From Dyella terrae (GTDB taxonomy: Bacteria; Pseudomonadota; Gammaproteobacteria; Xanthomonadales; Rhodanobacteraceae): 64,000 bases of DNA. Each line of letters starts with the position of its first letter. The first letter of the stretch is position 1. The notes under the pieces are model-generated. The model did no database searches. It was given only the letters and a program-made list of their open reading frames with translations, and had not been told where the DNA came from. This document shows positions 1-64,000 of the stretch, piece by piece. Location of the stretch: assembly GCF_004322705.1 (NCBI RefSeq), contig NZ_SIZZ01000002.1, positions 682,001-746,000 on the forward strand, given 5' to 3'. Position numbers and translations under genes: made by a program.

Positions 1-774
1 CGGGCCGGTCACTTCGCGCGCGTGTTCAACATCCTGCATGGCGGTGGCGGCGAGAACGGCGAGCTCCAGGGCGCGCTGCAGGCGCTGCGCGTGCCGTTCA
101 CGGGCTCGGGCGTGCTCGGCTCGGCCCTGTCGCTGGACAAGATCCGCGCCAAGCAGGTGTGGCTGTCGCTGGGCCTGCCGACGCCGCGCTTCAAGGCGCT
201 GCCGCACGGTGCCGATGTGCATGCCGCGGCACGCGAGATCGGCTTCCCGCTGATCGTGAAGCCGGCGTGGGAAGGTTCGAGCGTCGGCGTCACCCGCGTG
301 TTCGACGAAAAGGATCTCGATGCCGCCGTGGAACTGGCGCGTCGCTATCCGGGTGAGCTGTTGATGGAAACGCTGATCGAAGGCGATGCCAGCGAAGGTG
401 GTGAGTTCACCGTCGGCATCCTTGGTCGCCAGGTGTTGCCGACGATCAAGATCGTCCCGAAGGGCGAGTACTACGACTACAACGCCAAGTACATCGCCGA
501 AGACACGCAGTACATCTGCCCGGGTCTGAGTGGCGATGCCGAACGCGAGATGCAGGCACTGGCGCTGACCGCGTTCGACGCGCTGGCCTGCGGCGGTTGG
601 GGGCGCGTCGACGTGATGCGCGACAAGCACGGTCGCAACTGGCTGCTGGAAGTGAACACTGCGCCGGGCATGACCTCGCATTCGCTGGTGCCCAAGGCCG
701 CCAAGGCGATCGGTATCGACTACGAGACGCTGTGCTGGCGCGTCCTCGAAACGAGCTTCAGGGAGGATGCGTGA
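1..774 (+). CDS. ddl: D-alanine--D-alanine ligase (5' partial)
   Basis: Cytoplasmic ATP-grasp enzyme that joins two D-alanines for the peptidoglycan stem peptide. The frame is open from base 1, so the N-terminus lies outside the window and 257 residues remain. Visible family marks are [12 protein letters not shown] near the start, the ATP-grasp stretch [11 protein letters not shown], and the metal and product site [14 protein letters not shown] near the C-terminus. The histidine-glycine loop is usually HGRGGEDG; here it is HGGGGENG. The gene overlaps ftsQ by GTGA, in the standard dcw order ddl-ftsQ-ftsA-ftsZ, which implies translational coupling. A B-type ddl is likely from position, but the paralogue letter cannot be settled from this fragment. 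Confidence 0.95.
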
Positions 775-1514
775 GGGGAGCTATCCGCCTCGTTGCCTGG
801 TGTCTGGCCATCGCGCTGGTGGCGCTCCCGATCGTGGGCGTGCTGCGCGGATGGTTTGCGGCCAATCGCTGGCCCGTGACCCAGTTGACGGTGCAAGCCG
901 AGTTCAAGCACGTGAGCGCTGACGAAGTCCGCGCCGCCGTGCTGCCGCGTCTCGGCAAAGGCTTCTTCGCGCTCGATCTGGATGGTGTGCAGAAGGCCGT
1001 CGCAGCGATGCCGTGGGTGGAATCGGTCGAGGCGCGCAAGCGCTGGCCGGACACCCTCGTGCTGCGCATTTACGAGCGCCAGGCGTTTGCGCGGTGGAAC
1101 GACAAGCAGCTGATCAGTCGTCAGGGCATGGTGTTTGACGCGCCACCGAGCGAAGCGGACATGGCGCTGCCGTCGTTGCACGGCCCGGATGCACGTCTTG
1201 CTGAAGTTGTGAGCTTCTATGCCGAAACAACCAAGGCTTTCGGTGGCATGCATCTGCGCATTACCGGGGTGGCGCTGACCGAACGCGGCAGCTGGTCGCT
1301 CACCACCGAGAGTGGCGCGCAGATCGTGCTGGGCGATCGCGATCAGGCGGGTCGCCGCCTGCGTCGCTTCCTGGACGTCTTTCCGCAGATCAAGGCCACC
1401 CACCCGGAAGGCTTCGAATACGCCGATCTTCGCTACACCAATGGATTTGCCGTGCGTTGGCCAACCACGCAAGCCCCCGCCAACGTCAACTCTAAGAGCA
1501 CGCCCAATACATGA
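771..1514 (+). CDS. ftsQ: Cell division protein FtsQ
   Basis: Bitopic inner-membrane divisome protein that recruits FtsB and FtsL. I chose the GTG at 771, which overlaps the ddl stop as GTGA, because GGGAGG lies just upstream and the product (247 aa) begins directly with a transmembrane helix ([19 protein letters not shown], about residues 7-25). The periplasmic part shows the POTRA-like domain ([10 protein letters not shown] then [19 protein letters not shown]) and the beta domain. Earlier in-frame starts fall inside ddl and are not credible. It ends in ATGA with ftsA. The short cytoplasmic tail is normal for Xanthomonadales. No irregularity was seen. Confidence 0.95.
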
Positions 1515-2743
1515 AAACTCGTAACGACAAGCAGTTGGTCGTCGGCCTCGACATCGGCACCTCCAAGGTGGTGGCGATCGTGGGTGAGTACGAGCCGGGC
1601 GAGCCCATCGAGGTCATCGGCATCGGCACCCACGTCTCGCGCGGTCTCAAGCGCGGTTCGGTGGTCGACATCGAATCGACCGTGCACTCCATCCAGCGTG
1701 CCGTGGAAGAGGCGGAGCTGATGGCCGGATGCGATATCCGCTCGGTCTACGCTTCGATCTCCGGCAGCCATCTGGAAACCCGCAACTCGCACGGCACCGC
1801 GCCGATCCGCGACCGTGAAGTGACGCCGGGCGATCTCGACCAGGTGCTGGAAGCTGCCAGCGCGGTCGCCATCCCGGCCGACCGCAAGGTGCTCTACAAG
1901 GAATCGCAGGAATACCGCATCGACGGCCAGGACGGCATCCGTTCGCCGGTCGGGATGAGTGGCGTGCGTCTGGAGGCGAGCGTGCATCTGGTGACCGGCG
2001 CGGCCGCGGCCGTGCAGAACATCAGCAAGTGCATCCAGCGCTGCGGCCTGTCCGTGGACGAACTGGTGCCCTCGTCGGTGGCGAGCGCCAAGTCGGTGCT
2101 GACCGACGACGAGCGCGAGCTGGGCGTGTGCCTGGTCGACATCGGCGCGGGCACGACCGACATCGCCATCTATACGCAGGGCTCGATCCGCTACACCAAG
2201 TCGCTGCCGGTGGGCGGTGACCAGGTCACCAACGACATTGCCTACGGCGTGCACACGCCCACCGCGCATGCCGAGGAGATCAAGATCAAGTACGCCTGCG
2301 CGCTGGCCCAGCTGGCGCACGCGGAAGAAACCATCCAGGTGCCGAGCGTGGGCGATCGTCCGCCGCGTCGCCTGGCGCGCCAGTCCCTCGCGCAGAGCGT
2401 GCAGGCGCGTTACGAGGAAATCTTCGAGATGGTGCAGGACGAGCTGCGTCGCTCGGGCTTCGAGAGCCTCGTCGCGGCGGGCGTGGTGCTCACCGGCGGT
2501 GCTTCGCGCATGGAAGGTGCGCTGGAGCTGGCCGAGGAGATCTTCCACAAGATGGTGCGTATCGGCGTGCCGCAGCACGTGACGGGCCTGGGCGAAGTGG
2601 TCGCCAATCCGCTGCACTCGACGGGCGTCGGCCTGTTGCTGCATGGCGCGCGCGCCGGCGGCATGCGTGCAGGCAGTACGGGTGGCGGCAGCGTGGGCGG
2701 GCTGGTCGAGAAGCTGCGCGGCTGGTTGACCAAGAATTTCTGA
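1511..2743 (+). CDS. ftsA: Cell division protein FtsA
   Basis: Actin-fold ATPase that tethers FtsZ to the membrane and recruits later divisome proteins. The 410 residues match the family length. The phosphate-1 motif is VVGLDIGTSKVVAIVG at the N-terminus, the phosphate-2 region is VDIGAGTTDIAIY, and the adenosine region is GVVLTGGASRMEG. The C-terminus LVEKLRGWLTKNF is the expected amphipathic membrane-targeting helix, preceded by a Gly/Ser-rich linker. Its start overlaps ftsQ (ATGA), so it is cotranscribed and coupled. FtsZ follows after 146 bases. Confidence 0.97.
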   Translation: MKTRNDKQLVVGLDIGTSKVVAIVGEYEPGEPIEVIGIGTHVSRGLKRGSVVDIESTVHSIQRAVEEAELMAGCDIRSVYASISGSHLETRNSHGTAPIRDREVTPGDLDQVLEAASAVAIPADRKVLYKESQEYRIDGQDGIRSPVGMSGVRLEASVHLVTGAAAAVQNISKCIQRCGLSVDELVPSSVASAKSVLTDDERELGVCLVDIGAGTTDIAIYTQGSIRYTKSLPVGGDQVTNDIAYGVHTPTAHAEEIKIKYACALAQLAHAEETIQVPSVGDRPPRRLARQSLAQSVQARYEEIFEMVQDELRRSGFESLVAAGVVLTGGASRMEGALELAEEIFHKMVRIGVPQHVTGLGEVVANPLHSTGVGLLLHGARAGGMRAGSTGGGSVGGLVEKLRGWLTKNF

Positions 2744-2889
2744 TTTCGCGCGAAAGGCGCGGAAACAGGGGCGGTTTGGTGGTGCAGGAGTGCCACCGCG
2801 GGTGAATGGATGTTCACCCACCACCACGGGCCGGCAGGGAGCCGGACTCGTGGTTACAACGACAACGAAAGCTCTACGGAGGACGGGAA

Positions 2890-4068
2890 ATGTTTGAACT
2901 GATCGAAAAACTCGCACCGAATGCAGTGATCAAAGTGATTGGCGTGGGTGGCGGCGGCGGTAACGCCGTGGCGCACATGCTCAATGCAAACATCGATGGC
3001 GTCGAATTCGTCGTCGCCAACACCGACGCGCAGGCCATGAAGAATTGTGGCTCGCGCACGCACCTGCAGCTGGGCGCCAATGTCACCAAGGGCCTGGGCG
3101 CAGGCGCGAACCCCGAAGTAGGCCGCCAGGCCGCGCTGGAAGACCGTGAGCGCATCGAGGAAATGCTCGATGGCGCCGACATGGTGTTCATCACCGCGGG
3201 CATGGGCGGTGGCACCGGTACCGGCGCTGCGCCGGTGGTGGCTCAGCTGGCCAAGGAAAAGGGCATCCTGACCGTGGCCGTGGTGACCAAGCCGTTCCCG
3301 TTCGAAGGCCGTCGTCGCATGCAGGTTGCGATGAAAGGTATCGAGGACCTCTCGCAGCACGTGGATTCGCTGATCACCGTGCCCAACGAGAAGCTGCTCT
3401 CGGTGCTCGGTCGCGAAGTCACCCTGCTCAATGCGTTCAAGGCCGCCAACGACGTGCTGCAGGGCGCCGTGCAGGGTATCGCCGACCTCATCACCTCGCC
3501 GGGCCTGATCAACGTCGACTTTGCCGACGTCCGCACCGTGATGTCCGAAATGGGCATGGCGATGATGGGTTCGGGTACCGCCCGTGGCGATGACCGCGCC
3601 CAGGCCGCCGCCGAAGCTGCCATCAACAACCCGTTGCTCGAAGACGTCAATCTCAATGGCGCCTGCGGCATCCTGGTGAACGTCACCGCCGGTCCGAACC
3701 TGACGATGCGCGAATTCGACGAGATCGGTCGCGTGATCCACGACTTCGCCAGCGAAGACGCCACCGTGGTGATCGGTACCTCGCTTGACCCGGAAATGCA
3801 GGACGACGTCCGCGTGACGGTCGTGGCTACCGGCCTCAACCGTGCCGTGTCGCGTCAGCCGGTCCGTCCGGTCGCCACCCAGCAGGTCGAAATGCGCCAG
3901 CGTCCGCGTCCGGTCGTGCTTCGCACGGGCACGGGCAACGAAGTGGTGGATTACGCCCAGCCGGAGACCGTGGCCTCGACGACCCGTGCCGATGGCCCGG
4001 CCAAGAGTGCCGATCCGAGCTTTGACTACCTGGATATCCCGGCCTTCCTGCGTCGCCAGGCCGACTAA
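2890..4068 (+). CDS. ftsZ: Cell division protein FtsZ
   Basis: Tubulin-like GTPase that forms the Z ring. The ATG at 2890 is chosen over an upstream in-frame start because ACGGAGGA lies just before it and the product then begins [20 protein letters not shown] as in the family. The signature GTP loop [14 protein letters not shown] is at about residues 103-116, and [11 protein letters not shown] is near the N-terminus. The C-terminal peptide [14 protein letters not shown] is the conserved FtsA/ZipA-binding tail, joined by a disordered linker. Length is 392 aa. The 146 bases before it contain no recognised gene and may hold one of the ftsZ promoters. Confidence 0.98.
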
Positions 4069-4402
4069 AGAAAAATTTCGTTCAAAAAGGAGTGAACAAA
4101 CGTCAGATTGACTTGTCAGTCACAGATGCTGCCGATCCGAACCTGCACATTGTGCGGTTTACGGGGTGAGTTCCGGCAGTTGCGTGCGGGTCAGTCTGGG
4201 TTTTTGCTCTGGCAGGAACGTTAAGACTGTGCGTCCTGGATGACGCATGGCCCGGGCAGCTCTCGCGAGCTGGCCGGCCCAGTGCCCCGCCGCCGGACTC
4301 CCGTCCCCGGTGCGGGGCACTGTGTTGCCCTAAGCTATTGACGGAAAAGAGGTATTGACCTGTTCGCCAGGCGAGTAGCCCCCTTAGAAGGATGAAAGGA
4401 GG
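4069..4402 (+). other. Structured intergenic stretch between ftsZ and lpxC (candidate leader or ncRNA)
   Basis: No protein gene is visible here. The segment carries successive inverted repeats: TGACT/AGTCA (4109-4113 with 4118-4122); TGCGTC/GACGCA (4230-4235 with 4242-4247); CAGCTC-TCGC-GAGCTG (4257-4272), flanked by CCGG/CCGG; and AGTGCCCCGC with GCGGGGCACT (4281-4290 with 4312-4321). The last is GC-rich but has no T-run, so it is not a classical terminator. Two TTGAC boxes occur at 4338 and 4355 without good partner -10 boxes. It could be an lpxC 5' leader, a processing site or a small RNA; which one is not clear. Confidence 0.4.
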
Positions 4403-4513
4403 ATGAAAGCCAGAACAGACTGTACGGGCCGGTTTGCTTTTTCAGTGGTTAAGACTGTGTTAGCATCCGTTCCCTGTTGGCTGCTGCCCCTTAAGCAGGT
4501 ACCAAAAAAATGA
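4403..4513 (+). CDS. Possible 36-codon leader ORF upstream of lpxC
   Basis: The reading frame ATG 4403 to TGA 4513 encodes 36 residues starting [16 protein letters not shown] and ending [10 protein letters not shown]. It is preceded by an excellent Shine-Dalgarno (AAAGGAGG), and its stop overlaps the lpxC start as ATGA. lpxC itself has no good ribosome-binding site, so the leader could supply coupled translation. Another tiny frame (ATG 4392, four codons) ends in ATGA on this start, because GGATGAAAG is directly repeated at 4390 and 4401. The protein resembles nothing I recognise. It counts only if transcription starts upstream of 4403. Codon use and conservation were not testable here. Confidence 0.35.
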
Positions 4514-5424
4514 TCAAGCAGCGTACGCTCAAAAATATTATTCGTGCCACCGGCGTCGGTCTCCATACTGGCGACAAGGTGTACATGACGCTCCGTCCGG
4601 CTGCGCCGAACACGGGCATCGTTTTCCGTCGCACCGACCTCAACCCGCCGGTCGATATTCATGCGCGTCCCGACAACGTCGGTGACACTCGCCTGTCCAC
4701 CACTTTGGTGAACGGTGACGTGCGCGTTTCCACGGTTGAACATCTTCTCTCGGCCATGGCCGGCCTGGGCATCGACAATGCCTACGTCGATCTTTCCGCG
4801 CCGGAAGTGCCGATCATGGATGGCAGCGCCGGTCCCTTCGTTTTCCTGCTGCAGTCCGCAGGCATCGAAGAGCAGAACGTCGCCAAGCGCTTCATCCGCA
4901 TCAAGAAGCCGATCAAGGTGCAGGAAGGCGACAAGTGGGCCAGCTTTGAGCCGTTTGAAGGCTTCAAGGTGGGCTTCTCCATCGAATTCAATCACCCGAT
5001 CATCAGCAAGCGCACCTCGCGCGCCGAGATCGATTTCTCCACGACCTCGTTCGTGAAGGAAGTGAGCCGCGCCCGTACCTTCGGCTTCATGCGCGACATC
5101 GAAATGCTTCGCGAGCACAACCTCGCGCTCGGCGGCTCGATGGACAACGCCGTGGTGCTCGATGACTATCGCGTGCTCAACGAAGACGGTCTTCGTTACG
5201 AAGACGAGTTCGTGAAGCACAAGATCCTCGACGCGATCGGTGACCTGTACCTGCTCGGTCACAGCCTGATCGGCGCGTACTACGCGCACAAGTCCGGTCA
5301 TGAGCTCAACAACAAGCTGCTTCGCACGCTGATGGCCGATGCCACCGCATGGGAAGAGGTCAGCTACCAGGACGATCCGGCCACCTCGCCGATCTCCTAC
5401 GCCCACCCGGCTCAGGCGATCTGA
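4510..5424 (+). CDS. lpxC: UDP-3-O-acyl-N-acetylglucosamine deacetylase LpxC
   Basis: Zinc-dependent deacetylase that performs the committed step of lipid A synthesis in the cytoplasm. Full length at 304 aa. The zinc and catalytic motifs are present: [10 protein letters not shown] (the His of HLLSAM at residue 78), HKILDAIGD from residue 237, and the later HKSGHELNN. The N-terminus [20 protein letters not shown] is typical. The start codon lies in the string of A after GTACC, with no clear Shine-Dalgarno, and overlaps the stop of the leader ORF at 4403. It is followed by a strong terminator, so it closes the dcw-linked cluster. Confidence 0.98.
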
Positions 5425-5466
5425 GAACGCCTAAGTAATATCCGGGTATAAAGTAGGAAAAATCGC

Positions 5467-5500
5467 AAAGGCCGCGCCCAAGAGGTGCGGCCTTTTGCTT
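5467..5500 (+). terminator. Rho-independent terminator of lpxC
   Basis: AAAGGCCGC (5467-5475) pairs with GCGGCCTTT (5487-5495) around an 11-base loop and is followed by TTTGCTTTTG. It sits 43 bases after the lpxC stop. Confidence 0.85.
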
Positions 5501-5578
5501 TTGTGATATACCTCAACCCTTCACGCGGCCGTGATTCACGTGTTGGAGATGTCGAGGTCTTCTTGCCGTGTGGGTACG

Positions 5579-5628
5579 TGCTATAAACCTGACACCGTTG
5601 GTACGGGTGTCAGGTGTTCGGAACACCT
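5579..5628. repeat. Two overlapping palindromes behind an extended -10-like motif
   Basis: TGCTATAAA (5579-5587) fits an extended -10 box, TGnTATAAA. It is followed by ACCTGACACC (5587-5596) pairing with GGTGTCAGGT (5606-5615), and by AGGTGTTC-G-GAACACCT (5612-5628). The second palindrome shares bases with the 3' arm of the first, so the two hairpins would exclude each other. No -35 box at good spacing and no obvious gene follow. It lies between the lpxC terminator and the 3' end of dciA. Confidence 0.45.
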
Positions 5629-5669
5629 ACTGCGGTTTTCGATCTTGCTGTACAGGGGGCGATGCTCGA

Positions 5670-6164
5670 TCAATCGCCTGGGTTTTTCCGGGAAACAGAA
5701 GTTTCGGCGATGGACGCCAGCTCGAGGAACAGACGCCGCAATTCGGGGTCTGTCACAGAGACCGCCGCAGCCTTGAGATGGCTTGCGGCACGAGGCGAAA
5801 GCGGTTTTGTCCGATCCGGTATGGTTTCGACCGGCGGAGGGGGGGCCACTTTCACGGAGACGTACCAGGCTCGCACGCCGATGGCGCGTGCGGTGGCGAG
5901 GATTTGTGCCTGAAGAAGGCGCAGCCTGGCTGCCAACGCAGGTGTAGGAGCCAAAAACGCAAGGCGCCCGTCACGCAGGTTCGCAAAACGAACTTGTTCT
6001 CGCAGTGGTGATGGCAACGTCTGGCGCAGTGCGCGGTCCAACGCGTCCAGCTCGCCGGCTTTACGAGCCAGCGAAGCGAAGGGGCCACATTCGGTGAGGG
6101 CTTTTAGTCCGGATCCGGTGCGGCGAGGAACGTAGGGCGTATCGCGCTGCATGGGTGCCGACAT
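5670..6164 (-). CDS. dciA: DUF721 protein, DciA-type DnaB helicase loader or operator
   Basis: A small (164 aa) Arg-rich protein with the DUF721/DciA domain in its first two thirds: a short N-terminal segment, then LREQVRFANLRDGRLAFLAPTPA, resembling the KH-like fold. The tail is Pro-rich and then helical. DciA is the ancestral factor needed for DnaB-dependent replication initiation in bacteria lacking DnaC or DnaI, and acts in the cytoplasm at the origin. Position next to lpxC, an M23 peptidase and secA matches Pseudomonas and Xanthomonas. It is transcribed opposite to its neighbours, divergently from the M23 gene. An alternative start lies four codons in. Identification rests on pattern and context, since the sequence is poorly conserved. 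Confidence 0.75.
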   Translation of the reverse strand: MSAPMQRDTPYVPRRTGSGLKALTECGPFASLARKAGELDALDRALRQTLPSPLREQVRFANLRDGRLAFLAPTPALAARLRLLQAQILATARAIGVRAWYVSVKVAPPPPVETIPDRTKPLSPRAASHLKAAAVSVTDPELRRLFLELASIAETSVSRKNPGD

Positions 6165-6181
6165 CTTCGACGTGGAAAAAC

Positions 6182-7117
6182 ATGCAAATCATACTAGTGT
6201 CACGCACCAAGCGGGTGCCGAAAACATTCAATCTGGCCGACCGGCGCTTGCGCTTTCGGCTGGCAGCCATCACCGCCGGTGCCGTACTTGCTTGCGCAGG
6301 CCTCGGTGCCACGGTGGCACTGGCTGTCGCCAGTCCGCGCGATCGCGCGCTGGCTGATATCAAGCAACTGCGCGATCAGGTCGCCCAGCAAAACGCCCAG
6401 CTTGGCGGCGTTCGCAAGGATGCGCAGCGCGATATCGACGCGCTGGCCATGAAGCTCGGACAACTCCAGGCGCAATCCACGCGTCTCAATGCCCTCGGTG
6501 AACGCCTGACCCAGGTCGGCAAGATCGGCGAAGGCGAATTCAATTTCGACCAGAACCCCGGCGTCGGCGGCGTGGAAGACAGCGTGGATGGCGGTGCGTA
6601 TCCGCTGCCGCAGACGCTCAATGCCAGCATCGACCAGCTGGCCGGCCAGTTCGACAGCCAGCAGGCGCAGTTGTCGGCGCTGCAAAGTTTCCTGCTCGAC
6701 GCGCGCGTCGAGTCCAATCTCAAGCCAACCGGCATGCCCGTCGAGGGCGGCTACATCTCATCCTACTTTGGCGGTCGCCCCGATCCGTTCAGCGGGCACT
6801 CCGCGCGCCATACCGGCATCGATATTTCCACGCCGACCGGTACGCCGGTCCTGGCCGTGGCCGAAGGCATGGTGACGTTTGCGGGCATCCGCAGCGGCTA
6901 TGGCGACGTGATCGAGATCGATCATGGCAACGGCTACATGACCCGTTATGCCCACAACAGCAAGCTGGTGGTGCATCCGGGGCAGCGCGTGCACGTCGGG
7001 GATGTGGTGGCCAAGGCCGGTTCCACCGGACGTTCCACAGGTTCGCATGTGCATTTTGAAGTCTGGTACAAGGGCAACGTCGTCAATCCGCTGGCGTACG
7101 TCCGAAATCACCGGTAA
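6182..7117 (+). CDS. M23 family metallopeptidase (LytM/DipM-like), membrane anchored
   Basis: Zn-dependent peptidoglycan endopeptidase-type protein. I chose ATG 6182 (MQIILVSRTKR), which gives 311 aa. An earlier in-frame ATG at 6155 would run into dciA. A basic N-terminus is followed by one transmembrane helix (LAAITAGAVLACAGLGATVA) and a coiled-coil-like region rich in Q, A and D. The C-terminal LytM domain has HTGIDISTPTG (zinc His and Asp) and HVHFEVWYKG (catalytic and zinc His), so the catalytic set looks complete. Substrate is probably cross-linked murein in the periplasm. It precedes secA by about 250 bases, as in pseudomonads. The exact role (division, or activation of amidases) cannot be read from sequence. 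Confidence 0.9.
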   Translation: MQIILVSRTKRVPKTFNLADRRLRFRLAAITAGAVLACAGLGATVALAVASPRDRALADIKQLRDQVAQQNAQLGGVRKDAQRDIDALAMKLGQLQAQSTRLNALGERLTQVGKIGEGEFNFDQNPGVGGVEDSVDGGAYPLPQTLNASIDQLAGQFDSQQAQLSALQSFLLDARVESNLKPTGMPVEGGYISSYFGGRPDPFSGHSARHTGIDISTPTGTPVLAVAEGMVTFAGIRSGYGDVIEIDHGNGYMTRYAHNSKLVVHPGQRVHVGDVVAKAGSTGRSTGSHVHFEVWYKGNVVNPLAYVRNHR

Positions 7118-7363
7118 ATCCCCGGGCAATTCACGCCGCGCCGCCCTTGAAACCGGGCGGGCGCGCCGCCACCCCTATCGTCGGAACGATGTGGGGAAGC
7201 CATCCGCAGAACCTTGCGGACACCCGGTTCGCCTTGCCCTGGAGGGGGCCAGCCCGCGGCTTATGGCCGTTTGGGATCGCCGACCGACCCTAGTATCATC
7301 AATCCTTTCGTCCCGCCGGATTTGTCCGGTGGGCTGCCTACGACTCCAAGATCCGGAAGATCG

Positions 7364-10096
7364 ATGCTTAATCGCGCTCTGACCAGCCTTTTCGGTAGCC
7401 GCAACGAACGTGTGCTGCGCCAGCTTTCCAAGTCCGTTACGCGCATCAATGCGCTCGAGGCGGAATTCCAGGAGCTGAGCGACGACGCCCTGCGCGCCAA
7501 GACCGACGAGTTCAAGCAGCGCATCGCCACCGGTGAGTCGCTGGACAAGCTCCTGCCGGAAGCATTCGCCGTCGTGCGCGAAGGCGCAAAGCGCGTGCTC
7601 GGCATGCGCCACTATGACGTGCAGATGATCGGCGGCATGGTCCTGCATTCCGGTCGCATTGCCGAAATGCGCACGGGTGAAGGCAAGACCCTGGTCGGTA
7701 CGTTGCCGGTGTACCTCAACGCGCTCGAAGGCAAGGGCGTGCACGTGGTGACGGTGAACGACTACCTGGCACGTCGTGACTCGGCGCAGATGGGCAAGCT
7801 CTACAACTTCCTCGGCCTGAGCGTTGGCGTGGTGTGGCCGGGCATGGATCACTCCGACAAGGCCGCCGCGTACGCTGCTGACATCACGTACGGCACCAAC
7901 AACGAATTCGGTTTCGACTATCTTCGCGACAACATGGCGTCGAGCAAGGACCAGCGCTACCAGCGCGGCCTGAACTACGCCATCGTCGACGAAGTCGACT
8001 CCATTCTTATCGACGAGGCGCGCACGCCGCTGATCATTTCCGGCCCGGCCGAAGATTCCCCGCAGCTGTACATCGCGGTGAACAAGATCGTGCCGAAGAT
8101 GCATCGCCAGGAAAAGGAAGACGGCGCCGGCGACTACTGGGTCGACGAAAAGCAGAAGCAGGTGCACCTGTCCGAAGAGGGCATGTCGCACGCGGACGAA
8201 CTGCTGCGCCAGGCTGGCGTGATCGACGCCGACAGTGGCCTGTACGACTCCAAGAACCTCGCGGTCGTGCATCACCTCAATGCCGCGTTGCGCGCGAACG
8301 CCATCTATCACCGCGACGTTGATTACATCGTGCGCGATGGCGAAGTGGTGATCGTTGACGAATTCACCGGTCGTACGCTGCCGGGTCGTCGCTGGTCCGA
8401 TGGCCTGCACCAGGCCGTGGAAGCGAAGGAAGGCGTGCCGATCCAGCGCGAAAATCAGACGCTCGCGACGATCACCTTCCAGAACCTCTTCCGCATGTAC
8501 AAGAAGCTGGCCGGCATGACCGGTACGGCTGATACCGAAGCCTACGAATTCCAGCAGATCTACGGCCTGGAAGTGGTGGTGATCCCCACCCACAAGCCGA
8601 TGATCCGCAAGGACAACCCTGACATGGTTTTCCTTGGCCAGCAGGCCAAGTACGACGCCGTGATCGAGGACATCCAGGATTGCCACAAGCGCGGGCAGCC
8701 GGTGCTGGTGGGTACCACCTCCATCGAAGTGTCCGAGCTGCTGTCCACGCTGCTGACCAAGGCGAAGATTCCGCACGAAGTGCTCAACGCCAAGCAGCAT
8801 GAGCGCGAAGCGCATATCGTCGCCCAGGCCGGTGCGCCGGGTTCGGTGACGATCGCCACCAACATGGCCGGTCGCGGTACTGACATCGTGCTCGGCGGCA
8901 GCCTCGAAGCGGCGCTGCAGGCGTTGCCGGAAACGGCGACCGATGCCGATCGCGCCAAGGTCAAGACCGAGTGGAAGAAGAAGCACGAGCAGGTGCTGGA
9001 GGCCGGTGGCCTGCACATCGTCGGTACCGAGCGCCACGAGTCGCGTCGTATCGACAACCAGCTGCGTGGTCGTTCGGGCCGCCAGGGTGACCCGGGTTCG
9101 TCGCGCTTCTATCTGTCGCTGGAAGACAACCTGCTGCGCATCTTTGCGGGCGACTGGGTCGGTCGCTGGATGCGCATGTTCGGCATGAAGGAAAACGAAG
9201 CGCTGGAAGACCGCATGGTCAGTCGCCAGATCGAAAAGGCGCAGCGCAAGGTCGAACAGCACAACTTCGATATCCGTAAGCACCTGCTCGAATTCGACGA
9301 CGTCGCCAACGATCAGCGCAAGGTGATCTACAGCCAGCGCGATGAGCTCCTCGAAGTCGACGACGTGTCCGACACCGTGCGCGATATCCGCGACGACGTG
9401 GTGGCCGATGTGGTGCATCGTTATGTCCCGGCGGACAGCATCGATGACCAGTGGGATCTGGCGGGTCTGGATCGTGAGCTGGAGAGCGAGTTCGGCCTGT
9501 CGCTGCAGCTCATGCACTGGGTCGAAGAGCAGCACGAGATTGACGCCGGCATGATCCTCAAGCATGTCCAGCAGGGCATGGACGAGCTGTTCAAGGCCAA
9601 GGAAGCGCAGATCGGTCCGGACACCATGCGTCAGCTTGAAAAGCACATCATGCTGAGCGTGGTCGACAACGCCTGGAAGGAACATCTGGCAAGCATGGAC
9701 TACCTGCGCCAGGGCATCTACCTGCGCGGTTACGCGCAGAAGCAGCCGAAGCAGGAGTTCAAGCGCGAGTCGTTCGAACTGTTCTCCAGCATGCTCGAGC
9801 GCATCAAGACCGAAGTGGTGCAGATGCTGGCGCGCATCCGCGTTCGCAGCGAGGAGGAAGTCGCTGCGATGGAAGCAGAACAGCAGCGCATGGCCGATCG
9901 CCTCGCCCGTCAGATGCAGGCCACGGGCGGCGGTGCCCCGGTGGGCGCGCTCGGTGCAGATCCGGAAGCGCTGGCATTGGGCAGCATGGTGGCGGCTGAT
10001 GCTGCTGGCGCGCAGGGCCCCAAGGTCGGACGCAACGATCCTTGCCCCTGCGGTTCGGGCAAGAAGTTCAAGCACTGCCACGGGCAGTTGAGCTGA
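7364..10096 (+). CDS. secA: Preprotein translocase ATPase SecA
   Basis: Motor ATPase that drives proteins through SecYEG. ATG 7364 ([20 protein letters not shown]) is the family start; an upstream in-frame extension is not conserved-looking. The product is 910 aa. Walker A is [11 protein letters not shown] near residue 105 and the DEAD-like box is [16 protein letters not shown]. The helicase motif [13 protein letters not shown] and [13 protein letters not shown] are present. The C-terminus [20 protein letters not shown] is the complete zinc and SecB-binding motif (CxCx8CH). The 246 bases upstream hold no SecM-like ORF that I can support. Confidence 0.99.
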
Positions 10097-10101
10097 TCAA
10101 G

Positions 10102-10128
10102 AAAACGGCGCCCATGGGCGCCGTTTTT
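10102..10128. terminator. Bidirectional terminator between secA and apaH
   Basis: AAAACGGCGCCC and GGGCGCCGTTTTT form a nearly perfect 12-bp hairpin with A-tract and T-tract flanks. It serves secA on the plus strand and, 47 bases beyond its stop, apaH on the minus strand. Confidence 0.85.
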
Positions 10129-10174
10129 GTATGGAGACTTGGGGTACGCGAGCGGTCGCGGTTCCTCCGGGAAC

Positions 10175-11026
10175 TCAGTCCCCGCCGGGGAGGCGCTTGC
10201 GATGCGGCTCCGCATTCACCGCGATGTACTGCGGCTCCTCGGTGTCGAGGCGCAGTGCCGTGAGTTGTCCGCCCCACACGCAGCCTGTGTCGATGGCATA
10301 GATGCCCAGGCCAGCGAAGCGACCGAGCGCCGACCAGTGGCCACACACGATGCGCGTGTTCTCGCGACGCTTCATGCCGGGCACTTCGAACCAGGGATAC
10401 ATGCCCGGCTTTTGCGTGCCCGGAATGCCCTTGCTCTCGAAGTCGATGCGGCCATGGATATCGCAATAGCGCATGCGCGTCAGCGTGTTGATCGAGGCGC
10501 GCAGACGCTCGATGCCCTGCAGTCGGCTCGACCACGCGGCCGGACGATTGCCGAACAGATTCTTGAGAATGCGCGCGTGCCTGGGGCTCGAGAGCTCACG
10601 CTCGACTTCCTGCGCCGAGCGCTGCGCCTGGCGCAGTGTCCACGCAGGTGCCATGCCGGCATGGACCATCGTCCATCCCAGCTGTTCGTCGTGATGCAGC
10701 AGTTTCTGCGTACGCAGCCACTCGAACAGCACCGGGGCGTCATCGGCAAACAGCACCTCGCGCAGTTCCGGATTGACCTTCGATTGCGCCTCAGGTCGTC
10801 GCTGCGCAATCGCCAGCAAGCTGAGGTCGTGATTGCCGAGCGTGACGATGACGCTCTCGCGAATCCGATGGATGAAGCGCAGCGTACCCAGCGACTCGCC
10901 TCCGCGGTTGACCAGGTCACCGCAGAACCACAGGCGGTCCTGGGCTGGGTCGAAGTTCAGCTTGTCCAGCAGCTTCTGAAGCTCGGGGAGGCAACCCTGG
11001 ACGTCGCCAATCGCGTACGTAGCCAT
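10175..11026 (-). CDS. apaH: Symmetrical bis(5'-nucleosyl)-tetraphosphatase ApaH
   Basis: Cytoplasmic metallophosphoesterase hydrolysing Ap4A and related dinucleoside or NpnN-cap structures. 283 aa. The motifs are GDVQGCLPELQ (the ApaH version of GDxHG), WFCGDLVNRGGES, and VTLGNHDLSLLA, followed by MVHAGMAPAW. It is the last gene of the lptD-surA-pdxA-rsmA-apaG-apaH cluster, and its ATG overlaps the apaG stop (ATGA type), implying coupled translation. The operon order is that of E. coli. No irregularity seen. Confidence 0.97.
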   Translation of the reverse strand: MATYAIGDVQGCLPELQKLLDKLNFDPAQDRLWFCGDLVNRGGESLGTLRFIHRIRESVIVTLGNHDLSLLAIAQRRPEAQSKVNPELREVLFADDAPVLFEWLRTQKLLHHDEQLGWTMVHAGMAPAWTLRQAQRSAQEVERELSSPRHARILKNLFGNRPAAWSSRLQGIERLRASINTLTRMRYCDIHGRIDFESKGIPGTQKPGMYPWFEVPGMKRRENTRIVCGHWSALGRFAGLGIYAIDTGCVWGGQLTALRLDTEEPQYIAVNAEPHRKRLPGGD

Positions 11027-11409
11027 CAGTGCAGCGTACGCGGAATGGAGAGGGTAAAGGCAGGGATGGGGGCCTCGAAGCGCGTGCCGTCGTCGGCGAG
11101 CATCTCGTAGCTTCCGTGCATCGTGCCTACAGCCGTTTCAAGTACGGCGCCGGAGGTGTACTCGTAATCGTCGCCGGGGCGCATCCACGGCTGTTCGCCG
11201 ACCACGCCTTCGCCGCGAACTTCCTCAACCTTGCCGTTGGCGTCGGTAATGATCCAGTGGCGGCCGAGCAGGCGCGCCGGCACGTCGCCGTCGTTGCGCA
11301 AAGTTACCGTGTAGGCGAACACATATCGATTGTCACCGGGCTTGGACTGGTCGGGGACGAAGCGTGTTTCGACCTGCACGTCGATCGTGTAGGAAGCTTT
11401 CTCAGTCAT
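11026..11409 (-). CDS. apaG: ApaG (Co2+/Mg2+ efflux-associated) protein
   Basis: Small beta-sandwich (FN3-like) protein of 127 aa starting MTEKASYTIDVQVETRFVP. Family hallmarks are FAYTVTLRNDGDVPARLLGRHWIITDANG and VVGEQPWMRPGDDYEYTS. ApaG is conserved next to apaH; its biochemical role is not firmly known, with cation resistance and dinucleotide binding suggested. An in-frame upstream extension runs into rsmA territory and was rejected because the family starts at MTEK. It overlaps apaH by one base step and lies 61 bases after rsmA. Confidence 0.95.
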   Translation of the reverse strand: MTEKASYTIDVQVETRFVPDQSKPGDNRYVFAYTVTLRNDGDVPARLLGRHWIITDANGKVEEVRGEGVVGEQPWMRPGDDYEYTSGAVLETAVGTMHGSYEMLADDGTRFEAPIPAFTLSIPRTLH

Positions 11410-11470
11410 GGCTCGATTGTAAGGCCTGCCGCTCTCCGTAGGGGCAAAACCATGCGGAGGCGTCGGAACA

Positions 11471-12262
11471 TCAGGCCGGTAAAACGGGCACTTTCGCGAG
11501 TCGCACGAAGTCCGCGGGGGACAGGGTTTCCGCGCGGGCTTTGGGGTCCACGTCGGCGCTGCGGATCGCCTCACTGTCCATGACCTGGCGCAGGGCATTG
11601 TTCAGCGTCTTGCGACGTTGCGCGAACGCGGCCTTCACGATGTCATGAACTCGCCTGGGGTCGGCATCATGGCGCTCGGCGGCAGGCAGCGGGATAACGC
11701 GCACCACGGCGGAATCGACCTTCGGCGGGGGCCGGAACGCGCCCGGTGGCACCGTGAAGAGGGGTTCGACGCGGCAGGCGAGCTGCAACATGACCGAGAG
11801 TCGTCCATAGACCTTGCTGCCGGGCTCGGCGGCCATGCGGTCGACCACTTCCTTCTGCAACATGAAGTGCATGTCCTGGATCGCGCTGCTGTGGTCCACG
11901 CAATGAAACAGGATCGGGCTGGAAATGTAGTAGGGCAAGTTGCCAGCGATGCGCAGGCGTTCCACGCCACGAGCGCGGGCGAGCTCGGAAAAATCAACCT
12001 TGAGGACGTCCGAGTGAATGATCTCCAGCTCACCAACGGCAGCGGCACGCGCCTGCAGATCGGGGATCAGGTCGGTATCCAGTTCGATCGCCGTCATCTT
12101 GTGGGCCACGGCCAGGAGGGGCAGGGTGAGTGCGCCTTCACCCGGGCCAATCTCCACCACGACGTCGCCATCCTTGGGTGAAATGGCGCTGACGATGCGT
12201 TCGATGTAGCGCTTCTCGTGCAGGAAGTGTTGGCCGAAGCTCTTCTTGGGGCGGGCGTTCAT
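11471..12262 (-). CDS. rsmA: 16S rRNA dimethyladenosine transferase RsmA/KsgA
   Basis: SAM-dependent enzyme that dimethylates two adjacent adenosines near the 3' end of 16S rRNA during late 30S assembly. 263 aa. The N-terminus shows KKSFGQHFL, the SAM site is VVEIGPGEGALT, the acidic loop is AIELD, and the catalytic motif is NLPYYISSPILF. The small C-terminal helical domain is present (VKAAFAQRRKTLNNAL). It sits between pdxA and apaG in the usual operon. No upstream promoter is evident, so it is probably cotranscribed. Confidence 0.98.
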   Translation of the reverse strand: MNARPKKSFGQHFLHEKRYIERIVSAISPKDGDVVVEIGPGEGALTLPLLAVAHKMTAIELDTDLIPDLQARAAAVGELEIIHSDVLKVDFSELARARGVERLRIAGNLPYYISSPILFHCVDHSSAIQDMHFMLQKEVVDRMAAEPGSKVYGRLSVMLQLACRVEPLFTVPPGAFRPPPKVDSAVVRVIPLPAAERHDADPRRVHDIVKAAFAQRRKTLNNALRQVMDSEAIRSADVDPKARAETLSPADFVRLAKVPVLPA

Positions 12263-12310
12263 AAGGTGAAAAAGTAATCGGAAGGGAGTGAGTGGGCGGT
12301 CAAGCAGCCG

Positions 12311-13306
12311 TCAGGCCGCGCGTCGACGCGCGATCAGGTCGAGCGCCATGGTCACCGCGGCGATCAGGCTGGATGGATCCGCGCGGCCGGTACCGGCCAG
12401 GTCGAGTGCGGTGCCGTGATCGACCGACGTGCGAATGAAGGGCAATCCCAGGGTGAGATTGACCGTGCGATCGAAGGCTTCGCTCTTGAGCACCGGCAAG
12501 GCCTGGTCGTGATACATCGCCAGCACCGCGTCGTAACGCGATCGTTGTGCCGGCACGAAAGCAGTGTCCGCCGGCATCGGCCCGATCAGCGTCATGCCCT
12601 GCGCGCGCAAGGCGTCGAGCACGGGAATGATGATGTCGAGCTCTTCGCGTCCAAGGTGTCCGTCTTCACCGGCATGCGGATTGAGTCCGAGCACGGCGAT
12701 GCGGGGTTGGGCGATAGCGAACTTCGCGCGCATTTCGTCGTGGACGATGTGCAACGTCTTCTGCAGGCCCTCGGCAGTGATCGCCGCAGGCACGCGCGAC
12801 AACGGCAAATGCGTGGTCGCCAGCGCCACGCGCAGCTCCGGGCTGGCCAGCATCATCACGACTTGGCTGCGGCTGTGTTCGGCGAAGAACTCGGTGTGAC
12901 CGCTGAAGCGCACGCCCGCGTCGTTGATCGACGCCTTTTGCAATGGTGCGGTGACCACGGCGTCGTAGCGACCGGCCATGCAGCCATCGGCGGCTTCGAG
13001 CAGGGTCGAAAGCACGTGCTGCGCATTGGCGGGATCCGGGTGTCCCGGTGTCTCCGGTGCGCCCAGGTCGACATGGCGGACGCGCAGAGTTCCCGGATCC
13101 CGATGATCGACCGGCAAACCATCGTCGTCGATCAGACGGATGGCTGCACCGCACCGCGCCGCGGCACGCTCAAGTAACCGGCGATCGGTGACCGCAACGA
13201 AATTGGCCGCCAGCGAAGTGGCGGCCAATCGGATCAGCAGTTCGGGGCCGACGCCCGCCGGTTCGCCAGCGGTGACGGCGAGCCGGGGTAGTGCGTTCGC
13301 GTTCAA
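12311..13306 (-). CDS. pdxA: 4-hydroxythreonine-4-phosphate dehydrogenase PdxA
   Basis: NAD(P)-dependent enzyme of the DXP-dependent pyridoxal phosphate pathway. 331 aa. Family marks are the N-terminus LPRLAVTAGEPAGVGPELL, FSGHTEFFAEHS, VLGLNPHAGEDGHLGREE, and MYHDQALPVLKSEAFDR with the metal-binding histidines. It follows surA with an 8-base gap. It is the third gene of the outer-membrane and rRNA operon, as in enterobacteria and xanthomonads. Confidence 0.97.
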   Translation of the reverse strand: MNANALPRLAVTAGEPAGVGPELLIRLAATSLAANFVAVTDRRLLERAAARCGAAIRLIDDDGLPVDHRDPGTLRVRHVDLGAPETPGHPDPANAQHVLSTLLEAADGCMAGRYDAVVTAPLQKASINDAGVRFSGHTEFFAEHSRSQVVMMLASPELRVALATTHLPLSRVPAAITAEGLQKTLHIVHDEMRAKFAIAQPRIAVLGLNPHAGEDGHLGREELDIIIPVLDALRAQGMTLIGPMPADTAFVPAQRSRYDAVLAMYHDQALPVLKSEAFDRTVNLTLGLPFIRTSVDHGTALDLAGTGRADPSSLIAAVTMALDLIARRRAA

Positions 13307-13314
13307 GGCCCGGC

Positions 13315-14655
13315 TCAGGACTTCTTGTTTGGCTGGTTCGGGTCGCGCAGGTCCGGTACCAGGATGTCGACGTAGGCGTTCGAGCGCATTTCGCGCAGGT
13401 AATCCTCGTACGCCTGCTCGGCCTTGCGGTTGCCGATGGCCTGGCGCGCCTGGTCGCGCTCGATCTCGTCCGTACGGTCGCTCTGACGCTCACCCAGTCG
13501 CTGCAGGATGTGCCAGCCCGCTTCGCTCTGGAACGGCTGCGAGACCTGATCGTCCTTCAGCTGACCCAGCTGCTGGGCAATGATCGAGCCCCAGGCCTGC
13601 TGCGGGAACCAACCCATGTCACCGCCGGCATTGGCCGTGGTGTTGTCCTTGGAGTTTTCCTTCGCCAGCTTCGAGAAGTCTTCTTTCTTGTTGACGATGC
13701 GGTTGTAGATGTCCTGCGCCTTCTGGTGCGCCTGTTCCGGCGTCAGCAGTTCGCTGGGCTTGATCAGGATCTGGCGGGCGTGGAACTCCGGTACCACCTG
13801 GCGCTGCGGCGCACGGGTCTCGACCAGCTTGAGAATATGGAAGCCCGTCGGACCACGCAGGGCAGGGCTGACATCGCCCGGCTTCATGGTGCCCACGGCG
13901 TCGGCAAAGGCCGGCGGGACTTCGTCCATGCGGCGCCAGCCAAGGTCGCCACCGTCCAGGGCATCCTGGGCGTCGGAGAAGCGGATGGCCGCGGCATTGA
14001 AGTCCATGCCGCCCTTGATCGCGTCCATCGCCTGCTGGGCCTTGGCCTGGGCCGACTGGATGTCGGAGGCCGTGCCACCGGACGGAATGCTGATCTGGAT
14101 GTGCGCCAGATGCACCTCACCGGCCTTGTAGGTGGGGCTGGCCAGCAGGTTGTTGATTTCGCTGTCGGTCACCGATACCGAATCGCGCACGACGCTTTCA
14201 TGCAGGCGCTGGGCGATGAGCTGTTCGGACAGCTGCTTGCGGAACGAGGCAAAGCTCGAGCCATCCTGCTCCACGGCGGAGCGCAGCTGTTCCGGCGTCA
14301 TGCGGTTCTGCTGGGCCACGGCATTGACGGCCTGGTCCACGTCCTGGTCGGACACGCGGATGCCCTGCTCGTCGGCACGCTGGACCTGCAGGCGCATCAG
14401 CACGAGACGGTCGAGCACCTGACGGCGCAGAACATCCAGCGGCGGGAGCTGGCCCGGCTGGCTGGCGTACTGCTGCTGCACGGAGCGGACGGCGTCGTCC
14501 AGCTCGCTTTGCAGGATCACACCATCGTCGACGACAGCGACGATACGGTCGAGCGGCTTGTTGGCCTCCGCCTGCGGCAGGAGCTGGGCATGCGCGGGCA
14601 GGACGGTCGCCACGGAGGCGACCGCGAGGAGGAACAACGCGAGAGGCTGCTTCAT
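13315..14655 (-). CDS. surA: Periplasmic peptidyl-prolyl isomerase and chaperone SurA
   Basis: Chaperone escorting outer-membrane proteins, including LptD, to the Bam complex. ATG 14655 gives a clean Sec signal peptide, MKQPLALFLLAVASVATVLPAHA, split before QLLPQ. A TTG six codons upstream is an alternative. The N-terminal SurA core (LDRIVAVVDDGVILQSELDD) is followed by two parvulin domains, marked by FSDAQDALDGGDLGWR and NTTANAGGDMGWFPQQAWG. Mature length about 423 aa is normal. It follows lptD after 41 bases and precedes pdxA by 8, so it is in the same operon as its main client. Confidence 0.96.
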   Translation of the reverse strand: MKQPLALFLLAVASVATVLPAHAQLLPQAEANKPLDRIVAVVDDGVILQSELDDAVRSVQQQYASQPGQLPPLDVLRRQVLDRLVLMRLQVQRADEQGIRVSDQDVDQAVNAVAQQNRMTPEQLRSAVEQDGSSFASFRKQLSEQLIAQRLHESVVRDSVSVTDSEINNLLASPTYKAGEVHLAHIQISIPSGGTASDIQSAQAKAQQAMDAIKGGMDFNAAAIRFSDAQDALDGGDLGWRRMDEVPPAFADAVGTMKPGDVSPALRGPTGFHILKLVETRAPQRQVVPEFHARQILIKPSELLTPEQAHQKAQDIYNRIVNKKEDFSKLAKENSKDNTTANAGGDMGWFPQQAWGSIIAQQLGQLKDDQVSQPFQSEAGWHILQRLGERQSDRTDEIERDQARQAIGNRKAEQAYEDYLREMRSNAYVDILVPDLRDPNQPNKKS

Positions 14656-14696
14656 CTGGTTAAGTGCCTTCAATCGCCTCAGGCGATGGGGTGTGT

Positions 14697-17225
14697 TTAT
14701 TGATAGCCAAGGATACCACGCCGCAGAACGCCTTCCGTCTGGCCGTTGAACGCACCCAAGCCCTTGAATTGCAACTCGAACATGATCGCGTTATTGGCCC
14801 GGACGTTGGTCAGCGTCGGACTGGAGGAATCCACGTAGTGACGGCCGACCAGGCGAACGGCAACGCAGCAGCTGTCGTACTCGATGCCGGCCAGCGCCTC
14901 GACGGTGCGCTTGTCGGCTACGGAGTAGGCCCAGCGGCCGAGAATGCGCCAGCGGTCCGAGATCGGGTAGACCGCGGAGACGTCGTATTGTTCCAGCTGA
15001 GCCAGGTCGGTGGTGCCGGCGCGACGGTAGCGATAGCCGAAGTTCATCACGCCATCGAGGCCCAGGCGGTACTGCAGCCCCACGGTGGCGACGTCGGTAT
15101 TGCGACCCTGGTAGCTGATCACGTTGCCCTGGGCGTCGCGCACGGCGATATGGTTCGGGTTCCACTGGTAGGACGAATTCAGGCGCCAGTCGTCGCTCAG
15201 CTGGGCGGTGAACTGGGCGACGTAGTCCGAACCGCCGAAATCGGTCGCCGCCGTCGTGGTGTTGTAGCCGTTCGGCAGCTGCACCTTCTGCTGGGTGAAG
15301 TAGCGAATCTGGCCGAAGCTGAAGGACAGGCGCTCGACGCCGTTGTCGTCGAGCAGGCGCGTGGTGACGGCCGCCGTGAGGTTATTGGCGTTCATCTGGC
15401 GATCGGCGCCGGAGAACTGGTTCGGCGAGAACAGCTGCCAGTAGTCGAACGACATCAGGTTGCTGTCGAACAGCGGGATGTCGTTCTGGTTGCGGTACGG
15501 CACGTACAGGTAATACAGGCGCGGTTCGAGCGTCTGCGTATAGCTGTTGCCGAACAGCGTGGTCATGCGATCGAAGATCAGGCCGGTATCCAGGCTCACC
15601 ACCGGCAACGAGCGGCTGGGCGAGCGCTGGGTAAACGGCGTGGTGACGCCCGCGGCGGCGAGGCCCGGCGTGGTCAGGCCGTAGTAGTTGTAGTTCTGGT
15701 AGCCGCTGCTCAGCTCGTAACCGGTGTAGCGGTAAGCCACGCGCGGACGAACGAACCACGAGGCGCCACGGAAATCCGCCTGCAGGTACGGGTAGATGTC
15801 CAGGCGGTTGCCTTCCACCACGTCGTCCTTGCGGAACGCCACGGCTTCGGTCGTGGCGCCGAATTCGAGCCAGCGCTCGATCGGCAGGTTCAAATTGAAA
15901 GTGGCACGCGGCCAGCGCTTGTACTGCACCACGGTGTCGGGCAGATTCGGATCGACGTTCTGGTAGGTGTCCGCGCCGAACGAGGCATTCCAGTGGTTGC
16001 CGCCTGCCGTCAGGTAGGCCGACGAGGTCAGCGTGCCGATCGACGAGGTATACAGATCGTTGCCGAAGTCGCGCAGGTAATTGCGGTCCGACGCGCGGTT
16101 GATGCTCGCCGAGAAATTGACCGGCCCGACGATATGCGAAACGTTGTTCCACTTGACCAGGTAACGGCTGTCGCCCTTGGTGTCCTCGACGCTGTTCGGG
16201 TCATTGCCGCCGCTGTCGTGGGGCATGTACTCGACATTGAGCTGTCCGGTGGTGCCCGGGATCAGGTTCAGGTAGCGGAACTCGGCGCCCAGCAGGAAGC
16301 CGCGGTCGCTGTAGTAGCGCGGATCCAGGGTGGCGTCGTAGTTCGGTGCCAGGTTGAGGTAGTAGGGCGCGCTCACCATAAACCCGGAGCGGCTGCTGTT
16401 GCCGATCATCGGATAGAGGAAGCCGCTCTTGCGACGGTCATCCACCGGGAACGAGAAGTAGGGCAGGTACAGGAACGGCACGTTGGCAAAACGCATCGTC
16501 GCCCCATGCGCCACGCCCACGCCGCTTTCCTTGTCGATGCGCAGATCCTTCGAGCGCACTTCCCACAGGTGATGGCCCACGTCGCAGGTCGAGTAGGTGA
16601 CTTGCGAATAATGCGTGCGCTGGGCATCGAGCATCTGGCCCTGTTTGGCCGTGCCGTTACCACGTGAGGTGAGCATCTGGTAGCGCACGTTGTCGGCGAT
16701 ACCCGTACTACTGTCGGTGTTGCCCTTGATGTGCTCAGCGGCAAGCAACTGACCGGACTCCTGGTAGCGCACATTGCCGTGCGCGTCGTAGTCCGTGGTA
16801 TCGCTGTTGTAGTCGGCGGTGTCCGAGCGCAGGCGCTGGTCGGCGCGCGTGATGTCGACGCGGCCCTTCAGGTGGTAGACCGTCTGGTCCGAGCTGTCGA
16901 CTTCCTCCGCATACACCTCGGTATTGGAGGTCTCACGCAAGGTCGTGTCCTTGGTGAGGGCCGGATCGTAGAACTCGAGCAGGGCGTTGGGCCGGCACAT
17001 GGCATAGTTCAGCGGCCGGGGCTTGCAATGGAACGAACCGAGCGGGCAGCTTTCAGCCACGGGCGGTGCCATCGAAGGCTGGGCCGTCGGTGCCGCGGGC
17101 GCCGGGCTTTCTTCATTCGACGGGGCCGTCTGGGCTTCGGCCTGGCTGCCGAACAGGGCGAGGGCTGCTGCAACCGCGATCAGGCGGCGAGGAGGCAGAA
17201 GGCGTGAAGGCGGCTTGGGCGTCAC
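14697..17225 (-). CDS. lptD: LPS-assembly protein LptD
   Basis: Outer-membrane beta-barrel that, with LptE, inserts LPS into the outer leaflet. I prefer the GTG at 17225, giving MTPKPPSRLLPPRRL followed by IAVAAALALFGSQAEA as signal peptide (842 aa in all). An in-frame ATG at 17291 adds 22 residues without signal character and overlaps the divergent regulatory region. The periplasmic OstA/jellyroll domain spans about residues 100-280 (VDITRADQRLRSDTADYN), followed by the barrel ending in MFELQFKGLGAF. Conserved Cys pairs are present (ESCPLGSFHCKP and DSCCVAVR), consistent with the LptD disulfides. First gene of its operon. Confidence 0.95.
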   Translation of the reverse strand: MTPKPPSRLLPPRRLIAVAAALALFGSQAEAQTAPSNEESPAPAAPTAQPSMAPPVAESCPLGSFHCKPRPLNYAMCRPNALLEFYDPALTKDTTLRETSNTEVYAEEVDSSDQTVYHLKGRVDITRADQRLRSDTADYNSDTTDYDAHGNVRYQESGQLLAAEHIKGNTDSSTGIADNVRYQMLTSRGNGTAKQGQMLDAQRTHYSQVTYSTCDVGHHLWEVRSKDLRIDKESGVGVAHGATMRFANVPFLYLPYFSFPVDDRRKSGFLYPMIGNSSRSGFMVSAPYYLNLAPNYDATLDPRYYSDRGFLLGAEFRYLNLIPGTTGQLNVEYMPHDSGGNDPNSVEDTKGDSRYLVKWNNVSHIVGPVNFSASINRASDRNYLRDFGNDLYTSSIGTLTSSAYLTAGGNHWNASFGADTYQNVDPNLPDTVVQYKRWPRATFNLNLPIERWLEFGATTEAVAFRKDDVVEGNRLDIYPYLQADFRGASWFVRPRVAYRYTGYELSSGYQNYNYYGLTTPGLAAAGVTTPFTQRSPSRSLPVVSLDTGLIFDRMTTLFGNSYTQTLEPRLYYLYVPYRNQNDIPLFDSNLMSFDYWQLFSPNQFSGADRQMNANNLTAAVTTRLLDDNGVERLSFSFGQIRYFTQQKVQLPNGYNTTTAATDFGGSDYVAQFTAQLSDDWRLNSSYQWNPNHIAVRDAQGNVISYQGRNTDVATVGLQYRLGLDGVMNFGYRYRRAGTTDLAQLEQYDVSAVYPISDRWRILGRWAYSVADKRTVEALAGIEYDSCCVAVRLVGRHYVDSSSPTLTNVRANNAIMFELQFKGLGAFNGQTEGVLRRGILGYQ

Positions 17226-17284
17226 GTTGGCGCTCTGTCGGTCCGAGAGGGTCGTTAAGCTAACAGAAAGCCCCCATATACGGC

Positions 17285-17297
17285 AGGTCAATGACCT
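17285..17297. promoter_or_regulatory. 13-bp perfect palindrome upstream of msrB
   Basis: AGGTCA-A-TGACCT is a perfect inverted repeat directly abutting the msrB Shine-Dalgarno (AGGAGAG) in the lptD/msrB divergent region. It could be an operator or a small mRNA hairpin that limits msrB translation. No named regulator site is matched. Confidence 0.3.
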
Positions 17298-17311
17298 CAG
17301 GAGAGTTCAGC

Positions 17312-17713
17312 ATGAGCCAGCAAAAAGTTCAGAAGACCGACGCCGAATGGCAGGCCGAGCTGACGCCGGAGCAATACGCTGTCTGTCGGTGCTCGGCGAC
17401 TGAACCACCGTTCAGTGGAAAGTGGTATCGCCACAAGGAAGCAGGAACCTACGTCTGTGCGGCCTGCCACGCGAAACTGTTCGCTTCGGAAGCCAAGTAC
17501 GACTCGGGCTCGGGCTGGCCCAGCTACTTTCAGCCGCTGGATCGGGCCGCCGTCTCCTTGCATGAGGATGAAAGCCATGGAATGCGGCGCACCGAGGTAA
17601 CGTGTGCCCAGTGCGGGTCGCACCTCGGTCACGTCTTCCCCGACGGACCCAAGCCGACAGGCCTGCGTTACTGCATCAATTCGGTGGCGCTGGACTTCGA
17701 GCCGCAAGGCTGA
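17312..17713 (+). CDS. msrB: Peptide-methionine (R)-S-oxide reductase MsrB
   Basis: Repairs the R epimer of methionine sulfoxide in proteins. ATG 17312 is chosen for the strong AGGAGAG seven bases upstream, giving 133 aa. Structural zinc is bound by two CxxC pairs ([11 protein letters not shown] and [14 protein letters not shown]), and the catalytic cysteine is in [21 protein letters not shown] is the usual substrate-side motif. No signal peptide is seen, so it acts in the cytoplasm. It is divergent from lptD and convergent with the deacetylase-like gene. Confidence 0.96.
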
Positions 17714-17739
17714 CGCAAGCACGGCTGCTCGGCTGAACT

Positions 17740-18657
17740 TCAGTCGAGCAGTTCGCCTACGTGCGCCGCGACGGAGGCGGCCAGGGCGCCGAGGTTGTAA
17801 CCGCCTTCCAGCGTCGAAACCAATCGCCCGTTGGCATGGGCATGTGCCAGGTCGACCAGCCGGCTGGTGATCCAGGCGTAGTCTTCCGTGCCAAGCCGAA
17901 GATCGGCGAGCGGGTCGCCCCGGTGCGCGTCGAATCCCGCCGACACCAGCACCAACTGGGGCTTGAAGGCGTAGAGCTTCGGCAAGAGGTCGCCCTGCCA
18001 CAGCTCGCGGAACTCGTAGGAACCATCGCCGGGCGATAGCGGCGCATTGAAAATGTTGCCGACCCCACGCTCGCTGGCGCTGCCCGTGTCCGGGTACAGC
18101 GGCGACTGGTGGCTTGAAATGAACATCACGCGCGGTTCGCGCCAGAAGATGTCCTGCGTGCCGTTGCCGTGGTGCACGTCGAAGTCGGCAATCGCCACGC
18201 GCTTGAGCCCATGGCGCCCGATCGCATGCGCGGCCGCGATGGCGATATTGTTGAACAGGCAAAAGCCCATGGCCCGGTCGGGGGTGGCGTGGTGGCCGGG
18301 CGGGCGCACGGCGCAGAATGCCTTGCCGCCGTGCTGCATTACTTCATCGACGGCGGCCACGGCCGCACCCGCAGCCCTGAGGGCGGCCTGGGCGGAGTTC
18401 GGCGACATCCAGGTATCTTCGTCCAGCTGCACCGTCCCGGTATCCGGGGCGATGGCCAGCAGGGTGTCGACGTGGGCTTCGGTGTGCACGCGCAACAGCT
18501 GTTCGCGCGTGGCTAGCGGGGCTTCGATGCGGTCGATCGCGGCAAAGCGGTCCTGGTCGAGCGCTTCAAGGACGGCGCGAAGACGCGACGGCGATTCCGC
18601 GTGGCCCAGGCCCGGGTCATGCTCGAGACAGATCGGATGGGTGTAGAGCCGCAGCAT
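17740..18657 (-). CDS. Histone deacetylase-like amidohydrolase (acetoin utilisation/APAH family)
   Basis: Zinc-dependent deacetylase-fold hydrolase of 305 aa, starting MLRLYTHPICLEHDPG. The arginase/deacetylase signature is complete: AVRPPGHHAT (catalytic His pair), IADFDVHHGNGTQ (zinc Asp and His) and SAGFDAHRGDPL (second zinc Asp). Bacterial members act on acetylpolyamines, acetylated proteins or other amides; the substrate cannot be told from sequence. An upstream in-frame start would run into the adenosyltransferase gene and was not used. It starts seven bases downstream of the pduO-type gene's stop, so the two are probably cotranscribed. Confidence 0.92.
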   Translation of the reverse strand: MLRLYTHPICLEHDPGLGHAESPSRLRAVLEALDQDRFAAIDRIEAPLATREQLLRVHTEAHVDTLLAIAPDTGTVQLDEDTWMSPNSAQAALRAAGAAVAAVDEVMQHGGKAFCAVRPPGHHATPDRAMGFCLFNNIAIAAAHAIGRHGLKRVAIADFDVHHGNGTQDIFWREPRVMFISSHQSPLYPDTGSASERGVGNIFNAPLSPGDGSYEFRELWQGDLLPKLYAFKPQLVLVSAGFDAHRGDPLADLRLGTEDYAWITSRLVDLAHAHANGRLVSTLEGGYNLGALAASVAAHVGELLD

Positions 18658-18664
18658 GCGGCTC

Positions 18665-19231
18665 TCAGCTTTGCGGTTTGCGGCGACGCTCGTGCTGCCA
18701 CAGCACTTCGCCATGGCCACTGTTGCGTGCCAGCACGCGGCAGATCACGAAGAGCAGGTCCGACAGGCGATTGAGGTAGCGCTGCGCCTGCGGCCGCACT
18801 TCCTCGACGCGCCCGAGCGCGACGACTTCGCGCTCGGCGCGCCGGCAGACCGTGCGTGCCACGTGGCAGCAGGCGGCAGCCATGCCGCCACCGGGCAGGA
18901 TGAAATCCTTCAGCGGCGGCAGCGGCTCGTTGAACGTGTCGAGCACCTGTTCGAGGCGGTCGATGTCCGCATCCTGGATCATCGCCATGCCGGGAATGCA
19001 CAGTTCGCCACCCAGGTCGAACAGATCGTGCTGCACCTGGGTCAGGGTTTCCCGCACCGCGTCGTCCACGCCTTCGCTCGCCAGCACCATACCGATGGTG
19101 CTGTTGAGCTCGTCGACCGTGCCGTAGGCGCCAACGCGCAGCGAGTCCTTGGCGACGCGCGAACCATCGCCAAGGCCGGTGCTGCCGTCATCACCCGTGC
19201 GGGTGTAGATCTTGGAAAGACGATTGCCCAC
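18665..19231 (-). CDS. Cob(I)alamin adenosyltransferase, PduO type
   Basis: Transfers the 5'-deoxyadenosyl group of ATP to cob(I)alamin, making coenzyme B12. The 188 residues open with the PduO ATP-binding motif KIYTRTGDDGSTGLGDGSRV, followed by VGAYGTVDELNS and the helical-bundle pattern ending RYLNRLSDLLFVICRV. This is the trimeric PduO family, not the CobA/CobO P-loop family. No cobalamin synthesis gene is nearby, suggesting scavenged cobamide. It sits between a deacetylase-like gene and a small membrane protein gene (14-base gap), all on the minus strand. Confidence 0.95.
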   Translation of the reverse strand: MGNRLSKIYTRTGDDGSTGLGDGSRVAKDSLRVGAYGTVDELNSTIGMVLASEGVDDAVRETLTQVQHDLFDLGGELCIPGMAMIQDADIDRLEQVLDTFNEPLPPLKDFILPGGGMAAACCHVARTVCRRAEREVVALGRVEEVRPQAQRYLNRLSDLLFVICRVLARNSGHGEVLWQHERRRKPQS

Positions 19232-19245
19232 TTAAGCGTGGCCGG

Positions 19246-19854
19246 TCAGCGACGCAGGCCCTGCTCGCCGGCGTGACCGAGCACGCGGGCAAGCTGGGTC
19301 ACCACGACGTGCAACACCGCACCGACGGCGGCATAGGCTGCGGTGCCGACCAGGAAGGTCATGTACCAGTCGCCCAGGTTCTTGAACCATGCGCCAAAGC
19401 TGCGCGGAGCCGGCACGCTGTCGCTCAGCCAGTAGAAGCTGCCGTTCGACAGCAGGTAGCACACGCCTTCGCTGACCAACAGCGCGGCGGCACCGAACGC
19501 CAGGGTCTTCAGGGTGAGGCCGGCGTAATGGCGCGACAGCCAGCTGCCGCCCATCCACAGCGCGAAGTACGACGGCACCAGGAACCAATAGGCCACCGAG
19601 ACGCAGTAGTGATCCCAGAAGCTCAGGCCAAGGTTGCGGATGGCCAGGTAATCGAGCGCCACCGCCAGCGCCATCAGGATCGGGAAGGCCCAGCGCACGG
19701 AGCCGCGCAGCCAGAAGCCGGCAAGGAAGAACACGGCCCAGGAGGCGTCGGGCAGGCGATCGAAGTGACCTTCGAAGTGGTGCATGCGGGTAGCCGCCAT
19801 CACCAGGGCGAGCGCCAGGAAAATGCCGAGGCGCTGGGATTGCTTGGTAACCAT
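19246..19854 (-). CDS. Polytopic membrane protein of unknown function, next to cobalamin adenosyltransferase
   Basis: 202 aa from ATG 19854, chosen because CCGGAG lies six bases before it. Five to six hydrophobic segments are visible, starting with LGIFLALALVMAATRM and ending with MTFLVGTAAYAAVGAVLHVVV. I do not recognise a named family with certainty. Overall shape (small, N-terminal DASWAVFFLAGFWL, about six helices) recalls substrate-binding S components of ECF transporters. Together with the downstream adenosyltransferase this suggests a corrinoid uptake role. That is inference; no cobalamin riboswitch was found upstream. First gene of a three-gene minus-strand group. Confidence 0.75.
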   Translation of the reverse strand: MVTKQSQRLGIFLALALVMAATRMHHFEGHFDRLPDASWAVFFLAGFWLRGSVRWAFPILMALAVALDYLAIRNLGLSFWDHYCVSVAYWFLVPSYFALWMGGSWLSRHYAGLTLKTLAFGAAALLVSEGVCYLLSNGSFYWLSDSVPAPRSFGAWFKNLGDWYMTFLVGTAAYAAVGAVLHVVVTQLARVLGHAGEQGLRR

Positions 19855-20070
19855 GAATTGCTCCGGAAACAGAAGCCCGATAGAGATCACCTAGTCTAGC
19901 CCAAGCGGTGGGGCTTGAGACTCGGGAAGGGGCGTGTCTGGCCGGGCCGCGTGTGCGCCATGTGAATGACCGGCGTCAGGCGGGACTGAACCGGCGTGGG
20001 TCATGCTGGGACCTACGGTCAGCGAAACCTCGCCCCGGAATCGACTTCAACCCGCGTATGATCGCCGCCC

Positions 20071-21306
20071 ATGACTCTCGATAGCCCCCTCCCCAACGGC
20101 GGATCGCGCCGTCCGGTTCTCATCGTGGGTGGCGGACTGGTGGGTGCCAGTCTGGCCATTGCCCTGGACGCCGCGGGTTGTCCCGCGATCCTGGTCGAGG
20201 CCGCCGCGCCGCGTGTCGACGCGCAGCCCAGCTACGACGAGCGCAACCTTGCTCTGGCCCGGGCCACGGTCAACGGCCTGGACGCCATCGGCGTCTGGCG
20301 CCATGCCAGGGGGGGCGCCACGCCCATTCGCCAGATCCACGTGAGCCGGGCCGGTGAATTTGGCGCCACGCGGATGGATGCCGGACGCGAGGGCGTCGAT
20401 GCACTGGGTTACACGCTGCCTGCGCGCGAACTGGGCGCAGGCTTGCTGCGTCGACTGGACGAATGCACGCAGTTGACGCGCCTTGCACCGGCGACGCTGG
20501 AAACGATGGAGCCGCTGGACGATGGCTGGCGCGCACACATAAGGACGCCCGAGGGTGTCCGGACGCTGGATGTCGCGCTCCTGGTCGGCGCCGACGGAAC
20601 CACCTCGTCGGTGCGCAAACAACTGGGCATCGAGGCGGACACTTACGATTACGAACAGGCGCTGTTCGTCTGCACGATCACGCCCGAGCGCGATCACGCG
20701 GGCCGGGCCTTCGAGCGCTTTGCCGATGGCGGTCCGGTCGCTGTGCTGCCTCTGGCGGAGAAGCGATGCGGCCTGGTACTGACCGTTCCCGCGGAAGAGG
20801 CCGACGCGGTGGCCGCCCTGGACGACGAAGCATTCATCGACCTTGCGCAGCAACGCTTTGGCTGGCGCCTGGGGCGCCTGTCGCGACCGGGTAAGCGTTT
20901 TCCCTATCCGATCAAGCGTGTTGCCGCGGCGCAACTTGTCGGGCGGCGCGCGGTAGTGATCGGCAATGCGGCGCAGACCGTGCATCCGATCGGTGCGCAG
21001 GGATTCAATCTGGGCCTGCGTGATGCGCTGACCCTGGCCGAACTGATCGCGCCCGTCGCCGATCCCGGCGAGGCAGCCTTGCTGGCCGAGTACGCTGCGC
21101 GCCGGGCGCCGGATCGCGAAGGCACCATGGCCATGAGCCATGGCCTCATCCGTCTGGCCTGTCTGGAACAGCCGTTGTTCGGACCGCTGCGTTCGCTGGC
21201 GCTGCTGGCCTTTGATCACGTACCGCCGCTCCAGCGTTTCATCGCGCGGCGTGGCATGGGATTTCGCGGCAAGCCGCCGCGCGCGGTGCTGGAGCGACTG
21301 CCATGA
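20071..21306 (+). CDS. ubiH: 2-octaprenyl-6-methoxyphenol hydroxylase UbiH
   Basis: FAD monooxygenase of ubiquinone biosynthesis. 411 aa. The N-terminal dinucleotide fold is PVLIVGGGLVGASLAIALDAAG, the second motif is ALLVGADGTTSSVRK, and the C-terminal FAD motif is VVIGNAAQTVHPIGAQGFNLGLRD. The GNAAQTxHPIAGQG form is the UbiH-type signature (UbiI/UbiF types read GDAAH). It overlaps the next hydroxylase gene by ATGA, so the two are coupled and probably act in successive ring hydroxylations. Confidence 0.93.
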   Translation: MTLDSPLPNGGSRRPVLIVGGGLVGASLAIALDAAGCPAILVEAAAPRVDAQPSYDERNLALARATVNGLDAIGVWRHARGGATPIRQIHVSRAGEFGATRMDAGREGVDALGYTLPARELGAGLLRRLDECTQLTRLAPATLETMEPLDDGWRAHIRTPEGVRTLDVALLVGADGTTSSVRKQLGIEADTYDYEQALFVCTITPERDHAGRAFERFADGGPVAVLPLAEKRCGLVLTVPAEEADAVAALDDEAFIDLAQQRFGWRLGRLSRPGKRFPYPIKRVAAAQLVGRRAVVIGNAAQTVHPIGAQGFNLGLRDALTLAELIAPVADPGEAALLAEYAARRAPDREGTMAMSHGLIRLACLEQPLFGPLRSLALLAFDHVPPLQRFIARRGMGFRGKPPRAVLERLP

Positions 21307-22517
21307 GTACCTCGCTGCTTTCGCGGGAAGGTGCACGTCGCCGCGGTCCGTCACTGGATGTGATCGTCGTGGGCGGCGGCATGGTTGGGTCGGCGACCGC
21401 ACTGGCGCTGGCGCGCGCGGGATTTGCGACGGCGCTGGCCGAGGCGCGCGCGCCTTCGGCCTGGTCGGCCAGGGATGAAGTCGATCTGCGCGTCGTCGGG
21501 CTGGCGCCGTCGTCGATTGCGTTGCTCGATGATCTTGGCGTCTGGACGTCCATTCGCGATTCGCGCGCCGGGCCGTATACGCACATGCATGTCTGGGATG
21601 CGGAGAACGGTTCGGCCATCGATTTCGATGCGGCCAGCGAAGGTCGCGACCTGCTTGGTTACATCGTCGAAAACAACCTCGTGCAATGGCGATTGTGGGA
21701 GGCGCTCGAAAGCGCCGGCGTCCAGCGCCTTTGTCCGGTGGAAGTGACAGGATTTGACATCGGCGACGATCGCATCCATCTCAACTTCGCCAACGGCGAA
21801 TCGGTTGCATCGCGATTGCTGGTAGCGGCCGATGGCGCCGCGTCGCCCCTGCGCCAGTGGGCCGGCATTGCCACGTCCGGGCGCGATTACGCCCAACGCG
21901 GTGTCGTTGCCCACGTTAGGACCGAGCGCCCGCACGACTACACTGCCTGGCAGCGATTTGTGTCGACCGGGCCTCTTGCGTTCCTGCCCTTGGCCGATGG
22001 CCGCAGTTCCATCGTGTGGTCGCTGCCGGAAGCCGAGGCGCAACGCGTGCTGGCGCTCGATGATGCAGGTTTCATGACCGAGCTGGGCGTTGCCAGCGAT
22101 TTCCGGCTTGGCCAGATCACGGCTACCACGCGTCGCGCGGCCTTCCCGCTGAAGCTGCAGCTGGCCGAAACCTACCAGTCCGAACGCATGGTGCTGCTGG
22201 GTGATGCGGCGCATGCCGTGCATCCGCTCGCCGGGCAGGGCGTCAATCTTGGCTTGCGCGATGTCGAAGAACTGCGCGCCACCTTGCTGGATGCGCGCGA
22301 GCACGGTCGCGACATCGCCGCTTCGCACGTCCTGCGTCGTTACGCGCGACGTCGCCGCAGCGCCGACAACCTTGATGCCTGGAGCTTTGATGCCCTGGCG
22401 CGCATCTACGCGTGGCAGTCACCACCCATGGTGGCGGCACGAGGCGTGGGCGTGCGTCTGCTCAATAAACTGGCACCGGTGAAACGCTTGTTCTCCGATC
22501 ACGCCGCAGGGCGCTGA
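21303..22517 (+). CDS. UbiH/UbiF/VisC-family ubiquinone hydroxylase (UbiI-like)
   Basis: Second FAD monooxygenase of the ubiquinone ring-hydroxylase family, 404 aa. N-terminal FAD motif LDVIVVGGGMVGSATALALARAG, middle motif LLVAADGAASPLRQWAG, C-terminal motif VLLGDAAHAVHPLAGQGVNLGLRD. The GDAAHxxHPLAGQG form and EVDLRVVGLAPSS match the UbiI/UbiF/UbiM branch rather than UbiH. Which ring carbon it hydroxylates (C5 or C6) cannot be decided without phylogeny. Start overlaps ubiH, so it is in the same operon. Confidence 0.9.
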   Translation: MSTSLLSREGARRRGPSLDVIVVGGGMVGSATALALARAGFATALAEARAPSAWSARDEVDLRVVGLAPSSIALLDDLGVWTSIRDSRAGPYTHMHVWDAENGSAIDFDAASEGRDLLGYIVENNLVQWRLWEALESAGVQRLCPVEVTGFDIGDDRIHLNFANGESVASRLLVAADGAASPLRQWAGIATSGRDYAQRGVVAHVRTERPHDYTAWQRFVSTGPLAFLPLADGRSSIVWSLPEAEAQRVLALDDAGFMTELGVASDFRLGQITATTRRAAFPLKLQLAETYQSERMVLLGDAAHAVHPLAGQGVNLGLRDVEELRATLLDAREHGRDIAASHVLRRYARRRRSADNLDAWSFDALARIYAWQSPPMVAARGVGVRLLNKLAPVKRLFSDHAAGR

Positions 22518-22551
22518 TTCGCGGCTTTCCAAAACCAACGAGGGGTGGAGT

Positions 22552-23340
22552 ATGCGCACGGCACGTCTGGGTGGTTTCCTGTTGCTCATGGGCCTGGCTT
22601 TTTCCGCGCAGGCGAAGATGGTCCACAAGGCGGTGGAGTGGACACAGGACGGCACGAAGTTCAAGAGCGTCCTGGTGTACGACGACTCAGTCACCACGAA
22701 GCGTCCCGGTCTGGTGATGGTGCCCAACTGGTACGGCGTGAACGACGGTGCCGTGGCAAAGGCCGAAGCCATTGCCGGCAAGGATTACGTCATTCTCGTC
22801 ACTGACATGTACGGTGAAGCCTCGCGTCCCACCAGTGACGATCAGGCCAAGGCGGCCACGAAACCGCTTTACGGTGATCGCACGCTGATGCGCAAGCGCA
22901 TCAACGAAGCGCTGACCCAGTTGAAGGCGCAGGCGAAGTCATCGCCGTTGGACGTGTCCAAACTGGCGGCCATCGGCTTCTGCTTTGGCGGTACGGCGGT
23001 GCTGGATCTGGCGCGCAGCGGTGCAGACGTCGCTGCGGTTGTTTCCTTCCATGGCGGCCTCGCCACCGATGATCCTTCGCTGGCCAAGCAGATCAAGGCG
23101 CGCGTGTTGGTGTTCAACGGTGCCGACGACAAGGGCACCATGCCCGATGCCGACAAGTTCATGGATGAGATGCGCGGCAGCAAGGCCGACTGGCAGTTTG
23201 TGGTGCTCGGCAATGCGGTGCATTGCTTCACCGAGACCGACCAGCATCGCGAAGGCTGCGCCTACGACGAGCGCGCCGCCAAGCGCAGCTATCGCCAGAT
23301 GCACGATTGGCTGAAGTCGGCGTTCGCCGGCGTTCCGTGA
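22552..23340 (+). CDS. Secreted dienelactone hydrolase family protein
   Basis: Alpha/beta hydrolase of 262 aa with a signal peptide (MRTARLGGFLLLMGLAFSAQA) after a strong GGGGTGGAG site. The nucleophile elbow is GFCFGGTAV, so the nucleophile is cysteine as in dienelactone hydrolases. The acid is probably in FNGADDKGTMP, and the catalytic His in NAVHCFTE. Substrate is unknown; periplasmic members act on varied esters or lactones. It follows the ubiquinone gene pair by 34 bases and may be cotranscribed, but no functional link is evident. Downstream is a REP cluster. Confidence 0.9.
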   Translation: MRTARLGGFLLLMGLAFSAQAKMVHKAVEWTQDGTKFKSVLVYDDSVTTKRPGLVMVPNWYGVNDGAVAKAEAIAGKDYVILVTDMYGEASRPTSDDQAKAATKPLYGDRTLMRKRINEALTQLKAQAKSSPLDVSKLAAIGFCFGGTAVLDLARSGADVAAVVSFHGGLATDDPSLAKQIKARVLVFNGADDKGTMPDADKFMDEMRGSKADWQFVVLGNAVHCFTETDQHREGCAYDERAAKRSYRQMHDWLKSAFAGVP

Positions 23341-23344
23341 GTTC

Positions 23345-23520
23345 GGGGCGCTTCGCGCCCCGGTAAAGCCGGCCGCTTTGCGGCCTGTAAAGGGTGAACG
23401 GGGAAAAGCCGGGTGCGGCAAGTGGTGCGCGCATCGTCCTTCCCATTCACAGGCGGCATGGCCGCCGGCTTTACAGGGGCGCGGAGCGCGCCGGCTTCAC
23501 AGGCCGCAGCGCGGCCGACC
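23345..23520. repeat. Cluster of five REP-like palindromes (cluster 1)
   Basis: Five short hairpin units fill the gap between the convergent dienelactone hydrolase and ispB genes. Two face one way: GGGGCGC-TTC-GCGCCCC then GGTAAAG, and GGCCGC-TTT-GCGGCC then TGTAAAG. Three face the other: TTCACAG+GCGGC..GCCGC, TTTACAG+GGGCGC..GCGCGCC, TTCACAG+GCCGC..GCGGC. The shared head TTYACAG followed by a GC palindrome is the same as in the larger cluster at 53178-53588. This is the architecture of REP elements spread by RAYT transposases. Confidence 0.75.
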
Positions 23521-23527
23521 TGACGCA

Positions 23528-24520
23528 TCAGAACGTGCGCTGCACCGAATAATCCGCCAGCGTTGCCAGCGCATCGCGATAGGCCGAAGGCGGCAAGTTC
23601 GTCAGTGCCTCACGTGCGGCATCGGCATGCATGACCGCGCGATCGCGCGTGCGCTCCAGTGCGCCGGAGTCGCGGATGGACGCAATGATGCGATCCAGGG
23701 AATCCAGGCCGCCATGCTCGATGGCGTGGCGCAGCGACTGAACCTGTTCGGGCGTCGCGGACTGCAATGCATAGATCAGCGGCAGGGTGGGTTTGCCTTC
23801 GGCGAGATCGTCGCCGATGTTCTTGCCCAGCGTATCGGCGTCGCTGACGTAATCGAGCAGGTCGTCAGCGATCTGGAAGGCGTAACCCAGTTCCATGCCG
23901 TAACGACGCAGCGCGGCGATCTGGTCCTCGGGCAAGCCGCCCAGCACGCCGCCCAGCTCGGTCGCTGCGGCGAACAACACGGCGGTCTTGCGTTCGATGA
24001 CAGCCAGGTAGGCTGTTTCGCTTACATCCGCGTTGCCGATGTTGAGCAACTGGAGCACCTCGCCCTCGGCGATGGTGTTGGTGGTGTCGGCGAGGATGCG
24101 CATGATGCGCATGTCATCGAGCTCCACCATCAGCTGGAACGAGCGCGAATACAGGAAGTCGCCCACGAGCACGCTGGCGGCGTTGCCCCAGAGGGCATTG
24201 GCCGTTTTGCGGCCGCGGCGCAGGTCGGACTCGTCGACCACATCGTCATGCAGCAGCGTGGAGGTATGGATGAACTCGATGATGGCCGCGAGCTTGTCGT
24301 GCTCTTCGCCCTGGTAGCCGGCGGCACGGGCAGCCAGCACGTGCAGCATCGGGCGCAGGCGCTTGCCGCCGCTGGCGATGATGTGGTCGGCGATCTGGTT
24401 GATCAGCACCACGTCCGAGGACAGGCGGTGCCGGATCAGCGCATCCACCCGCTGCATGTCGTCGGCGGCAAGTGCGCGCACGGCGGCGAAATCGGCGGGG
24501 CGAATGGCTTCGGCTGGCAT
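23528..24520 (-). CDS. ispB: Octaprenyl diphosphate synthase
   Basis: Trans-prenyltransferase making the ubiquinone side chain. 330 aa. First aspartate-rich motif LLHDDVVDESDLRRG (DDxxD) and second YAFQIADDLLDYVSD, with SGGKRLRP near the N-terminus for pyrophosphate binding. Length and the residues before the first motif fit a long-chain (C40) enzyme, as expected beside ubiH. Convergent with the dienelactone hydrolase gene, with REP units between. Upstream a TATAAT (complement of 24553-24558) is a possible -10 box. Confidence 0.95.
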   Translation of the reverse strand: MPAEAIRPADFAAVRALAADDMQRVDALIRHRLSSDVVLINQIADHIIASGGKRLRPMLHVLAARAAGYQGEEHDKLAAIIEFIHTSTLLHDDVVDESDLRRGRKTANALWGNAASVLVGDFLYSRSFQLMVELDDMRIMRILADTTNTIAEGEVLQLLNIGNADVSETAYLAVIERKTAVLFAAATELGGVLGGLPEDQIAALRRYGMELGYAFQIADDLLDYVSDADTLGKNIGDDLAEGKPTLPLIYALQSATPEQVQSLRHAIEHGGLDSLDRIIASIRDSGALERTRDRAVMHADAAREALTNLPPSAYRDALATLADYSVQRTF

Positions 24521-24552
24521 CGGTTCGTAGCTTGTTGCGGGCGTAGCCCTTG

Positions 24553-24683
24553 ATTATAGGGGCAGGCGGGCAGAGTTTGCCCTTTGGCGAGGGCTGATCA
24601 GCCAATTCCGGCAGCTTTGTCGGGGGTATGCCGCTACCCGCGACGCGCGGCCGCAGGGGCGGTCAGGTTCATGCCCTTATAAT
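24553..24683. promoter_or_regulatory. Candidate -10 boxes in the ispB/MFS divergent gap
   Basis: TATAAT occurs on the minus strand (complement of 24553-24558), 33 bases before the ispB ATG, and on the plus strand at 24678-24683, 46 bases before the MFS start. Neither has a convincing -35 partner, so these are weak promoter candidates. Confidence 0.3.
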
Positions 24684-24728
24684 TGCCGGCGAATTCCGAT
24701 CAACCGGCCCTGTTGCCGGCTCACACGA

Positions 24729-25940
24729 GTGGTTGCAGTGGCCAAACTCTCCCGACCCGAACTGCGCAGCGCGCTGACCCTGGCGTGCGTCATCAGTCTG
24801 CGCCTGTTTGGCCTGTTTCTGATCATGCCGGTATTTTCGCTGTATGCGCAGCAGATGCCGGATGCGACGCCGCTGATGATCGGTCTGGCGCTGGGCGTGT
24901 ACGGCCTGGGTCAGGTGATGCTGCAGATTCCGCTGGGGCTGCTGTCCGATCGCATCGGCCGCAAGCCGGCGATCACTCTGGGCCTGGTGGTGTTCGCTGT
25001 CGGAGGATTCGTGGCAGCCATGTCGGATTCTTTGACGGGCATTGTCATCGGTCGTGCTCTTCAGGGCATGGGTGCCGTCGCAGGCGCGGGTACGGCGCTG
25101 GCAGCCGATCTGACGGCCGAGGAAAACCGCGGCAAGGTGATGGGCATCATTGGTGTCTCGATTGGCGTGGCTTTCCTGCTGGCGCTGATCCTCGGGCCGC
25201 CGCTGGAGGCGGTGCGTGGCCTTTCCGGACTGTTCGGCGCCACGTCGATCCTCGCGCTGGCGTCGCTGGCCCTCCTTTGGCTGATCGTGCCAACGCCGGA
25301 ACGACCCAAGGCGCCCGCGTCGGCATCGCTGGGTGGCGTGCTGGGCATGCTGCGCGACAGCCGCATGCTGGTGCTCAATGGCTCGGTCTTCTTCCTGCAC
25401 GCCTTGCTGACGGCGAGCTTTGTCGGACTGCCGCTGCTGCTGGCCGACAAGCTGCATCTGCCGGTGAATCGCCACTGGGAGGTGTATCTCCCGGTCATGG
25501 CGATCGCGGCCTTCGTCATGGGGGCCTGCATGCACCGCATGCGCGAAGTGCAGCAGAGCCTGCGCATCGTGGCGATCTGCGTGGTCGCCATTGGCGTGTC
25601 GCTGCTGGGCATGGCGTGGTCGGGCGAACACATGGCTTTGCTGGGCGTGATGGCGGCGGTGTTCTTCTCGGCGTTCAACCTGCTCGAAGCGGCATTGCCC
25701 AGCCTGGTGTCGCGTCTGGCCCCGGCGAATCTCCGCGGGGCAGCGATGGGTGCCTATTCCACCAGTCAGTTCATCGGTGCCTTCATCGGTGGCGCGGTGG
25801 GCGGCATCGCGCTCGGCAAGCTGGGGACGTCGGGCGTATTCGTCGCGGCGGCGGCATTGACACTGTTCTGGTTGCCGCTGGTGGTGATGGGCGCGCGTCG
25901 CATCACGGCCCAGGCCGCCATGGCGGCCGCTGCCGCCTGA
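24729..25940 (+). CDS. MFS efflux-type transporter (YajR-like)
   Basis: Twelve-helix major facilitator of 403 aa. The motif A loop LLSDRIGRKPAITLGL follows helix 2, and motif C-like glycines occur in helix 5 (GVSIGVAFLLALILGPPLEA), which suggests the drug:proton antiporter branch. It starts with GTG 24729 or GTG 24738; both lack a clear Shine-Dalgarno, so the start is uncertain. The C-terminal cytoplasmic YAM domain of YajR is absent, as the protein ends after helix 12 (VMGARRITAQ). Substrate unknown. It is followed by a DedA-rhodanese gene 80 bases on. Confidence 0.9.
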   Translation: MVAVAKLSRPELRSALTLACVISLRLFGLFLIMPVFSLYAQQMPDATPLMIGLALGVYGLGQVMLQIPLGLLSDRIGRKPAITLGLVVFAVGGFVAAMSDSLTGIVIGRALQGMGAVAGAGTALAADLTAEENRGKVMGIIGVSIGVAFLLALILGPPLEAVRGLSGLFGATSILALASLALLWLIVPTPERPKAPASASLGGVLGMLRDSRMLVLNGSVFFLHALLTASFVGLPLLLADKLHLPVNRHWEVYLPVMAIAAFVMGACMHRMREVQQSLRIVAICVVAIGVSLLGMAWSGEHMALLGVMAAVFFSAFNLLEAALPSLVSRLAPANLRGAAMGAYSTSQFIGAFIGGAVGGIALGKLGTSGVFVAAAALTLFWLPLVVMGARRITAQAAMAAAAA

Positions 25941-26020
25941 CCCGGCGCCATTGCAAAGCCGCGTCGACGGCCCAATGATCAAGGCCCTTCCCGGCGCGGA
26001 TGCGGCTTGCGGGCGTTGCC

Positions 26021-27010
26021 ATGGCACACGAAATCATCGTCTTGCTGACCCAGTACGGCGTGTTGCTGGTGTTCCTGAATGTCCTGGTCGAACAGGCCGG
26101 CGTCCCGGTGCCTGCCGTGCCTACCCTGGTCGTGGCGGGCGCCCTGGCGGCCAATGGCCAGCTTCCGCTGGCTAGCCTGGTTGGCGCGGCCGTCCTGGCC
26201 TGCCTGATCGCCGATGGCGCCTGGTATCTGGCCGGGCGGCGCTATGGCTCGCGCGTGCTGCGCACCATCTGCCGGGTGTCCCTGTCGCCCGATTCCTGCG
26301 TGAAACAGTCCGCCGCCCGTTTCGAGCGCTGGCGCGGACGGGTCTTGCTGGTCGCCAAGTTCCTGCCCGGGCTGTCGACGGTGGCACCGCCACTGGTGGG
26401 CGCGCTGGGCCTGCGATCGGGGGCGTTTGTGCTGTTCGACACCCTGGGTTCACTGCTGTGGGTCGCTGTGACGGTGGCGGCGGGGTATGCGCTTGCCCCG
26501 CAGATCGACCGGGTGCTGCTGGCGATCTCCCAGGCCGGCACCATCGCCCTGCAGACTATGGGCGTGCTGCTGGCGATCTATGTCCTGGTGAAGTGGTGGC
26601 AACGACAGCGGCTGATCAGGGCCCTGAGGATGGCACGCATTTCGGTCGAGGAGCTGCAGGCGTCGTATGTCGGCGGCAACAAGCCCGTGGTGGTGGACGT
26701 GCGTTCTGCGCTGTCCCGCCAGATGGATGACCGCATCATCCCGGGCGCGGTGCTTGCCGATCTGGCAGGCATCGACCTGGCCGTCCACGACGTGCCGGTC
26801 GAGACCGAGCTGGTGCTGTATTGCGCCTGTCCTAACGAGGTGTCGGCTGCCACGGCGGCCAAGGCCTTGATGGCGCAGGGATATCGTCGCGTCCGGCCGC
26901 TGTTGGGTGGCCTGGATGCCTGGGAAGCTGCTGGCTATCCGGTCGAACGGCTGCCGGCGGCGCCCGTGGACATGGTGCCGGGCAAGTTCCCGACACAATC
27001 AGCAGCGTAA
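26021..27010 (+). CDS. DedA-family membrane protein fused to a C-terminal rhodanese domain
   Basis: About 329 aa from ATG 26021 (an in-frame ATG at 26000 adds seven residues). The N-terminal 200 residues are a DedA/VTT domain: EQAGVPVPAVPTLVVAGALA, then FLPGLSTVAPPLVGALGL with the conserved Gly/Pro loop. The C-terminal 110 residues are a rhodanese: VVVDVRS, then the active-site loop VLYCACPNEVSAATAA with the catalytic cysteine, and GGLDAWEAAGYPV. DedA proteins are proposed lipid flippases (undecaprenyl phosphate, phospholipid). The fusion would place a persulfide-handling domain on the cytoplasmic side. The architecture is known in proteobacteria; the function is not. Confidence 0.9.
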   Translation: MAHEIIVLLTQYGVLLVFLNVLVEQAGVPVPAVPTLVVAGALAANGQLPLASLVGAAVLACLIADGAWYLAGRRYGSRVLRTICRVSLSPDSCVKQSAARFERWRGRVLLVAKFLPGLSTVAPPLVGALGLRSGAFVLFDTLGSLLWVAVTVAAGYALAPQIDRVLLAISQAGTIALQTMGVLLAIYVLVKWWQRQRLIRALRMARISVEELQASYVGGNKPVVVDVRSALSRQMDDRIIPGAVLADLAGIDLAVHDVPVETELVLYCACPNEVSAATAAKALMAQGYRRVRPLLGGLDAWEAAGYPVERLPAAPVDMVPGKFPTQSAA

Positions 27011-27027
27011 TCCGACCCCTGAGTCGC

Positions 27028-27055
27028 TTCCCATGAGCCGGCAGCCCGGTATCAT
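27028..27055 (+). promoter_or_regulatory. ssb: Possible ssb promoter
   Basis: TTCCCA (27028-27033), a 16-base spacer and TATCAT (27050-27055) give 4/6 and 5/6 matches to sigma-70 boxes, 67 bases before the ssb ATG. Confidence 0.35.
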
Positions 27056-27122
27056 GCTCCGCCAACAACAATCCCGCCTGTAATTCACTTCAAGTACGGG
27101 CGGTCAACACAGGAAGCACTCC

Positions 27123-27704
27123 ATGGCGCGTGGCATCAATAAAGTCATCATCGTCGGCAATCTCGGCGCCGACCCCGAAACCCGCTACACCGGTAATGGC
27201 ACGGCCATCACCAGCCTGCGCATCGCCACCTCCGAACAGTGGACCGACAAGCAGAGCGGTGAGCGCCAGGAACGCACCGAGTGGCACCGGGTGAAGATCT
27301 TCGGCAAGTTGGCCGAAATCGCCGGCGAGTACCTCAAGAAGGGTCGCCAGGTTTATATCGAAGGTTCGCTGCGCACCGACAAGTACACCGACAAGGATGG
27401 CGTCGAGCGTTTCAGCACCGACATCATCGCCAACGAAATGCAGATGCTCGGCGGCAACGCCGGTGAAGGTGGCGGCGGCGGTGGTGGCGGTGGCTTCCAG
27501 CGTTCGCAGGGTGGTGGTCAGCAGCGCCAGGGTGGTGGTGGCGGTGGTGGCAACTACGGCGGTGGCGGTGGCGGCCAGCGCGGCGGCGGTAACGACTACG
27601 GTTCGCGCGGTGGCAACGATTACGGCAACAATCAGCAACAGCGCCAGTCGACTCCGCCGCCGGTCGAGAACAACAGCTTTGATGATGACGATATCCCGTT
27701 CTGA
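27123..27704 (+). CDS. ssb: Single-stranded DNA-binding protein
   Basis: Binds and protects ssDNA in replication, repair and recombination. 193 aa. N-terminal OB-fold ([21 protein letters not shown] through [21 protein letters not shown]), then a very Gly-rich low-complexity linker of about 70 residues (about 115-180). The acidic tail DDDDIPF is the docking site for partner proteins. It is preceded by AGGAAG and a possible promoter, and followed by a strong terminator, so it is monocistronic. No LexA-type site was seen upstream. Confidence 0.98.
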
Positions 27705-27736
27705 GACGTGTCCTGGACTCAGACATTTGTGTTCCG

Positions 27737-27767
27737 AAAAACCCCCGATTCGTCGGGGGTTTTTTTT
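27737..27767 (+). terminator. Rho-independent terminator of ssb with UUCG tetraloop
   Basis: AAAAACCCCCGA, loop TTCG (27749-27752), TCGGGGGTTTTTTTT: a 12-bp stem with a stable UUCG loop and T-run, 32 bases after the ssb stop. Confidence 0.92.
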
Positions 27768-27854
27768 CAGATGGCGCCGGAGCCTCGATGCAGAAGCGAC
27801 TCGATGCCCTTCAGGTAATATGATCCAACGGCCTTATGCGAACACAGGGGGAGC

Positions 27855-28388
27855 ATGTCGGCACGGTTCAAGCGGCTACTGATGGCCGTATCGTTGTTTC
27901 TTTTCGTCACCGTCGCCCACGCCCAGGTATCGGCTGGCGATACGCCGCCGGACTATCTCGGCAAAACGCGTCATGGCGACGACATCAACATCAGCGCCAT
28001 GCACGGAAAGGTGGTGGTGGTGGCGTTCTGGGCATCCTGGTGCACGTACTGCCAGAAGGAATTCCCGGTCCTGGCGAATATCCAGAAGCTTGTCAGTCCC
28101 GAGAAACTGCAGGTGGTTGCCGTGAATCAGGATGATCGCGAGACGTTCATCAAGCTGGTCCGCGCGCTCACCAAAGCAACGCCCGATCTTATCTACACGT
28201 ACGACCCCGGCGAGGTTGGCAAGACCTACGGTACAACGTCCATTCCACGCACCATGCTGGTCGATCGTGACGGCAAGGTGGCGTACGTGCATGTTGGCTA
28301 CGGCGAGAGCACGCTTGAGTCGCTTGCCGACGAGCTGAATGAACTGCTGGCGAAACCTGCTACCCAAGCGGCAGCGCCTTCGTCCTGA
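27855..28388 (+). CDS. TlpA-like periplasmic thioredoxin
   Basis: Thioredoxin-fold protein of 177 aa, exported by the signal peptide ending VTVAHA before QVSAGD. The active site is FWASWCTYCQKEFP (CxxC with T-Y between), and the cis-proline region is TTSIPRTMLVDRDG. TlpA/ResA-type proteins reduce disulfides in the periplasm, often for cytochrome c maturation; no such genes are adjacent. ATG 27855 has GGGGGAG five bases upstream. It stands alone between two terminators. Confidence 0.92.
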   Translation: MSARFKRLLMAVSLFLFVTVAHAQVSAGDTPPDYLGKTRHGDDINISAMHGKVVVVAFWASWCTYCQKEFPVLANIQKLVSPEKLQVVAVNQDDRETFIKLVRALTKATPDLIYTYDPGEVGKTYGTTSIPRTMLVDRDGKVAYVHVGYGESTLESLADELNELLAKPATQAAAPSS

Positions 28389-28449
28389 CGGCAAAGCGTG
28401 TTCCTGGACTTCCGAAAAGTGCTGGCAGGCCCGGATCAGATCGAAAAGA

Positions 28450-28482
28450 AAGGCCCACGTTTTGCGTGGGCCTTGTTGTTTT
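28450..28482 (+). terminator. Terminator after the TlpA-like gene
   Basis: AAGGCCCACG (28450-28459) pairs with CGTGGGCCTT (28465-28474), followed by GTTGTTTT. It also lies just beyond the rpiR-type stop on the other strand. Confidence 0.85.
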
Positions 28483-28501
28483 CACCGACGGCGCGGAAAC
28501 C

Positions 28502-29425
28502 TTACCTGCGCTTCCGTTCGGCCTTGTTGGGGGCGCCGCGATGCGCAGGTTTCTCCGTCTCGTTGTTCAGCGACAAAGCTATCGGCTCCACCGGCGCGCC
28601 GATATACCCAACCAGCTTCTGCCGCAGATCATTGATGTCGCCCAGCCGATCCATCACACCGCCCACCTCATGCACGATCGAGGCAGTGAGCAGGCTGAAC
28701 AGGCTCATGAAAGCACTGTACGTGTGCCACACGCGATCGGCCTCGGCCATCAGTACATGGGGTGTCAGCTCGCGCGCCCAGTAGCACTCCGAATCGGTGA
28801 TCAGCACCAACGGAATGCCGCGTTTGGACGTTTCCTCCGCTAGCAGGCGGAACTGTCGGAAATAGCGGCGCACGTCGATCAGCACCACGCAGCTGTGTCG
28901 CGTGGAGTCCAGAAGCATGTCGATGTAAGCGCCGTCGCTGCCGGAGTTGAAGCTCACGCGCGGCCGCAGTTGCTGGAGCATGGTGGCGAAGGCCATGCCG
29001 AGGAAGGCGCCGTGCTGGAAGCTCGCCACCGACACACGGTCGGCGGAAATGAGCAGCTTGGTGATGGCCTTCCATTCCTTGGTGCCAGCCAGCGCGTGAA
29101 TTTCGGTCAGCGCGCGCATCTCGGCCTGCAGGTGCGCGGAAACCGTGTCCGGGCCACTGGAGTTTTCCGCGATGCGGTACAGCTGGCGCCACGTGCCATC
29201 GCCGCGCAGCTCCTCCTTCAGTTCGCCAAAGCCTTCGTAGCCAAGCGTGCGCAAGAAGCGCCCGACGGTCATCGGGCTGACCCCGACGCGCTTGCTCAGT
29301 GAGGCGGCCGTTTCGAAAGGCAGGTCGCGCGGGTGTTGCAGGAGGTAACTGGCGATCCTTTGTTCGGACGCAGTGAAGACTTCCCACTGGTCCTTGAGTT
29401 TCTGCTGGAAATCCTTCGTCGTCAT
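28502..29425 (-). CDS. RpiR/MurR-family transcriptional regulator with SIS domain
   Basis: 307 aa from ATG 29425 (GCGGAAG six to seven bases before). N-terminal RpiR helix-turn-helix: FTASEQRIASYLLQHPRD, then AASLSKRVGVSPMTVGRFLR. The C-terminal SIS (sugar isomerase) domain, about residues 125-265, carries SVASFQHGAFLG and VLIDVRRYFRQF. Relatives sense sugar phosphates, MurR for example sensing MurNAc-6-phosphate. It is the last gene of the minus-strand TonB receptor / serine hydrolase / epimerase / POT operon (11 bases after POT), so it probably regulates it. The GGTAG half-site array at 36165-36205 is its best candidate operator. The ligand is unknown. Confidence 0.9.
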   Translation of the reverse strand: MTTKDFQQKLKDQWEVFTASEQRIASYLLQHPRDLPFETAASLSKRVGVSPMTVGRFLRTLGYEGFGELKEELRGDGTWRQLYRIAENSSGPDTVSAHLQAEMRALTEIHALAGTKEWKAITKLLISADRVSVASFQHGAFLGMAFATMLQQLRPRVSFNSGSDGAYIDMLLDSTRHSCVVLIDVRRYFRQFRLLAEETSKRGIPLVLITDSECYWARELTPHVLMAEADRVWHTYSAFMSLFSLLTASIVHEVGGVMDRLGDINDLRQKLVGYIGAPVEPIALSLNNETEKPAHRGAPNKAERKRR

Positions 29426-29435
29426 CGTCTTCCGC

Positions 29436-30755
29436 TCAGCGTGACGGCATGGCAACCATGCCGGCATTGTCATCCTTTTCCACGTGTCCCAGTCGCAGGG
29501 CTACCGCATACAACAACGCCGCGGCGACCAGTGCGACCGCCCCGATCACCACGAAGAACCAGCCGTGCGACAGCGGCGTCCATAGCGTACCGAGCGCGCC
29601 GGCCAGCAGGTTGCCGAAGAAGCCGGCGAAGAACCAGGTGGCGATGCTGGTGGCGCGCAGCCCCTCCGGTGCCATGCGACCGAACAGACCCAGTCCCACC
29701 GGCAGGATATACAACTCGCCCAACGTGAACATGACGAACCAGGCGACCAGCCAGCCCCAATGCGCGCGCACGCCATGTGCATTCGACCAGCCTGCGACTG
29801 CCCCTAGCAGCACATAAGACAGTGCCACCACGGCCGCGCCGAAGGCCATCTTCTTCAGCCAGGGCGTCTCGATCCCGCGCTTGGCCAGGCGCGTCCAGCG
29901 CGCCACCAGCAAGGGCGTCGCGGTGAAGACGATCAGTGAATCCAGCGACTGGAACCAGGTCATCGGAATGCTCCAGGTCGCCGTGACCTGGCGATCGATG
30001 CCTTCGTCTGCCCACAATGCAATGGTATTGCCGACCTGTTCGTAAGCGCCGCGGAAAATCACCACGATGGCGGCGATGCCAAGCAGAAAGCCCATGCGCT
30101 TCAGGATCGAATGATCGTGTTTGGGATGCGGCGCTTCGGCCGTTGCACGCGGCGCTTCGGGCGGCAGATGCTTGCTGCCGGCGAGATAGATCACCAGCGA
30201 CACCACCATGCCGATACCCGCGGCGGCAAAGCCGTAGTGCCAGCCCAAAGCTTCGCCCAGGGTGCCGCACACGAGCGGCGCGAGAAAGGCGCCGAGATTG
30301 ATGCCAACGTAATACACGTTGTAGGCCGTCTTGCTGCGCGGATCGCCGTGGCGGTAAAGGCCTTCGATCTGGCTGGCGAGGCTGGGAAGGAAAAGCCCGT
30401 TACCCAAGGCAATCGTCGCGAGGGCCGGGTAGAACAGCGACTCCGACGCCATCATGAAATGGCCCAGGGCCATTGTGGCGCCACCAATGATCACGGCGTT
30501 GCGCTTGCCCAGCCAGCGGTCGGCGACGATGCCACCGAACACCGGTGTGAAGTACACGAATGCCGCGTAGGTACCGTAGATCAGCGACGCATGATCCTGC
30601 GCGATATCCAGCCGCTTGGTCATGTAGTAGACCAGCAGGGCCCGCATACCGAAGAACGAGAACATCTCCCACATCTCGGTAAGAAACAGCACGGTGAGGC
30701 CGATGGGATGGCCGAACCAGTTGCGTTCCCGGGGCCCTGCGACAGTCGTGGTCAT
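29436..30755 (-). CDS. POT/PTR-family proton-coupled peptide transporter
   Basis: Imports di- and tripeptides with protons. 439 aa and about 12 helices. N-terminal region EMWEMFSFFGMRALLVYYM corresponds to the ExxERFxYYG motif but has Met where the proton-coupling Arg normally sits. The PTR signature region GGIVADRWLGKRNAVIIGG and the second signature (YNVYYVGINLGAFLAPLVCG) are clear. The partner genes (a dipeptide epimerase 24 bases upstream, a periplasmic serine hydrolase and a TonB receptor) point to uptake of cell-wall-derived or other dipeptides. The Met replacement makes coupling uncertain. Confidence 0.92.
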   Translation of the reverse strand: MTTTVAGPRERNWFGHPIGLTVLFLTEMWEMFSFFGMRALLVYYMTKRLDIAQDHASLIYGTYAAFVYFTPVFGGIVADRWLGKRNAVIIGGATMALGHFMMASESLFYPALATIALGNGLFLPSLASQIEGLYRHGDPRSKTAYNVYYVGINLGAFLAPLVCGTLGEALGWHYGFAAAGIGMVVSLVIYLAGSKHLPPEAPRATAEAPHPKHDHSILKRMGFLLGIAAIVVIFRGAYEQVGNTIALWADEGIDRQVTATWSIPMTWFQSLDSLIVFTATPLLVARWTRLAKRGIETPWLKKMAFGAAVVALSYVLLGAVAGWSNAHGVRAHWGWLVAWFVMFTLGELYILPVGLGLFGRMAPEGLRATSIATWFFAGFFGNLLAGALGTLWTPLSHGWFFVVIGAVALVAAALLYAVALRLGHVEKDDNAGMVAMPSR

Positions 30756-30779
30756 GCGTTGCCTTTGCTCAAAGAGGAA

Positions 30780-31772
30780 TCAGGCCGCTACCGGCCCGCC
30801 CCAGACAGTTTCCGGACACCAGATGTGGCCGTCGTGGTAGCTCACGGCAGGCGTGCGGTCTGCCGAAAGATAGATCGGTCCGTCCAGATCCACCACTGTG
30901 CACAGCGAGCCGATGACGAAACCCGGTGCCATGGACCAGGACGAGCCGCCCATATTGCCCACCATCAGCTTGAAACCCATCTCCTGCGCCTTGTGCGCGA
31001 GGATCAGCGCTTCGGTCAGGCCGCCACATTTGTCCAGCTTGATATTGATGACCTGGGCGCGGCCGACGGCCAGGCCGAGATCACGGTGGTCCTGGATGCT
31101 CTCGTCCAGCGCAATCGGAATCGGGCAGTCCAGGCCATCGAGCCAGTCTTCCTTGCCCACCGGAAAGGGCTGCTCGACCACGGCCACGCGGGCTTCCACG
31201 AAGGCCGGCAAGACGCTCGCCAGTGTTTCGCGGGTAAAGCCCTGGTTGGCGTCGATCATCATCCACGCATCGGGGCAGGCGGCCCGCACGGCACGAACGC
31301 GTTCGGCGTTCAGGGCGTCGTCGGTCAGCTTCAGCTTGATCGCGCGGACGCCTTCGAAACCGCGCGCTTCGGTCGCCATCACCTCCGGCTCGTCCGCACC
31401 CAGCGTGAACGTGGTCAGCAAGGGGCGGGGCGGTTCCATGCCGGCGAGCTGCCATACCGGCATGTCGCGTTGCTTGGCTTCCAGATCCCACAGGGCCGCA
31501 TCAATGGCATGCCTGGCGCCACCGGGGGGAAGGAGCTCGAGGAGCTCCTTCCGGGTGATGCCATGCTCGAGGGTGGGGCGCAGGGCCTCCACCTGTTCGA
31601 GCATCGTGTACGGCGTGTCGTGCTTGTAGTACACACCCAACGCTTCACCGACACCGACGTGCGTGCCATCCTGCAGTTTCACGACCAGCAGGTCGTTGTG
31701 CGTGAAGGTGTAGCCGGTGATATGGAACGGATGGATCAGAGGAACCTTTTCGACATGTGCGCTGAGCTTCAT
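30780..31772 (-). CDS. Dipeptide epimerase (L-Ala-D/L-Glu epimerase family, enolase superfamily)
   Basis: 330 aa starting MKLSAHVEKVPLIHPFHIT; ATG 31772 follows GAGG by six bases. A longer in-frame extension overlaps the serine hydrolase gene and is an artefact. Muconate-lactonising subgroup residues are all visible: KxK in AIKLKLTDD, metal ligands in MMIDANQGF, VVEQPFP and ALDES, and the second base lysine in INIKLDKCGG. Family members interconvert L-Ala-D-Glu and L-Ala-L-Glu, allowing peptidases to use murein peptides; some act on other dipeptides. Being inside an operon with a POT transporter and a penicillin-binding hydrolase supports the murein role. Confidence 0.92.
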   Translation of the reverse strand: MKLSAHVEKVPLIHPFHITGYTFTHNDLLVVKLQDGTHVGVGEALGVYYKHDTPYTMLEQVEALRPTLEHGITRKELLELLPPGGARHAIDAALWDLEAKQRDMPVWQLAGMEPPRPLLTTFTLGADEPEVMATEARGFEGVRAIKLKLTDDALNAERVRAVRAACPDAWMMIDANQGFTRETLASVLPAFVEARVAVVEQPFPVGKEDWLDGLDCPIPIALDESIQDHRDLGLAVGRAQVINIKLDKCGGLTEALILAHKAQEMGFKLMVGNMGGSSWSMAPGFVIGSLCTVVDLDGPIYLSADRTPAVSYHDGHIWCPETVWGGPVAA

Positions 31773-31783
31773 GGTGTCCTCGA

Positions 31784-33790
31784 TCAGAAGCGCACGTTGA
31801 AGCTGATCATGCCGAACACCACGATCACCCAGGCCAGGTAAAGCGCCGCGATCGCAAGCAGGATCTCGCCGATGCGCACCCACTTGCTGCGACGGGCCGG
31901 GTGCAGCGTACGAACCGTATGCACCACGATGGCGATGACGCCGAGCAGCGCGATGACGCACAACACATACAGCAGCAGCATCCACGGCGCGGCCGTGCCG
32001 TGAAGCATCAGGTTCTCGTTGGCGGACGTGGCGGCGATCAGTGCAAACCAGCCCACCACACCCACCGCCAGGCTCACGGCGCCCAGGCGCGACAGCAGGC
32101 GCGAACGACGCAGTTCCTGCGGCAGGTCCAGTGTGCTGCGGTAGTGACGACGCATCCACCAGCCCGCAAACCAGACGATCAGTGCAGCGAAGACCACCAG
32201 CAGCGACAAGCCACCCCACTGCAGGACCGTGCCCATGCTCCTTGCGTTGGAGACGCGCTGGAACAGTTCCACGCCCGGGATGAAGTCGGTGGCGAAGTGG
32301 CGGATGCTGCCATCTTCGTTGACGACGAAGTTGAGGCTGTTCTTGCCGTTCACTTCGCGGTACTGCAGCGGACCCACTTCGCGCCAATGCAGCGGCTTGC
32401 CGGCGTAGTCGACGAACATCGGCACGGAGATCTCGCCGTTCTCATCGGCCGACACCTTGATCTGGGTCAGCAGGTAAAGCATGCGCAGCGCACTTTCATT
32501 GCGACGGCTGACTTCGTATGTGCCCACCACGCGCGCGGCATCGGCCTTCGCGGTGGAGAGCGTCGGCTGCTCGGGCGCGGCCTGCGGGAAATAGCGATCC
32601 AGGAATGCATGGAAGATCGCCGTACGCACCATCAGGACGCCACCGCCTTCGTGGCTGCCGGCGCTGTTGAACGACATGAAGACGCCGACGTTCTTGTCGA
32701 GCAGCAGGTGCAGGTCGGTATGGAAGACGACCGTGTCACCGCCATGGCCGATGATGCGAAGGCCGTTGCGGTCTTCCTGGTAGAAGCCCAGCGCAAAGCC
32801 GGGCAGACCCGGTGCGGCGGTGTACTGCGGGCTGTGCATCTCGATGGCGGTCTTGTCATTGAGAATGCGCTTGCCGTCGTACTGGCCGTTCTGCAGGTGC
32901 GCAATCATGAAGTGCGCCATGTCCACGGCCGAGCTGGCCTGCGAGCCGGCCGGTGCCGGGTTCACGAACTCGAACGGCTGCGGCTTGCCATCGGAGGCGC
33001 TCTTGTACGCCTTGGACATTAGTGGCGCGAGATCGGCCGGCAGCGGCTGATCGAACGACGAATGCTTCATGTCCAGCGGATCGTAGATGTGGTGCTTGAT
33101 GTAGGCGTTGAATTCCTCGCCCGACACGCGCTGCACGATATAGCCGGCCAGGCCGCAACCGTAGTTGGAGTAGGCCACCACTTCGCCCGGCGCAAAGATG
33201 CGGGCCGGAATATGCGTCTTGAGGTACTTCTCCAGGCCCACTTCGTCTGCGGTGGCCGGCAGCAAGCCGCGCGCCACTTCCTCGAAGCCGCCGGTATGCG
33301 TCATCAGATGGCGCAGCGTGACCGGCTTGCCGTTGTACGGCGGAATCTTGAAGTCGAGGTATTCGTTGACGTCTTTGTCCAGATCCAGCTTGCCTTGCTC
33401 GACCTGCTGCATCACCGCCGTCCAGGTGAAGAGCTTGGACGTGGAGCCGGTGCGGAACAGCGTGTCGTCCGGCGAAACCGGCGTGCGCTTTTCAAGATCC
33501 GAATAGCCGAATCCCTTGGCGTAGATGATCTGGCCATCCTTCACCACGGAAATCACGCCACCGGCGATATCGCTGCGGCGAATGGCGAACGGCACCATGC
33601 CGTCAAAGAACGTGGTCAGGTCTTCGCGGGTCAGCTCCGGCGTCGTGGCGACGTTGCTGACCGGTGCCGGTGCATTGGTGGACGTGGCCGGTGCGGGAAT
33701 GGGTGTGGGCACGGTCGGTGTCTGCGCGATGGCGGTGCTCGCGGCCAGTGCCGCGAACAGTGCCACCCAGCGCTTGGAGAAGCGGTTCAT
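31784..33790 (-). CDS. Serine hydrolase (beta-lactamase/penicillin-binding fold) with C-terminal membrane helices
   Basis: 668 aa. Signal peptide (MNRFSKRWVALFAALAASTAIA) and a Pro/Thr-rich linker precede a class C beta-lactamase / DD-peptidase-like domain at about 55-400. The catalytic SxxK is in FRTGSTSKLFTW, the YxN in VAYSNYGCGL and the HxG-type motif in IIGHGGDTVV. A middle lipocalin-like region (about 430-520) follows. The C-terminus has four hydrophobic helices (GGLSLLVVFAALIVWFAGWW onward), anchoring it to the inner membrane with the active site in the periplasm. Likely a peptidase or D-aminopeptidase preparing peptides for the POT transporter; lactamase or esterase activity is possible. 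It overlaps no gene and lies 11 bases before the epimerase. Confidence 0.9.
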   Translation of the reverse strand: MNRFSKRWVALFAALAASTAIAQTPTVPTPIPAPATSTNAPAPVSNVATTPELTREDLTTFFDGMVPFAIRRSDIAGGVISVVKDGQIIYAKGFGYSDLEKRTPVSPDDTLFRTGSTSKLFTWTAVMQQVEQGKLDLDKDVNEYLDFKIPPYNGKPVTLRHLMTHTGGFEEVARGLLPATADEVGLEKYLKTHIPARIFAPGEVVAYSNYGCGLAGYIVQRVSGEEFNAYIKHHIYDPLDMKHSSFDQPLPADLAPLMSKAYKSASDGKPQPFEFVNPAPAGSQASSAVDMAHFMIAHLQNGQYDGKRILNDKTAIEMHSPQYTAAPGLPGFALGFYQEDRNGLRIIGHGGDTVVFHTDLHLLLDKNVGVFMSFNSAGSHEGGGVLMVRTAIFHAFLDRYFPQAAPEQPTLSTAKADAARVVGTYEVSRRNESALRMLYLLTQIKVSADENGEISVPMFVDYAGKPLHWREVGPLQYREVNGKNSLNFVVNEDGSIRHFATDFIPGVELFQRVSNARSMGTVLQWGGLSLLVVFAALIVWFAGWWMRRHYRSTLDLPQELRRSRLLSRLGAVSLAVGVVGWFALIAATSANENLMLHGTAAPWMLLLYVLCVIALLGVIAIVVHTVRTLHPARRSKWVRIGEILLAIAALYLAWVIVVFGMISFNVRF

Positions 33791-33817
33791 GCAATCACTC
33801 CTGAAAGAAGGGCGAGC

Positions 33818-36127
33818 TTAGAAATCAACGCTGGCGGAAATGCCGATCGTGCGCGGTGTCTGGTACGACGCCTGGTAAGGACTGGCCGTCGGATCAAGCG
33901 TCAGAGCGGCTGTGGACGTGATGCCGCGCTGGTTGGTCAGGTTCTTCGCGTACAGCGTGACCGTCCAGTTCGCACGGTTGACGCCTGCTTGCAGGCCGAT
34001 GTTGCTATAGCTCGGCAGGTGGATGCGTGGCGACGGCACGGCGTTGAAGTCCGACTCGCGCGAGCCGACGTAGCTGTAGTTGCCGCCGACGAAACCGGAC
34101 CAGCCTTCACCGAGCGGGAAGTTGTAGTCCACGCCCAGGTTGCCGTTCCACTTCGGCACGTAAGGGAGCGTGTCGCCCTTGTAACCGTACAGACCACCCG
34201 GCGGTGTGTCGGCCTTGAGTTCGGCCTTGGTGTACGTCGCGTTCGCCCAAAGCGTCAGGCCCGCGACCGGCGAGTAACGCCAGCTCGCTTCCAGGCCTTC
34301 GCTCGAAGCCTTGCCGCCGTTGCCGAGGAAGCTGAAGCCGCCCGTCGACGTGGTGAGCTGCACCTGTTTCCAGTCGATGTAGAAGGCCGCCAGCTCCACG
34401 CTCATGCGGTGTTCGAGGAACAGCGATTTCAGGCCGAGCTCGTAGCTGGTGAGCTTGTCGGGACCGAAGCTCAGCGGTGCCCCCAGCCCCGGCGGCACGC
34501 CGACGTTCGGGCCGCCCGGACGGAAGCCGGATGCGATGCGCAGATACGTCATCGTGTCTGGCGTGATCTTGTAGCTCGGGCTGAAAAGATATGTCGTTGG
34601 GTGATCCTTGCTGCGCGTCTGGAAGTCGCTCGGTCCCGTCAGCGCACCGTCGCCCGTCTGCTTGTAGGTCGTGTCATCACTGCTGTAGCGGGCGCCGACC
34701 TGCACGCTGAGTTTGTCCGTGGCATGCCAGGTCAGGTCGCCATAGCCGGCCCATTCGGTGAACTTGGCCGGACCGATGGCGAGGCTGGCAAGCGTGGGCA
34801 GCGCAATGGGCGTGCCGGTCAGGGCGTCGAACGACATGACGTCCTGGGTGTCGGTGGTTTTTTCCTGCGTGTAGAACACGCCGACTCGCCATTCCCACGC
34901 CTGGTCCGTCGGCGACTGCAGGCGCAGTTCCTGGGTGGTCTTGTTCAGTGCGATGCGCTGGGCGATGGAATAGCCGCCGTTATCGATGCCGAAGGCCGGG
35001 TTGAGCAGCGGGCCATAGGCCTGGGTGGCGTCGACGTTTTCGTTGAGTCGCAGGGTGCCGTAGCTCGTGGTGGAAACCAGTTTGGCCCAGCCGAAGTCAC
35101 CGTTGATCGACAAGTCGTACAGGCGGTATTTCAGCTTGAACAGGCCGGTGCCGGCGGCGCGCCACTGCTTGTCGTCGCCATAGATCGGACGCAACGTGTT
35201 CGGGTCGACATCGACGCCACCGTTGCCGATGCCATCGCTGTTGAGGTTTTGCGCCAACGCGGAGAGACGGACGTTCCACATGGCGTTGGGCGTCCACAGC
35301 AACTGCGCGCGCCCACCATCGACCTTGACCTCGTTGACCTCTTTGTCACCGGTGTTGACGTTGTCGATGTAGCCCGGGTCAGTGCGGCTGTAGGCATTCA
35401 CGCGCAAGGCCAGCTGATCCTTGATCAACGGGACGTTGCCCATGGCACGCACGCCAAAACCGTTGCCGCCGCCATCGACGCTGCTGGCGTCGGCGCTGAG
35501 CCGGCCACTGGCCTGCGTGGCATCCGGTGGCGTGGAGACGAACTTCACCAGGCCACCGAGAGTGTTCGAGCCATACAGCGTGCCCTGCGGGCCGCGCAGA
35601 ACCTCGATGCGCTGCAGGTCGCTGGGGTCGATGTCCGGCGTCAGCACGCTGCCGGCCGAATAGACCGTGCTTGAGCCGTACGGCGAATCGTCGATGTACG
35701 TTCCCACCGTGGCGTTGGGCTGGCCGCTGCCAGAGGTGATGCCGCGCAGCACCAGCTGGGTCTGGCCTTCACCGCTGGAGATGAAGTTCATGCCCGGAAT
35801 CTGCGTGGCGTAGTCGGCGAAATTCACCGCATGCTGGCGCTCCAGCTGCGTATCCGACATCACCGACACCGCCATGGGCACGTCCTGCAAGCGCTCGCTG
35901 CGCTTGTTGGCGCTGACCATCACCGTGCCCAGTTCCACGGGTTTCTTGTCAGGCGACGTGGACGTTTTCGCGTCCGTCGACTGGGTGGTTTGCGCCTGCC
36001 CCTGGGCGCTGGTGGCTGCTTCGTCGCCGTCGCCCGGATAGGCATGGGCGGCGAGCGGTCCCATCAGGACCACGGCGATGGCAGTACAGATATGACGGCG
36101 AACGAACGGCGAACGAACGTTATTCAC
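33818..36127 (-). CDS. TonB-dependent outer-membrane receptor
   Basis: Ligand-gated porin of 769 aa. GTG 36127 is chosen because GGGGGGAGG lies four bases before it and the product begins with a signal peptide (CTAIAVVLMGPLAAHA). ATG starts at 36166 and 36175 would lie within the operator array. The plug domain follows (SERLQDVPMAVSVMSDTQLE, LRGITSG, IEVLRGPQGTLYGSNTLGGLV), and a 22-strand-type barrel ends ISASVDF with terminal Phe. It heads the serine hydrolase / epimerase / POT / RpiR operon. The plug resembles the siderophore/oligosaccharide class, but context suggests peptides or murein fragments. The substrate is inferred only. Confidence 0.93.
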   Translation of the reverse strand: MNNVRSPFVRRHICTAIAVVLMGPLAAHAYPGDGDEAATSAQGQAQTTQSTDAKTSTSPDKKPVELGTVMVSANKRSERLQDVPMAVSVMSDTQLERQHAVNFADYATQIPGMNFISSGEGQTQLVLRGITSGSGQPNATVGTYIDDSPYGSSTVYSAGSVLTPDIDPSDLQRIEVLRGPQGTLYGSNTLGGLVKFVSTPPDATQASGRLSADASSVDGGGNGFGVRAMGNVPLIKDQLALRVNAYSRTDPGYIDNVNTGDKEVNEVKVDGGRAQLLWTPNAMWNVRLSALAQNLNSDGIGNGGVDVDPNTLRPIYGDDKQWRAAGTGLFKLKYRLYDLSINGDFGWAKLVSTTSYGTLRLNENVDATQAYGPLLNPAFGIDNGGYSIAQRIALNKTTQELRLQSPTDQAWEWRVGVFYTQEKTTDTQDVMSFDALTGTPIALPTLASLAIGPAKFTEWAGYGDLTWHATDKLSVQVGARYSSDDTTYKQTGDGALTGPSDFQTRSKDHPTTYLFSPSYKITPDTMTYLRIASGFRPGGPNVGVPPGLGAPLSFGPDKLTSYELGLKSLFLEHRMSVELAAFYIDWKQVQLTTSTGGFSFLGNGGKASSEGLEASWRYSPVAGLTLWANATYTKAELKADTPPGGLYGYKGDTLPYVPKWNGNLGVDYNFPLGEGWSGFVGGNYSYVGSRESDFNAVPSPRIHLPSYSNIGLQAGVNRANWTVTLYAKNLTNQRGITSTAALTLDPTASPYQASYQTPRTIGISASVDF

Positions 36128-36164
36128 GACACCTCCCCCCGGAGATAGTGACAAGCCTTTCTCC

Positions 36165-36205
36165 ATTGGTAGCACGCTACCATTTGGTAGGTCAATGGTA
36201 GGTAG
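36165..36205 (-). promoter_or_regulatory. Array of TGGTAG/CTACCA half-sites over the TonB operon promoter region
   Basis: TGGTAG at 36167, CTACCA at 36177, TGGTAG at 36185 and at 36196, plus GGTAG at 36201. CTACCA-TT-TGGTAG (36177-36190) is a 6-2-6 palindrome. A TTGACC box on the minus strand (complement of 36190-36195) lies inside, with TACCAA 18 bases beyond as a poor -10. The array is 38-78 bases upstream of the chosen GTG, the expected place for a repressor or activator site. Confidence 0.55.
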
Positions 36206-36298
36206 CTATCAGTTATCGATCCGGGCCGGGGTCACGGTGGTGGGTCACTTGGCCGCGGCAAGGGGCGACAGTAGGCTGGGGCGAACAAGGGGGGAGCC

Positions 36299-36859
36299 AT
36301 GGCTGATCGGTACGACGGATGGCGCCGGATGGCGGCTGTGGCGGGGCTGTCCGCGTGGATGCCGCTTATGGTGCATGCGGCGGAGCCCAGGCCCTCCTGC
36401 AGCAAGGAATGGATGGACGCCGTCTTTGCCCACATGGACAGGGTCGAAAGCGACGCCCGGAAAGACGGGAATCATGGCTTTCCCGAGTTTCGCGCGTACA
36501 ACGCGTGCCGCCGGGCGCACGGCCTGCCGCCAGAGCCATCCTTCGACCACGCTCTTGCCTTGTTCTCATTGGCCGAGCGGTACCACTTCGACGTCGAGGC
36601 GAGGATTCAGGCGCACTGGGAACGGCCACGTTCCGTCGCCCATCGGGACTGTCGGGTGCGAATCCAGCAGCTTCCTGGCGGCGAGGTCATGCGCACCGAG
36701 TTCGATGCGGGCTGCCCCTACAACGAAGCCGAACGCCAATCCCTTGTCAGGGCCGTGCAAAGCGGCAGCCCGATGCCGTATGCCGGCTATGAATCCATTT
36801 TTCAGCGCGTCGTGGAAATCACCGTGCACGGCGACGACCCGATCCCGGGCATCCTGTAA
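36299..36859 (+). CDS. Secreted protein with a TolA C-terminal-like domain
   Basis: 186 aa. ATG 36299 has GGGGGAG two bases upstream. Signal-peptide-like N-terminus MAAVAGLSAWMPLMVHAAE. A Cys-containing helical segment (CSKEWMDAVFAHMDRVES) leads to a C-terminal domain at about 115-186, DCRVRIQQLPGGEVMRT through SPMPYAGYESIFQRVVEI. Its Cys pair, LPGGEV and SPMP pattern match the TolA domain III fold that binds colicins and phage pIII. Unlike TolA there is no inner-membrane helix or long coiled coil. The function may be in envelope binding; this is inferred from pattern only. A longer overlapping frame from 36195 was rejected. Followed by two small envelope genes. Confidence 0.7.
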   Translation: MADRYDGWRRMAAVAGLSAWMPLMVHAAEPRPSCSKEWMDAVFAHMDRVESDARKDGNHGFPEFRAYNACRRAHGLPPEPSFDHALALFSLAERYHFDVEARIQAHWERPRSVAHRDCRVRIQQLPGGEVMRTEFDAGCPYNEAERQSLVRAVQSGSPMPYAGYESIFQRVVEITVHGDDPIPGIL

Positions 36860-36894
36860 CGGGTGCATGGCAGTCCTTGCCAGGAGAACTCACC

Positions 36895-37305
36895 GTGTCC
36901 AACCGATGGCGCAGATCATTGCAGTTAGTCGTCGTGGCCTTGCTCATGGGTGCCAGCGGTGGATTCGGCTATTACGAGGGTATCGGGAAGGGTGCTGCCA
37001 TCGCCGGCTATCTGGACAGCCAGAATCGAGTCGCCAATGCGATCAGCGATGTCCATTATTCGACGGAGGCCCTGCAGAAGAACGACCCAGGGCGGCTCAA
37101 GACCCAGGTATCCATTAACCTGCGGTTGGCTCTGTGGTCCCTGGCGGCAGAATCGCCGAACGGCACGGCACCCGCCTGCACGGATAAAGAGCGCGAAAGC
37201 CTGAGTGAGGCGGCCCACTACATTGCAGCCCATCCCGACCCGAAGCTCTTCGGCGATCCACCGATTGCGCGCGGCTTGCTCTATTGCAGCAGCCATCGGG
37301 GCTAA
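36895..37305 (+). CDS. Small single-pass membrane protein, unknown
   Basis: 136 aa from GTG 36895, chosen for AGGAG eight bases upstream. An N-terminal basic stretch (VSNRWRRSLQ) is followed by one hydrophobic helix (LVVVALLMGASGGFGYYEG). The remainder is a predicted helical extracytoplasmic domain with two cysteines near the end (PACTDKE and LLYCSSHRG). No family recognised. It follows the TolA-like gene by 35 bases on the same strand and may be its partner. The next gene begins 62 bases later. Confidence 0.65.
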   Translation: MSNRWRRSLQLVVVALLMGASGGFGYYEGIGKGAAIAGYLDSQNRVANAISDVHYSTEALQKNDPGRLKTQVSINLRLALWSLAAESPNGTAPACTDKERESLSEAAHYIAAHPDPKLFGDPPIARGLLYCSSHRG

Positions 37306-37367
37306 ACCCAAACGCGGCGTCATTCGTTAACATCGCCCGAGCTTCGACGAGTCAGGGGACTCCTTTC

Positions 37368-38615
37368 ATGCAAAAGATTGCCGTGTCGCGGACGGGCGCG
37401 TCGGTGGGTGAGTTGTTGCTTGGCGCGTTGCGCTACCCCTTGCGAGGCACGGCACTGGTGACGTGCCTGATTCTGGCGGGCGTCTATCTGGCAACGGCCC
37501 TTCCTGGCCTGCTCGGCCGACTGGTGGCCCTGGCGTTCTGGGTAATGTTGTGGCGTTACGGCGCAGCCTGCCTGCTGCATGCGGCCAACGGCTATGCCGA
37601 CCCGCCGGGCATGGGCGTCGAAGAAAGCACGCGCGTGGGCGTGATCCTGACCGTGATCCACCTCGTGGTCGTTGCCTGCGCGACGGCCGGCGTGGTCTAC
37701 AACATCCCATCGATGGTGGTGCTTGCCATGGTGCTGGGCTTTGCGTTGCCGGCCATCGACATGTCGCTGGCCTTCGACGGGGATCTTGCCACAGCGCTGA
37801 ATCCCGTCACCTGGTGGCGAACGATGGGGCGCTTCGGCTTCCACTACTTCATTCCGCTGGGTTTGAACCTGCTGACCTTTGCGCTTGTGGTGCTGGTGTC
37901 GACGTGGATGCGCCTGCACTTGCCGGCAGTGCTGGCATTGCCGCTATACGGTTATGCCGTCGCTTGCCTGGTCATCATGAATTTCCAGCTGATGGGAGCG
38001 ATGGTGCACGAGCAGCACGAAGATCTTGGGATGCAGCCGGAGGCGGCCGTCATAGCCCAACGCAGCGGGCAGGATGCCGACGATCTTTTTGTGGTGCGGA
38101 TGGATCAATTGGCGGAGACCGACCCCGAGGCCGCGCTCGACCAGTTCGTCGCGCGCCTGCAACATCGCGCGGCACCCGCGACCATCCATCGCGCCTACCG
38201 GGATCTGATGCGCAAGCGGGGCATGCGTGAAGGATTGATGGTGCACGGGCAGGTCTGGATCGCTGCGCTGGTGGCGAATGCGGAGGAACGGCGCGCGTTG
38301 GGTGTCGTGCAGGAATGCCTTGAACTCGATGCGTCGTTTATCCCGGATGATCCGGTGACGGCGCTGCCGCTGATCGATCTGGCCTCGCGCATCGGCATGT
38401 CACAGCTGGCGCTCCAGATGTCACGCAGCTATCTCCGGCAGTGGCCCCATTCGCCGGAAACGCCGCGGGTGGGATTGCTGGCAGCACGCCTGCTTGGCGA
38501 TCAACCCAATCGCGGCACGGAAGGCGTGGTGTTGCTGGGCAAGCTGATGCGCGCGTTTCCGGAGGACCCCTTGCGGCCGGATATGGAAGCGCTGGCCAAG
38601 CGCCTGTCGGGCTGA
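37368..38615 (+). CDS. Polytopic membrane protein with C-terminal soluble TPR-like region
   Basis: 415 aa from ATG 37368, with AGGGGAC before it. The first 230 residues hold about six hydrophobic segments, such as ALVTCLILAGVYLATALPG and LTVIHLVVVACATAGVVYN. The C-terminal 190 residues are soluble and helical with repeat-like spacing (DPEAALDQFVARLQHRAAPA, GVVQECLELDASF, LALQMSRSYLRQWP), suggesting TPR-type repeats facing the cytoplasm. This is a xanthomonad-type conserved hypothetical to my eye; no function is known to me. It ends at a shared bidirectional terminator. Confidence 0.8.
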   Translation: MQKIAVSRTGASVGELLLGALRYPLRGTALVTCLILAGVYLATALPGLLGRLVALAFWVMLWRYGAACLLHAANGYADPPGMGVEESTRVGVILTVIHLVVVACATAGVVYNIPSMVVLAMVLGFALPAIDMSLAFDGDLATALNPVTWWRTMGRFGFHYFIPLGLNLLTFALVVLVSTWMRLHLPAVLALPLYGYAVACLVIMNFQLMGAMVHEQHEDLGMQPEAAVIAQRSGQDADDLFVVRMDQLAETDPEAALDQFVARLQHRAAPATIHRAYRDLMRKRGMREGLMVHGQVWIAALVANAEERRALGVVQECLELDASFIPDDPVTALPLIDLASRIGMSQLALQMSRSYLRQWPHSPETPRVGLLAARLLGDQPNRGTEGVVLLGKLMRAFPEDPLRPDMEALAKRLSG

Positions 38616-38627
38616 CATCCCCAAAAG

Positions 38628-38654
38628 AAAACCCCGGATCGCTCCGGGGTTTTC
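38628..38654. terminator. Bidirectional terminator between the TPR-like gene and the mannose operon
   Basis: AAAACCCCGGA, loop TCGC (38639-38642), TCCGGGGTTTT: a perfect 11-bp stem with A and T flanks between convergent genes. Confidence 0.92.
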
Positions 38655-38658
38655 TGCA

Positions 38659-39876
38659 TCAGGGCGTGCCGCCGGCCCGGATGAGTTCCATCACTTCGTA
38701 GCAGGCGCCCATCGTGTGGTAGTCGGTCTTGCCGGCGGGACTCTTCTCGTCGCTGTACTTGCGGTTATCCACCGTGAGGATGCGATACCACGCTCCGTGC
38801 TGGTGGTCGACGAAATGCTTCCACGAGTACTCCCAAAGCTTTTCATACCAGGCGTCGTACTTCGCCTGGCCCGTGCGCGCATGGAGCAGGGCGGCAGCGG
38901 CAAGCGACTCGGCCTGCACCCAGAAGTACTTGTCGTCATCGCAGACCTTGCCATCGGGCGCGAAGCCGTAGGCCATGCCGCCATGCAAGTCGTCCCATGA
39001 ACGCTCGAGCGCGGTGTCGAACAGATGCATGGCCGTAGGCACGATCCAGGGCTCCTCGCGATTGCGTTCGAGCAGGAGCGGCTCGAGGATCATCAGAAGT
39101 TTCGCCCATTCCGTCTGGTGACCGGGCTGGAATCCCCAGGGGCGGAACAGGTGCTTGGGATCGTCGAGGTGGTAATTCCAGTCGACGTTCCACTGGGTGT
39201 CATAGTGCTCCCACACCAGGCCGTTGGCCTTGGCGGCCTGGCGGCGCGTCATGTGATCGGCCAGGGTCAGCGCGCGATCCAGGAAGTACGGCTCGTCGCT
39301 GGCCTGGTACGCCGCCAGCATCGCTTCGCACATGTGCATGTTGGCGTTCTGGCCGCGGTAGCCGGAGAAGTTCCAGTGTTCGTCGGCCTCATCGCGGTAA
39401 AGCCCGGCGTCCGCATCCCAGTAACGCAGCTCAAGCAGGTCCCAGGTTTCATCCATCCAGGCCCGCGCTTCCGTGATGCCCGCCTTCAACGCAGTCGAAT
39501 AGGCGAGCAGGACGAAGGCGACGCCGTAGCAGTGGTTGGTGCGGTCCTCCTGCTTGCCGTCGCGAATGGTCCAGGCATAACCGCCGGTCTCGGCGTTGCG
39601 GTGAACTTCGCGCAGGTAACGCAGGCCGTGGCGCGCAGCGGCGAGGTATTCCGCGTTGCCGAATTCGCGTGACGCCATCGCGTAGTTGAAGACGAAGCGC
39701 GTGCTGCTGACGAGATGGCGATGGCCGTGGTCGTAGATCGAGCCATCATCCCTGAAATAGTGGAAGAAGCCGCCGTCGGGATCGATGCAATGCGGATGAT
39801 AGAAAGCCATCGTCCGCTCGATATGCTCGCGCAGGAACGTGATGGTGCGAAAGGCGGGGAGCGAGGCGTCGGTCAT
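38659..39876 (-). CDS. AGE-family sugar isomerase/epimerase (probable D-mannose isomerase)
   Basis: 405 aa (alpha/alpha)6-barrel enzyme. N-acylglucosamine 2-epimerase family marks are RHLVSSTRFVFNYAMAS, QNANMHMCEAMLAAYQ, GFQPGHQTEWAKLLM and KYFWVQAESLAAAAL, which carry the paired catalytic histidines and acids. The family includes GlcNAc 2-epimerase, cellobiose epimerase and mannose/fructose isomerases (YihS type). The neighbours, a fructokinase overlapping by ATGA, a hexose transporter and a GH92 mannosidase, make mannose to fructose the best guess. The preference is inferred from context, not read from residues. Confidence 0.88.
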   Translation of the reverse strand: MTDASLPAFRTITFLREHIERTMAFYHPHCIDPDGGFFHYFRDDGSIYDHGHRHLVSSTRFVFNYAMASREFGNAEYLAAARHGLRYLREVHRNAETGGYAWTIRDGKQEDRTNHCYGVAFVLLAYSTALKAGITEARAWMDETWDLLELRYWDADAGLYRDEADEHWNFSGYRGQNANMHMCEAMLAAYQASDEPYFLDRALTLADHMTRRQAAKANGLVWEHYDTQWNVDWNYHLDDPKHLFRPWGFQPGHQTEWAKLLMILEPLLLERNREEPWIVPTAMHLFDTALERSWDDLHGGMAYGFAPDGKVCDDDKYFWVQAESLAAAALLHARTGQAKYDAWYEKLWEYSWKHFVDHQHGAWYRILTVDNRKYSDEKSPAGKTDYHTMGACYEVMELIRAGGTP

Positions 39877-40850
39877 GCCTGGGTATCCATGAAAGCAAGT
39901 ACTTCCGTCTCGTTAGGCATGGCCGCAAAGGAGCCCAGGCGAGTGACGGTGAGGGCGCCGCACGCAGCGGCGAAGCGCAGCATGGCGTGCAGGCGCGGCA
40001 TTTCGGCGACAAGGCGATCGAGTTGGTCGGCGCGGTTCTCCTGTGCAGCCAGACCGTGCAGCAGGCCACCCACGAAGGCATCGCCCGCCGCGGTGCTGTC
40101 GACCGTCGGCACGTGGTACACCGGCATTTCGCCTTCCGCGTCAGGATGGAACCAGCGCAAGGCACGCGCGCCATCCGTGACGATGAGCAAACGCGCGCGG
40201 CCCTGCCACAGGCGTTCAAGCACGGCATCCTGGTCTCCTTGTGCGAGCCAGTGGAGTTCCTCGGCGCTGAGCTTCACCACGTCTGCCAGCAGCAGCGCCG
40301 GCCACACGAGCGGGCGCGCATCGACGTCTGTTGGCCACAACGCTGGCCGCAAGTTGAGGTCGAAACTCACCCACGCACCGGCCGCATGCGCACGCCGCAT
40401 GCCTTCGCGCGTGGTCTCGGCGAGCTGGGCGTCCGTCATGCTGTTGGAGCAGACGTGGAAAACCGCTGCCTGGCGGAAGCTTTCGTCGTTGAAATGCTCT
40501 GGCCGGAACAGCAGGTCGGCCGACGGCGGACGATAAAAGGTAAAACTGCGTTCACCATGTGCATCCAGTGCGACGAAGGCGAGGGCGGTGTTGGCTTCAT
40601 CGGTGCGCGCAACGGCCGACGTATCGACCCCGGCGTCGCCCAGACTGTGCAGCAGCATGTCGCCGAACAGATCCTTGCCCAGCATGCCGGCAAAGGCGGC
40701 CCTGCCGCCCAGGCGCGCGACGGCCACGGCGACGTTCGCCGGCGCGCCGCCAGCGAAAGGGATGAAGCTGCGCGGGAAGCCGTGGTTGTCGCGGCCCTCG
40801 CTGTGGAAGTCGATCAGTGCTTCGCCGAAGCACAGGATATTGCGTGACAT
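39873..40850 (-). CDS. PfkB-family fructokinase
   Basis: Phosphorylates a hexose, probably fructose to fructose-6-phosphate. 325 aa. Ribokinase-fold signatures are FAGGAPANVAVAVARLGG (signature 1) and the catalytic/anion-hole motif VDSTAAGDAFVGGLLHG, where the common DTTGAGD reads DSTAAGD with the base Asp kept. Start overlaps the transporter-side gap by only seven bases, and its stop overlaps the AGE-family start. Placed between a sugar transporter and an isomerase, it channels mannose-derived fructose into glycolysis. Confidence 0.92.
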   Translation of the reverse strand: MSRNILCFGEALIDFHSEGRDNHGFPRSFIPFAGGAPANVAVAVARLGGRAAFAGMLGKDLFGDMLLHSLGDAGVDTSAVARTDEANTALAFVALDAHGERSFTFYRPPSADLLFRPEHFNDESFRQAAVFHVCSNSMTDAQLAETTREGMRRAHAAGAWVSFDLNLRPALWPTDVDARPLVWPALLLADVVKLSAEELHWLAQGDQDAVLERLWQGRARLLIVTDGARALRWFHPDAEGEMPVYHVPTVDSTAAGDAFVGGLLHGLAAQENRADQLDRLVAEMPRLHAMLRFAAACGALTVTRLGSFAAMPNETEVLAFMDTQA

Positions 40851-40857
40851 AACGATC

Positions 40858-42174
40858 TCAGTGAGGTGTTGCCGAACGGATCAACGAACCGCGCAAGCCA
40901 TAGAAAATGATGTAGCCGTAACAAAGCAGGGGAAGCACGAAGGCGTGCTGGACGCCCACCTGATCGGCGATCGCGCCCTGCACATAGGGCAGCAGGCCGC
41001 CGCCGACGATCGCCATGATCAGCAGGCTCGATGCCTTGCCGGTCAGCGGACCCAGGCGTTCGATACCCAGCGCGAAAATCGTCGGGAACATGATCGAGTT
41101 GAACAGGCCCACGGCGATAACGCTGTACATGGCGACGTGGCCATGGGTGAGGATGGTGGTGACAAGCAGCAGGGCCGCGGCACCGGCGAACTGCGCCAGC
41201 AGGCGGCGCGGGTTGGCGCGTACCAGCAGGCCGGCACCGATGATGCGGCCCACCATGGCGCCACCCCAGTACAGCGCGACGTACTTCGACGCGTCGCGCT
41301 CGGTCATGTTTCCAATCTCGGGGAGCGAGAAGTAGTTGACCAGGAAACTGCCGATGGAAACCTCGGCACCGACATAGAAGAAAATCGCCAGCACGCCGAA
41401 AAAGACGTGCGGGTGGCTCAGTGCTTCGCGCAACGTGTGGTGCTTGTGGTCGGCCTTTTCGGTCGCTTCGGTTAAGGCCGGAAGGCGAAAGAGCCAGACG
41501 AAAACGGCAAGCAGGAACAGCACGATGGCCAGCAGCAGATAGGGACCTTGCACGGACTGCGCCTGCTCGGCGCGATAGGCGATCTGTTCGGCGGCAGGCA
41601 TGGCATCGACGTCCGCACTCGACTTCACCGCCTCGGCCAGGATCAGCATGCCGCCGAAGAGCGGCGCCAGTGTCGTGCCCAGCGAGTTCAGTGCCTGCGC
41701 CAGCGTCAATCGGCTGGAGCTGGTGCGTTCGGGACCAAGCAGCGCAACGTAGGGATTGGCGGCGACCTGCAGCACGGTGATGCCCGTTGCCAGCACGAAC
41801 AGCGCGAACAGGAACACGTAGTAGTTGTGCACCTGCGCCGCCGGCCAGAACAGCACGGCGCCCAGTCCGGCAATCGCCAGTCCCGCCACGATGCCGTTCT
41901 TGTAACCCAGGCGCTGCACCAGCCAGCCTGCCGGCAGGGACATCAGGAAATACGTGCCGAAGAACGTCGACTGCACCAGCATGGCCCGTGCGTAGTTCAG
42001 ATCGAACACGGACTTGAGGTGAGGGATCAGGATGTCATTGAGGCAGGTGAGAAAGCCCCACATGAAAAAGATCGTGGTGGCGACACCCATCGCCACGGGG
42101 TAATCCGTGTAGCGCTCGTGGGCGGTACCGTCGGTCGGGCGCGACGTGTCGGCAGGCGGTGCAGCAAAGGCCAT
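40858..42174 (-). CDS. FucP/GluP-type sugar:proton symporter
   Basis: MFS transporter of 438 aa from the fucose/galactose-glucose permease branch. Hallmarks are FFMWGFLTCLNDILIPHLKSVFDL in helix 1, STFFGTYFLMSLPAGWLVQRLGYKNG, and VLQVAANPYVALLGPERTSSSRLTL. It likely imports mannose or another hexose freed by the divergent GH92 mannosidase. Lies 19 bases after lacI-type regulator and seven bases before the fructokinase gene, so it belongs to the regulator-transporter-kinase-isomerase operon. Confidence 0.93.
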   Translation of the reverse strand: MAFAAPPADTSRPTDGTAHERYTDYPVAMGVATTIFFMWGFLTCLNDILIPHLKSVFDLNYARAMLVQSTFFGTYFLMSLPAGWLVQRLGYKNGIVAGLAIAGLGAVLFWPAAQVHNYYVFLFALFVLATGITVLQVAANPYVALLGPERTSSSRLTLAQALNSLGTTLAPLFGGMLILAEAVKSSADVDAMPAAEQIAYRAEQAQSVQGPYLLLAIVLFLLAVFVWLFRLPALTEATEKADHKHHTLREALSHPHVFFGVLAIFFYVGAEVSIGSFLVNYFSLPEIGNMTERDASKYVALYWGGAMVGRIIGAGLLVRANPRRLLAQFAGAAALLLVTTILTHGHVAMYSVIAVGLFNSIMFPTIFALGIERLGPLTGKASSLLIMAIVGGGLLPYVQGAIADQVGVQHAFVLPLLCYGYIIFYGLRGSLIRSATPH

Positions 42175-42193
42175 GTCGTGTTCCTAGTGGAGG

Positions 42194-43246
42194 TCAGGAG
42201 CGTGGCGGGTGAGCGCTGCTTTCGCGGATCACCAGCGTCACCGGCGCCACCGTGGTGGTGGCATCGGCTTGCGGATTGCGCAGGCGCGCGAGAAGGATCT
42301 GCGCCGCCTGTCGTCCGCGTGCGCGCGGATCAGTGGCCAGCGTAGTAAGTGGCGGCGTGCTGAAAGCGGCTTCCGCAACGTCGTCAAAGCCGGTGATGGC
42401 GAAGTCCTCGCCTGGTTTGATGCCGCGCTGGTTGAGGCCCAGCATCAGGCCCAGCGCGACGGCGTCGTTGTAGCAGACAGCCGCCGTGGGCGCAGCGTCA
42501 TGCGCGAACAGTTGCTCGGTTGCGCGCGCCGCATCCATGCGCGTGGGCGCGGTTTCGACGCGCCAGTGCGGCAGTACGTCGACGCCGGCTTCGTGCATCG
42601 CTTCTCGGTAGCCGTCCAAACGCTGGTGCACCGAGCTCGAATCGTCATGGCCGCCGAAGAAAGCGATGCGTCGATGGCCTTGCTCCAGCAGATGCTGGGT
42701 GGCCAGCTTCGCGCCGCGCTGGTTATCCAGCATCAGGCGATCCCAGTGGGCGTATTCGGGCAGGCTGCCGCCGAGCTCGCGGTTGAACAGCAGGACCGGT
42801 GTTTGCGTGCCGACGGCGGCAAGCACGTGCCGCGCATCACTGCCTTCGGCGGGCGAAAGAATGATGCCGCCGGGCCCGTGCTCGATCAGCGAGCCGAGCA
42901 CCGCCTGTTCGCGTTCGGCCGACTCGCCCGTGTTGCCGAGCAGGGTGACGAACTCGCCTTCGGCCAGCACTTCGTCCACGCCGGCCGCGAATTCCGCGAA
43001 GAACGGGTTGGCCAGGTCATTCAGCACCAGGGCCACGCTGGAGGACGTGCGGCGCCGCAGGTTGGCAGCGGCACGGTTGTAGACGTAGCCTTGACGACGC
43101 AGCTCGTCCTCCACGCGTGCCCGCGTGTTCTTGTTGACGAGGGGGCTGCCGCGCAACACCAGTGACACGGTGGCCCGCGATACGCCGCAACCGGCGGCGA
43201 TGTCGTTCAAAGTGATCTTTCGTCGAATGGAAGCGCTGCTTTCCAT
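42194..43246 (-). CDS. LacI-family transcriptional regulator of the mannose module
   Basis: 350 aa. The N-terminal HTH is TLNDIAAGCGVSRATVSLVLRGSPLVN, the hinge helix is YVYNRAAANLRRR, followed by a periplasmic-binding-like effector domain (LGNTGESAEREQ, ITGFDDVAEAAFSTPPLTTL). It heads the transporter/fructokinase/isomerase operon and diverges from the GH92 gene. Two copies of TTTGGAACGATCTAAA in the 139-base gap, 17 bases before its own ATG and 16 bases before the GH92 ATG, are its likely operators. That implies autoregulation and coordinate control. Effector is probably a mannose or fructose derivative (inferred). Confidence 0.93.
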   Translation of the reverse strand: MESSASIRRKITLNDIAAGCGVSRATVSLVLRGSPLVNKNTRARVEDELRRQGYVYNRAAANLRRRTSSSVALVLNDLANPFFAEFAAGVDEVLAEGEFVTLLGNTGESAEREQAVLGSLIEHGPGGIILSPAEGSDARHVLAAVGTQTPVLLFNRELGGSLPEYAHWDRLMLDNQRGAKLATQHLLEQGHRRIAFFGGHDDSSSVHQRLDGYREAMHEAGVDVLPHWRVETAPTRMDAARATEQLFAHDAAPTAAVCYNDAVALGLMLGLNQRGIKPGEDFAITGFDDVAEAAFSTPPLTTLATDPRARGRQAAQILLARLRNPQADATTTVAPVTLVIRESSAHPPRS

Positions 43247-43262
43247 GGCGGCCCTGAGGTTG

Positions 43263-43278
43263 TTTGGAACGATCTAAA
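43263..43278. promoter_or_regulatory. LacI-type operator candidate O1
   Basis: TTTGGAACGATCTAAA, an imperfect palindrome (TTTGGA/TCTAAA around ACGA), 17 bases upstream of the lacI-type start. Identical to O2, 92 bases away (about nine helical turns). Confidence 0.75.
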
Positions 43279-43354
43279 AGTAGTCGATCCGCGCCAGATA
43301 GTGATCTCGCACCGCAGCATGCAGTGCCTGGGCTGGCGGTGCTAGCGTATGGCA

Positions 43355-43370
43355 TTTGGAACGATCTAAA
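43355..43370. promoter_or_regulatory. LacI-type operator candidate O2
   Basis: Second exact copy of TTTGGAACGATCTAAA, between the promoter region and ATG of the GH92 gene. It overlaps an in-frame TTG that should not be used as a start. Confidence 0.75.
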
Positions 43371-43385
43371 CAGGTCTGGGGAGAA

Positions 43386-45728
43386 ATGCTGATGGGGAAG
43401 ATCCGAGCAAGCGCCTGGCTGCCCGCCGCGCTGTTGGCCGCCTTGTGCACTTCCGCTGGCGCCGTGCCGGCGAAAAGCGGCAACGCCGCGGACGTGGATC
43501 CGCGCATTGGCACGGGAGGCGATGGCCACACGTTCCCTGGCGCCACGGTGCCTTTTGGCATGATCCAGCTCTCTCCCGACACGGCGATGCCCGACTTCAA
43601 GCACGCCTACAAATGGGCTGCCGGCTACCAGTACGGTGACAGCAGCATCCTGGGTTTCTCCCACACCCACTTTTCCGGCTCGGGCCATTCGGACCTGGGC
43701 GATGTGCTGGTGATGCCCATCGCCGGCGACGTCCGCCTCGAACCGGGTGACCCCGCCAAGCCCGGCAGTGGCTATCGCTCCGGCTTCAGTCACGACTCGG
43801 AGCGGGTCGAGGCCGGGTATTACGCCGTGACCCTCAGTGAATATGGCGTGCGTGCCGAACTCACGGCCGGACGCCGTGTCGGATGGCACCGCTACACCTA
43901 CCCGGCCGGCAAGCCGGCGCATGTCCTGCTGGACCTGCGCCCGAGCATTTATGACTACCCCGGCAAGGTGCTTTGGTCGAACCTGAGGGTGCACGAGGAC
44001 GGCACCATCACCGGCTGCCGCCAGACGCGCGGCTGGGCCCCGGGTCGGGAGCTGTGCTTCGCCATGCGCTTCTCGCAGCCGATGACCTCGCGCCAGATCC
44101 TCAATCGCGAAACCAACGTGTCCTACAAAGGCTTCAAGGGTCCGGGCAACCAGGCCGAAGACAGCGATGCGCAGCAGGGGCGGGCGCTGGTGGGCGTCTT
44201 TGATTTCGGTGCGCTGAAAAAGCCGCTGGAGGTGAAGGTCGCCATTTCCCCCGTCAGTGAAGCCAACGCCGTCGCCAACCTCGACAGCGATGGCAAGGGC
44301 TGGGACTTCGACGCGCGTCGGGCCGAGGCGCGCAAGGCCTGGGACGACGTGCTCTCGGTGGTCGATATCGATGCACCCAAGGCGCAGCGGACCAGTTTCT
44401 ATACTTCGCTGTACCACGCCATGCTCTCACCGACCCTGAGCATGGACGTCAATGGCGAATACCGCGGCCCCGACAACAACGTGCATCGCGCGGAGGGCTT
44501 CGATTTCCATTCGACGTGGTCACTGTGGGACGTGTACCGCGCGCAGCAGCCGCTGATGGTGTTGCTGCAGCCTGATCGCAGCGTGCACTTCATCAAGTCG
44601 CTGATCGCCGCGCGTGAGGCCAGCCCCTTCGGCATCCTGCCGGTATGGGCATACCAGGGCCTGGAGACGTGGTGCATGATCGGCTACCACGCCGTGCCCG
44701 TGATTGCCGACGCCTACATCAAGGGCATCCGCGGCTTCGACGCCGACGCGGCGATGAAGGCCATGGTCGCCAGTGCCACCTACGCACCGTACGGCGGACT
44801 TGGCGACTACATGAAGCTCGGCTACGTGCCGATCGACAAAGAGCCTGAAGGCGCCTCCAAAACCCTTGAATACGCCTACGACGACTGGTCCATCGCGCAG
44901 ATGGCCAAGGCCATGGGCAAGGACGACGTGGCGCAGGCCTTTGGCAAGCGTGCGACCAACTGGCGCAACGCTTACGACGAAAAGACCGGCTTCATGCGCG
45001 CGCGCAAGACCGACGGCAGCTTCCGTGAACCGTTTGATCCGGATGCCGCCGGCTATGGCAGCGATTACACCGAAGGCAATGCCTGGCAGTACTCCTGGTA
45101 TGTGCCGCAGGACGTTGCCGGCCTGATTGGCGCCATGGGCGGGGACCAGGCGTTCACTGCCAAGCTGGACAGCGTGTTCGACGCCAAGGTGGATAAGTCC
45201 CACTTTGCCCATGTCGAAGATATTACGGGCCTGATCGGCTGGTACGCACACGGTAACGAGCCGAGTCACCACCTGGCTTATCTCTACGACTACGCCGGGG
45301 CCGCCTGGAAAACCCAGGCCCGCCTGAAGCAGATCATGGACAGCCAGTACGCCCCGCGTCCGGACGGACTGGCCGGCAACGATGACCTGGGCCAGATGTC
45401 GGCCTGGTATGTCTTCACGGCGCTGGGTTTCTACCCTGTGACCCCGGCCAGCGACGAGTACGCGATCGGCCGGCCGTTCGTGAAGAGGGCCGCCCTGCAC
45501 CTGGCCAACGGCAAGACCTTCACGGTCACGGCTGCCCCGCTGGATGACGCGCACCCCTACGTGGGCAGCGTCACCCTCAACGGCAAGCCGTTGGATCGGG
45601 TCTTTCTGCGACACGGCGAGATCCTGGCCGGTGGCGAGCTGCACTTCACCATGCAGGCGCAGCCGGGGAAGGCCTGGGGTGTCAGTGAAGGCTCACGCCC
45701 AGCCTCGACCAGTTCCTATAAACGCTAA
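43386..45728 (+). CDS. GH92 family alpha-mannosidase, secreted
   Basis: 780 aa from ATG 43386 (GGGGAG before it); ATG 43392 is also possible. Signal peptide IRASAWLPAALLAALCTSAGA. GH92 features are VDPRIGTGGDGHTFPGATVPFGMIQLSPD at the start of the beta-sandwich domain, GFSHTHFSGSG, then the catalytic (alpha/alpha)6 domain with YTEGNAWQYSWYVPQDV and GNDDLGQMSAWYVFTALGF. These are Ca-dependent exo-alpha-mannosidases trimming N-glycans or mannans. Divergent from the regulator/transporter/kinase/isomerase operon, with which it forms a mannose release and use pathway. No lipobox seen. Confidence 0.95.
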   Translation: MLMGKIRASAWLPAALLAALCTSAGAVPAKSGNAADVDPRIGTGGDGHTFPGATVPFGMIQLSPDTAMPDFKHAYKWAAGYQYGDSSILGFSHTHFSGSGHSDLGDVLVMPIAGDVRLEPGDPAKPGSGYRSGFSHDSERVEAGYYAVTLSEYGVRAELTAGRRVGWHRYTYPAGKPAHVLLDLRPSIYDYPGKVLWSNLRVHEDGTITGCRQTRGWAPGRELCFAMRFSQPMTSRQILNRETNVSYKGFKGPGNQAEDSDAQQGRALVGVFDFGALKKPLEVKVAISPVSEANAVANLDSDGKGWDFDARRAEARKAWDDVLSVVDIDAPKAQRTSFYTSLYHAMLSPTLSMDVNGEYRGPDNNVHRAEGFDFHSTWSLWDVYRAQQPLMVLLQPDRSVHFIKSLIAAREASPFGILPVWAYQGLETWCMIGYHAVPVIADAYIKGIRGFDADAAMKAMVASATYAPYGGLGDYMKLGYVPIDKEPEGASKTLEYAYDDWSIAQMAKAMGKDDVAQAFGKRATNWRNAYDEKTGFMRARKTDGSFREPFDPDAAGYGSDYTEGNAWQYSWYVPQDVAGLIGAMGGDQAFTAKLDSVFDAKVDKSHFAHVEDITGLIGWYAHGNEPSHHLAYLYDYAGAAWKTQARLKQIMDSQYAPRPDGLAGNDDLGQMSAWYVFTALGFYPVTPASDEYAIGRPFVKRAALHLANGKTFTVTAAPLDDAHPYVGSVTLNGKPLDRVFLRHGEILAGGELHFTMQAQPGKAWGVSEGSRPASTSSYKR

Positions 45729-45782
45729 GAAGGATTCCCGACTTGATCTGTCGGGTGGCGAGCATGGGAGGATTCTGTAACC

Positions 45783-47633
45783 ATGCTTCGCATGCAGCAT
45801 GCTTCACGGAAAGCTCCGCCTGTCACCCGGCCCCGTATGCGGGACCGGGTGGCCCTGCGTTGGCGCCTCGGCGGGCTACTGTTCGCCGTGCTCGTCATCG
45901 TGGCCTTGCCCTTCATGGTGACCCGCAGCGGGTCTCGTGACGCCATTGCCGCCAATGAGCGCGTCACGCATTCCTCCGAAGTCAAATCGCTGACCTATCG
46001 CATCGCCTACGTCACCCGTGACAGCGAAGCGGCGATGTACCGCCTGATGGACGGCGCCGACGACGCGCAGACCAAGGAGCGCGCCACCCGGGCCACCAAG
46101 GAAGTCCCGGTGATGCTCAACCAGCTGCGCAACATGACGCTGGACAGCGCCGACCAGCAGGCGCGCATCGGTGCCCTCAGCAGCACGGTCAGCGGGCGCC
46201 TGGCCCTGATGGAGCAGGCGGTGATGCGCCTGAAGGTCGGCGACAAGGAAGGTGCCACCGACGCCTTGCGCGATTCGGTGTCGCTGTTCCAGATGGACTC
46301 GCTGATCGACGGCATCGTCCAAAGCGAAGACACCACCCTGTCCTCGCGGCGCGGAGAAGCGAAAAGCGCCTCGTTCAACAGCAGCCTGGTGCTGTCGATT
46401 ACCGCGGCCGCGCAGATCATCCTGCTGGGCATCGTGGTGATCGTCTCCGAGCGCCAGATCAGTCGTCGCCTGATGGCCGAAGAGCGCGCCGGCCAGGCCG
46501 TGCAGCGTTCGCAGATGATCGTGCAGGCCGTGCGCGAGCCGATCGCCCTGCTCGACACCAAGCTGTGCACCTTGCTGGTCAATGCCGCGTTTAGCGAGCT
46601 CTATGGATTGCTGCCCGGACATCGCCAGTCGATGGCCCTGGTGGAAATCGGCGAAGGGGCATGGCGTGACAGCGCGCTGCTGCAGCGACTCAATGATGTC
46701 CTGCTGCTCGACCGCGAATTGTGGGATTACGAACTGATCCAGCGCACGGTCGATGGCGTGGATCGCCACGTGGTGATCAACGCCCGCCGCTTGCAGCAGG
46801 GGGATGGTGGCGAGCCGGTGCTGTTGTTGACCGTCAGCGATGTGACCGCGCGCGCGCTGGTGGAGCAGCAGGTCAAGGAACTCAATCGCCAGCTCGAAGG
46901 CAAGGTCGCGCAGATCTCCGACGTGAACCGCGAGCTGGAGGCTTTCAGCTATTCGGTATCGCACGATCTTCGGGCGCCCCTGCGCCATATCGCCGGATTT
47001 GCCAACAAGCTCGAACAGCACCTGGGTGCCGGCGCCGACGAAAAGACGAGCCACTACATCAGCGTCATCAACGACGCGGCCAAGCGCATGGGCCTGCTGA
47101 TTGAGGACCTGCTGGTGTTCTCACGCCTGGGTCGCGGCGCCTTGCGCCTGCAGCCGGTGGACATGCAGTCCCTGGCGGAAGAGGCGCGCGTCCTTGCTGA
47201 ATCGGATGTGCAGAACCGCCGCATCATGTGGACCATCGCGCCGCTGCCCATCGTCATCGGCGACGAAAACATGTTGCGCACGGTCTGGCAGAACCTGCTG
47301 GGCAACGCGGTGAAATACACGGGCCACAGCGACGTGGCGCGCATCAACGTGGAAGTCCATCGCAGCACCAATGGCGACTACGAGTTTGTGGTGAGCGACA
47401 ACGGCGCCGGCTTTGACATGCAATACGCCGGCAAGCTGTTTGGCGTGTTCCAACGACTGCACCGGGCATCGGAATTCCCGGGCAATGGCATCGGTTTGGC
47501 CAACGTGAGGCGCATCGTGTCGCGTCACGGTGGCAAGGTCTGGGCCGATGCACAGCCAGGACAGGGCGCACGTTTCCACTTCACTTTGCCCGCTTCGGAC
47601 CTGGCGGATAGCTTCGCGCAGGAACGTCAATGA
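45783..47633 (+). CDS. Membrane sensor histidine kinase with CHASE3-type sensor
   Basis: 616 aa. Helix 1 is LGGLLFAVLVIVALPFMV (about 30-47). A periplasmic helical CHASE3-like domain of about 160 residues follows, then helix 2 (SLVLSITAAAQIILLGIVVIV). A degenerate PAS-like region leads to the HisKA motif FSYSVSHDLRAPLRHIAGF. The ATPase has the N box QNLLGNAVKYT, G1 VSDNGAGFD, the F box and G2 GNGIGLANVRRI. It is preceded by GGGAGG at 11 bases and overlaps the response regulator gene by four bases. Similar kinases pair with Rcp-type regulators. The stimulus is unknown. Confidence 0.92.
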   Translation: MLRMQHASRKAPPVTRPRMRDRVALRWRLGGLLFAVLVIVALPFMVTRSGSRDAIAANERVTHSSEVKSLTYRIAYVTRDSEAAMYRLMDGADDAQTKERATRATKEVPVMLNQLRNMTLDSADQQARIGALSSTVSGRLALMEQAVMRLKVGDKEGATDALRDSVSLFQMDSLIDGIVQSEDTTLSSRRGEAKSASFNSSLVLSITAAAQIILLGIVVIVSERQISRRLMAEERAGQAVQRSQMIVQAVREPIALLDTKLCTLLVNAAFSELYGLLPGHRQSMALVEIGEGAWRDSALLQRLNDVLLLDRELWDYELIQRTVDGVDRHVVINARRLQQGDGGEPVLLLTVSDVTARALVEQQVKELNRQLEGKVAQISDVNRELEAFSYSVSHDLRAPLRHIAGFANKLEQHLGAGADEKTSHYISVINDAAKRMGLLIEDLLVFSRLGRGALRLQPVDMQSLAEEARVLAESDVQNRRIMWTIAPLPIVIGDENMLRTVWQNLLGNAVKYTGHSDVARINVEVHRSTNGDYEFVVSDNGAGFDMQYAGKLFGVFQRLHRASEFPGNGIGLANVRRIVSRHGGKVWADAQPGQGARFHFTLPASDLADSFAQERQ

Positions 47634-48076
47634 ACCATCGAGATATCCGTACCATCCTTCTGGTCGAAGACAGCCTGGCCGACGCCGAAATGGCCATGGA
47701 GGCGCTGAACGACGCCAATCTCGCCAACCCGGTCATCCATGTCGAAGACGGCGTGGACTGCCTCGACTACCTCTACTGTCGCGGGCAGTTCAGCGGTCGG
47801 GATCCGATTGATCCGTCGGTCGTCCTGCTCGACATCAAGATGCCGCGCATGGATGGCCTGGAGGTGCTCACGCGCATGCGCGAGGAAGAGCGTTTCCGGC
47901 GCATTCCCGTGGTGATCCTTTCCTCGTCGCGCGAGGAAAGCGATCTGGCGCGCAGCTGGGACCTTGGCGTCAATGCTTACGTGATCAAACCCGTGGATGT
48001 CGATCAGTTTTTCGAAGCCGTCCGCACGCTCGGCCAGTTCTGGGCCGTGCTGAATCAGGGGCCCGAACAGGATTAA
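47630..48076 (+). CDS. Single-domain response regulator (Rcp/CheY-like)
   Basis: 148 aa REC domain without an output domain. ILLVEDSLADAEMA holds the acidic pocket, VVLLDIKMPRMDGLEVL the phospho-accepting aspartate, and VILSSSREESD then AYVIKPVDVDQF the Thr/Ser and Lys switch residues. Insertion of a YLYCRGQFSGRDP loop is typical of Rcp1-like partners of phytochrome-type kinases. Its start overlaps the kinase gene. A hybrid kinase follows after 69 bases, so phosphate may move on within this cluster. Confidence 0.94.
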   Translation: MNHRDIRTILLVEDSLADAEMAMEALNDANLANPVIHVEDGVDCLDYLYCRGQFSGRDPIDPSVVLLDIKMPRMDGLEVLTRMREEERFRRIPVVILSSSREESDLARSWDLGVNAYVIKPVDVDQFFEAVRTLGQFWAVLNQGPEQD

Positions 48077-48145
48077 CCGTTTCGGCCGTGGGGCGCATGT
48101 GACCGCACGGTGGTGAAGGCACGGACGTGCCGGGAGATGTACCGC

Positions 48146-49705
48146 ATGCCGGAGAAAACGATCGCACAGCTGCCACGCATTCGGGTGCTGCAGATCGAAG
48201 ACAGTCTGCTCGATGCGGAGCTCGTGTTGTCGGAACTCGAAGCCGACGGCATCGAGTTCGACGTGTGCCTCGTCGATGAAGAGGGCGCTTTCGTGCAGGC
48301 GCTGAACGAGTTCCAGCCGGACGTGATCCTGTCCGACCTGAGCATGCCGGGGTTTTCGGGCGAGCGCGCGCTGGAACTGTTGCGCGAGCAGGACAAGGAT
48401 CTGCCTTTCATCTTCGTCTCGGCCACGCTCGGCGAAGAAGCGGCCATTGATGCGCTTCGCAATGGCGCGACGGATTACATCCTCAAGCAGAATCCCGCGC
48501 GCCTCGCCAGCGCAGTGCGCCGCGCCATGCGTGAAGCCGAAGCGCAGCGCTCGCAACGGCGCGCGGAAGCGGAGCTGATCCGTGCGCAGCGCTTCGAGAG
48601 CCTGGCCATGCTCGCCGGTGGCTTGAGCCATGACTTGCGCAACATGCTGCAGCCGCTGCTGCTGGCCGGCGAAAGCCTGCAGGATTACCAGGAAGATCCG
48701 CGCCTGGCTCGCCTGGGCAAGCTGGTGCGTGATTGCGGAAGGCGCGGCCTGGAAATGGTGCAGCAGATGCTGACGTTCGCACGCGGTGCGAAGCGCGCCG
48801 AACAGGTGCGCGTCAATGCACTGCTCGACGCCTTGCGTTTGCTGCTCCAGGGCAGCGTGCCCAAGAACATTTCGCTGGATCTGTTTGCCGATGACCTGGA
48901 GCTACAGTTTTCGGGCAACCATACCGAGTTGCAGCAATGCCTGTTGAACCTGTGTCTCAACGCCATCCAGGCGATGCCCGGCGGCGGGCAGTTGCGCGTG
49001 GAAACGACGCATCTCTTCCTGGGCGAATCCTTTTTCGACGACGATGAATCGTTTGTCGAAGGCCATTACCTGCGCTTGTCCGTATCCGACACCGGCGTGG
49101 GCATGGACGAACAGGCGATCGCGCATCTGTACGAGCCGTTCTTCACGACCAAGGAGTCGGGTACGGGTCTTGGCCTCGTCTCATGCCAGCGCATCATCAC
49201 CAGCCATGGCGGCGTCATGCGCGTCGATAGTGCGCCGGGCAAAGGCACGACGTTCCACCTGTACCTGCCGCTGACCGAACGCAACGAAGACGGGCCGGAG
49301 GTATCGGAGGCCGTGGGTCTTCAGGGTGATGCCGAGCGCGTGCTGGTGGTGATCGAAGAGGCCGCGCAGCTGTCGCTGCTGGTCGACACGCTCGACGCCT
49401 GGGGCTACCAGCCGCATGCCAGCCAGAGCGGTACGGCGGCGTTGCAGTGGATCGAAGCGCACGGCGTGCCTGACCTGGTGGTCATGGATTCGGACATGAA
49501 CCTGTTCACCGGCGTGCGTACGCTCGCTGCCTTGATCGAGCACGGCTATGCGCGTGCCGTGATTCTGCTTGCTCGTCCCGACGCGCCGCCGGATCTGGAT
49601 GAGATGCCCGTGGTGGAGCATCTGTACCTGGTCGACAAGCCGATCAAGACCAATGACCTTTTGCGCACGATGCGCAAGGCGCTTCTGGCGAGCGAAGACA
49701 TTTGA
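48146..49705 (+). CDS. Hybrid response regulator/histidine kinase (REC-HisKA-HATPase-REC)
   Basis: 519 aa, cytoplasmic. ATG 48146 is preferred for GGGAG nine bases upstream; earlier in-frame starts lack sites. N-terminal REC (VLQIEDSLLDAELV, DVILSDLSMPG, DYILKQNP), then kinase core with H box MLAGGLSHDLRNMLQPLLLA, N box QCLLNLCLNAIQ, and G boxes VSDTGVGMDE and GTGLGLVSCQRI. A C-terminal REC-like domain has VVMDSDMNLF and VDKPIKTND. The acidic pocket there reads VVIEEAAQ, so it may be partly degenerate. It probably forms a relay with the two preceding genes. No DNA-binding output is encoded nearby. Confidence 0.9.
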   Translation: MPEKTIAQLPRIRVLQIEDSLLDAELVLSELEADGIEFDVCLVDEEGAFVQALNEFQPDVILSDLSMPGFSGERALELLREQDKDLPFIFVSATLGEEAAIDALRNGATDYILKQNPARLASAVRRAMREAEAQRSQRRAEAELIRAQRFESLAMLAGGLSHDLRNMLQPLLLAGESLQDYQEDPRLARLGKLVRDCGRRGLEMVQQMLTFARGAKRAEQVRVNALLDALRLLLQGSVPKNISLDLFADDLELQFSGNHTELQQCLLNLCLNAIQAMPGGGQLRVETTHLFLGESFFDDDESFVEGHYLRLSVSDTGVGMDEQAIAHLYEPFFTTKESGTGLGLVSCQRIITSHGGVMRVDSAPGKGTTFHLYLPLTERNEDGPEVSEAVGLQGDAERVLVVIEEAAQLSLLVDTLDAWGYQPHASQSGTAALQWIEAHGVPDLVVMDSDMNLFTGVRTLAALIEHGYARAVILLARPDAPPDLDEMPVVEHLYLVDKPIKTNDLLRTMRKALLASEDI

Positions 49706-49708
49706 GGG

Positions 49709-49734
49709 AAGGGCGCCGCGTCCATGGCGCCCTT
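49709..49734. terminator. Bidirectional hairpin between the hybrid kinase and pilR
   Basis: AAGGGCGCC (49709-49717) pairs perfectly with GGCGCCCTT (49726-49734) around GCGTCCAT, in the 35-base gap of two convergent genes. The T-run is short. Confidence 0.65.
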
Positions 49735-49740
49735 GGTTGC

Positions 49741-51141
49741 TCAGTCGATACCCAGCTTCTTGAGCTTGTAGCGCAGCGCGCGGAACGTGATGCCCAGCTT
49801 TTTCGCGGCCGCCGTCTTGTTGTAGCGCGATTCTTCCAGCGCCTTGATGATGGCCGTGCGTTCGAGATTACTGATGTAGTCGTCGAGACCGCCGTCGCTC
49901 GCGCTGGCCGGCGTGGCGGGCGGTGCGGGCGGAGGCGTGCCGTAAGCCGGTGCGGGCGCTTCGCTGACGCCGCGCGGCGTGCGCTGGGGCAGCATGAGGT
50001 CGATGATGTCGATCTCGTCGCCGTCGCACATCGCCATGGCGCGCTCGAGGATGTTCTCAAGCTCGCGCACGTTGCCCGGGAAGTCGTAGCTGTCCAGCGC
50101 CTGCTGCGCTGTCGGCAGGAGGCGACCCGTGGCGCCGCCGCTTTTCTGGGCCAGCTGGCGAAGGATGTGTGATGCCAGCATGGGCACGTCGCCGCGACGC
50201 TCGCGCAACGGCGGCACGCGCAGCTCGATCACGTTGATGCGATAGAAAAGGTCCTGGCGGAACTGGCCCTGTTCGACCAGCGCGGCAAGGTTCTTGTGGG
50301 TGGCCGAGAGGATGCGTACATCGACCGGGATTTCCTCGCGGGCACCGATCGGGCGCACCGCCTTTTCCTGGATCGCGCGCAGGAGCTTCACCTGCATGTG
50401 CAGAGGGAGCTCAGCCACTTCGTCCAGGAACAGGGTGCCGCCGTTGGCGGCCTGGAACAGGCCTTCCTTGTCGCTGACGGCGCCGGTGAAGCTGCCCTTG
50501 CGATGGCCGAAGAACTCGCTCTCCATCAGCTCCGAGGGAATGGCGCCGCAGTTGACCGGCACGAAGGGGCCGCTTGCGCGCGGACCTTGTTCGTGGATCA
50601 GGCGGGCGACCAGCTCCTTGCCCACGCCCGACTCGCCGGCGATGTACACCGGGGCCTGGTTGCGCGCGAGCTTGCCGATGGTGGCGCGGACCTGCTGCAT
50701 CACCGGCGAGTCGCCGATGAGGCGATCGCCCGGCGGGCTGGTCTTGGCTGCAGCGGCGCCGCTGCGCTTTTCCTCGGCCAGGCGCAGCGCCGTGCGCACG
50801 AGCTGGCGCAGCATCTGGATGTCGACCGGCTTGGACACGAAATCGAAGGCGCCGGCCTTCAGCGCGTTGACCGCCGCATCGACATTGCCATAGGCCGTGA
50901 TCATGGCCACCGGCATGTCCGGGTACTGCGCCGCGATCAGCTCGAGAATCTCGTGGCCGCTGCCATCGGGCAGGCGCATGTCGGTGAAGCACAGGTCGTA
51001 AGTGCGCTCCGCCAATGCCCGCCGGGCCTCGGAGACCGTACCTACCGCATCCACCTGAAGGTCCATGCGGCCCAGGGTGATGGTGAGGAGTTCGCGGATG
51101 TCGCGTTCGTCGTCGATGACCAGGACGGTCTGTTGGCTCAT
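49741..51141 (-). CDS. pilR: Type IV pilus two-component response regulator PilR
   Basis: NtrC-type sigma-54 activator of 466 aa. REC domain TVLVIDDERDIRELL and CFTDMRLPDGSG; AAA+ domain with Walker A IAGESGVGKELVA, the sigma-54 loop KGSFTGAVSD (GSFTGA variant), Walker B GGTLFLDEVAELP and the arginine-rich sensor region. Pro/Ala-rich linker, then a Fis-type HTH (NKTAAAKKLGITFRALRYKLKKLG). Position next to PilS and sucCD matches xanthomonads, where it activates pilA. The pil structural genes are not in the window. Confidence 0.93.
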   Translation of the reverse strand: MSQQTVLVIDDERDIRELLTITLGRMDLQVDAVGTVSEARRALAERTYDLCFTDMRLPDGSGHEILELIAAQYPDMPVAMITAYGNVDAAVNALKAGAFDFVSKPVDIQMLRQLVRTALRLAEEKRSGAAAAKTSPPGDRLIGDSPVMQQVRATIGKLARNQAPVYIAGESGVGKELVARLIHEQGPRASGPFVPVNCGAIPSELMESEFFGHRKGSFTGAVSDKEGLFQAANGGTLFLDEVAELPLHMQVKLLRAIQEKAVRPIGAREEIPVDVRILSATHKNLAALVEQGQFRQDLFYRINVIELRVPPLRERRGDVPMLASHILRQLAQKSGGATGRLLPTAQQALDSYDFPGNVRELENILERAMAMCDGDEIDIIDLMLPQRTPRGVSEAPAPAYGTPPPAPPATPASASDGGLDDYISNLERTAIIKALEESRYNKTAAAKKLGITFRALRYKLKKLGID

Positions 51142-51461
51142 GGTTCTGCCGGCTGAGTTCGGAAATTCCCTATCGCGTTAGGTTACTTGCCGTGCGCGAG
51201 AGGGTCAAAGCTCTGGCTGCGCTGGGAAGTGCCCGTGCGCCGCCGTGTGGTGTCACTCCCCGGTGGTGTTCCCGCGAGGCCACCCGTCCGAAAGAACCTT
51301 CGTCCTGCCAGAAGTCAGTTCGCCTGCGTGTTGGCATGCCCTGGCCAGGGGTGGCCGTGATCCGGGCCATCGCGCGGGCCGGGCGCCTTGTGGAAGGGTT
51401 CGCCCCGCGCTGCAAGCCGCCGGGTGGGGCCGCCCTTGGCCCGGGTGGGCGCCGCGTCAGC
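51142..51461. other. 320-base gap between pilS and pilR, no gene supported
   Basis: pilS and pilR are usually nearly adjacent. An 81-codon Arg-rich frame on the minus strand (51170-51415) has no Shine-Dalgarno and looks like GC-rich noise. No terminator, palindrome series or sigma-54 box was recognised. Confidence 0.5.
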
Positions 51462-53120
51462 TCAGATCATCTGGTGCGCGGCGGTGTCGCCTTCACTGCC
51501 CGGGACGCGCGCTGGCGGGGTAAGCACGAGTCGAAAGCAACTGCCGCCGCCGGCAACGCGCACGTATTCGAGCCCGGCCTGGTTCGCTTCTGCCATCTGG
51601 CGCGCGAGATAGAGGCCCAGACCCGTGCCGTACTCGTGCGTGGTGTAGAACGGCTCGAAGATCTGCGCGGCCACCTTTGGCGCAATGCCTGGGCCACGAT
51701 CGATCACTTCGAGAATGGGCACGCCGTGCTCGCCATGGCGGGCCACCACCATCACGCGCGCCGGTTCGCCCGGCATGCGGCCATAGCGCAGCGCATTCTG
51801 GACGAGGTTCCACACGACCTGCTGCAACTGTTGCGGATCGGCCACGGCCGCCACAGGCTCGCTCCCGTTGGTGATCACGCGCAGGGTGTCGTTTCCGAGG
51901 TCGTTGCCCTGGCGGTATTCGTCGACGAAGGATTGCGACCAGCGCCCCAGGTCCAGCGTCTCCGGCCGCGAACGTTCGCGACGCGACAGCTGCAGGATGT
52001 TCTCGATGATCTCGTTCAGGCGCACGCAGTGGTTGTTGATGATCTCCACCATGCGCTGGTCGGTGGCGCCCAGATCCTGCGATTCGGCAAGCAGCTGCGC
52101 GGAGTAGCGGATCGCGGCCAGCGGGTTGCGGATTTCGTGGGCGATGGAGGCGGAGAGGCGACCCAGTGAGCTCAGGGTGAGTTCTTCGGCACGACGTGAC
52201 AGCAGCGAGGTGTCGTCAAGGAAGATCAGCACGTGCGAATCGTCGTTCGGCGCCAGCCGGCTGAAGCGCGGTACGACTTCGGGCACGCCGTCGGCCAGCT
52301 GCGTCGCCGTTTCGTCGAGCTTGCCGGAAGTGATCCAGTGGTAAAGGCGGCGCGACAGCTCAGGCGCCACGCGGCCCAGGTCGCGCTGATCGGCCGTGGG
52401 ATTGCCCAGCAGCATCCAGGCCGATTCATTGATCTGGTGAATGCGGTTGGCGTCGTCAACCAGCAGCACGCCGGTCTTCATGCGGCGGATGATCAGCTCG
52501 TTGACTTGCGCCAGGTTGGCCAGGTCGATGCTGCGCTGTTCGGCCAGTGCTTCGGTGGCCCGGAGCTGGCGGCTGAGCACGTAACACAGCATCGTGATGG
52601 CGAAGTAGGCCAGGCCGAACAGGCCCGACTCCAACATCTGCCGATCGTTGGTGATGCTGTCCTGGGGCACCGACACCAGCGAGTGGCCGAGCATGCCCAG
52701 CGTCGCCAGGGCCGCGAAAAAGAGGGCGAGCCGCAAGGGCAGCAACAGTGCGCCGGCCGCGAGATTCACCGCGAGCATCATGGCGATGCCGATGCGGGCA
52801 TCCTGCATGGCGCTGATGGCCAGCACCGCGACGACAATGTCGACCACCAGGGACGCCGAGGTCACCAGCTTGGTCCAGGGCATGGTCCGGCGCGTCAGTG
52901 CCGCCGCGACGACCGCGAACGCCAGGTAGGCGAGGGCGACGATGCGCGCGAAATCCGCATCCACCATCCGGGGCCAGCCCAGCGCCGGCGGGCTGAAGGC
53001 CAGGCCGACGTAAACCAGGGCCTGCGCCAGCCGGAAGTAATTGAGGAAGAACAGTTCGTGCCTGACGGCTTCCGGGGGTGTCGGGGGCTGGAGGAAGGCG
53101 GGCGGCGTCGAATTTGGCAC
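51462..53120 (-). CDS. pilS: Type IV pilus sensor histidine kinase PilS
   Basis: Membrane kinase of 552 aa. GTG 53120 (VPNSTPPAFLQPP) is chosen; the longer frame upstream translates REP repeats. It has about six N-terminal helices (YFRLAQALVYVGLAF to TMLCYVLSRQL), a PAS-like domain (VLLVDDANRIHQINESAWMLL), and the HisKA box SIAHEIRNPLAAIRYS. The ATPase has VWNLVQNALRYG, VIDRGPGIAP and GTGLGLYLARQMAE. PilS monitors pilin level in the membrane and controls PilR. Xanthomonad gene order supports the name. Confidence 0.92.
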   Translation of the reverse strand: MPNSTPPAFLQPPTPPEAVRHELFFLNYFRLAQALVYVGLAFSPPALGWPRMVDADFARIVALAYLAFAVVAAALTRRTMPWTKLVTSASLVVDIVVAVLAISAMQDARIGIAMMLAVNLAAGALLLPLRLALFFAALATLGMLGHSLVSVPQDSITNDRQMLESGLFGLAYFAITMLCYVLSRQLRATEALAEQRSIDLANLAQVNELIIRRMKTGVLLVDDANRIHQINESAWMLLGNPTADQRDLGRVAPELSRRLYHWITSGKLDETATQLADGVPEVVPRFSRLAPNDDSHVLIFLDDTSLLSRRAEELTLSSLGRLSASIAHEIRNPLAAIRYSAQLLAESQDLGATDQRMVEIINNHCVRLNEIIENILQLSRRERSRPETLDLGRWSQSFVDEYRQGNDLGNDTLRVITNGSEPVAAVADPQQLQQVVWNLVQNALRYGRMPGEPARVMVVARHGEHGVPILEVIDRGPGIAPKVAAQIFEPFYTTHEYGTGLGLYLARQMAEANQAGLEYVRVAGGGSCFRLVLTPPARVPGSEGDTAAHQMI

Positions 53121-53177
53121 GTGGGGGCCCCTGGTTGGCTGAGGGGCAGTGTAGGGATGAGGGTGGGGCCCCGGGAA

Positions 53178-53588
53178 GCCGCCCGCTTCGCGGGCTGTGA
53201 AGCCGGCGGCTGGCGCCGCCTGTGGGGTCGCGCCTTTGGCGCTGTGAACAGTAAACGGTAAGAGCAAAGCGGACGGTTACCCGGGCCCGCTCTCCCTGTT
53301 CACCGTTTACAGCCCGCGCAGCGGGCGACACCACACGGCGCGCCAGCGCCCCCTCAGGGGTGTCGCGCCTTTGGCGCTGTGAACGGTAAACGGTAAGAGC
53401 AAAGCGGACGGTTACCCGGGTCCGCTCTCCCTATTCACCATTCACAGCTCCGCACAGCGGGCGGCCCCACAGGGCGCGCCAGCGCCCGAATTCACCCGCC
53501 AAGGTTCCGAAAACCCTCCGCTTTTCATCCGTTTACCGTTCACAGCCACGCGCAGCGTGGCGTCTTTACAGGGTGCGCAGCACCCGAA
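53178..53588. repeat. Dense REP/REPIN-like palindrome cluster (cluster 2)
   Basis: About ten hairpin units with the head TTYACAG (or its reverse complement CTGTRAA) next to GC-rich stems with GCA- or TTT-type loops, in both orientations. Two larger inverted structures stand out: arms 53241-53257 with 53297-53313, and arms 53376-53392 with 53432-53448. These belong to a tandem direct repeat with period 135 (87 bases from 53227 against 53362, about five substitutions). Paired inverted REPs around a spacer are the REPIN form. The stretch lies between pilS and sucC. Confidence 0.75.
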
Positions 53589-53790
53589 CCCCCGCGTGCC
53601 GAAGCGGCCAAAGCCCTTTCCATCCCCGCCCGTATCCGCGAAAATAGGCGGCCGTATTGCGCAGTTCTCGTCATGTCAGGCATGGCGGCCGCGCACTGCA
53701 TGCCGGCAGCGTGTTTTCGCCGTCCGCTCCCCATGCCCGTCCCTCGCGGGGCGCGGTTGCCATGTTTTCCCCGTTCGCTCGAGGTATCGA

Positions 53791-54954
53791 ATGAATTTCC
53801 ACGAGTACCAGGCTAAAGAACTGTTCGCGCAGTACGGCATTGCCGTGCCGCCGGGCAAGATTGCCAACTCTCCCGACGCCGCTGTCGACGCCGCCAAGGC
53901 GCTCGGCGGTTCCCAATGGATGGTCAAGGCGCAGATCCACGCCGGTGGCCGCGGCAAGGCCGGTGGCGTCAAGTTCTGCAAGAGCCTCGATGACGTCCGC
54001 GCTGCCGCCAAGGGCATGCTCGGCACCAACATGGAAACCTACCAGTCCGCTGGCCGTGCGCTGCCGGTGAACCTGGTCCTGGTGACCGATGCCACCAACA
54101 TCGCCAAGGAACTGTACCTGTCGATCCTGGTGGATCGCGACACCAAGTCGGTGTCCTTCATCGCCTCCAAGCACGGTGGCGTGGATATCGAGCAGGTTGC
54201 CAAGGACACGCCCGAAGACATCCACACCATCGTGGTGGATTTCGTCGAAGGCCTGCAGCCGTACCAGTGCCGCCAGCTCGGCTTCGCCATGGACCTCAAC
54301 GCGAAGCAGGTCGGCCAGCTGACCAAGATCATGCTGGGCCTGTACAAGCTCTTCAATGAGAAGGACCTGTCGCTGGTTGAGCTGAACCCGCTCGCCATCC
54401 TCGAAGACGGCAACCTCGCCGCCCTCGACGGCAAGGTCAACTCCGACGACAACGCCGAATTCCGTCACGCCGACCTGGCCGCCATGCGCGACCTGAGCCA
54501 GGAAGACGCGGCCGAGGCGGCTGCCGTGCAGCACAACCTCAACTACGTGACCATGGACGGCACCATCGGCTGCATGGTCAACGGCGCCGGTCTGGCCATG
54601 GCCACCATGGACGTCATCAAGCTGGCAGGCGGCGAGCCGGCCAACTTCCTGGACGTGGGTGGCGGCGCCACCAAGGAGCGCGTCACCGAGGCGTTCAAGC
54701 TGATCCTTTCCTCCGACAAGGTGAAGGCCATCCTGGTCAACATCTTTGGCGGCATCGTGCGTTGCGACCTGATCGCCGAGGGCATCATTGCCGCGGTGAA
54801 GGAAGTGGGCCTGACCATCCCGGTCGTGGTTCGCCTCCAGGGCACCAACGTGGAGCTGGGCCGCGAGCTGCTGGCCAACTCCGGTCTGGCGATCACGCCG
54901 GCCGACGACCTCAACGATGCGGCGCAGAAAGCCGTGGCTGCGGCCAAGGCCTGA
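53791..54954 (+). CDS. sucC: Succinyl-CoA synthetase beta subunit (ADP-forming)
   Basis: TCA-cycle enzyme subunit giving substrate-level ATP. 387 aa starting [17 protein letters not shown] with GAGG seven bases before. ATP-grasp domain ([17 protein letters not shown]), Mg/ATP residues in LVELNPLAI, and the C-terminal [16 protein letters not shown] and [16 protein letters not shown]. An upstream in-frame extension to 53557 is non-family sequence. Followed by sucD after 14 bases. The bases between 53589 and 53790 may hold the operon promoter, which I could not define. Confidence 0.98.
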
Positions 54955-54968
54955 GGAGCAATTGAATC

Positions 54969-55844
<876 letters not shown>

Positions 55845-55864
55845 TACCTGCCAGCCGGGTACTG

Positions 55865-55893
55865 AAAAGGCCGCGCATGTCGCGGCCTTTTTT
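55865..55893 (+). terminator. Rho-independent terminator of sucCD
   Basis: AAAAGGCCGCG (55865-55875), loop CATGT, CGCGGCCTTTTTT: perfect 11-bp stem with T-run. Confidence 0.92.
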
Positions 55894-56196
55894 GTGCCTG
55901 CCCACCGAAGAGTGCGCATGAAAGGCAGGTATGGCGGCGGGCGGAGCAAAACCGCAACGTCGCGACGGTGCACGCCGTGAGGCGCCGTCCATGGCTCTCA
56001 ACTTTGCCGAATGCGTCCCGGCTCGTTGCGTCGGAAGTGCATTGCAATGCATCGAACCAGGATCTCACGAACGAGGTTCTGCCGATGTCGAGCGATGGGA
56101 GGCCGCCATGGGGGTAGTCGGCGTGTCCCGCGACGAGCACCATCCCCCGGGGAAACGCCGGCTGCGATGATGCCCCGGGGGTTTGCCGGCTTCACG
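55894..56196. other. Intergenic stretch between sucD and fimbrial adhesin 2
   Basis: No gene is supported. It contains a perfect 14-base palindrome TGCATTGCAATGCA (56038-56051). A large inverted pair, CCCCCGGGG (56144-56152) with CCCCGGGGG (56173-56181), lies 16 bases beyond the adhesin stop and could stabilise or end the fimbrial transcript, though no T-run follows. Confidence 0.5.
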
Positions 56197-57282
56197 CTAC
56201 TCATAGCTCATGGACAAGACCATGGCACTGTCGGCGGTGCCCATCATGGCGTTGCCGCCGGTTCTGTAATAGCGCGCCCGCAAGGGAATCGTCGTGTCAC
56301 TGGACGAGTGCGTATCAAAGAACTCGCCCAGGGCAACGGGCTGGTCGGATGCATTGGTGACCTGAATGCCGTAGCCTTTTGCGCCAGATGACGCTGCCAG
56401 GCCAATGATGCCTTCTGCAGAATTGATCGCCGGAATGCCAGGGGCCGGGTCCAGTCGGTAGCGGATGCTGCCCAGGCCTGAATTACACGACTCGACCTTG
56501 ATATCGAAGTCCGCGCTGTCGCCGACGGAGCCTGGAGTCTTCAGGTCGTGCACGCTGCTATCTCGCATCGTCACGTTCACGTCTGAAGTCTTGCAGGATA
56601 AGCCTACAAAAGTCGGCTCACCCATGGACCCCAGGGTGATACCTCCCTCGTACCCGTCTCGATCCCAATGCGTGTGCACAGTGGCTAAGCCGACGCCAGT
56701 TTTATGGGCAAGCTTCCCGCCTGTCACGGGGCCATATTTGACAAGGGCGATGGTGGTTCGGAGGCCAATGGGGACGTCCGTCATGTCCTGCGGCGCGGTC
56801 CATTTTGTGATGACGGTGTAAACGTCGTTGACAGGTATGCCTTCTGGTTCAGGGGTGTCAATCCATCGATCGGCCACGAATGCCTGCGCTCCCAACACGT
56901 ACCCCACACCATCAACAGCGGTCTGGTAGACCATTCGACCATTGCTCATGAATCCTGTGGGGATATAACCAGACATTTTGAGCCACACGCTTTCGCCTGC
57001 CTTGAACGAACACCTCCACACGTCCATTCCAAATGGTGTCATCGGCGAGAACGGCGTCAGTTGCGTACCTATGGGGGCATCTCTTGGCATGACGTGGGCC
57101 TCGCTGCCAAGGTCCGGACCTTGCCCTTCGGTGGTTTGTCTTTCGCATGTCGCCTCTGCATGCGAAGTCAGAGGTGCCAGCAACGCGAAGGCCACCAGCA
57201 GCCACGTCGTCAAGGCACGCCAAACGATGCGATGACGCGTGCCCATCTTCGCGTTATCCCGCGGATTCAAACTCAAACTCAT
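56197..57282 (-). CDS. Fimbrial tip adhesin-like protein 2
   Basis: 361 aa from ATG 57282 (ATG 57246 is a possible shorter start; both lack a strong site). A long basic n-region and hydrophobic stretch (TTWLLVAFALLAPLTSHAEA) form the signal peptide. The pattern is that of two-domain FimH-type adhesins: an N-terminal lectin-like half starting MPRDAPIGTQLTPFS with paired cysteines, then a pilin domain (SCKTSDVNVTMRDSSV) ending IPLRARYYRT and DSAMVLSMSYE, the donor-strand region. Paralogue of the gene at 57638-58711. Last gene of the fimbrial operon. Ligand unknown. Confidence 0.85.
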   Translation of the reverse strand: MSLSLNPRDNAKMGTRHRIVWRALTTWLLVAFALLAPLTSHAEATCERQTTEGQGPDLGSEAHVMPRDAPIGTQLTPFSPMTPFGMDVWRCSFKAGESVWLKMSGYIPTGFMSNGRMVYQTAVDGVGYVLGAQAFVADRWIDTPEPEGIPVNDVYTVITKWTAPQDMTDVPIGLRTTIALVKYGPVTGGKLAHKTGVGLATVHTHWDRDGYEGGITLGSMGEPTFVGLSCKTSDVNVTMRDSSVHDLKTPGSVGDSADFDIKVESCNSGLGSIRYRLDPAPGIPAINSAEGIIGLAASSGAKGYGIQVTNASDQPVALGEFFDTHSSSDTTIPLRARYYRTGGNAMMGTADSAMVLSMSYE

Positions 57283-57508
57283 GGTGTTCTCTGGCATGGT
57301 GATTCGTGGCTGTGAATGGAGGACGATCCGGATATCCGGCCATGACATGCGCAATTGTTCGTGCATTGGCATGGCGCGGTCGCGGCGATCAGAGCGATCC
57401 CGATCCGGCACCGGGCACGGGATGTTCCCTGCGGGTGCAACGCCGAAGCGGAGACGTGTCGACAGTCTCCCCACCCATGACAGCCTGGCCGTCAAGGAGC
57501 TTCCTGCA

Positions 57509-57622
57509 CTACTCATGGCTCACGGTGAATCATCGAGCTGTCCGCTGTGCCGGGTGCGATCGGGCCGCTGGTTCGGTAATGGCGCGCTCTCAAGGGAATG
57601 ACCGTCACACTGCGTTGGCGCC
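57509..57622 (-). pseudogene. C-terminal relic of a fimbrial adhesin gene
   Basis: Reading the minus strand, the codons give SVTVIPLRARHYRTSG then GTADSSM, very close to the end of adhesin 2 (TTIPLRARYYRTGG, GTADSAM). After ATG 57533 the frame slips by one base; the next frame reads FTVSHE and TAG at 57509-57511, as expected for the lost C-terminus. No N-terminal part is present. It lies between the two intact adhesin genes, directly after the stop of adhesin 1, and is best explained as debris of a third tandem copy. Confidence 0.8.
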
Positions 57623-57637
57623 ACCCGGTGCGTGCAG

Positions 57638-58711
57638 CTACAGGTAATCAAGCGTGAAGACCATCTGCGAGTCTGCCTGTCCGCCGCGAACCGATGGGCT
57701 CAGCATCACATAGGCAGCGCGCAACGGGATGCTGAGCTGGCCGCCCTTCGATGCGTCATAGCCGGAGGCGCCCAGGGGCGTGCCAAACGGTACAAGGCTC
57801 TCATCCGGCTTCGTCACCTGTACGCCGACGCCTTGCGCGGATGACGCGGTGCTCAGCCCTGCAATGCCACGCCCGGAGTCGATCGCGTCAATGCCGGGCG
57901 CAGGATCGATGCGGTACTGGATGCCAGCCATGCCCGACGAGCATCCTGTCAGGTCAATCTGGAAATCCGTGGCCGTCGATCGTGATCCCACGCCGGAAAA
58001 GCTGCTGGTACCGTGTTCGCCAAGATTCACGTTGACGTCGCTGGAACTGCAGCCGCGGGAAACAAAGGTGGGTCCACCGGAGGCAAGGATATTGACCTCC
58101 CGCACAATGGTCTTTGTGTAGGAGCCTCGCATGGCCGCTTTTGCCACGACTCCGGTCAACTGGACCTTTCCACCGGCAATGGGGCCCGTTTTGACCAGTG
58201 CGAACTCGGCGCGGGCACCAAAAGTGTAGGTGCCGTTGTCACCGATATAGTGACCGCCGAGGAAGAGCCACGCGGCGCCGATCTTGTCGGCATAACCGTT
58301 CCAGCCCGAGTGGAGGTAGCCCTCGGCGCGCATGACCAGTCCTACTCCTTCGACATTGGTTTTGAAGGCGACATAGCCGTCCGCGAATGTGCCGCTGGGG
58401 ATCAGTTCGACGCGCATGACGGGCTCGATCATGGTGGGCCAGTCGTTGTCGCTGCACTTCCAGAGCGACGTGCTCAGCGTCGTCATCGAACTGAACGAGG
58501 TCAGGAAAGTGCCCACAGGCGCGTCCCGCGAAACCGCGATATTCCCCGACGGAATGTTCAACGTGTAGGAGCTTGCCGCCGGTGAGCCGCAGCTGATGTC
58601 CGCGTGTGCGCCTAAGCTCATCAGGGACAGTGCGCCCAGGCACGCAAGGCGTCGAACACGCCGAAGCCGGCGTATGCCTTGCGAGACAAATGAGGGGATC
58701 TGATCGTTCAC
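57638..58711 (-). CDS. Fimbrial tip adhesin-like protein 1
   Basis: 357 aa from GTG 58711, with AAGGA seven bases upstream. Basic n-region (RRLRRVRRL) and hydrophobic core ending LGAHA give a signal peptide. The N-terminal half contains VSRDAPVGTFLTSFSSM with cysteines, and the C-terminal pilin domain contains GCSSSDVNVNLGEHG, QYRIDPAPGI and the terminal DSQMVFTLDYL. Same architecture as adhesin 2 with moderate divergence, mostly in the N-terminal receptor-binding half. Assembled at the fimbrial tip by the adjacent usher and chaperone (inferred). Confidence 0.88.
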   Translation of the reverse strand: MNDQIPSFVSQGIRRLRRVRRLACLGALSLMSLGAHADISCGSPAASSYTLNIPSGNIAVSRDAPVGTFLTSFSSMTTLSTSLWKCSDNDWPTMIEPVMRVELIPSGTFADGYVAFKTNVEGVGLVMRAEGYLHSGWNGYADKIGAAWLFLGGHYIGDNGTYTFGARAEFALVKTGPIAGGKVQLTGVVAKAAMRGSYTKTIVREVNILASGGPTFVSRGCSSSDVNVNLGEHGTSSFSGVGSRSTATDFQIDLTGCSSGMAGIQYRIDPAPGIDAIDSGRGIAGLSTASSAQGVGVQVTKPDESLVPFGTPLGASGYDASKGGQLSIPLRAAYVMLSPSVRGGQADSQMVFTLDYL

Positions 58712-58761
58712 CGGGGTATCCTTCTGCGATTCATGGGCTGCGGCCCATCGAAAGCCATCCG

Positions 58762-58931
58762 CTACTCATAGGAAAGGGTCTGGATGACCTGGCTGTTTAT
58801 GGTGTGAGCTGAGTTCCAATGGGTGCATCTCTTGGGAGGGTTAAGCCAGCGGCTCCGATATCCAGAGCAACATCGGCGTTTGAGTCCGGGCATTTCGCAT
58901 TGGCCTGCCATGTCAGAGCAACCAGAGACAT
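58762..58931 (-). pseudogene. Collapsed adhesin gene: N-terminus joined to last codons
   Basis: The minus strand from ATG 58931 reads MSLVALTWQANAKC through LPRDAPIGTQLTP and stops (TAA at 58797-58799). That matches the mature start of adhesin 2 (MPRDAPIGTQLTP). Immediately after, in another frame, come NSQVIQTLSYE and TAG at 58762, the usual adhesin C-terminus. About 300 codons between are missing, so this is an internally deleted relic. A further frameshift upstream disconnects an Arg-rich start at about 58980 with a good AAGGAGAGG. It lies between usher and adhesin 1. Confidence 0.8.
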
Positions 58932-59049
58932 GAGTCTAAAAACCAGCTACGTCCTCTCCTTAGGTGCCGACGACGATTCATGGACAGCCTCTTGGTCTGA
59001 GGATCAGAGTGAGCCATGGAGACGTCATGGATGCATTCCTGTTTCAGCA

Positions 59050-61731
59050 TCACAGCGCAGCCCATTCCGGGGTGCTGACCTCAACGCGTTGGTGGTCTTC
59101 CTGTTGAGTGGCCGAGGATCTAGTGACATTCGTCGCGTTGATTGAACTCGAGTCGGCTTCGCAGACCACATCAATGGATGTCCAGTCGCTGTCCGTCGTA
59201 CTGGAGTCAAGTGAATAGGGCACATGGCAGCGCTGTGAGGTTTCCGCGCCCCACTGAATCAGCAGGCGACCTTGCAGTTGTTCCGTTCGCACGTAGATCT
59301 GTCCGCCCTGTCCAACCATGCCGGCATCGGCGCCCGATTCATCGAACACCTGCGCGCCAAACGGGAGTGGTTCACCATTGGCCTGCCGTGATCGAATGAG
59401 CAGCGCGCGGCCACCCATCCGATCGAAGCGAGCTGCCACGATCGCGCCGGCGCGCGGCGTCACCTGCGTGCGCGTGGACTCGAATTCCGATCCGTGCGGC
59501 AGGCGACGTGTATCCAGCGACACTTCGTTATGTCGATACGGCGTCAGTCCTGAAATGACCGCGTAGCCACGGCGGTCCACGCGGCTGCTGCCATTGATGC
59601 GCGCGCCTTCCGCGCCCTTCGCCTCCACGACGGCCATCGTTTCACCCAGCTGCCTGGCAAGCGTCACGCCTCCGCGATGAAAGACGACGCCACCCGACGC
59701 CGATGCTGAGGTCTGCCTTGTGCGCGCACCGTACGTATGGCTTGCGCCAAGATTGGCATACGGCGCGGTCCACGACAGATTGCCACCAAGCGTCCGGCGA
59801 AGCGGCTCGCCTTTCGTGGCGGAAGCCTGGAGTCCGAAGTTGACCTGGCGTTCTTTGCCCAGTGCGCCAAACATGCCCGCGCGCCCGCTGTACACGCCAC
59901 GAGCATCGCGGGTGATGCTCGTATTGAGCGACGGCATGTTCGGCGAACCCAGGGGAACGCTCATGGACAGGTGGTACTGGTTGTCCTTTCGACCATTGGG
60001 CAGCAACGTGCGGCTTGCGGAAAGGTTGATGCCGGTTCGCCTGATTTGCGTCGAATACCCTGCCTGGAACGTGGTGTGTCGTTCGTACGATGCCCTGCCG
60101 CGCTGGTGGCTGGCCGTCAGGTAGAAGGAACCCTTGGGTAACGGCTGGTTGATGTTGACCTGGATTTGCGACCTGGGTCTGCCTGAACCCGAGGGAGAGA
60201 TCTGATGGATTCTCGCTTTCAGCTGTTCGCGCCAGGCCACGGCCTCGCTGAGCGGAAGAAAGCGATCGCTTGTATACCGATAGCTGGCCACCGTGAACTG
60301 CGTGCGCGTGGAAGGCACGGTCTTGGCATAACCCAGGCGCAGGCTATAACCACCCTGATCGGGCAGTCCGGGCAGACTGGCTTTTGCACCCGTGAGGTCG
60401 AACGACAGTGCGCCAGCCGCCGTATTGAAGGCGGCGCCCAGCAAGACGCTTCGGTAACCACCGTCGTGCGTTGCCTGGATGCCACCATAGGCTGTGACGC
60501 TGTTGCTCACGCCGCGCTGAAGCGTGCCCTCCAGCAAGTATGGGGCCTTGTCAGCGCGTTGCGAGCGTAGCTGGCCCGCTGTCACTTCGAAACGGGTGTT
60601 GCCGGGTCTCAGCAATTGCGGAGCGGACGCGAACGGCACCGTGAAAGTGTGGAACCGACCATCTGACTCGGTCACCGTCACCAGCAGATCGCTACCCTGG
60701 CCGGTGGGATAGAGATCGTCGATCTCGAAGGCGCCCGGCGCCACGGTTTGTTCGTGCAGCAGATATCCGTTCTGCTCGATGGTGACGCGTGCCTGGGTCT
60801 GCGCCACGCCACGCACAACGGGAGCGTAGCCATTTTGCGAGTCCGGCAACATGCGCGTATCGGAGCGGACGTTGACGCCCCGTACAGCCGTGCTGGGAAG
60901 CAGCTGGCCTGAACTGAAGGTGTCGCCTACCGTGAGCTGCGCGCGCCACGGCGTGATGTCGTGCTGCGCCTGCAGTCCGATGCCCTGCACTTTGGTCGGG
61001 CGCCCGCTTTGCCACTGGGCCGAGGCGCGATGGCGGACGCGCCAGCCGCCGACATTCAAGCCGTTATTGAGGCCGACATAGACGCTGTCTGTCTGCTGGC
61101 GTTTGGCGCCGGGAGCAGCGTGGGTGTCCTCGGAACGATAGGCGTGTGCGCTGTATCCGATCGAGCCCGATACCGTGCCGCGATCCCACAGCGACGGCGC
61201 CACGTAGCCACGCGCCTGTCGCTTCATGTTGACCTGCGGCACGCTCAGGTCAAGCTGGAGCGTGTTCGGGTCATAAGTGGCGAAGGCACCCGGCACGACC
61301 TGGTCAACGGAGGCGCAGTGTCGGTCATCCTCGCCGTCTTCGTTCGCTGGCAGATCGATGCCGAACTGCAGCAGCTGCTCCATGCGGAAGCATGCCGTCG
61401 CCGAAAGCCCCTGCGTGGCCGCGTGGAACTGGATTTCCTGTCGCGAATGCGACGTGCCATTGACGCGCACGTCGACACGGTAAGCGCCTGGCGAGACGAA
61501 GTTCTGCCGCGCGTAGCGCGACAGGTCGATGGACGAGCCCGTGAAGCTGGAACTGAATTCAATCTCTGTCAGGTCGTTGGGTCCGGCCAGCGATGGGCTC
61601 GCGTCATTGGCGGCGCTCCACGCCGGTGCCGCCGCTACCGACAACAGCGTGGCAACGAACAGGCGCCTGCGGCTCAGTGCGGACAGGGGATGGTCGGTTG
61701 CCAGGGGCGTGGATTGGCTAGCGTGGTTCAT
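59050..61731 (-). CDS. Fimbrial outer-membrane usher
   Basis: 893 aa from ATG 61731; an in-frame extension runs into the chaperone gene. Signal peptide (RRRLFVATLLSVAAAPAWS). N-terminal chaperone-binding domain with FSSSFTGSSIDLSRYARQN, then the 24-strand barrel, plug (VTESDGRFHTFTVPFASAPQLLRPGNTRFEV) and C-terminal domains (GGRALLIRSRQANGEPLPFGAQVFDESG, GQIYVRTEQLQGRLLIQWG). Exports and orders pilus subunits. It follows the chaperone by 64 bases and precedes the adhesin array. No disruption seen. Confidence 0.94.
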   Translation of the reverse strand: MNHASQSTPLATDHPLSALSRRRLFVATLLSVAAAPAWSAANDASPSLAGPNDLTEIEFSSSFTGSSIDLSRYARQNFVSPGAYRVDVRVNGTSHSRQEIQFHAATQGLSATACFRMEQLLQFGIDLPANEDGEDDRHCASVDQVVPGAFATYDPNTLQLDLSVPQVNMKRQARGYVAPSLWDRGTVSGSIGYSAHAYRSEDTHAAPGAKRQQTDSVYVGLNNGLNVGGWRVRHRASAQWQSGRPTKVQGIGLQAQHDITPWRAQLTVGDTFSSGQLLPSTAVRGVNVRSDTRMLPDSQNGYAPVVRGVAQTQARVTIEQNGYLLHEQTVAPGAFEIDDLYPTGQGSDLLVTVTESDGRFHTFTVPFASAPQLLRPGNTRFEVTAGQLRSQRADKAPYLLEGTLQRGVSNSVTAYGGIQATHDGGYRSVLLGAAFNTAAGALSFDLTGAKASLPGLPDQGGYSLRLGYAKTVPSTRTQFTVASYRYTSDRFLPLSEAVAWREQLKARIHQISPSGSGRPRSQIQVNINQPLPKGSFYLTASHQRGRASYERHTTFQAGYSTQIRRTGINLSASRTLLPNGRKDNQYHLSMSVPLGSPNMPSLNTSITRDARGVYSGRAGMFGALGKERQVNFGLQASATKGEPLRRTLGGNLSWTAPYANLGASHTYGARTRQTSASASGGVVFHRGGVTLARQLGETMAVVEAKGAEGARINGSSRVDRRGYAVISGLTPYRHNEVSLDTRRLPHGSEFESTRTQVTPRAGAIVAARFDRMGGRALLIRSRQANGEPLPFGAQVFDESGADAGMVGQGGQIYVRTEQLQGRLLIQWGAETSQRCHVPYSLDSSTTDSDWTSIDVVCEADSSSINATNVTRSSATQQEDHQRVEVSTPEWAAL

Positions 61732-61795
61732 GGCTTGGCGGTGTTCCTGGAGCTTTATGCCCGGCTTCGCAGACAGGCATCGGGCGATGGGTGAG

Positions 61796-62545
61796 TCAGT
61801 TCGTGATGCGCGCTTCGTGCGCGTCGAAGCCGCCGTAGTCATTGATGACGCTCACTTCCATGAGGTGTCCGAACGTCTGCGAACCGGTGACCTGCAACGT
61901 GGCGCTCCCCCGCGCCGGACACATGCCGCCGCCGGTGAATGTCGGGGTGCGATCAACCGATCCGTCGCGCGCCTTCAGCGTCAGGCGATTGAAGGACACG
62001 TTGTAAGCCGTGGGGTTGGTGCACAGCACGAAGTACGCGTCGCCTTCCTTCCTGACCTGGCTCCACACCAGCTGCTCATGCGCTTTTGCAGGCGAACCTT
62101 CCAGGCCCTTGGGTCGATAGAAGATCTTCAGTCGGGTGCGGATGGCGAACTGCAGATGGTTGTCACCCGTGGCGGCATCACCCGTGGCGCGCGGAGGGAT
62201 CTCCAGCACGTTCAGCCAGTAAACCGACTCGCGATCCTTCGGCGCGCCTTCGCCCGTATAGATCAGGCGCAGCGTCTGGCCCTTGCCCGAGTCGATGCGC
62301 GAGATAGGGGGCGTCAGTACGAAGGGTGCGGTCGATTGCTGGGACGACATCGAGGCATCGCCTTCGTCCACCCACGCCTGGATCAGTCGGGGGCTTCCAT
62401 CGTTGTCGATCTTGACGCTGGTTTCGCGCTCCCCGCCGTCATAGATCACGCGGGTGCCGGTAATGCGGATGCCCGCTTCGGCCGCGAAACTGCACACGCA
62501 AAGCGCCAGCAGCGGAGCGCGGCGCAGGAGGTTCAAGGAAATCAT
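61796..62545 (-). CDS. Periplasmic fimbrial chaperone, PapD family
   Basis: 249 aa from ATG 62545; earlier in-frame start at 62593 would overlap the pilin end. Signal peptide LLALCVCSFAAEA. Immunoglobulin-like domain 1 has TRVIYDGGERETSVKIDN, the G1-strand region TLRLIYTGEGAPKDRESVYWLNVLEIPP (PapD signature), and the subunit-binding Lys/Arg pair is plausible in TRLKIFYRPKGL. Domain 2 carries a Cys pair (FVLCTNP and GGMCPARG). Donor-strand complementation chaperone for the pilin and adhesins here. Confidence 0.94.
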   Translation of the reverse strand: MISLNLLRRAPLLALCVCSFAAEAGIRITGTRVIYDGGERETSVKIDNDGSPRLIQAWVDEGDASMSSQQSTAPFVLTPPISRIDSGKGQTLRLIYTGEGAPKDRESVYWLNVLEIPPRATGDAATGDNHLQFAIRTRLKIFYRPKGLEGSPAKAHEQLVWSQVRKEGDAYFVLCTNPTAYNVSFNRLTLKARDGSVDRTPTFTGGGMCPARGSATLQVTGSQTFGHLMEVSVINDYGGFDAHEARITN

Positions 62546-62600
62546 GGGATCGAAAAGCCGGTGAAGGGCGGGGCGCCAGAAGGCACCCCGCAAGCAGGGA

Positions 62601-63173
62601 TCAGTTGTAGTCCATGGAATAGATGACGTTGGTATCGACGGTACCCGCCGTCACGTCATTGTTGGCGTCTGCCTGGTAGTACGCGGTGTAGTTGAGCGTG
62701 GCCGCGCCGCCGTCGATCTCCGCCTCGGTTGAATTTTCATTCGTCGCGAGGTTGATGACCTGGCCCTTGTCGTTGCTCAGCGAGATTTCCACGTTCGTGG
62801 CACGGCCCGCGCCCGTGCTGTTCTTGAGATTGCCGGTGACCGGGTTGATCAGCGGGCTTTCGAGCTGCTCGAACACCACTTTGGCGATCTTGCCATCGGT
62901 GCAGGAGCCGCCGGTGCCGCCGATGTTGAGCGAGAACGCCGTGGGGCTGGTGCGGCTGCCACGCGGCAGGGCGGTGATGTTGGTGTCGCGAAGGTTGACG
63001 GTGATGTCGCCCTTGCTGCCATCGGTGTTGTCACCACCGGTGATGTCGCAGGTAACGCTCTTGATCATTCCCTTGAACGTAATGGTGCCGTCGCCGGCGT
63101 GTGCATTGGGCGAGAAGGCGACGGCCATGATCGGCGTTGCGACCAAGGCAGCGAGGAAGGTAGAAATCTTCAT
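62601..63173 (-). CDS. Major fimbrial subunit (type 1 pilin-like)
   Basis: 190 aa. Signal peptide MKISTFLAALVATPIMAVAFS..AHA. The mature protein starts GDGTITFKGMIKSVTCDI, the usual pilin beta-strand followed by the first Cys; the second is in GGSCTDGKI. The C-terminus VDTNVIYSMDYN has the penultimate Tyr of chaperone-recognised subunits. First gene of the pilin-chaperone-usher-adhesin operon; the chaperone follows after 55 bases. Confidence 0.93.
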   Translation of the reverse strand: MKISTFLAALVATPIMAVAFSPNAHAGDGTITFKGMIKSVTCDITGGDNTDGSKGDITVNLRDTNITALPRGSRTSPTAFSLNIGGTGGSCTDGKIAKVVFEQLESPLINPVTGNLKNSTGAGRATNVEISLSNDKGQVINLATNENSTEAEIDGGAATLNYTAYYQADANNDVTAGTVDTNVIYSMDYN

Positions 63174-63423
63174 TGGGTATCCAGAAAAGGGGTTTGGAGA
63201 GTGACCTCCCTCGTTCCGAAGGTGCGCGCCAGCGCACCGTGCCGGGACCGACTCGGGACTTGGGCAAGGGTCTTAGGGGACAAGCGCCATTCCCGGTGGG
63301 TCTTCTTAGGGGGTGGCGTGACTTTCAGAACAGTCCGAGGCGCAGGCGTCTCATTCGACGCTGCGAACGTTGGGTGCCGGGGACTCGGCTATCATTTGCC
63401 AACGCTCAACGAGGAATCCGTGC
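63174..63423. promoter_or_regulatory. Divergent control region between the fimbrial operon and nadE
   Basis: GGTGCGC-GCCA-GCGCACC (63221-63238) is a perfect hairpin in the pilin leader. CTTAGGGG occurs twice (about 63271 and 63305), a possible regulator site upstream of the pilin. TATCAT (63390-63395) is a possible -10 for nadE, without a good -35. Confidence 0.35.
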
Positions 63424-64000
63424 ATGTCTCAGCTTCGCCTGGCCCTGGCCCAGTTCGACTTTCCCGTGGGCGCGGTGGCGGCCAATGCGGCGAAAGTGGG
63501 CGACCTGATGGCGCAGGCCCGTGAGGGCGGGGCGGACCTGGTGGTTTTTCCCGAGCTGACGCTGAGCGGCTATCCGCCGGAAGACCTGTTGTTGCGCCCC
63601 AGTTTCCTGGCGGCCTGCGAATGCGAGTTGCGCGCCCTGGCGGCGCAGACCCATGGCCTGGCGGCCCTGGTCGGCCATCCCCATAGCGAAGGCGAGGTGT
63701 ACAACGCCGCCAGCCTCCTTCGCGATGGCAACATCGAGGTCACCGCGCACAAGCAGGCGCTGCCCAACTACGGCGTGTTCGATGACAAGCGCTATTTCCG
63801 TCCGGGTCATGACAGTGTCGTGGCGCAGATCGAAGGCGTCAGCGTCGGCTTCCTGATCTGCGAGGACATCTGGCAGCCGGAGCCGGCTGCGCGTGCTTCT
63901 CGCGCGGGTGCAGAGCTGATCGTGGTCATCAACGCGTCGCCATGGGATAACGCCAAGCAGGCCGAGCGCGAGGCCGTGTTGCGCGCGCGGGCTGCGGAAA
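63424..64000 (+). CDS. nadE: Glutamine-dependent NAD+ synthetase (3' partial)
   Basis: The last step of NAD synthesis, amidating deamido-NAD. Starts ATG 63424 after GAGGA. The 192 codons in the window are the N-terminal nitrilase-like glutaminase domain: catalytic Glu in VVFPELTLSGYPPEDLLLRP, Lys in TAHKQALPNYGVFDDKRYF, and Cys in VGFLICEDIWQPE. The C-terminal ATP-pyrophosphatase synthetase domain should lie beyond base 64000, which is why nadE rather than a stand-alone amidase is favoured. Confidence 0.93.
   Translation, partial: MSQLRLALAQFDFPVGAVAANAAKVGDLMAQAREGGADLVVFPELTLSGYPPEDLLLRPSFLAACECELRALAAQTHGLAALVGHPHSEGEVYNAASLLRDGNIEVTAHKQALPNYGVFDDKRYFRPGHDSVVAQIEGVSVGFLICEDIWQPEPAARASRAGAELIVVINASPWDNAKQAEREAVLRARAAE

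Follow-up and report, generated by a model that had tools for sequence, protein, structure and literature searches.

Layout of the locus and its upstream region

The window, the whole 64,000-nucleotide stretch of DNA that was analysed, contains a run of five genes, all on the minus strand and transcribed in the order TonB-dependent receptor (T, 33818..36127), S12 serine hydrolase (H, 31784..33790), enolase-superfamily dipeptide epimerase of a distinct clade (E, 30780..31772), POT-family peptide transporter (P, 29436..30755) and RpiR-family regulator (R, 28502..29425), with intergenic gaps of 27, 11, 24 and 10 bases. An earlier sequence-only reading had described five same-direction genes 10-27 bases apart, and the coordinates, order and gaps were confirmed here. 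Its family calls were upheld as well by the Pfam and NCBIfam profile matches from which the families were assigned: Plug (PF07715) and TonB_dep_Rec (PF00593) in T, Beta-lactamase (PF00144, 218.8 bits) in H, MR_MLE_N and MR_MLE_C in E, PTR2 (PF00854, 167.2 bits) in P, and HTH_6 (47.3 bits, cut-off 28.3) in R, where the SIS match of 24.4 bits lies just under its cut-off of 25. The receptor gene has a GTG start behind GGGGGGAGG, and the N-terminus of its product, as judged by eye, resembles a signal peptide. The murein peptidases MpaA and NlpC/p60 are not among the five genes. An intrinsic-terminator-like stem-loop of 10 pairs was found by the terminator scan 3' of R (28450..28474, minus strand); since the region yielded seven such sites in that scan where 5.1 would be expected, the stem can be called plausible but not proven. 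Elsewhere in the window (38659-40850), an AGE-family epimerase gene (D-mannose isomerase-like, below cut-off) overlaps a pfkB-type kinase gene by 4 bases, and the same cluster pair adjoins T-H-E-P-R in locus L042, on the opposite side.

Upstream of T, on the same strand, lie two operator-like palindromes: O1 (TGATA-N6-TACCA, 36196..36211), just upstream of the -35-like hexamer TTGACC (36190..36195; TTGACA in most relatives), and O2 (TGGTA-N6-TACCA, 36167..36182), which overlaps the probable -10 region. From 34 collected regions upstream of T, 26 distinct ones remained when repeats were dropped, and all 26 carry a TTGAC-anchored block that includes two 16-bp palindromes of the form TGnTA-N6-TAnCA. 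These lie 27-29 bases apart, the first upstream of the -35 and the second covering the probable -10. One exact site or more is present in 26 of 26 and two sites in 14 of 26; among 5000 random 490-base stretches taken from the examined loci, true sites left in, 48 have at least one. No exact site other than O1 and O2 occurs in the 64-kb window. With the spacing fixed at 28 bases, the double pattern was counted 15 times in the 2.32 Mb examined (partly redundant, two occurrences being the same place). In each case it precedes T (13) or H (2; L039 and L057, in which no receptor precedes) by 12-292 bases; the window's own pair, with a spacing of 29, falls outside these 15. Of the 182 base pairs compared across the upstream palindrome, 134 are matched; shuffling gave 103 on average and reached the observed value in 0 of 2000 trials, a test that is inflated by the relatedness of the sequences. 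A generic sigma-70 scan of the region reported no promoter at this site, hence the promoter call rests on phylogenetic footprinting. The palindromes are likely to be the operator of the operon, and we infer that R binds them as a repressor.

Conservation of the gene block and of its epimerase clade

The comparison covered 122 gene-called loci, namely the window, a second locus of the same genome (L003), 40 chosen stretches and 80 named genome loci, all of them picked for a relative of the epimerase. The 40 stretches were hand-picked from same-family epimerase matches, the best first together with some weak ones, and the clade-bearing genomes G137, G087, G037 and G110 lie outside this sample. 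Five of the 80 named loci (L092, L097, L110, L114 and L115) are absent from the counts, as the simple gene caller gave no epimerase there, and some loci are one place under two names (e.g. L041/L075 and L046/L087); in counts given as distinct, identical epimerases or identical upstream regions were dropped. The uninterrupted order T-H-E-P-R was found in 33 of the 122 loci, 26 of them distinct by epimerase sequence, and the named relatives that carry it include Dyella, Rhodanobacter and Luteibacter. The genes flanking the block differ among many loci, which, together with the 33 loci of the same order, argues against a chance neighbourhood of five genes. The genome of the window itself holds a second complete T-H-E-P-R (L003:2964-10351), whose epimerase is 65 percent identical to E. 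Downstream of the L003 operon come two large proteins (1132 and 1039 aa) that belong to a single cluster.

Within the same family, an epimerase match at an E-value of 1e-20 was obtained in 54 of 147 genomes and a match of at least 48 percent identity in 32 of 147. Such a close match was found in none of the five other same-genus genomes among those listed (73 match-free genomes being unlisted), so the distribution of the operon is patchy. Of 369 genomes sampled across the class, 12 gave a match at 1e-40, and apart from the window's own genome only one of these reached at least 47 percent identity. Among the 26 distinct operons, pairwise identity correlates at 0.82-0.91 between H, E, P and R, whereas that of T correlates with the other four genes at r 0.56-0.66; these four genes are thus inherited together, and the receptor is replaced more often. 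On the concatenated H-E-P-R tree the two copies of the window's genome stand on different branches, as do the two full blocks found in each of G078, G054 and G041.

Variant operons were also seen. In six loci (L047, L048, L049, L051, L052 and L063) an APC-type amino-acid permease is present and the POT transporter absent; five of them have a second S12 gene, the sixth stopping at a contig end, and in all six the same pair of genes, AhpD-like and AhpC-like as judged by eye, follows the operon on the opposite strand. Locus L056 has an APC-type permease without these followers. A search of the open-access literature, which leaves subscription journals mostly outside, gave no description of the operon; in the part of PMC6090828 that was available, the co-mention of a dipeptide epimerase and a TonB-dependent protein is a row of a gene table.

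The epimerase clade extends further, to Sphingomonas, Sphingopyxis, Massilia, Lysobacter, Stenotrophomonas, a Caulobacter assembly and others. Around 82 distinct clade members, taken with 4 kb on each side, we counted S12 hydrolases (75), TonB receptors (65), POT transporters (50), DgcN (43), RpiR (36), XRE-cupin proteins (29), a membrane protein (28), amidohydrolases (24) and M19 dipeptidases (18), the identity of each nearby-gene cluster resting on one representative. RpiR and XRE-cupin occur together in a single locus of the 82, and DgcN lies near 5 of the 36 RpiR-type loci versus 38 of the 46 others. S12 hydrolases and TonB receptors both belong to large families (166 and 83 matches, respectively, among 1573 predicted genes of the chosen loci, the operons' own included), so that counting neighbours within 8 kb gives a loose measure and adjacency a tighter one: H stands immediately upstream of E on the same strand in 58 of 82 loci, and P immediately downstream in 43 of 82. 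The representative of the DgcN cluster reaches 437.3 bits on the DgcN model (cut-off 480) and has a DUF1611 match; the amidohydrolase representative scores 213.1 bits on PRK09061 (cut-off 340), a model that we take to describe a D-Glu deacylase. In other Proteobacteria, then, the clade is often found beside DgcN, an amidohydrolase, an M19 dipeptidase and an XRE-cupin regulator in place of RpiR, a setting that favours D-residue catabolism. The membrane-protein cluster, represented by L139:2676-3806 (about 370 aa), had zero Pfam or NCBIfam matches at the thresholds used. A wider cluster includes a class A beta-lactamase-like gene (L120:12185-13189; 245.5 bits, cut-off 200).

Sequence features of the encoded proteins

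The epimerase has the catalytic residues K146/K148, D174-E200-D223 and K248, followed by D295-L-D297, and both the superfamily set (KxK, D-E-D, K) and the D-x-D motif, which presumably binds the N-terminal ammonium of the dipeptide, are present in 36 of 36 clade rows. The substrate pocket differs from that of E. coli YcjG. In place of Arg24 there is Gly in all 35 readable clade rows, and in place of Arg27 there is Phe in 34 and Met in one; an arginine in this 20s loop is assumed, from the YkfB structure, to bind the Glu side chain. Throughout the clade GVYY replaces the YPRY loop and GNM replaces GCM (in E the motifs read TGYTF, GVYY and GNMGGSS), whereas four rows outside the clade retain Arg/Lys and Cys. 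Neither of two relevant NCBIfam cut-offs was reached: E scores 225.8 bits on PRK15129 (YcjG; cut-off 343) and 351 bits on its top match, the N-acetyl-D-Glu racemase DgcA (NF042940; cut-off 400), a model on which a DgcN-adjacent relative with the Arg loop scores 439.6. Judging by these pocket residues and scores, the dipeptide of the operon is probably not L-Ala-D-Glu.

The hydrolase begins with a signal-like N-terminus, which is followed by an S12 domain, by a beta domain at about 420-515 and by four C-terminal hydrophobic helices. Its motifs are SxxK at 116-119, YSN at 207-209 and H349-G-G, and S116, K119, Y207, N209, H349 and G351 are invariant in 19 aligned sequences. Pab87 (2QMI) is the best match in both sequence and fold, and 9sn1, titled Lip3 DL-peptidase, aligns over 52-668 of H, nearly the full length and into the membrane part. 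The next fold matches are esterases, a D-amino acid amidase and beta-lactamases, all within 4 Z units of the best, so the fold alone cannot fix the activity of H.

The transporter is still most like di/tripeptide symporters by NCBIfam, scoring 273.6 against 130.2 on the oligopeptide:H+ symporter model TIGR00924. The ExxER motif and a lysine in TM4 are important in POT symporters. The window's P has ExxEM in place of ExxER and Leu in place of the lysine, and in the 59 POT rows, which include repeat loci, the TM4 lysine occurs in none and the ExxER arginine in one. The residues missing here hold the carboxyl end of the peptide, and a transporter devoid of them would be hard to square with a plain dipeptide substrate.

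As for the regulator, the best RpiR model was that of the virulence regulator SapR, which was rejected at 138.4 bits against a cut-off of 500, and MurR was likewise ruled out (21.7 bits, cut-off 408). At the site expected for the sugar-phosphate loop of the SIS-like domain, compared with the canonical loop of SIS domains, D-x-R-R-Y is found in 49 of 49 RpiR rows, repeats included. The MurR score and this motif, together with MurQ matches that stay below cut-off in the window's genome, speak against the earlier suggestion that R senses amino-sugar phosphates.

Proposed function and relation to known systems

From the above, a pathway may be proposed. The TonB receptor would take a D-residue peptide into the periplasm, where the membrane-anchored S12 peptidase, possibly D-stereospecific like Pab87 and Lip3, would trim it. 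P would carry the released dipeptide into the cytoplasm, and E would flip its C-terminal residue from D to L, so that ordinary dipeptidases could cut it. The RpiR protein would sit on the two TGnTA-N6-TAnCA operators over the promoter until a pathway metabolite released it. We therefore read the operon as RpiR-controlled scavenging of D-residue peptides, with a dipeptide that is probably not L-Ala-D-Glu, and assign this reading a probability of about 0.58; the DgcA model being the best match of E, there is room for an N-acyl substrate.

The sequence-only reading had cast the five families as one muropeptide or D-amino-acid dipeptide system. Their co-conservation (33 loci of the same order and a second copy in the genome) and the clade neighbourhoods lend weight to the general theme of D-residue peptides, and the general D-dipeptide part of the idea holds; its murein specificity has been weakened. 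If the operon did scavenge muropeptides, E would act on cell-wall L-Ala-D-Glu as YcjG and YkfB do, yet Gly and Phe stand where Arg24 and Arg27 would be, the 50s loop and the GCM motif are replaced across the clade, and the YcjG score is below its cut-off. The window's genome encodes one M19 dipeptidase, one LdcA-family protein and AnmK, with MurQ only under cut-off, which makes cell-wall recycling possible without pointing to the operon, and we regard the murein alternative as rather unlikely.

Less probable again is that E belongs to the DgcN-DgcA branch and racemises N-acyl-D-amino acids (N-acetyl-D-Glu or relatives), not dipeptides. The top NCBIfam match of E, the frequency of DgcN near clade members without RpiR and the scores of the DgcN representative agree with such a role. 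However, E falls short of a cut-off that the DgcN-adjacent relative passes, DUF1611 (PF07755), the DgcN partner, gave no match at an E-value of 0.001 in the window's genome, DgcN is rare at RpiR-type loci, and a peptide transporter directly follows E in about half of the clade. We attach slightly less weight still to the idea that the operon detoxifies, or feeds on, D-residue peptide antibiotics or lipopeptides entering via the receptor. S12 peptidases can be D-stereospecific, according to the passages available of PMC2651629, the receptor gene is less tightly inherited than the rest, as expected if ligands differ, and the operon is duplicated in several genomes; but detoxification alone needs neither an importer nor an epimerase, and the clusters examined, in which most flanking genes are unannotated, have no constant resistance or biosynthesis neighbour.

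At a broader level, and with chances that we put a little below even, the clade may represent a widespread dipeptide epimerase subfamily of new specificity, accompanied by its own POT subfamily, in which the carboxylate clamp and the residues for proton coupling have been lost. The result would be a modular locus for the use of D-peptides, with two interchangeable controls, RpiR with TGnTA-N6-TAnCA in Rhodanobacteraceae and XRE-cupin with DgcN elsewhere. In soil and sea, peptides with D-residues that stem from cell walls and secondary metabolites form a pool that is broken down slowly. A self-contained locus with a possible role in their import, trimming and stereo-inversion could serve as a gene marker for the process; the differing pockets turn the substrate into a sharp, testable question.

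Several known systems share parts of this arrangement. In the D-glutamate pathway of DgcN and DgcA, known to us from parts of PMC10845958, PMC11747546 and PMC12363236, DgcA is the closest model to E and DgcN a frequent neighbour of the clade, whereas E stays below the DgcA cut-off and the window's genome is without DUF1611. Lip3 (663 aa; PDB 9sn1), which enters the comparison by its title, is similar to H in length and aligns with it from the S12 domain into the membrane helices, at about 19 percent identity. Pab87 (CubicO) of Pyrococcus abyssi is described in the available passages of PMC2651629 as a D-stereospecific peptidase of the S12 family that carries an additional beta (lipocalin) domain at its C-terminus and is encoded near a dipeptide transporter of the ABC type and a D-aminoacylase; H resembles it in the S12 domain, the extra C-terminal beta domain and the nearby dipeptide transporter. 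Pab87 differs in being archaeal, in its ABC transporter and in forming a self-compartmentalising octamer, and the same passages name no epimerase, TonB receptor, RpiR protein or membrane helices, all of which are present here. With the L-Ala-D/L-Glu epimerases YcjG of E. coli and YkfB of B. subtilis, E has the fold, the catalytic residues and the D-x-D motif in common, and departs from them in the arginines of the 20s loop, in the 50s loop and at the GCM motif. The partners differ too: according to the portion of PMC5808125 available, a D-Glu-DAP endopeptidase adjoins both ycjG and ykfB, genes of murein peptide breakdown, whereas the epimerase described here is accompanied by a TonB receptor, an S12 peptidase, a POT transporter and an RpiR regulator.
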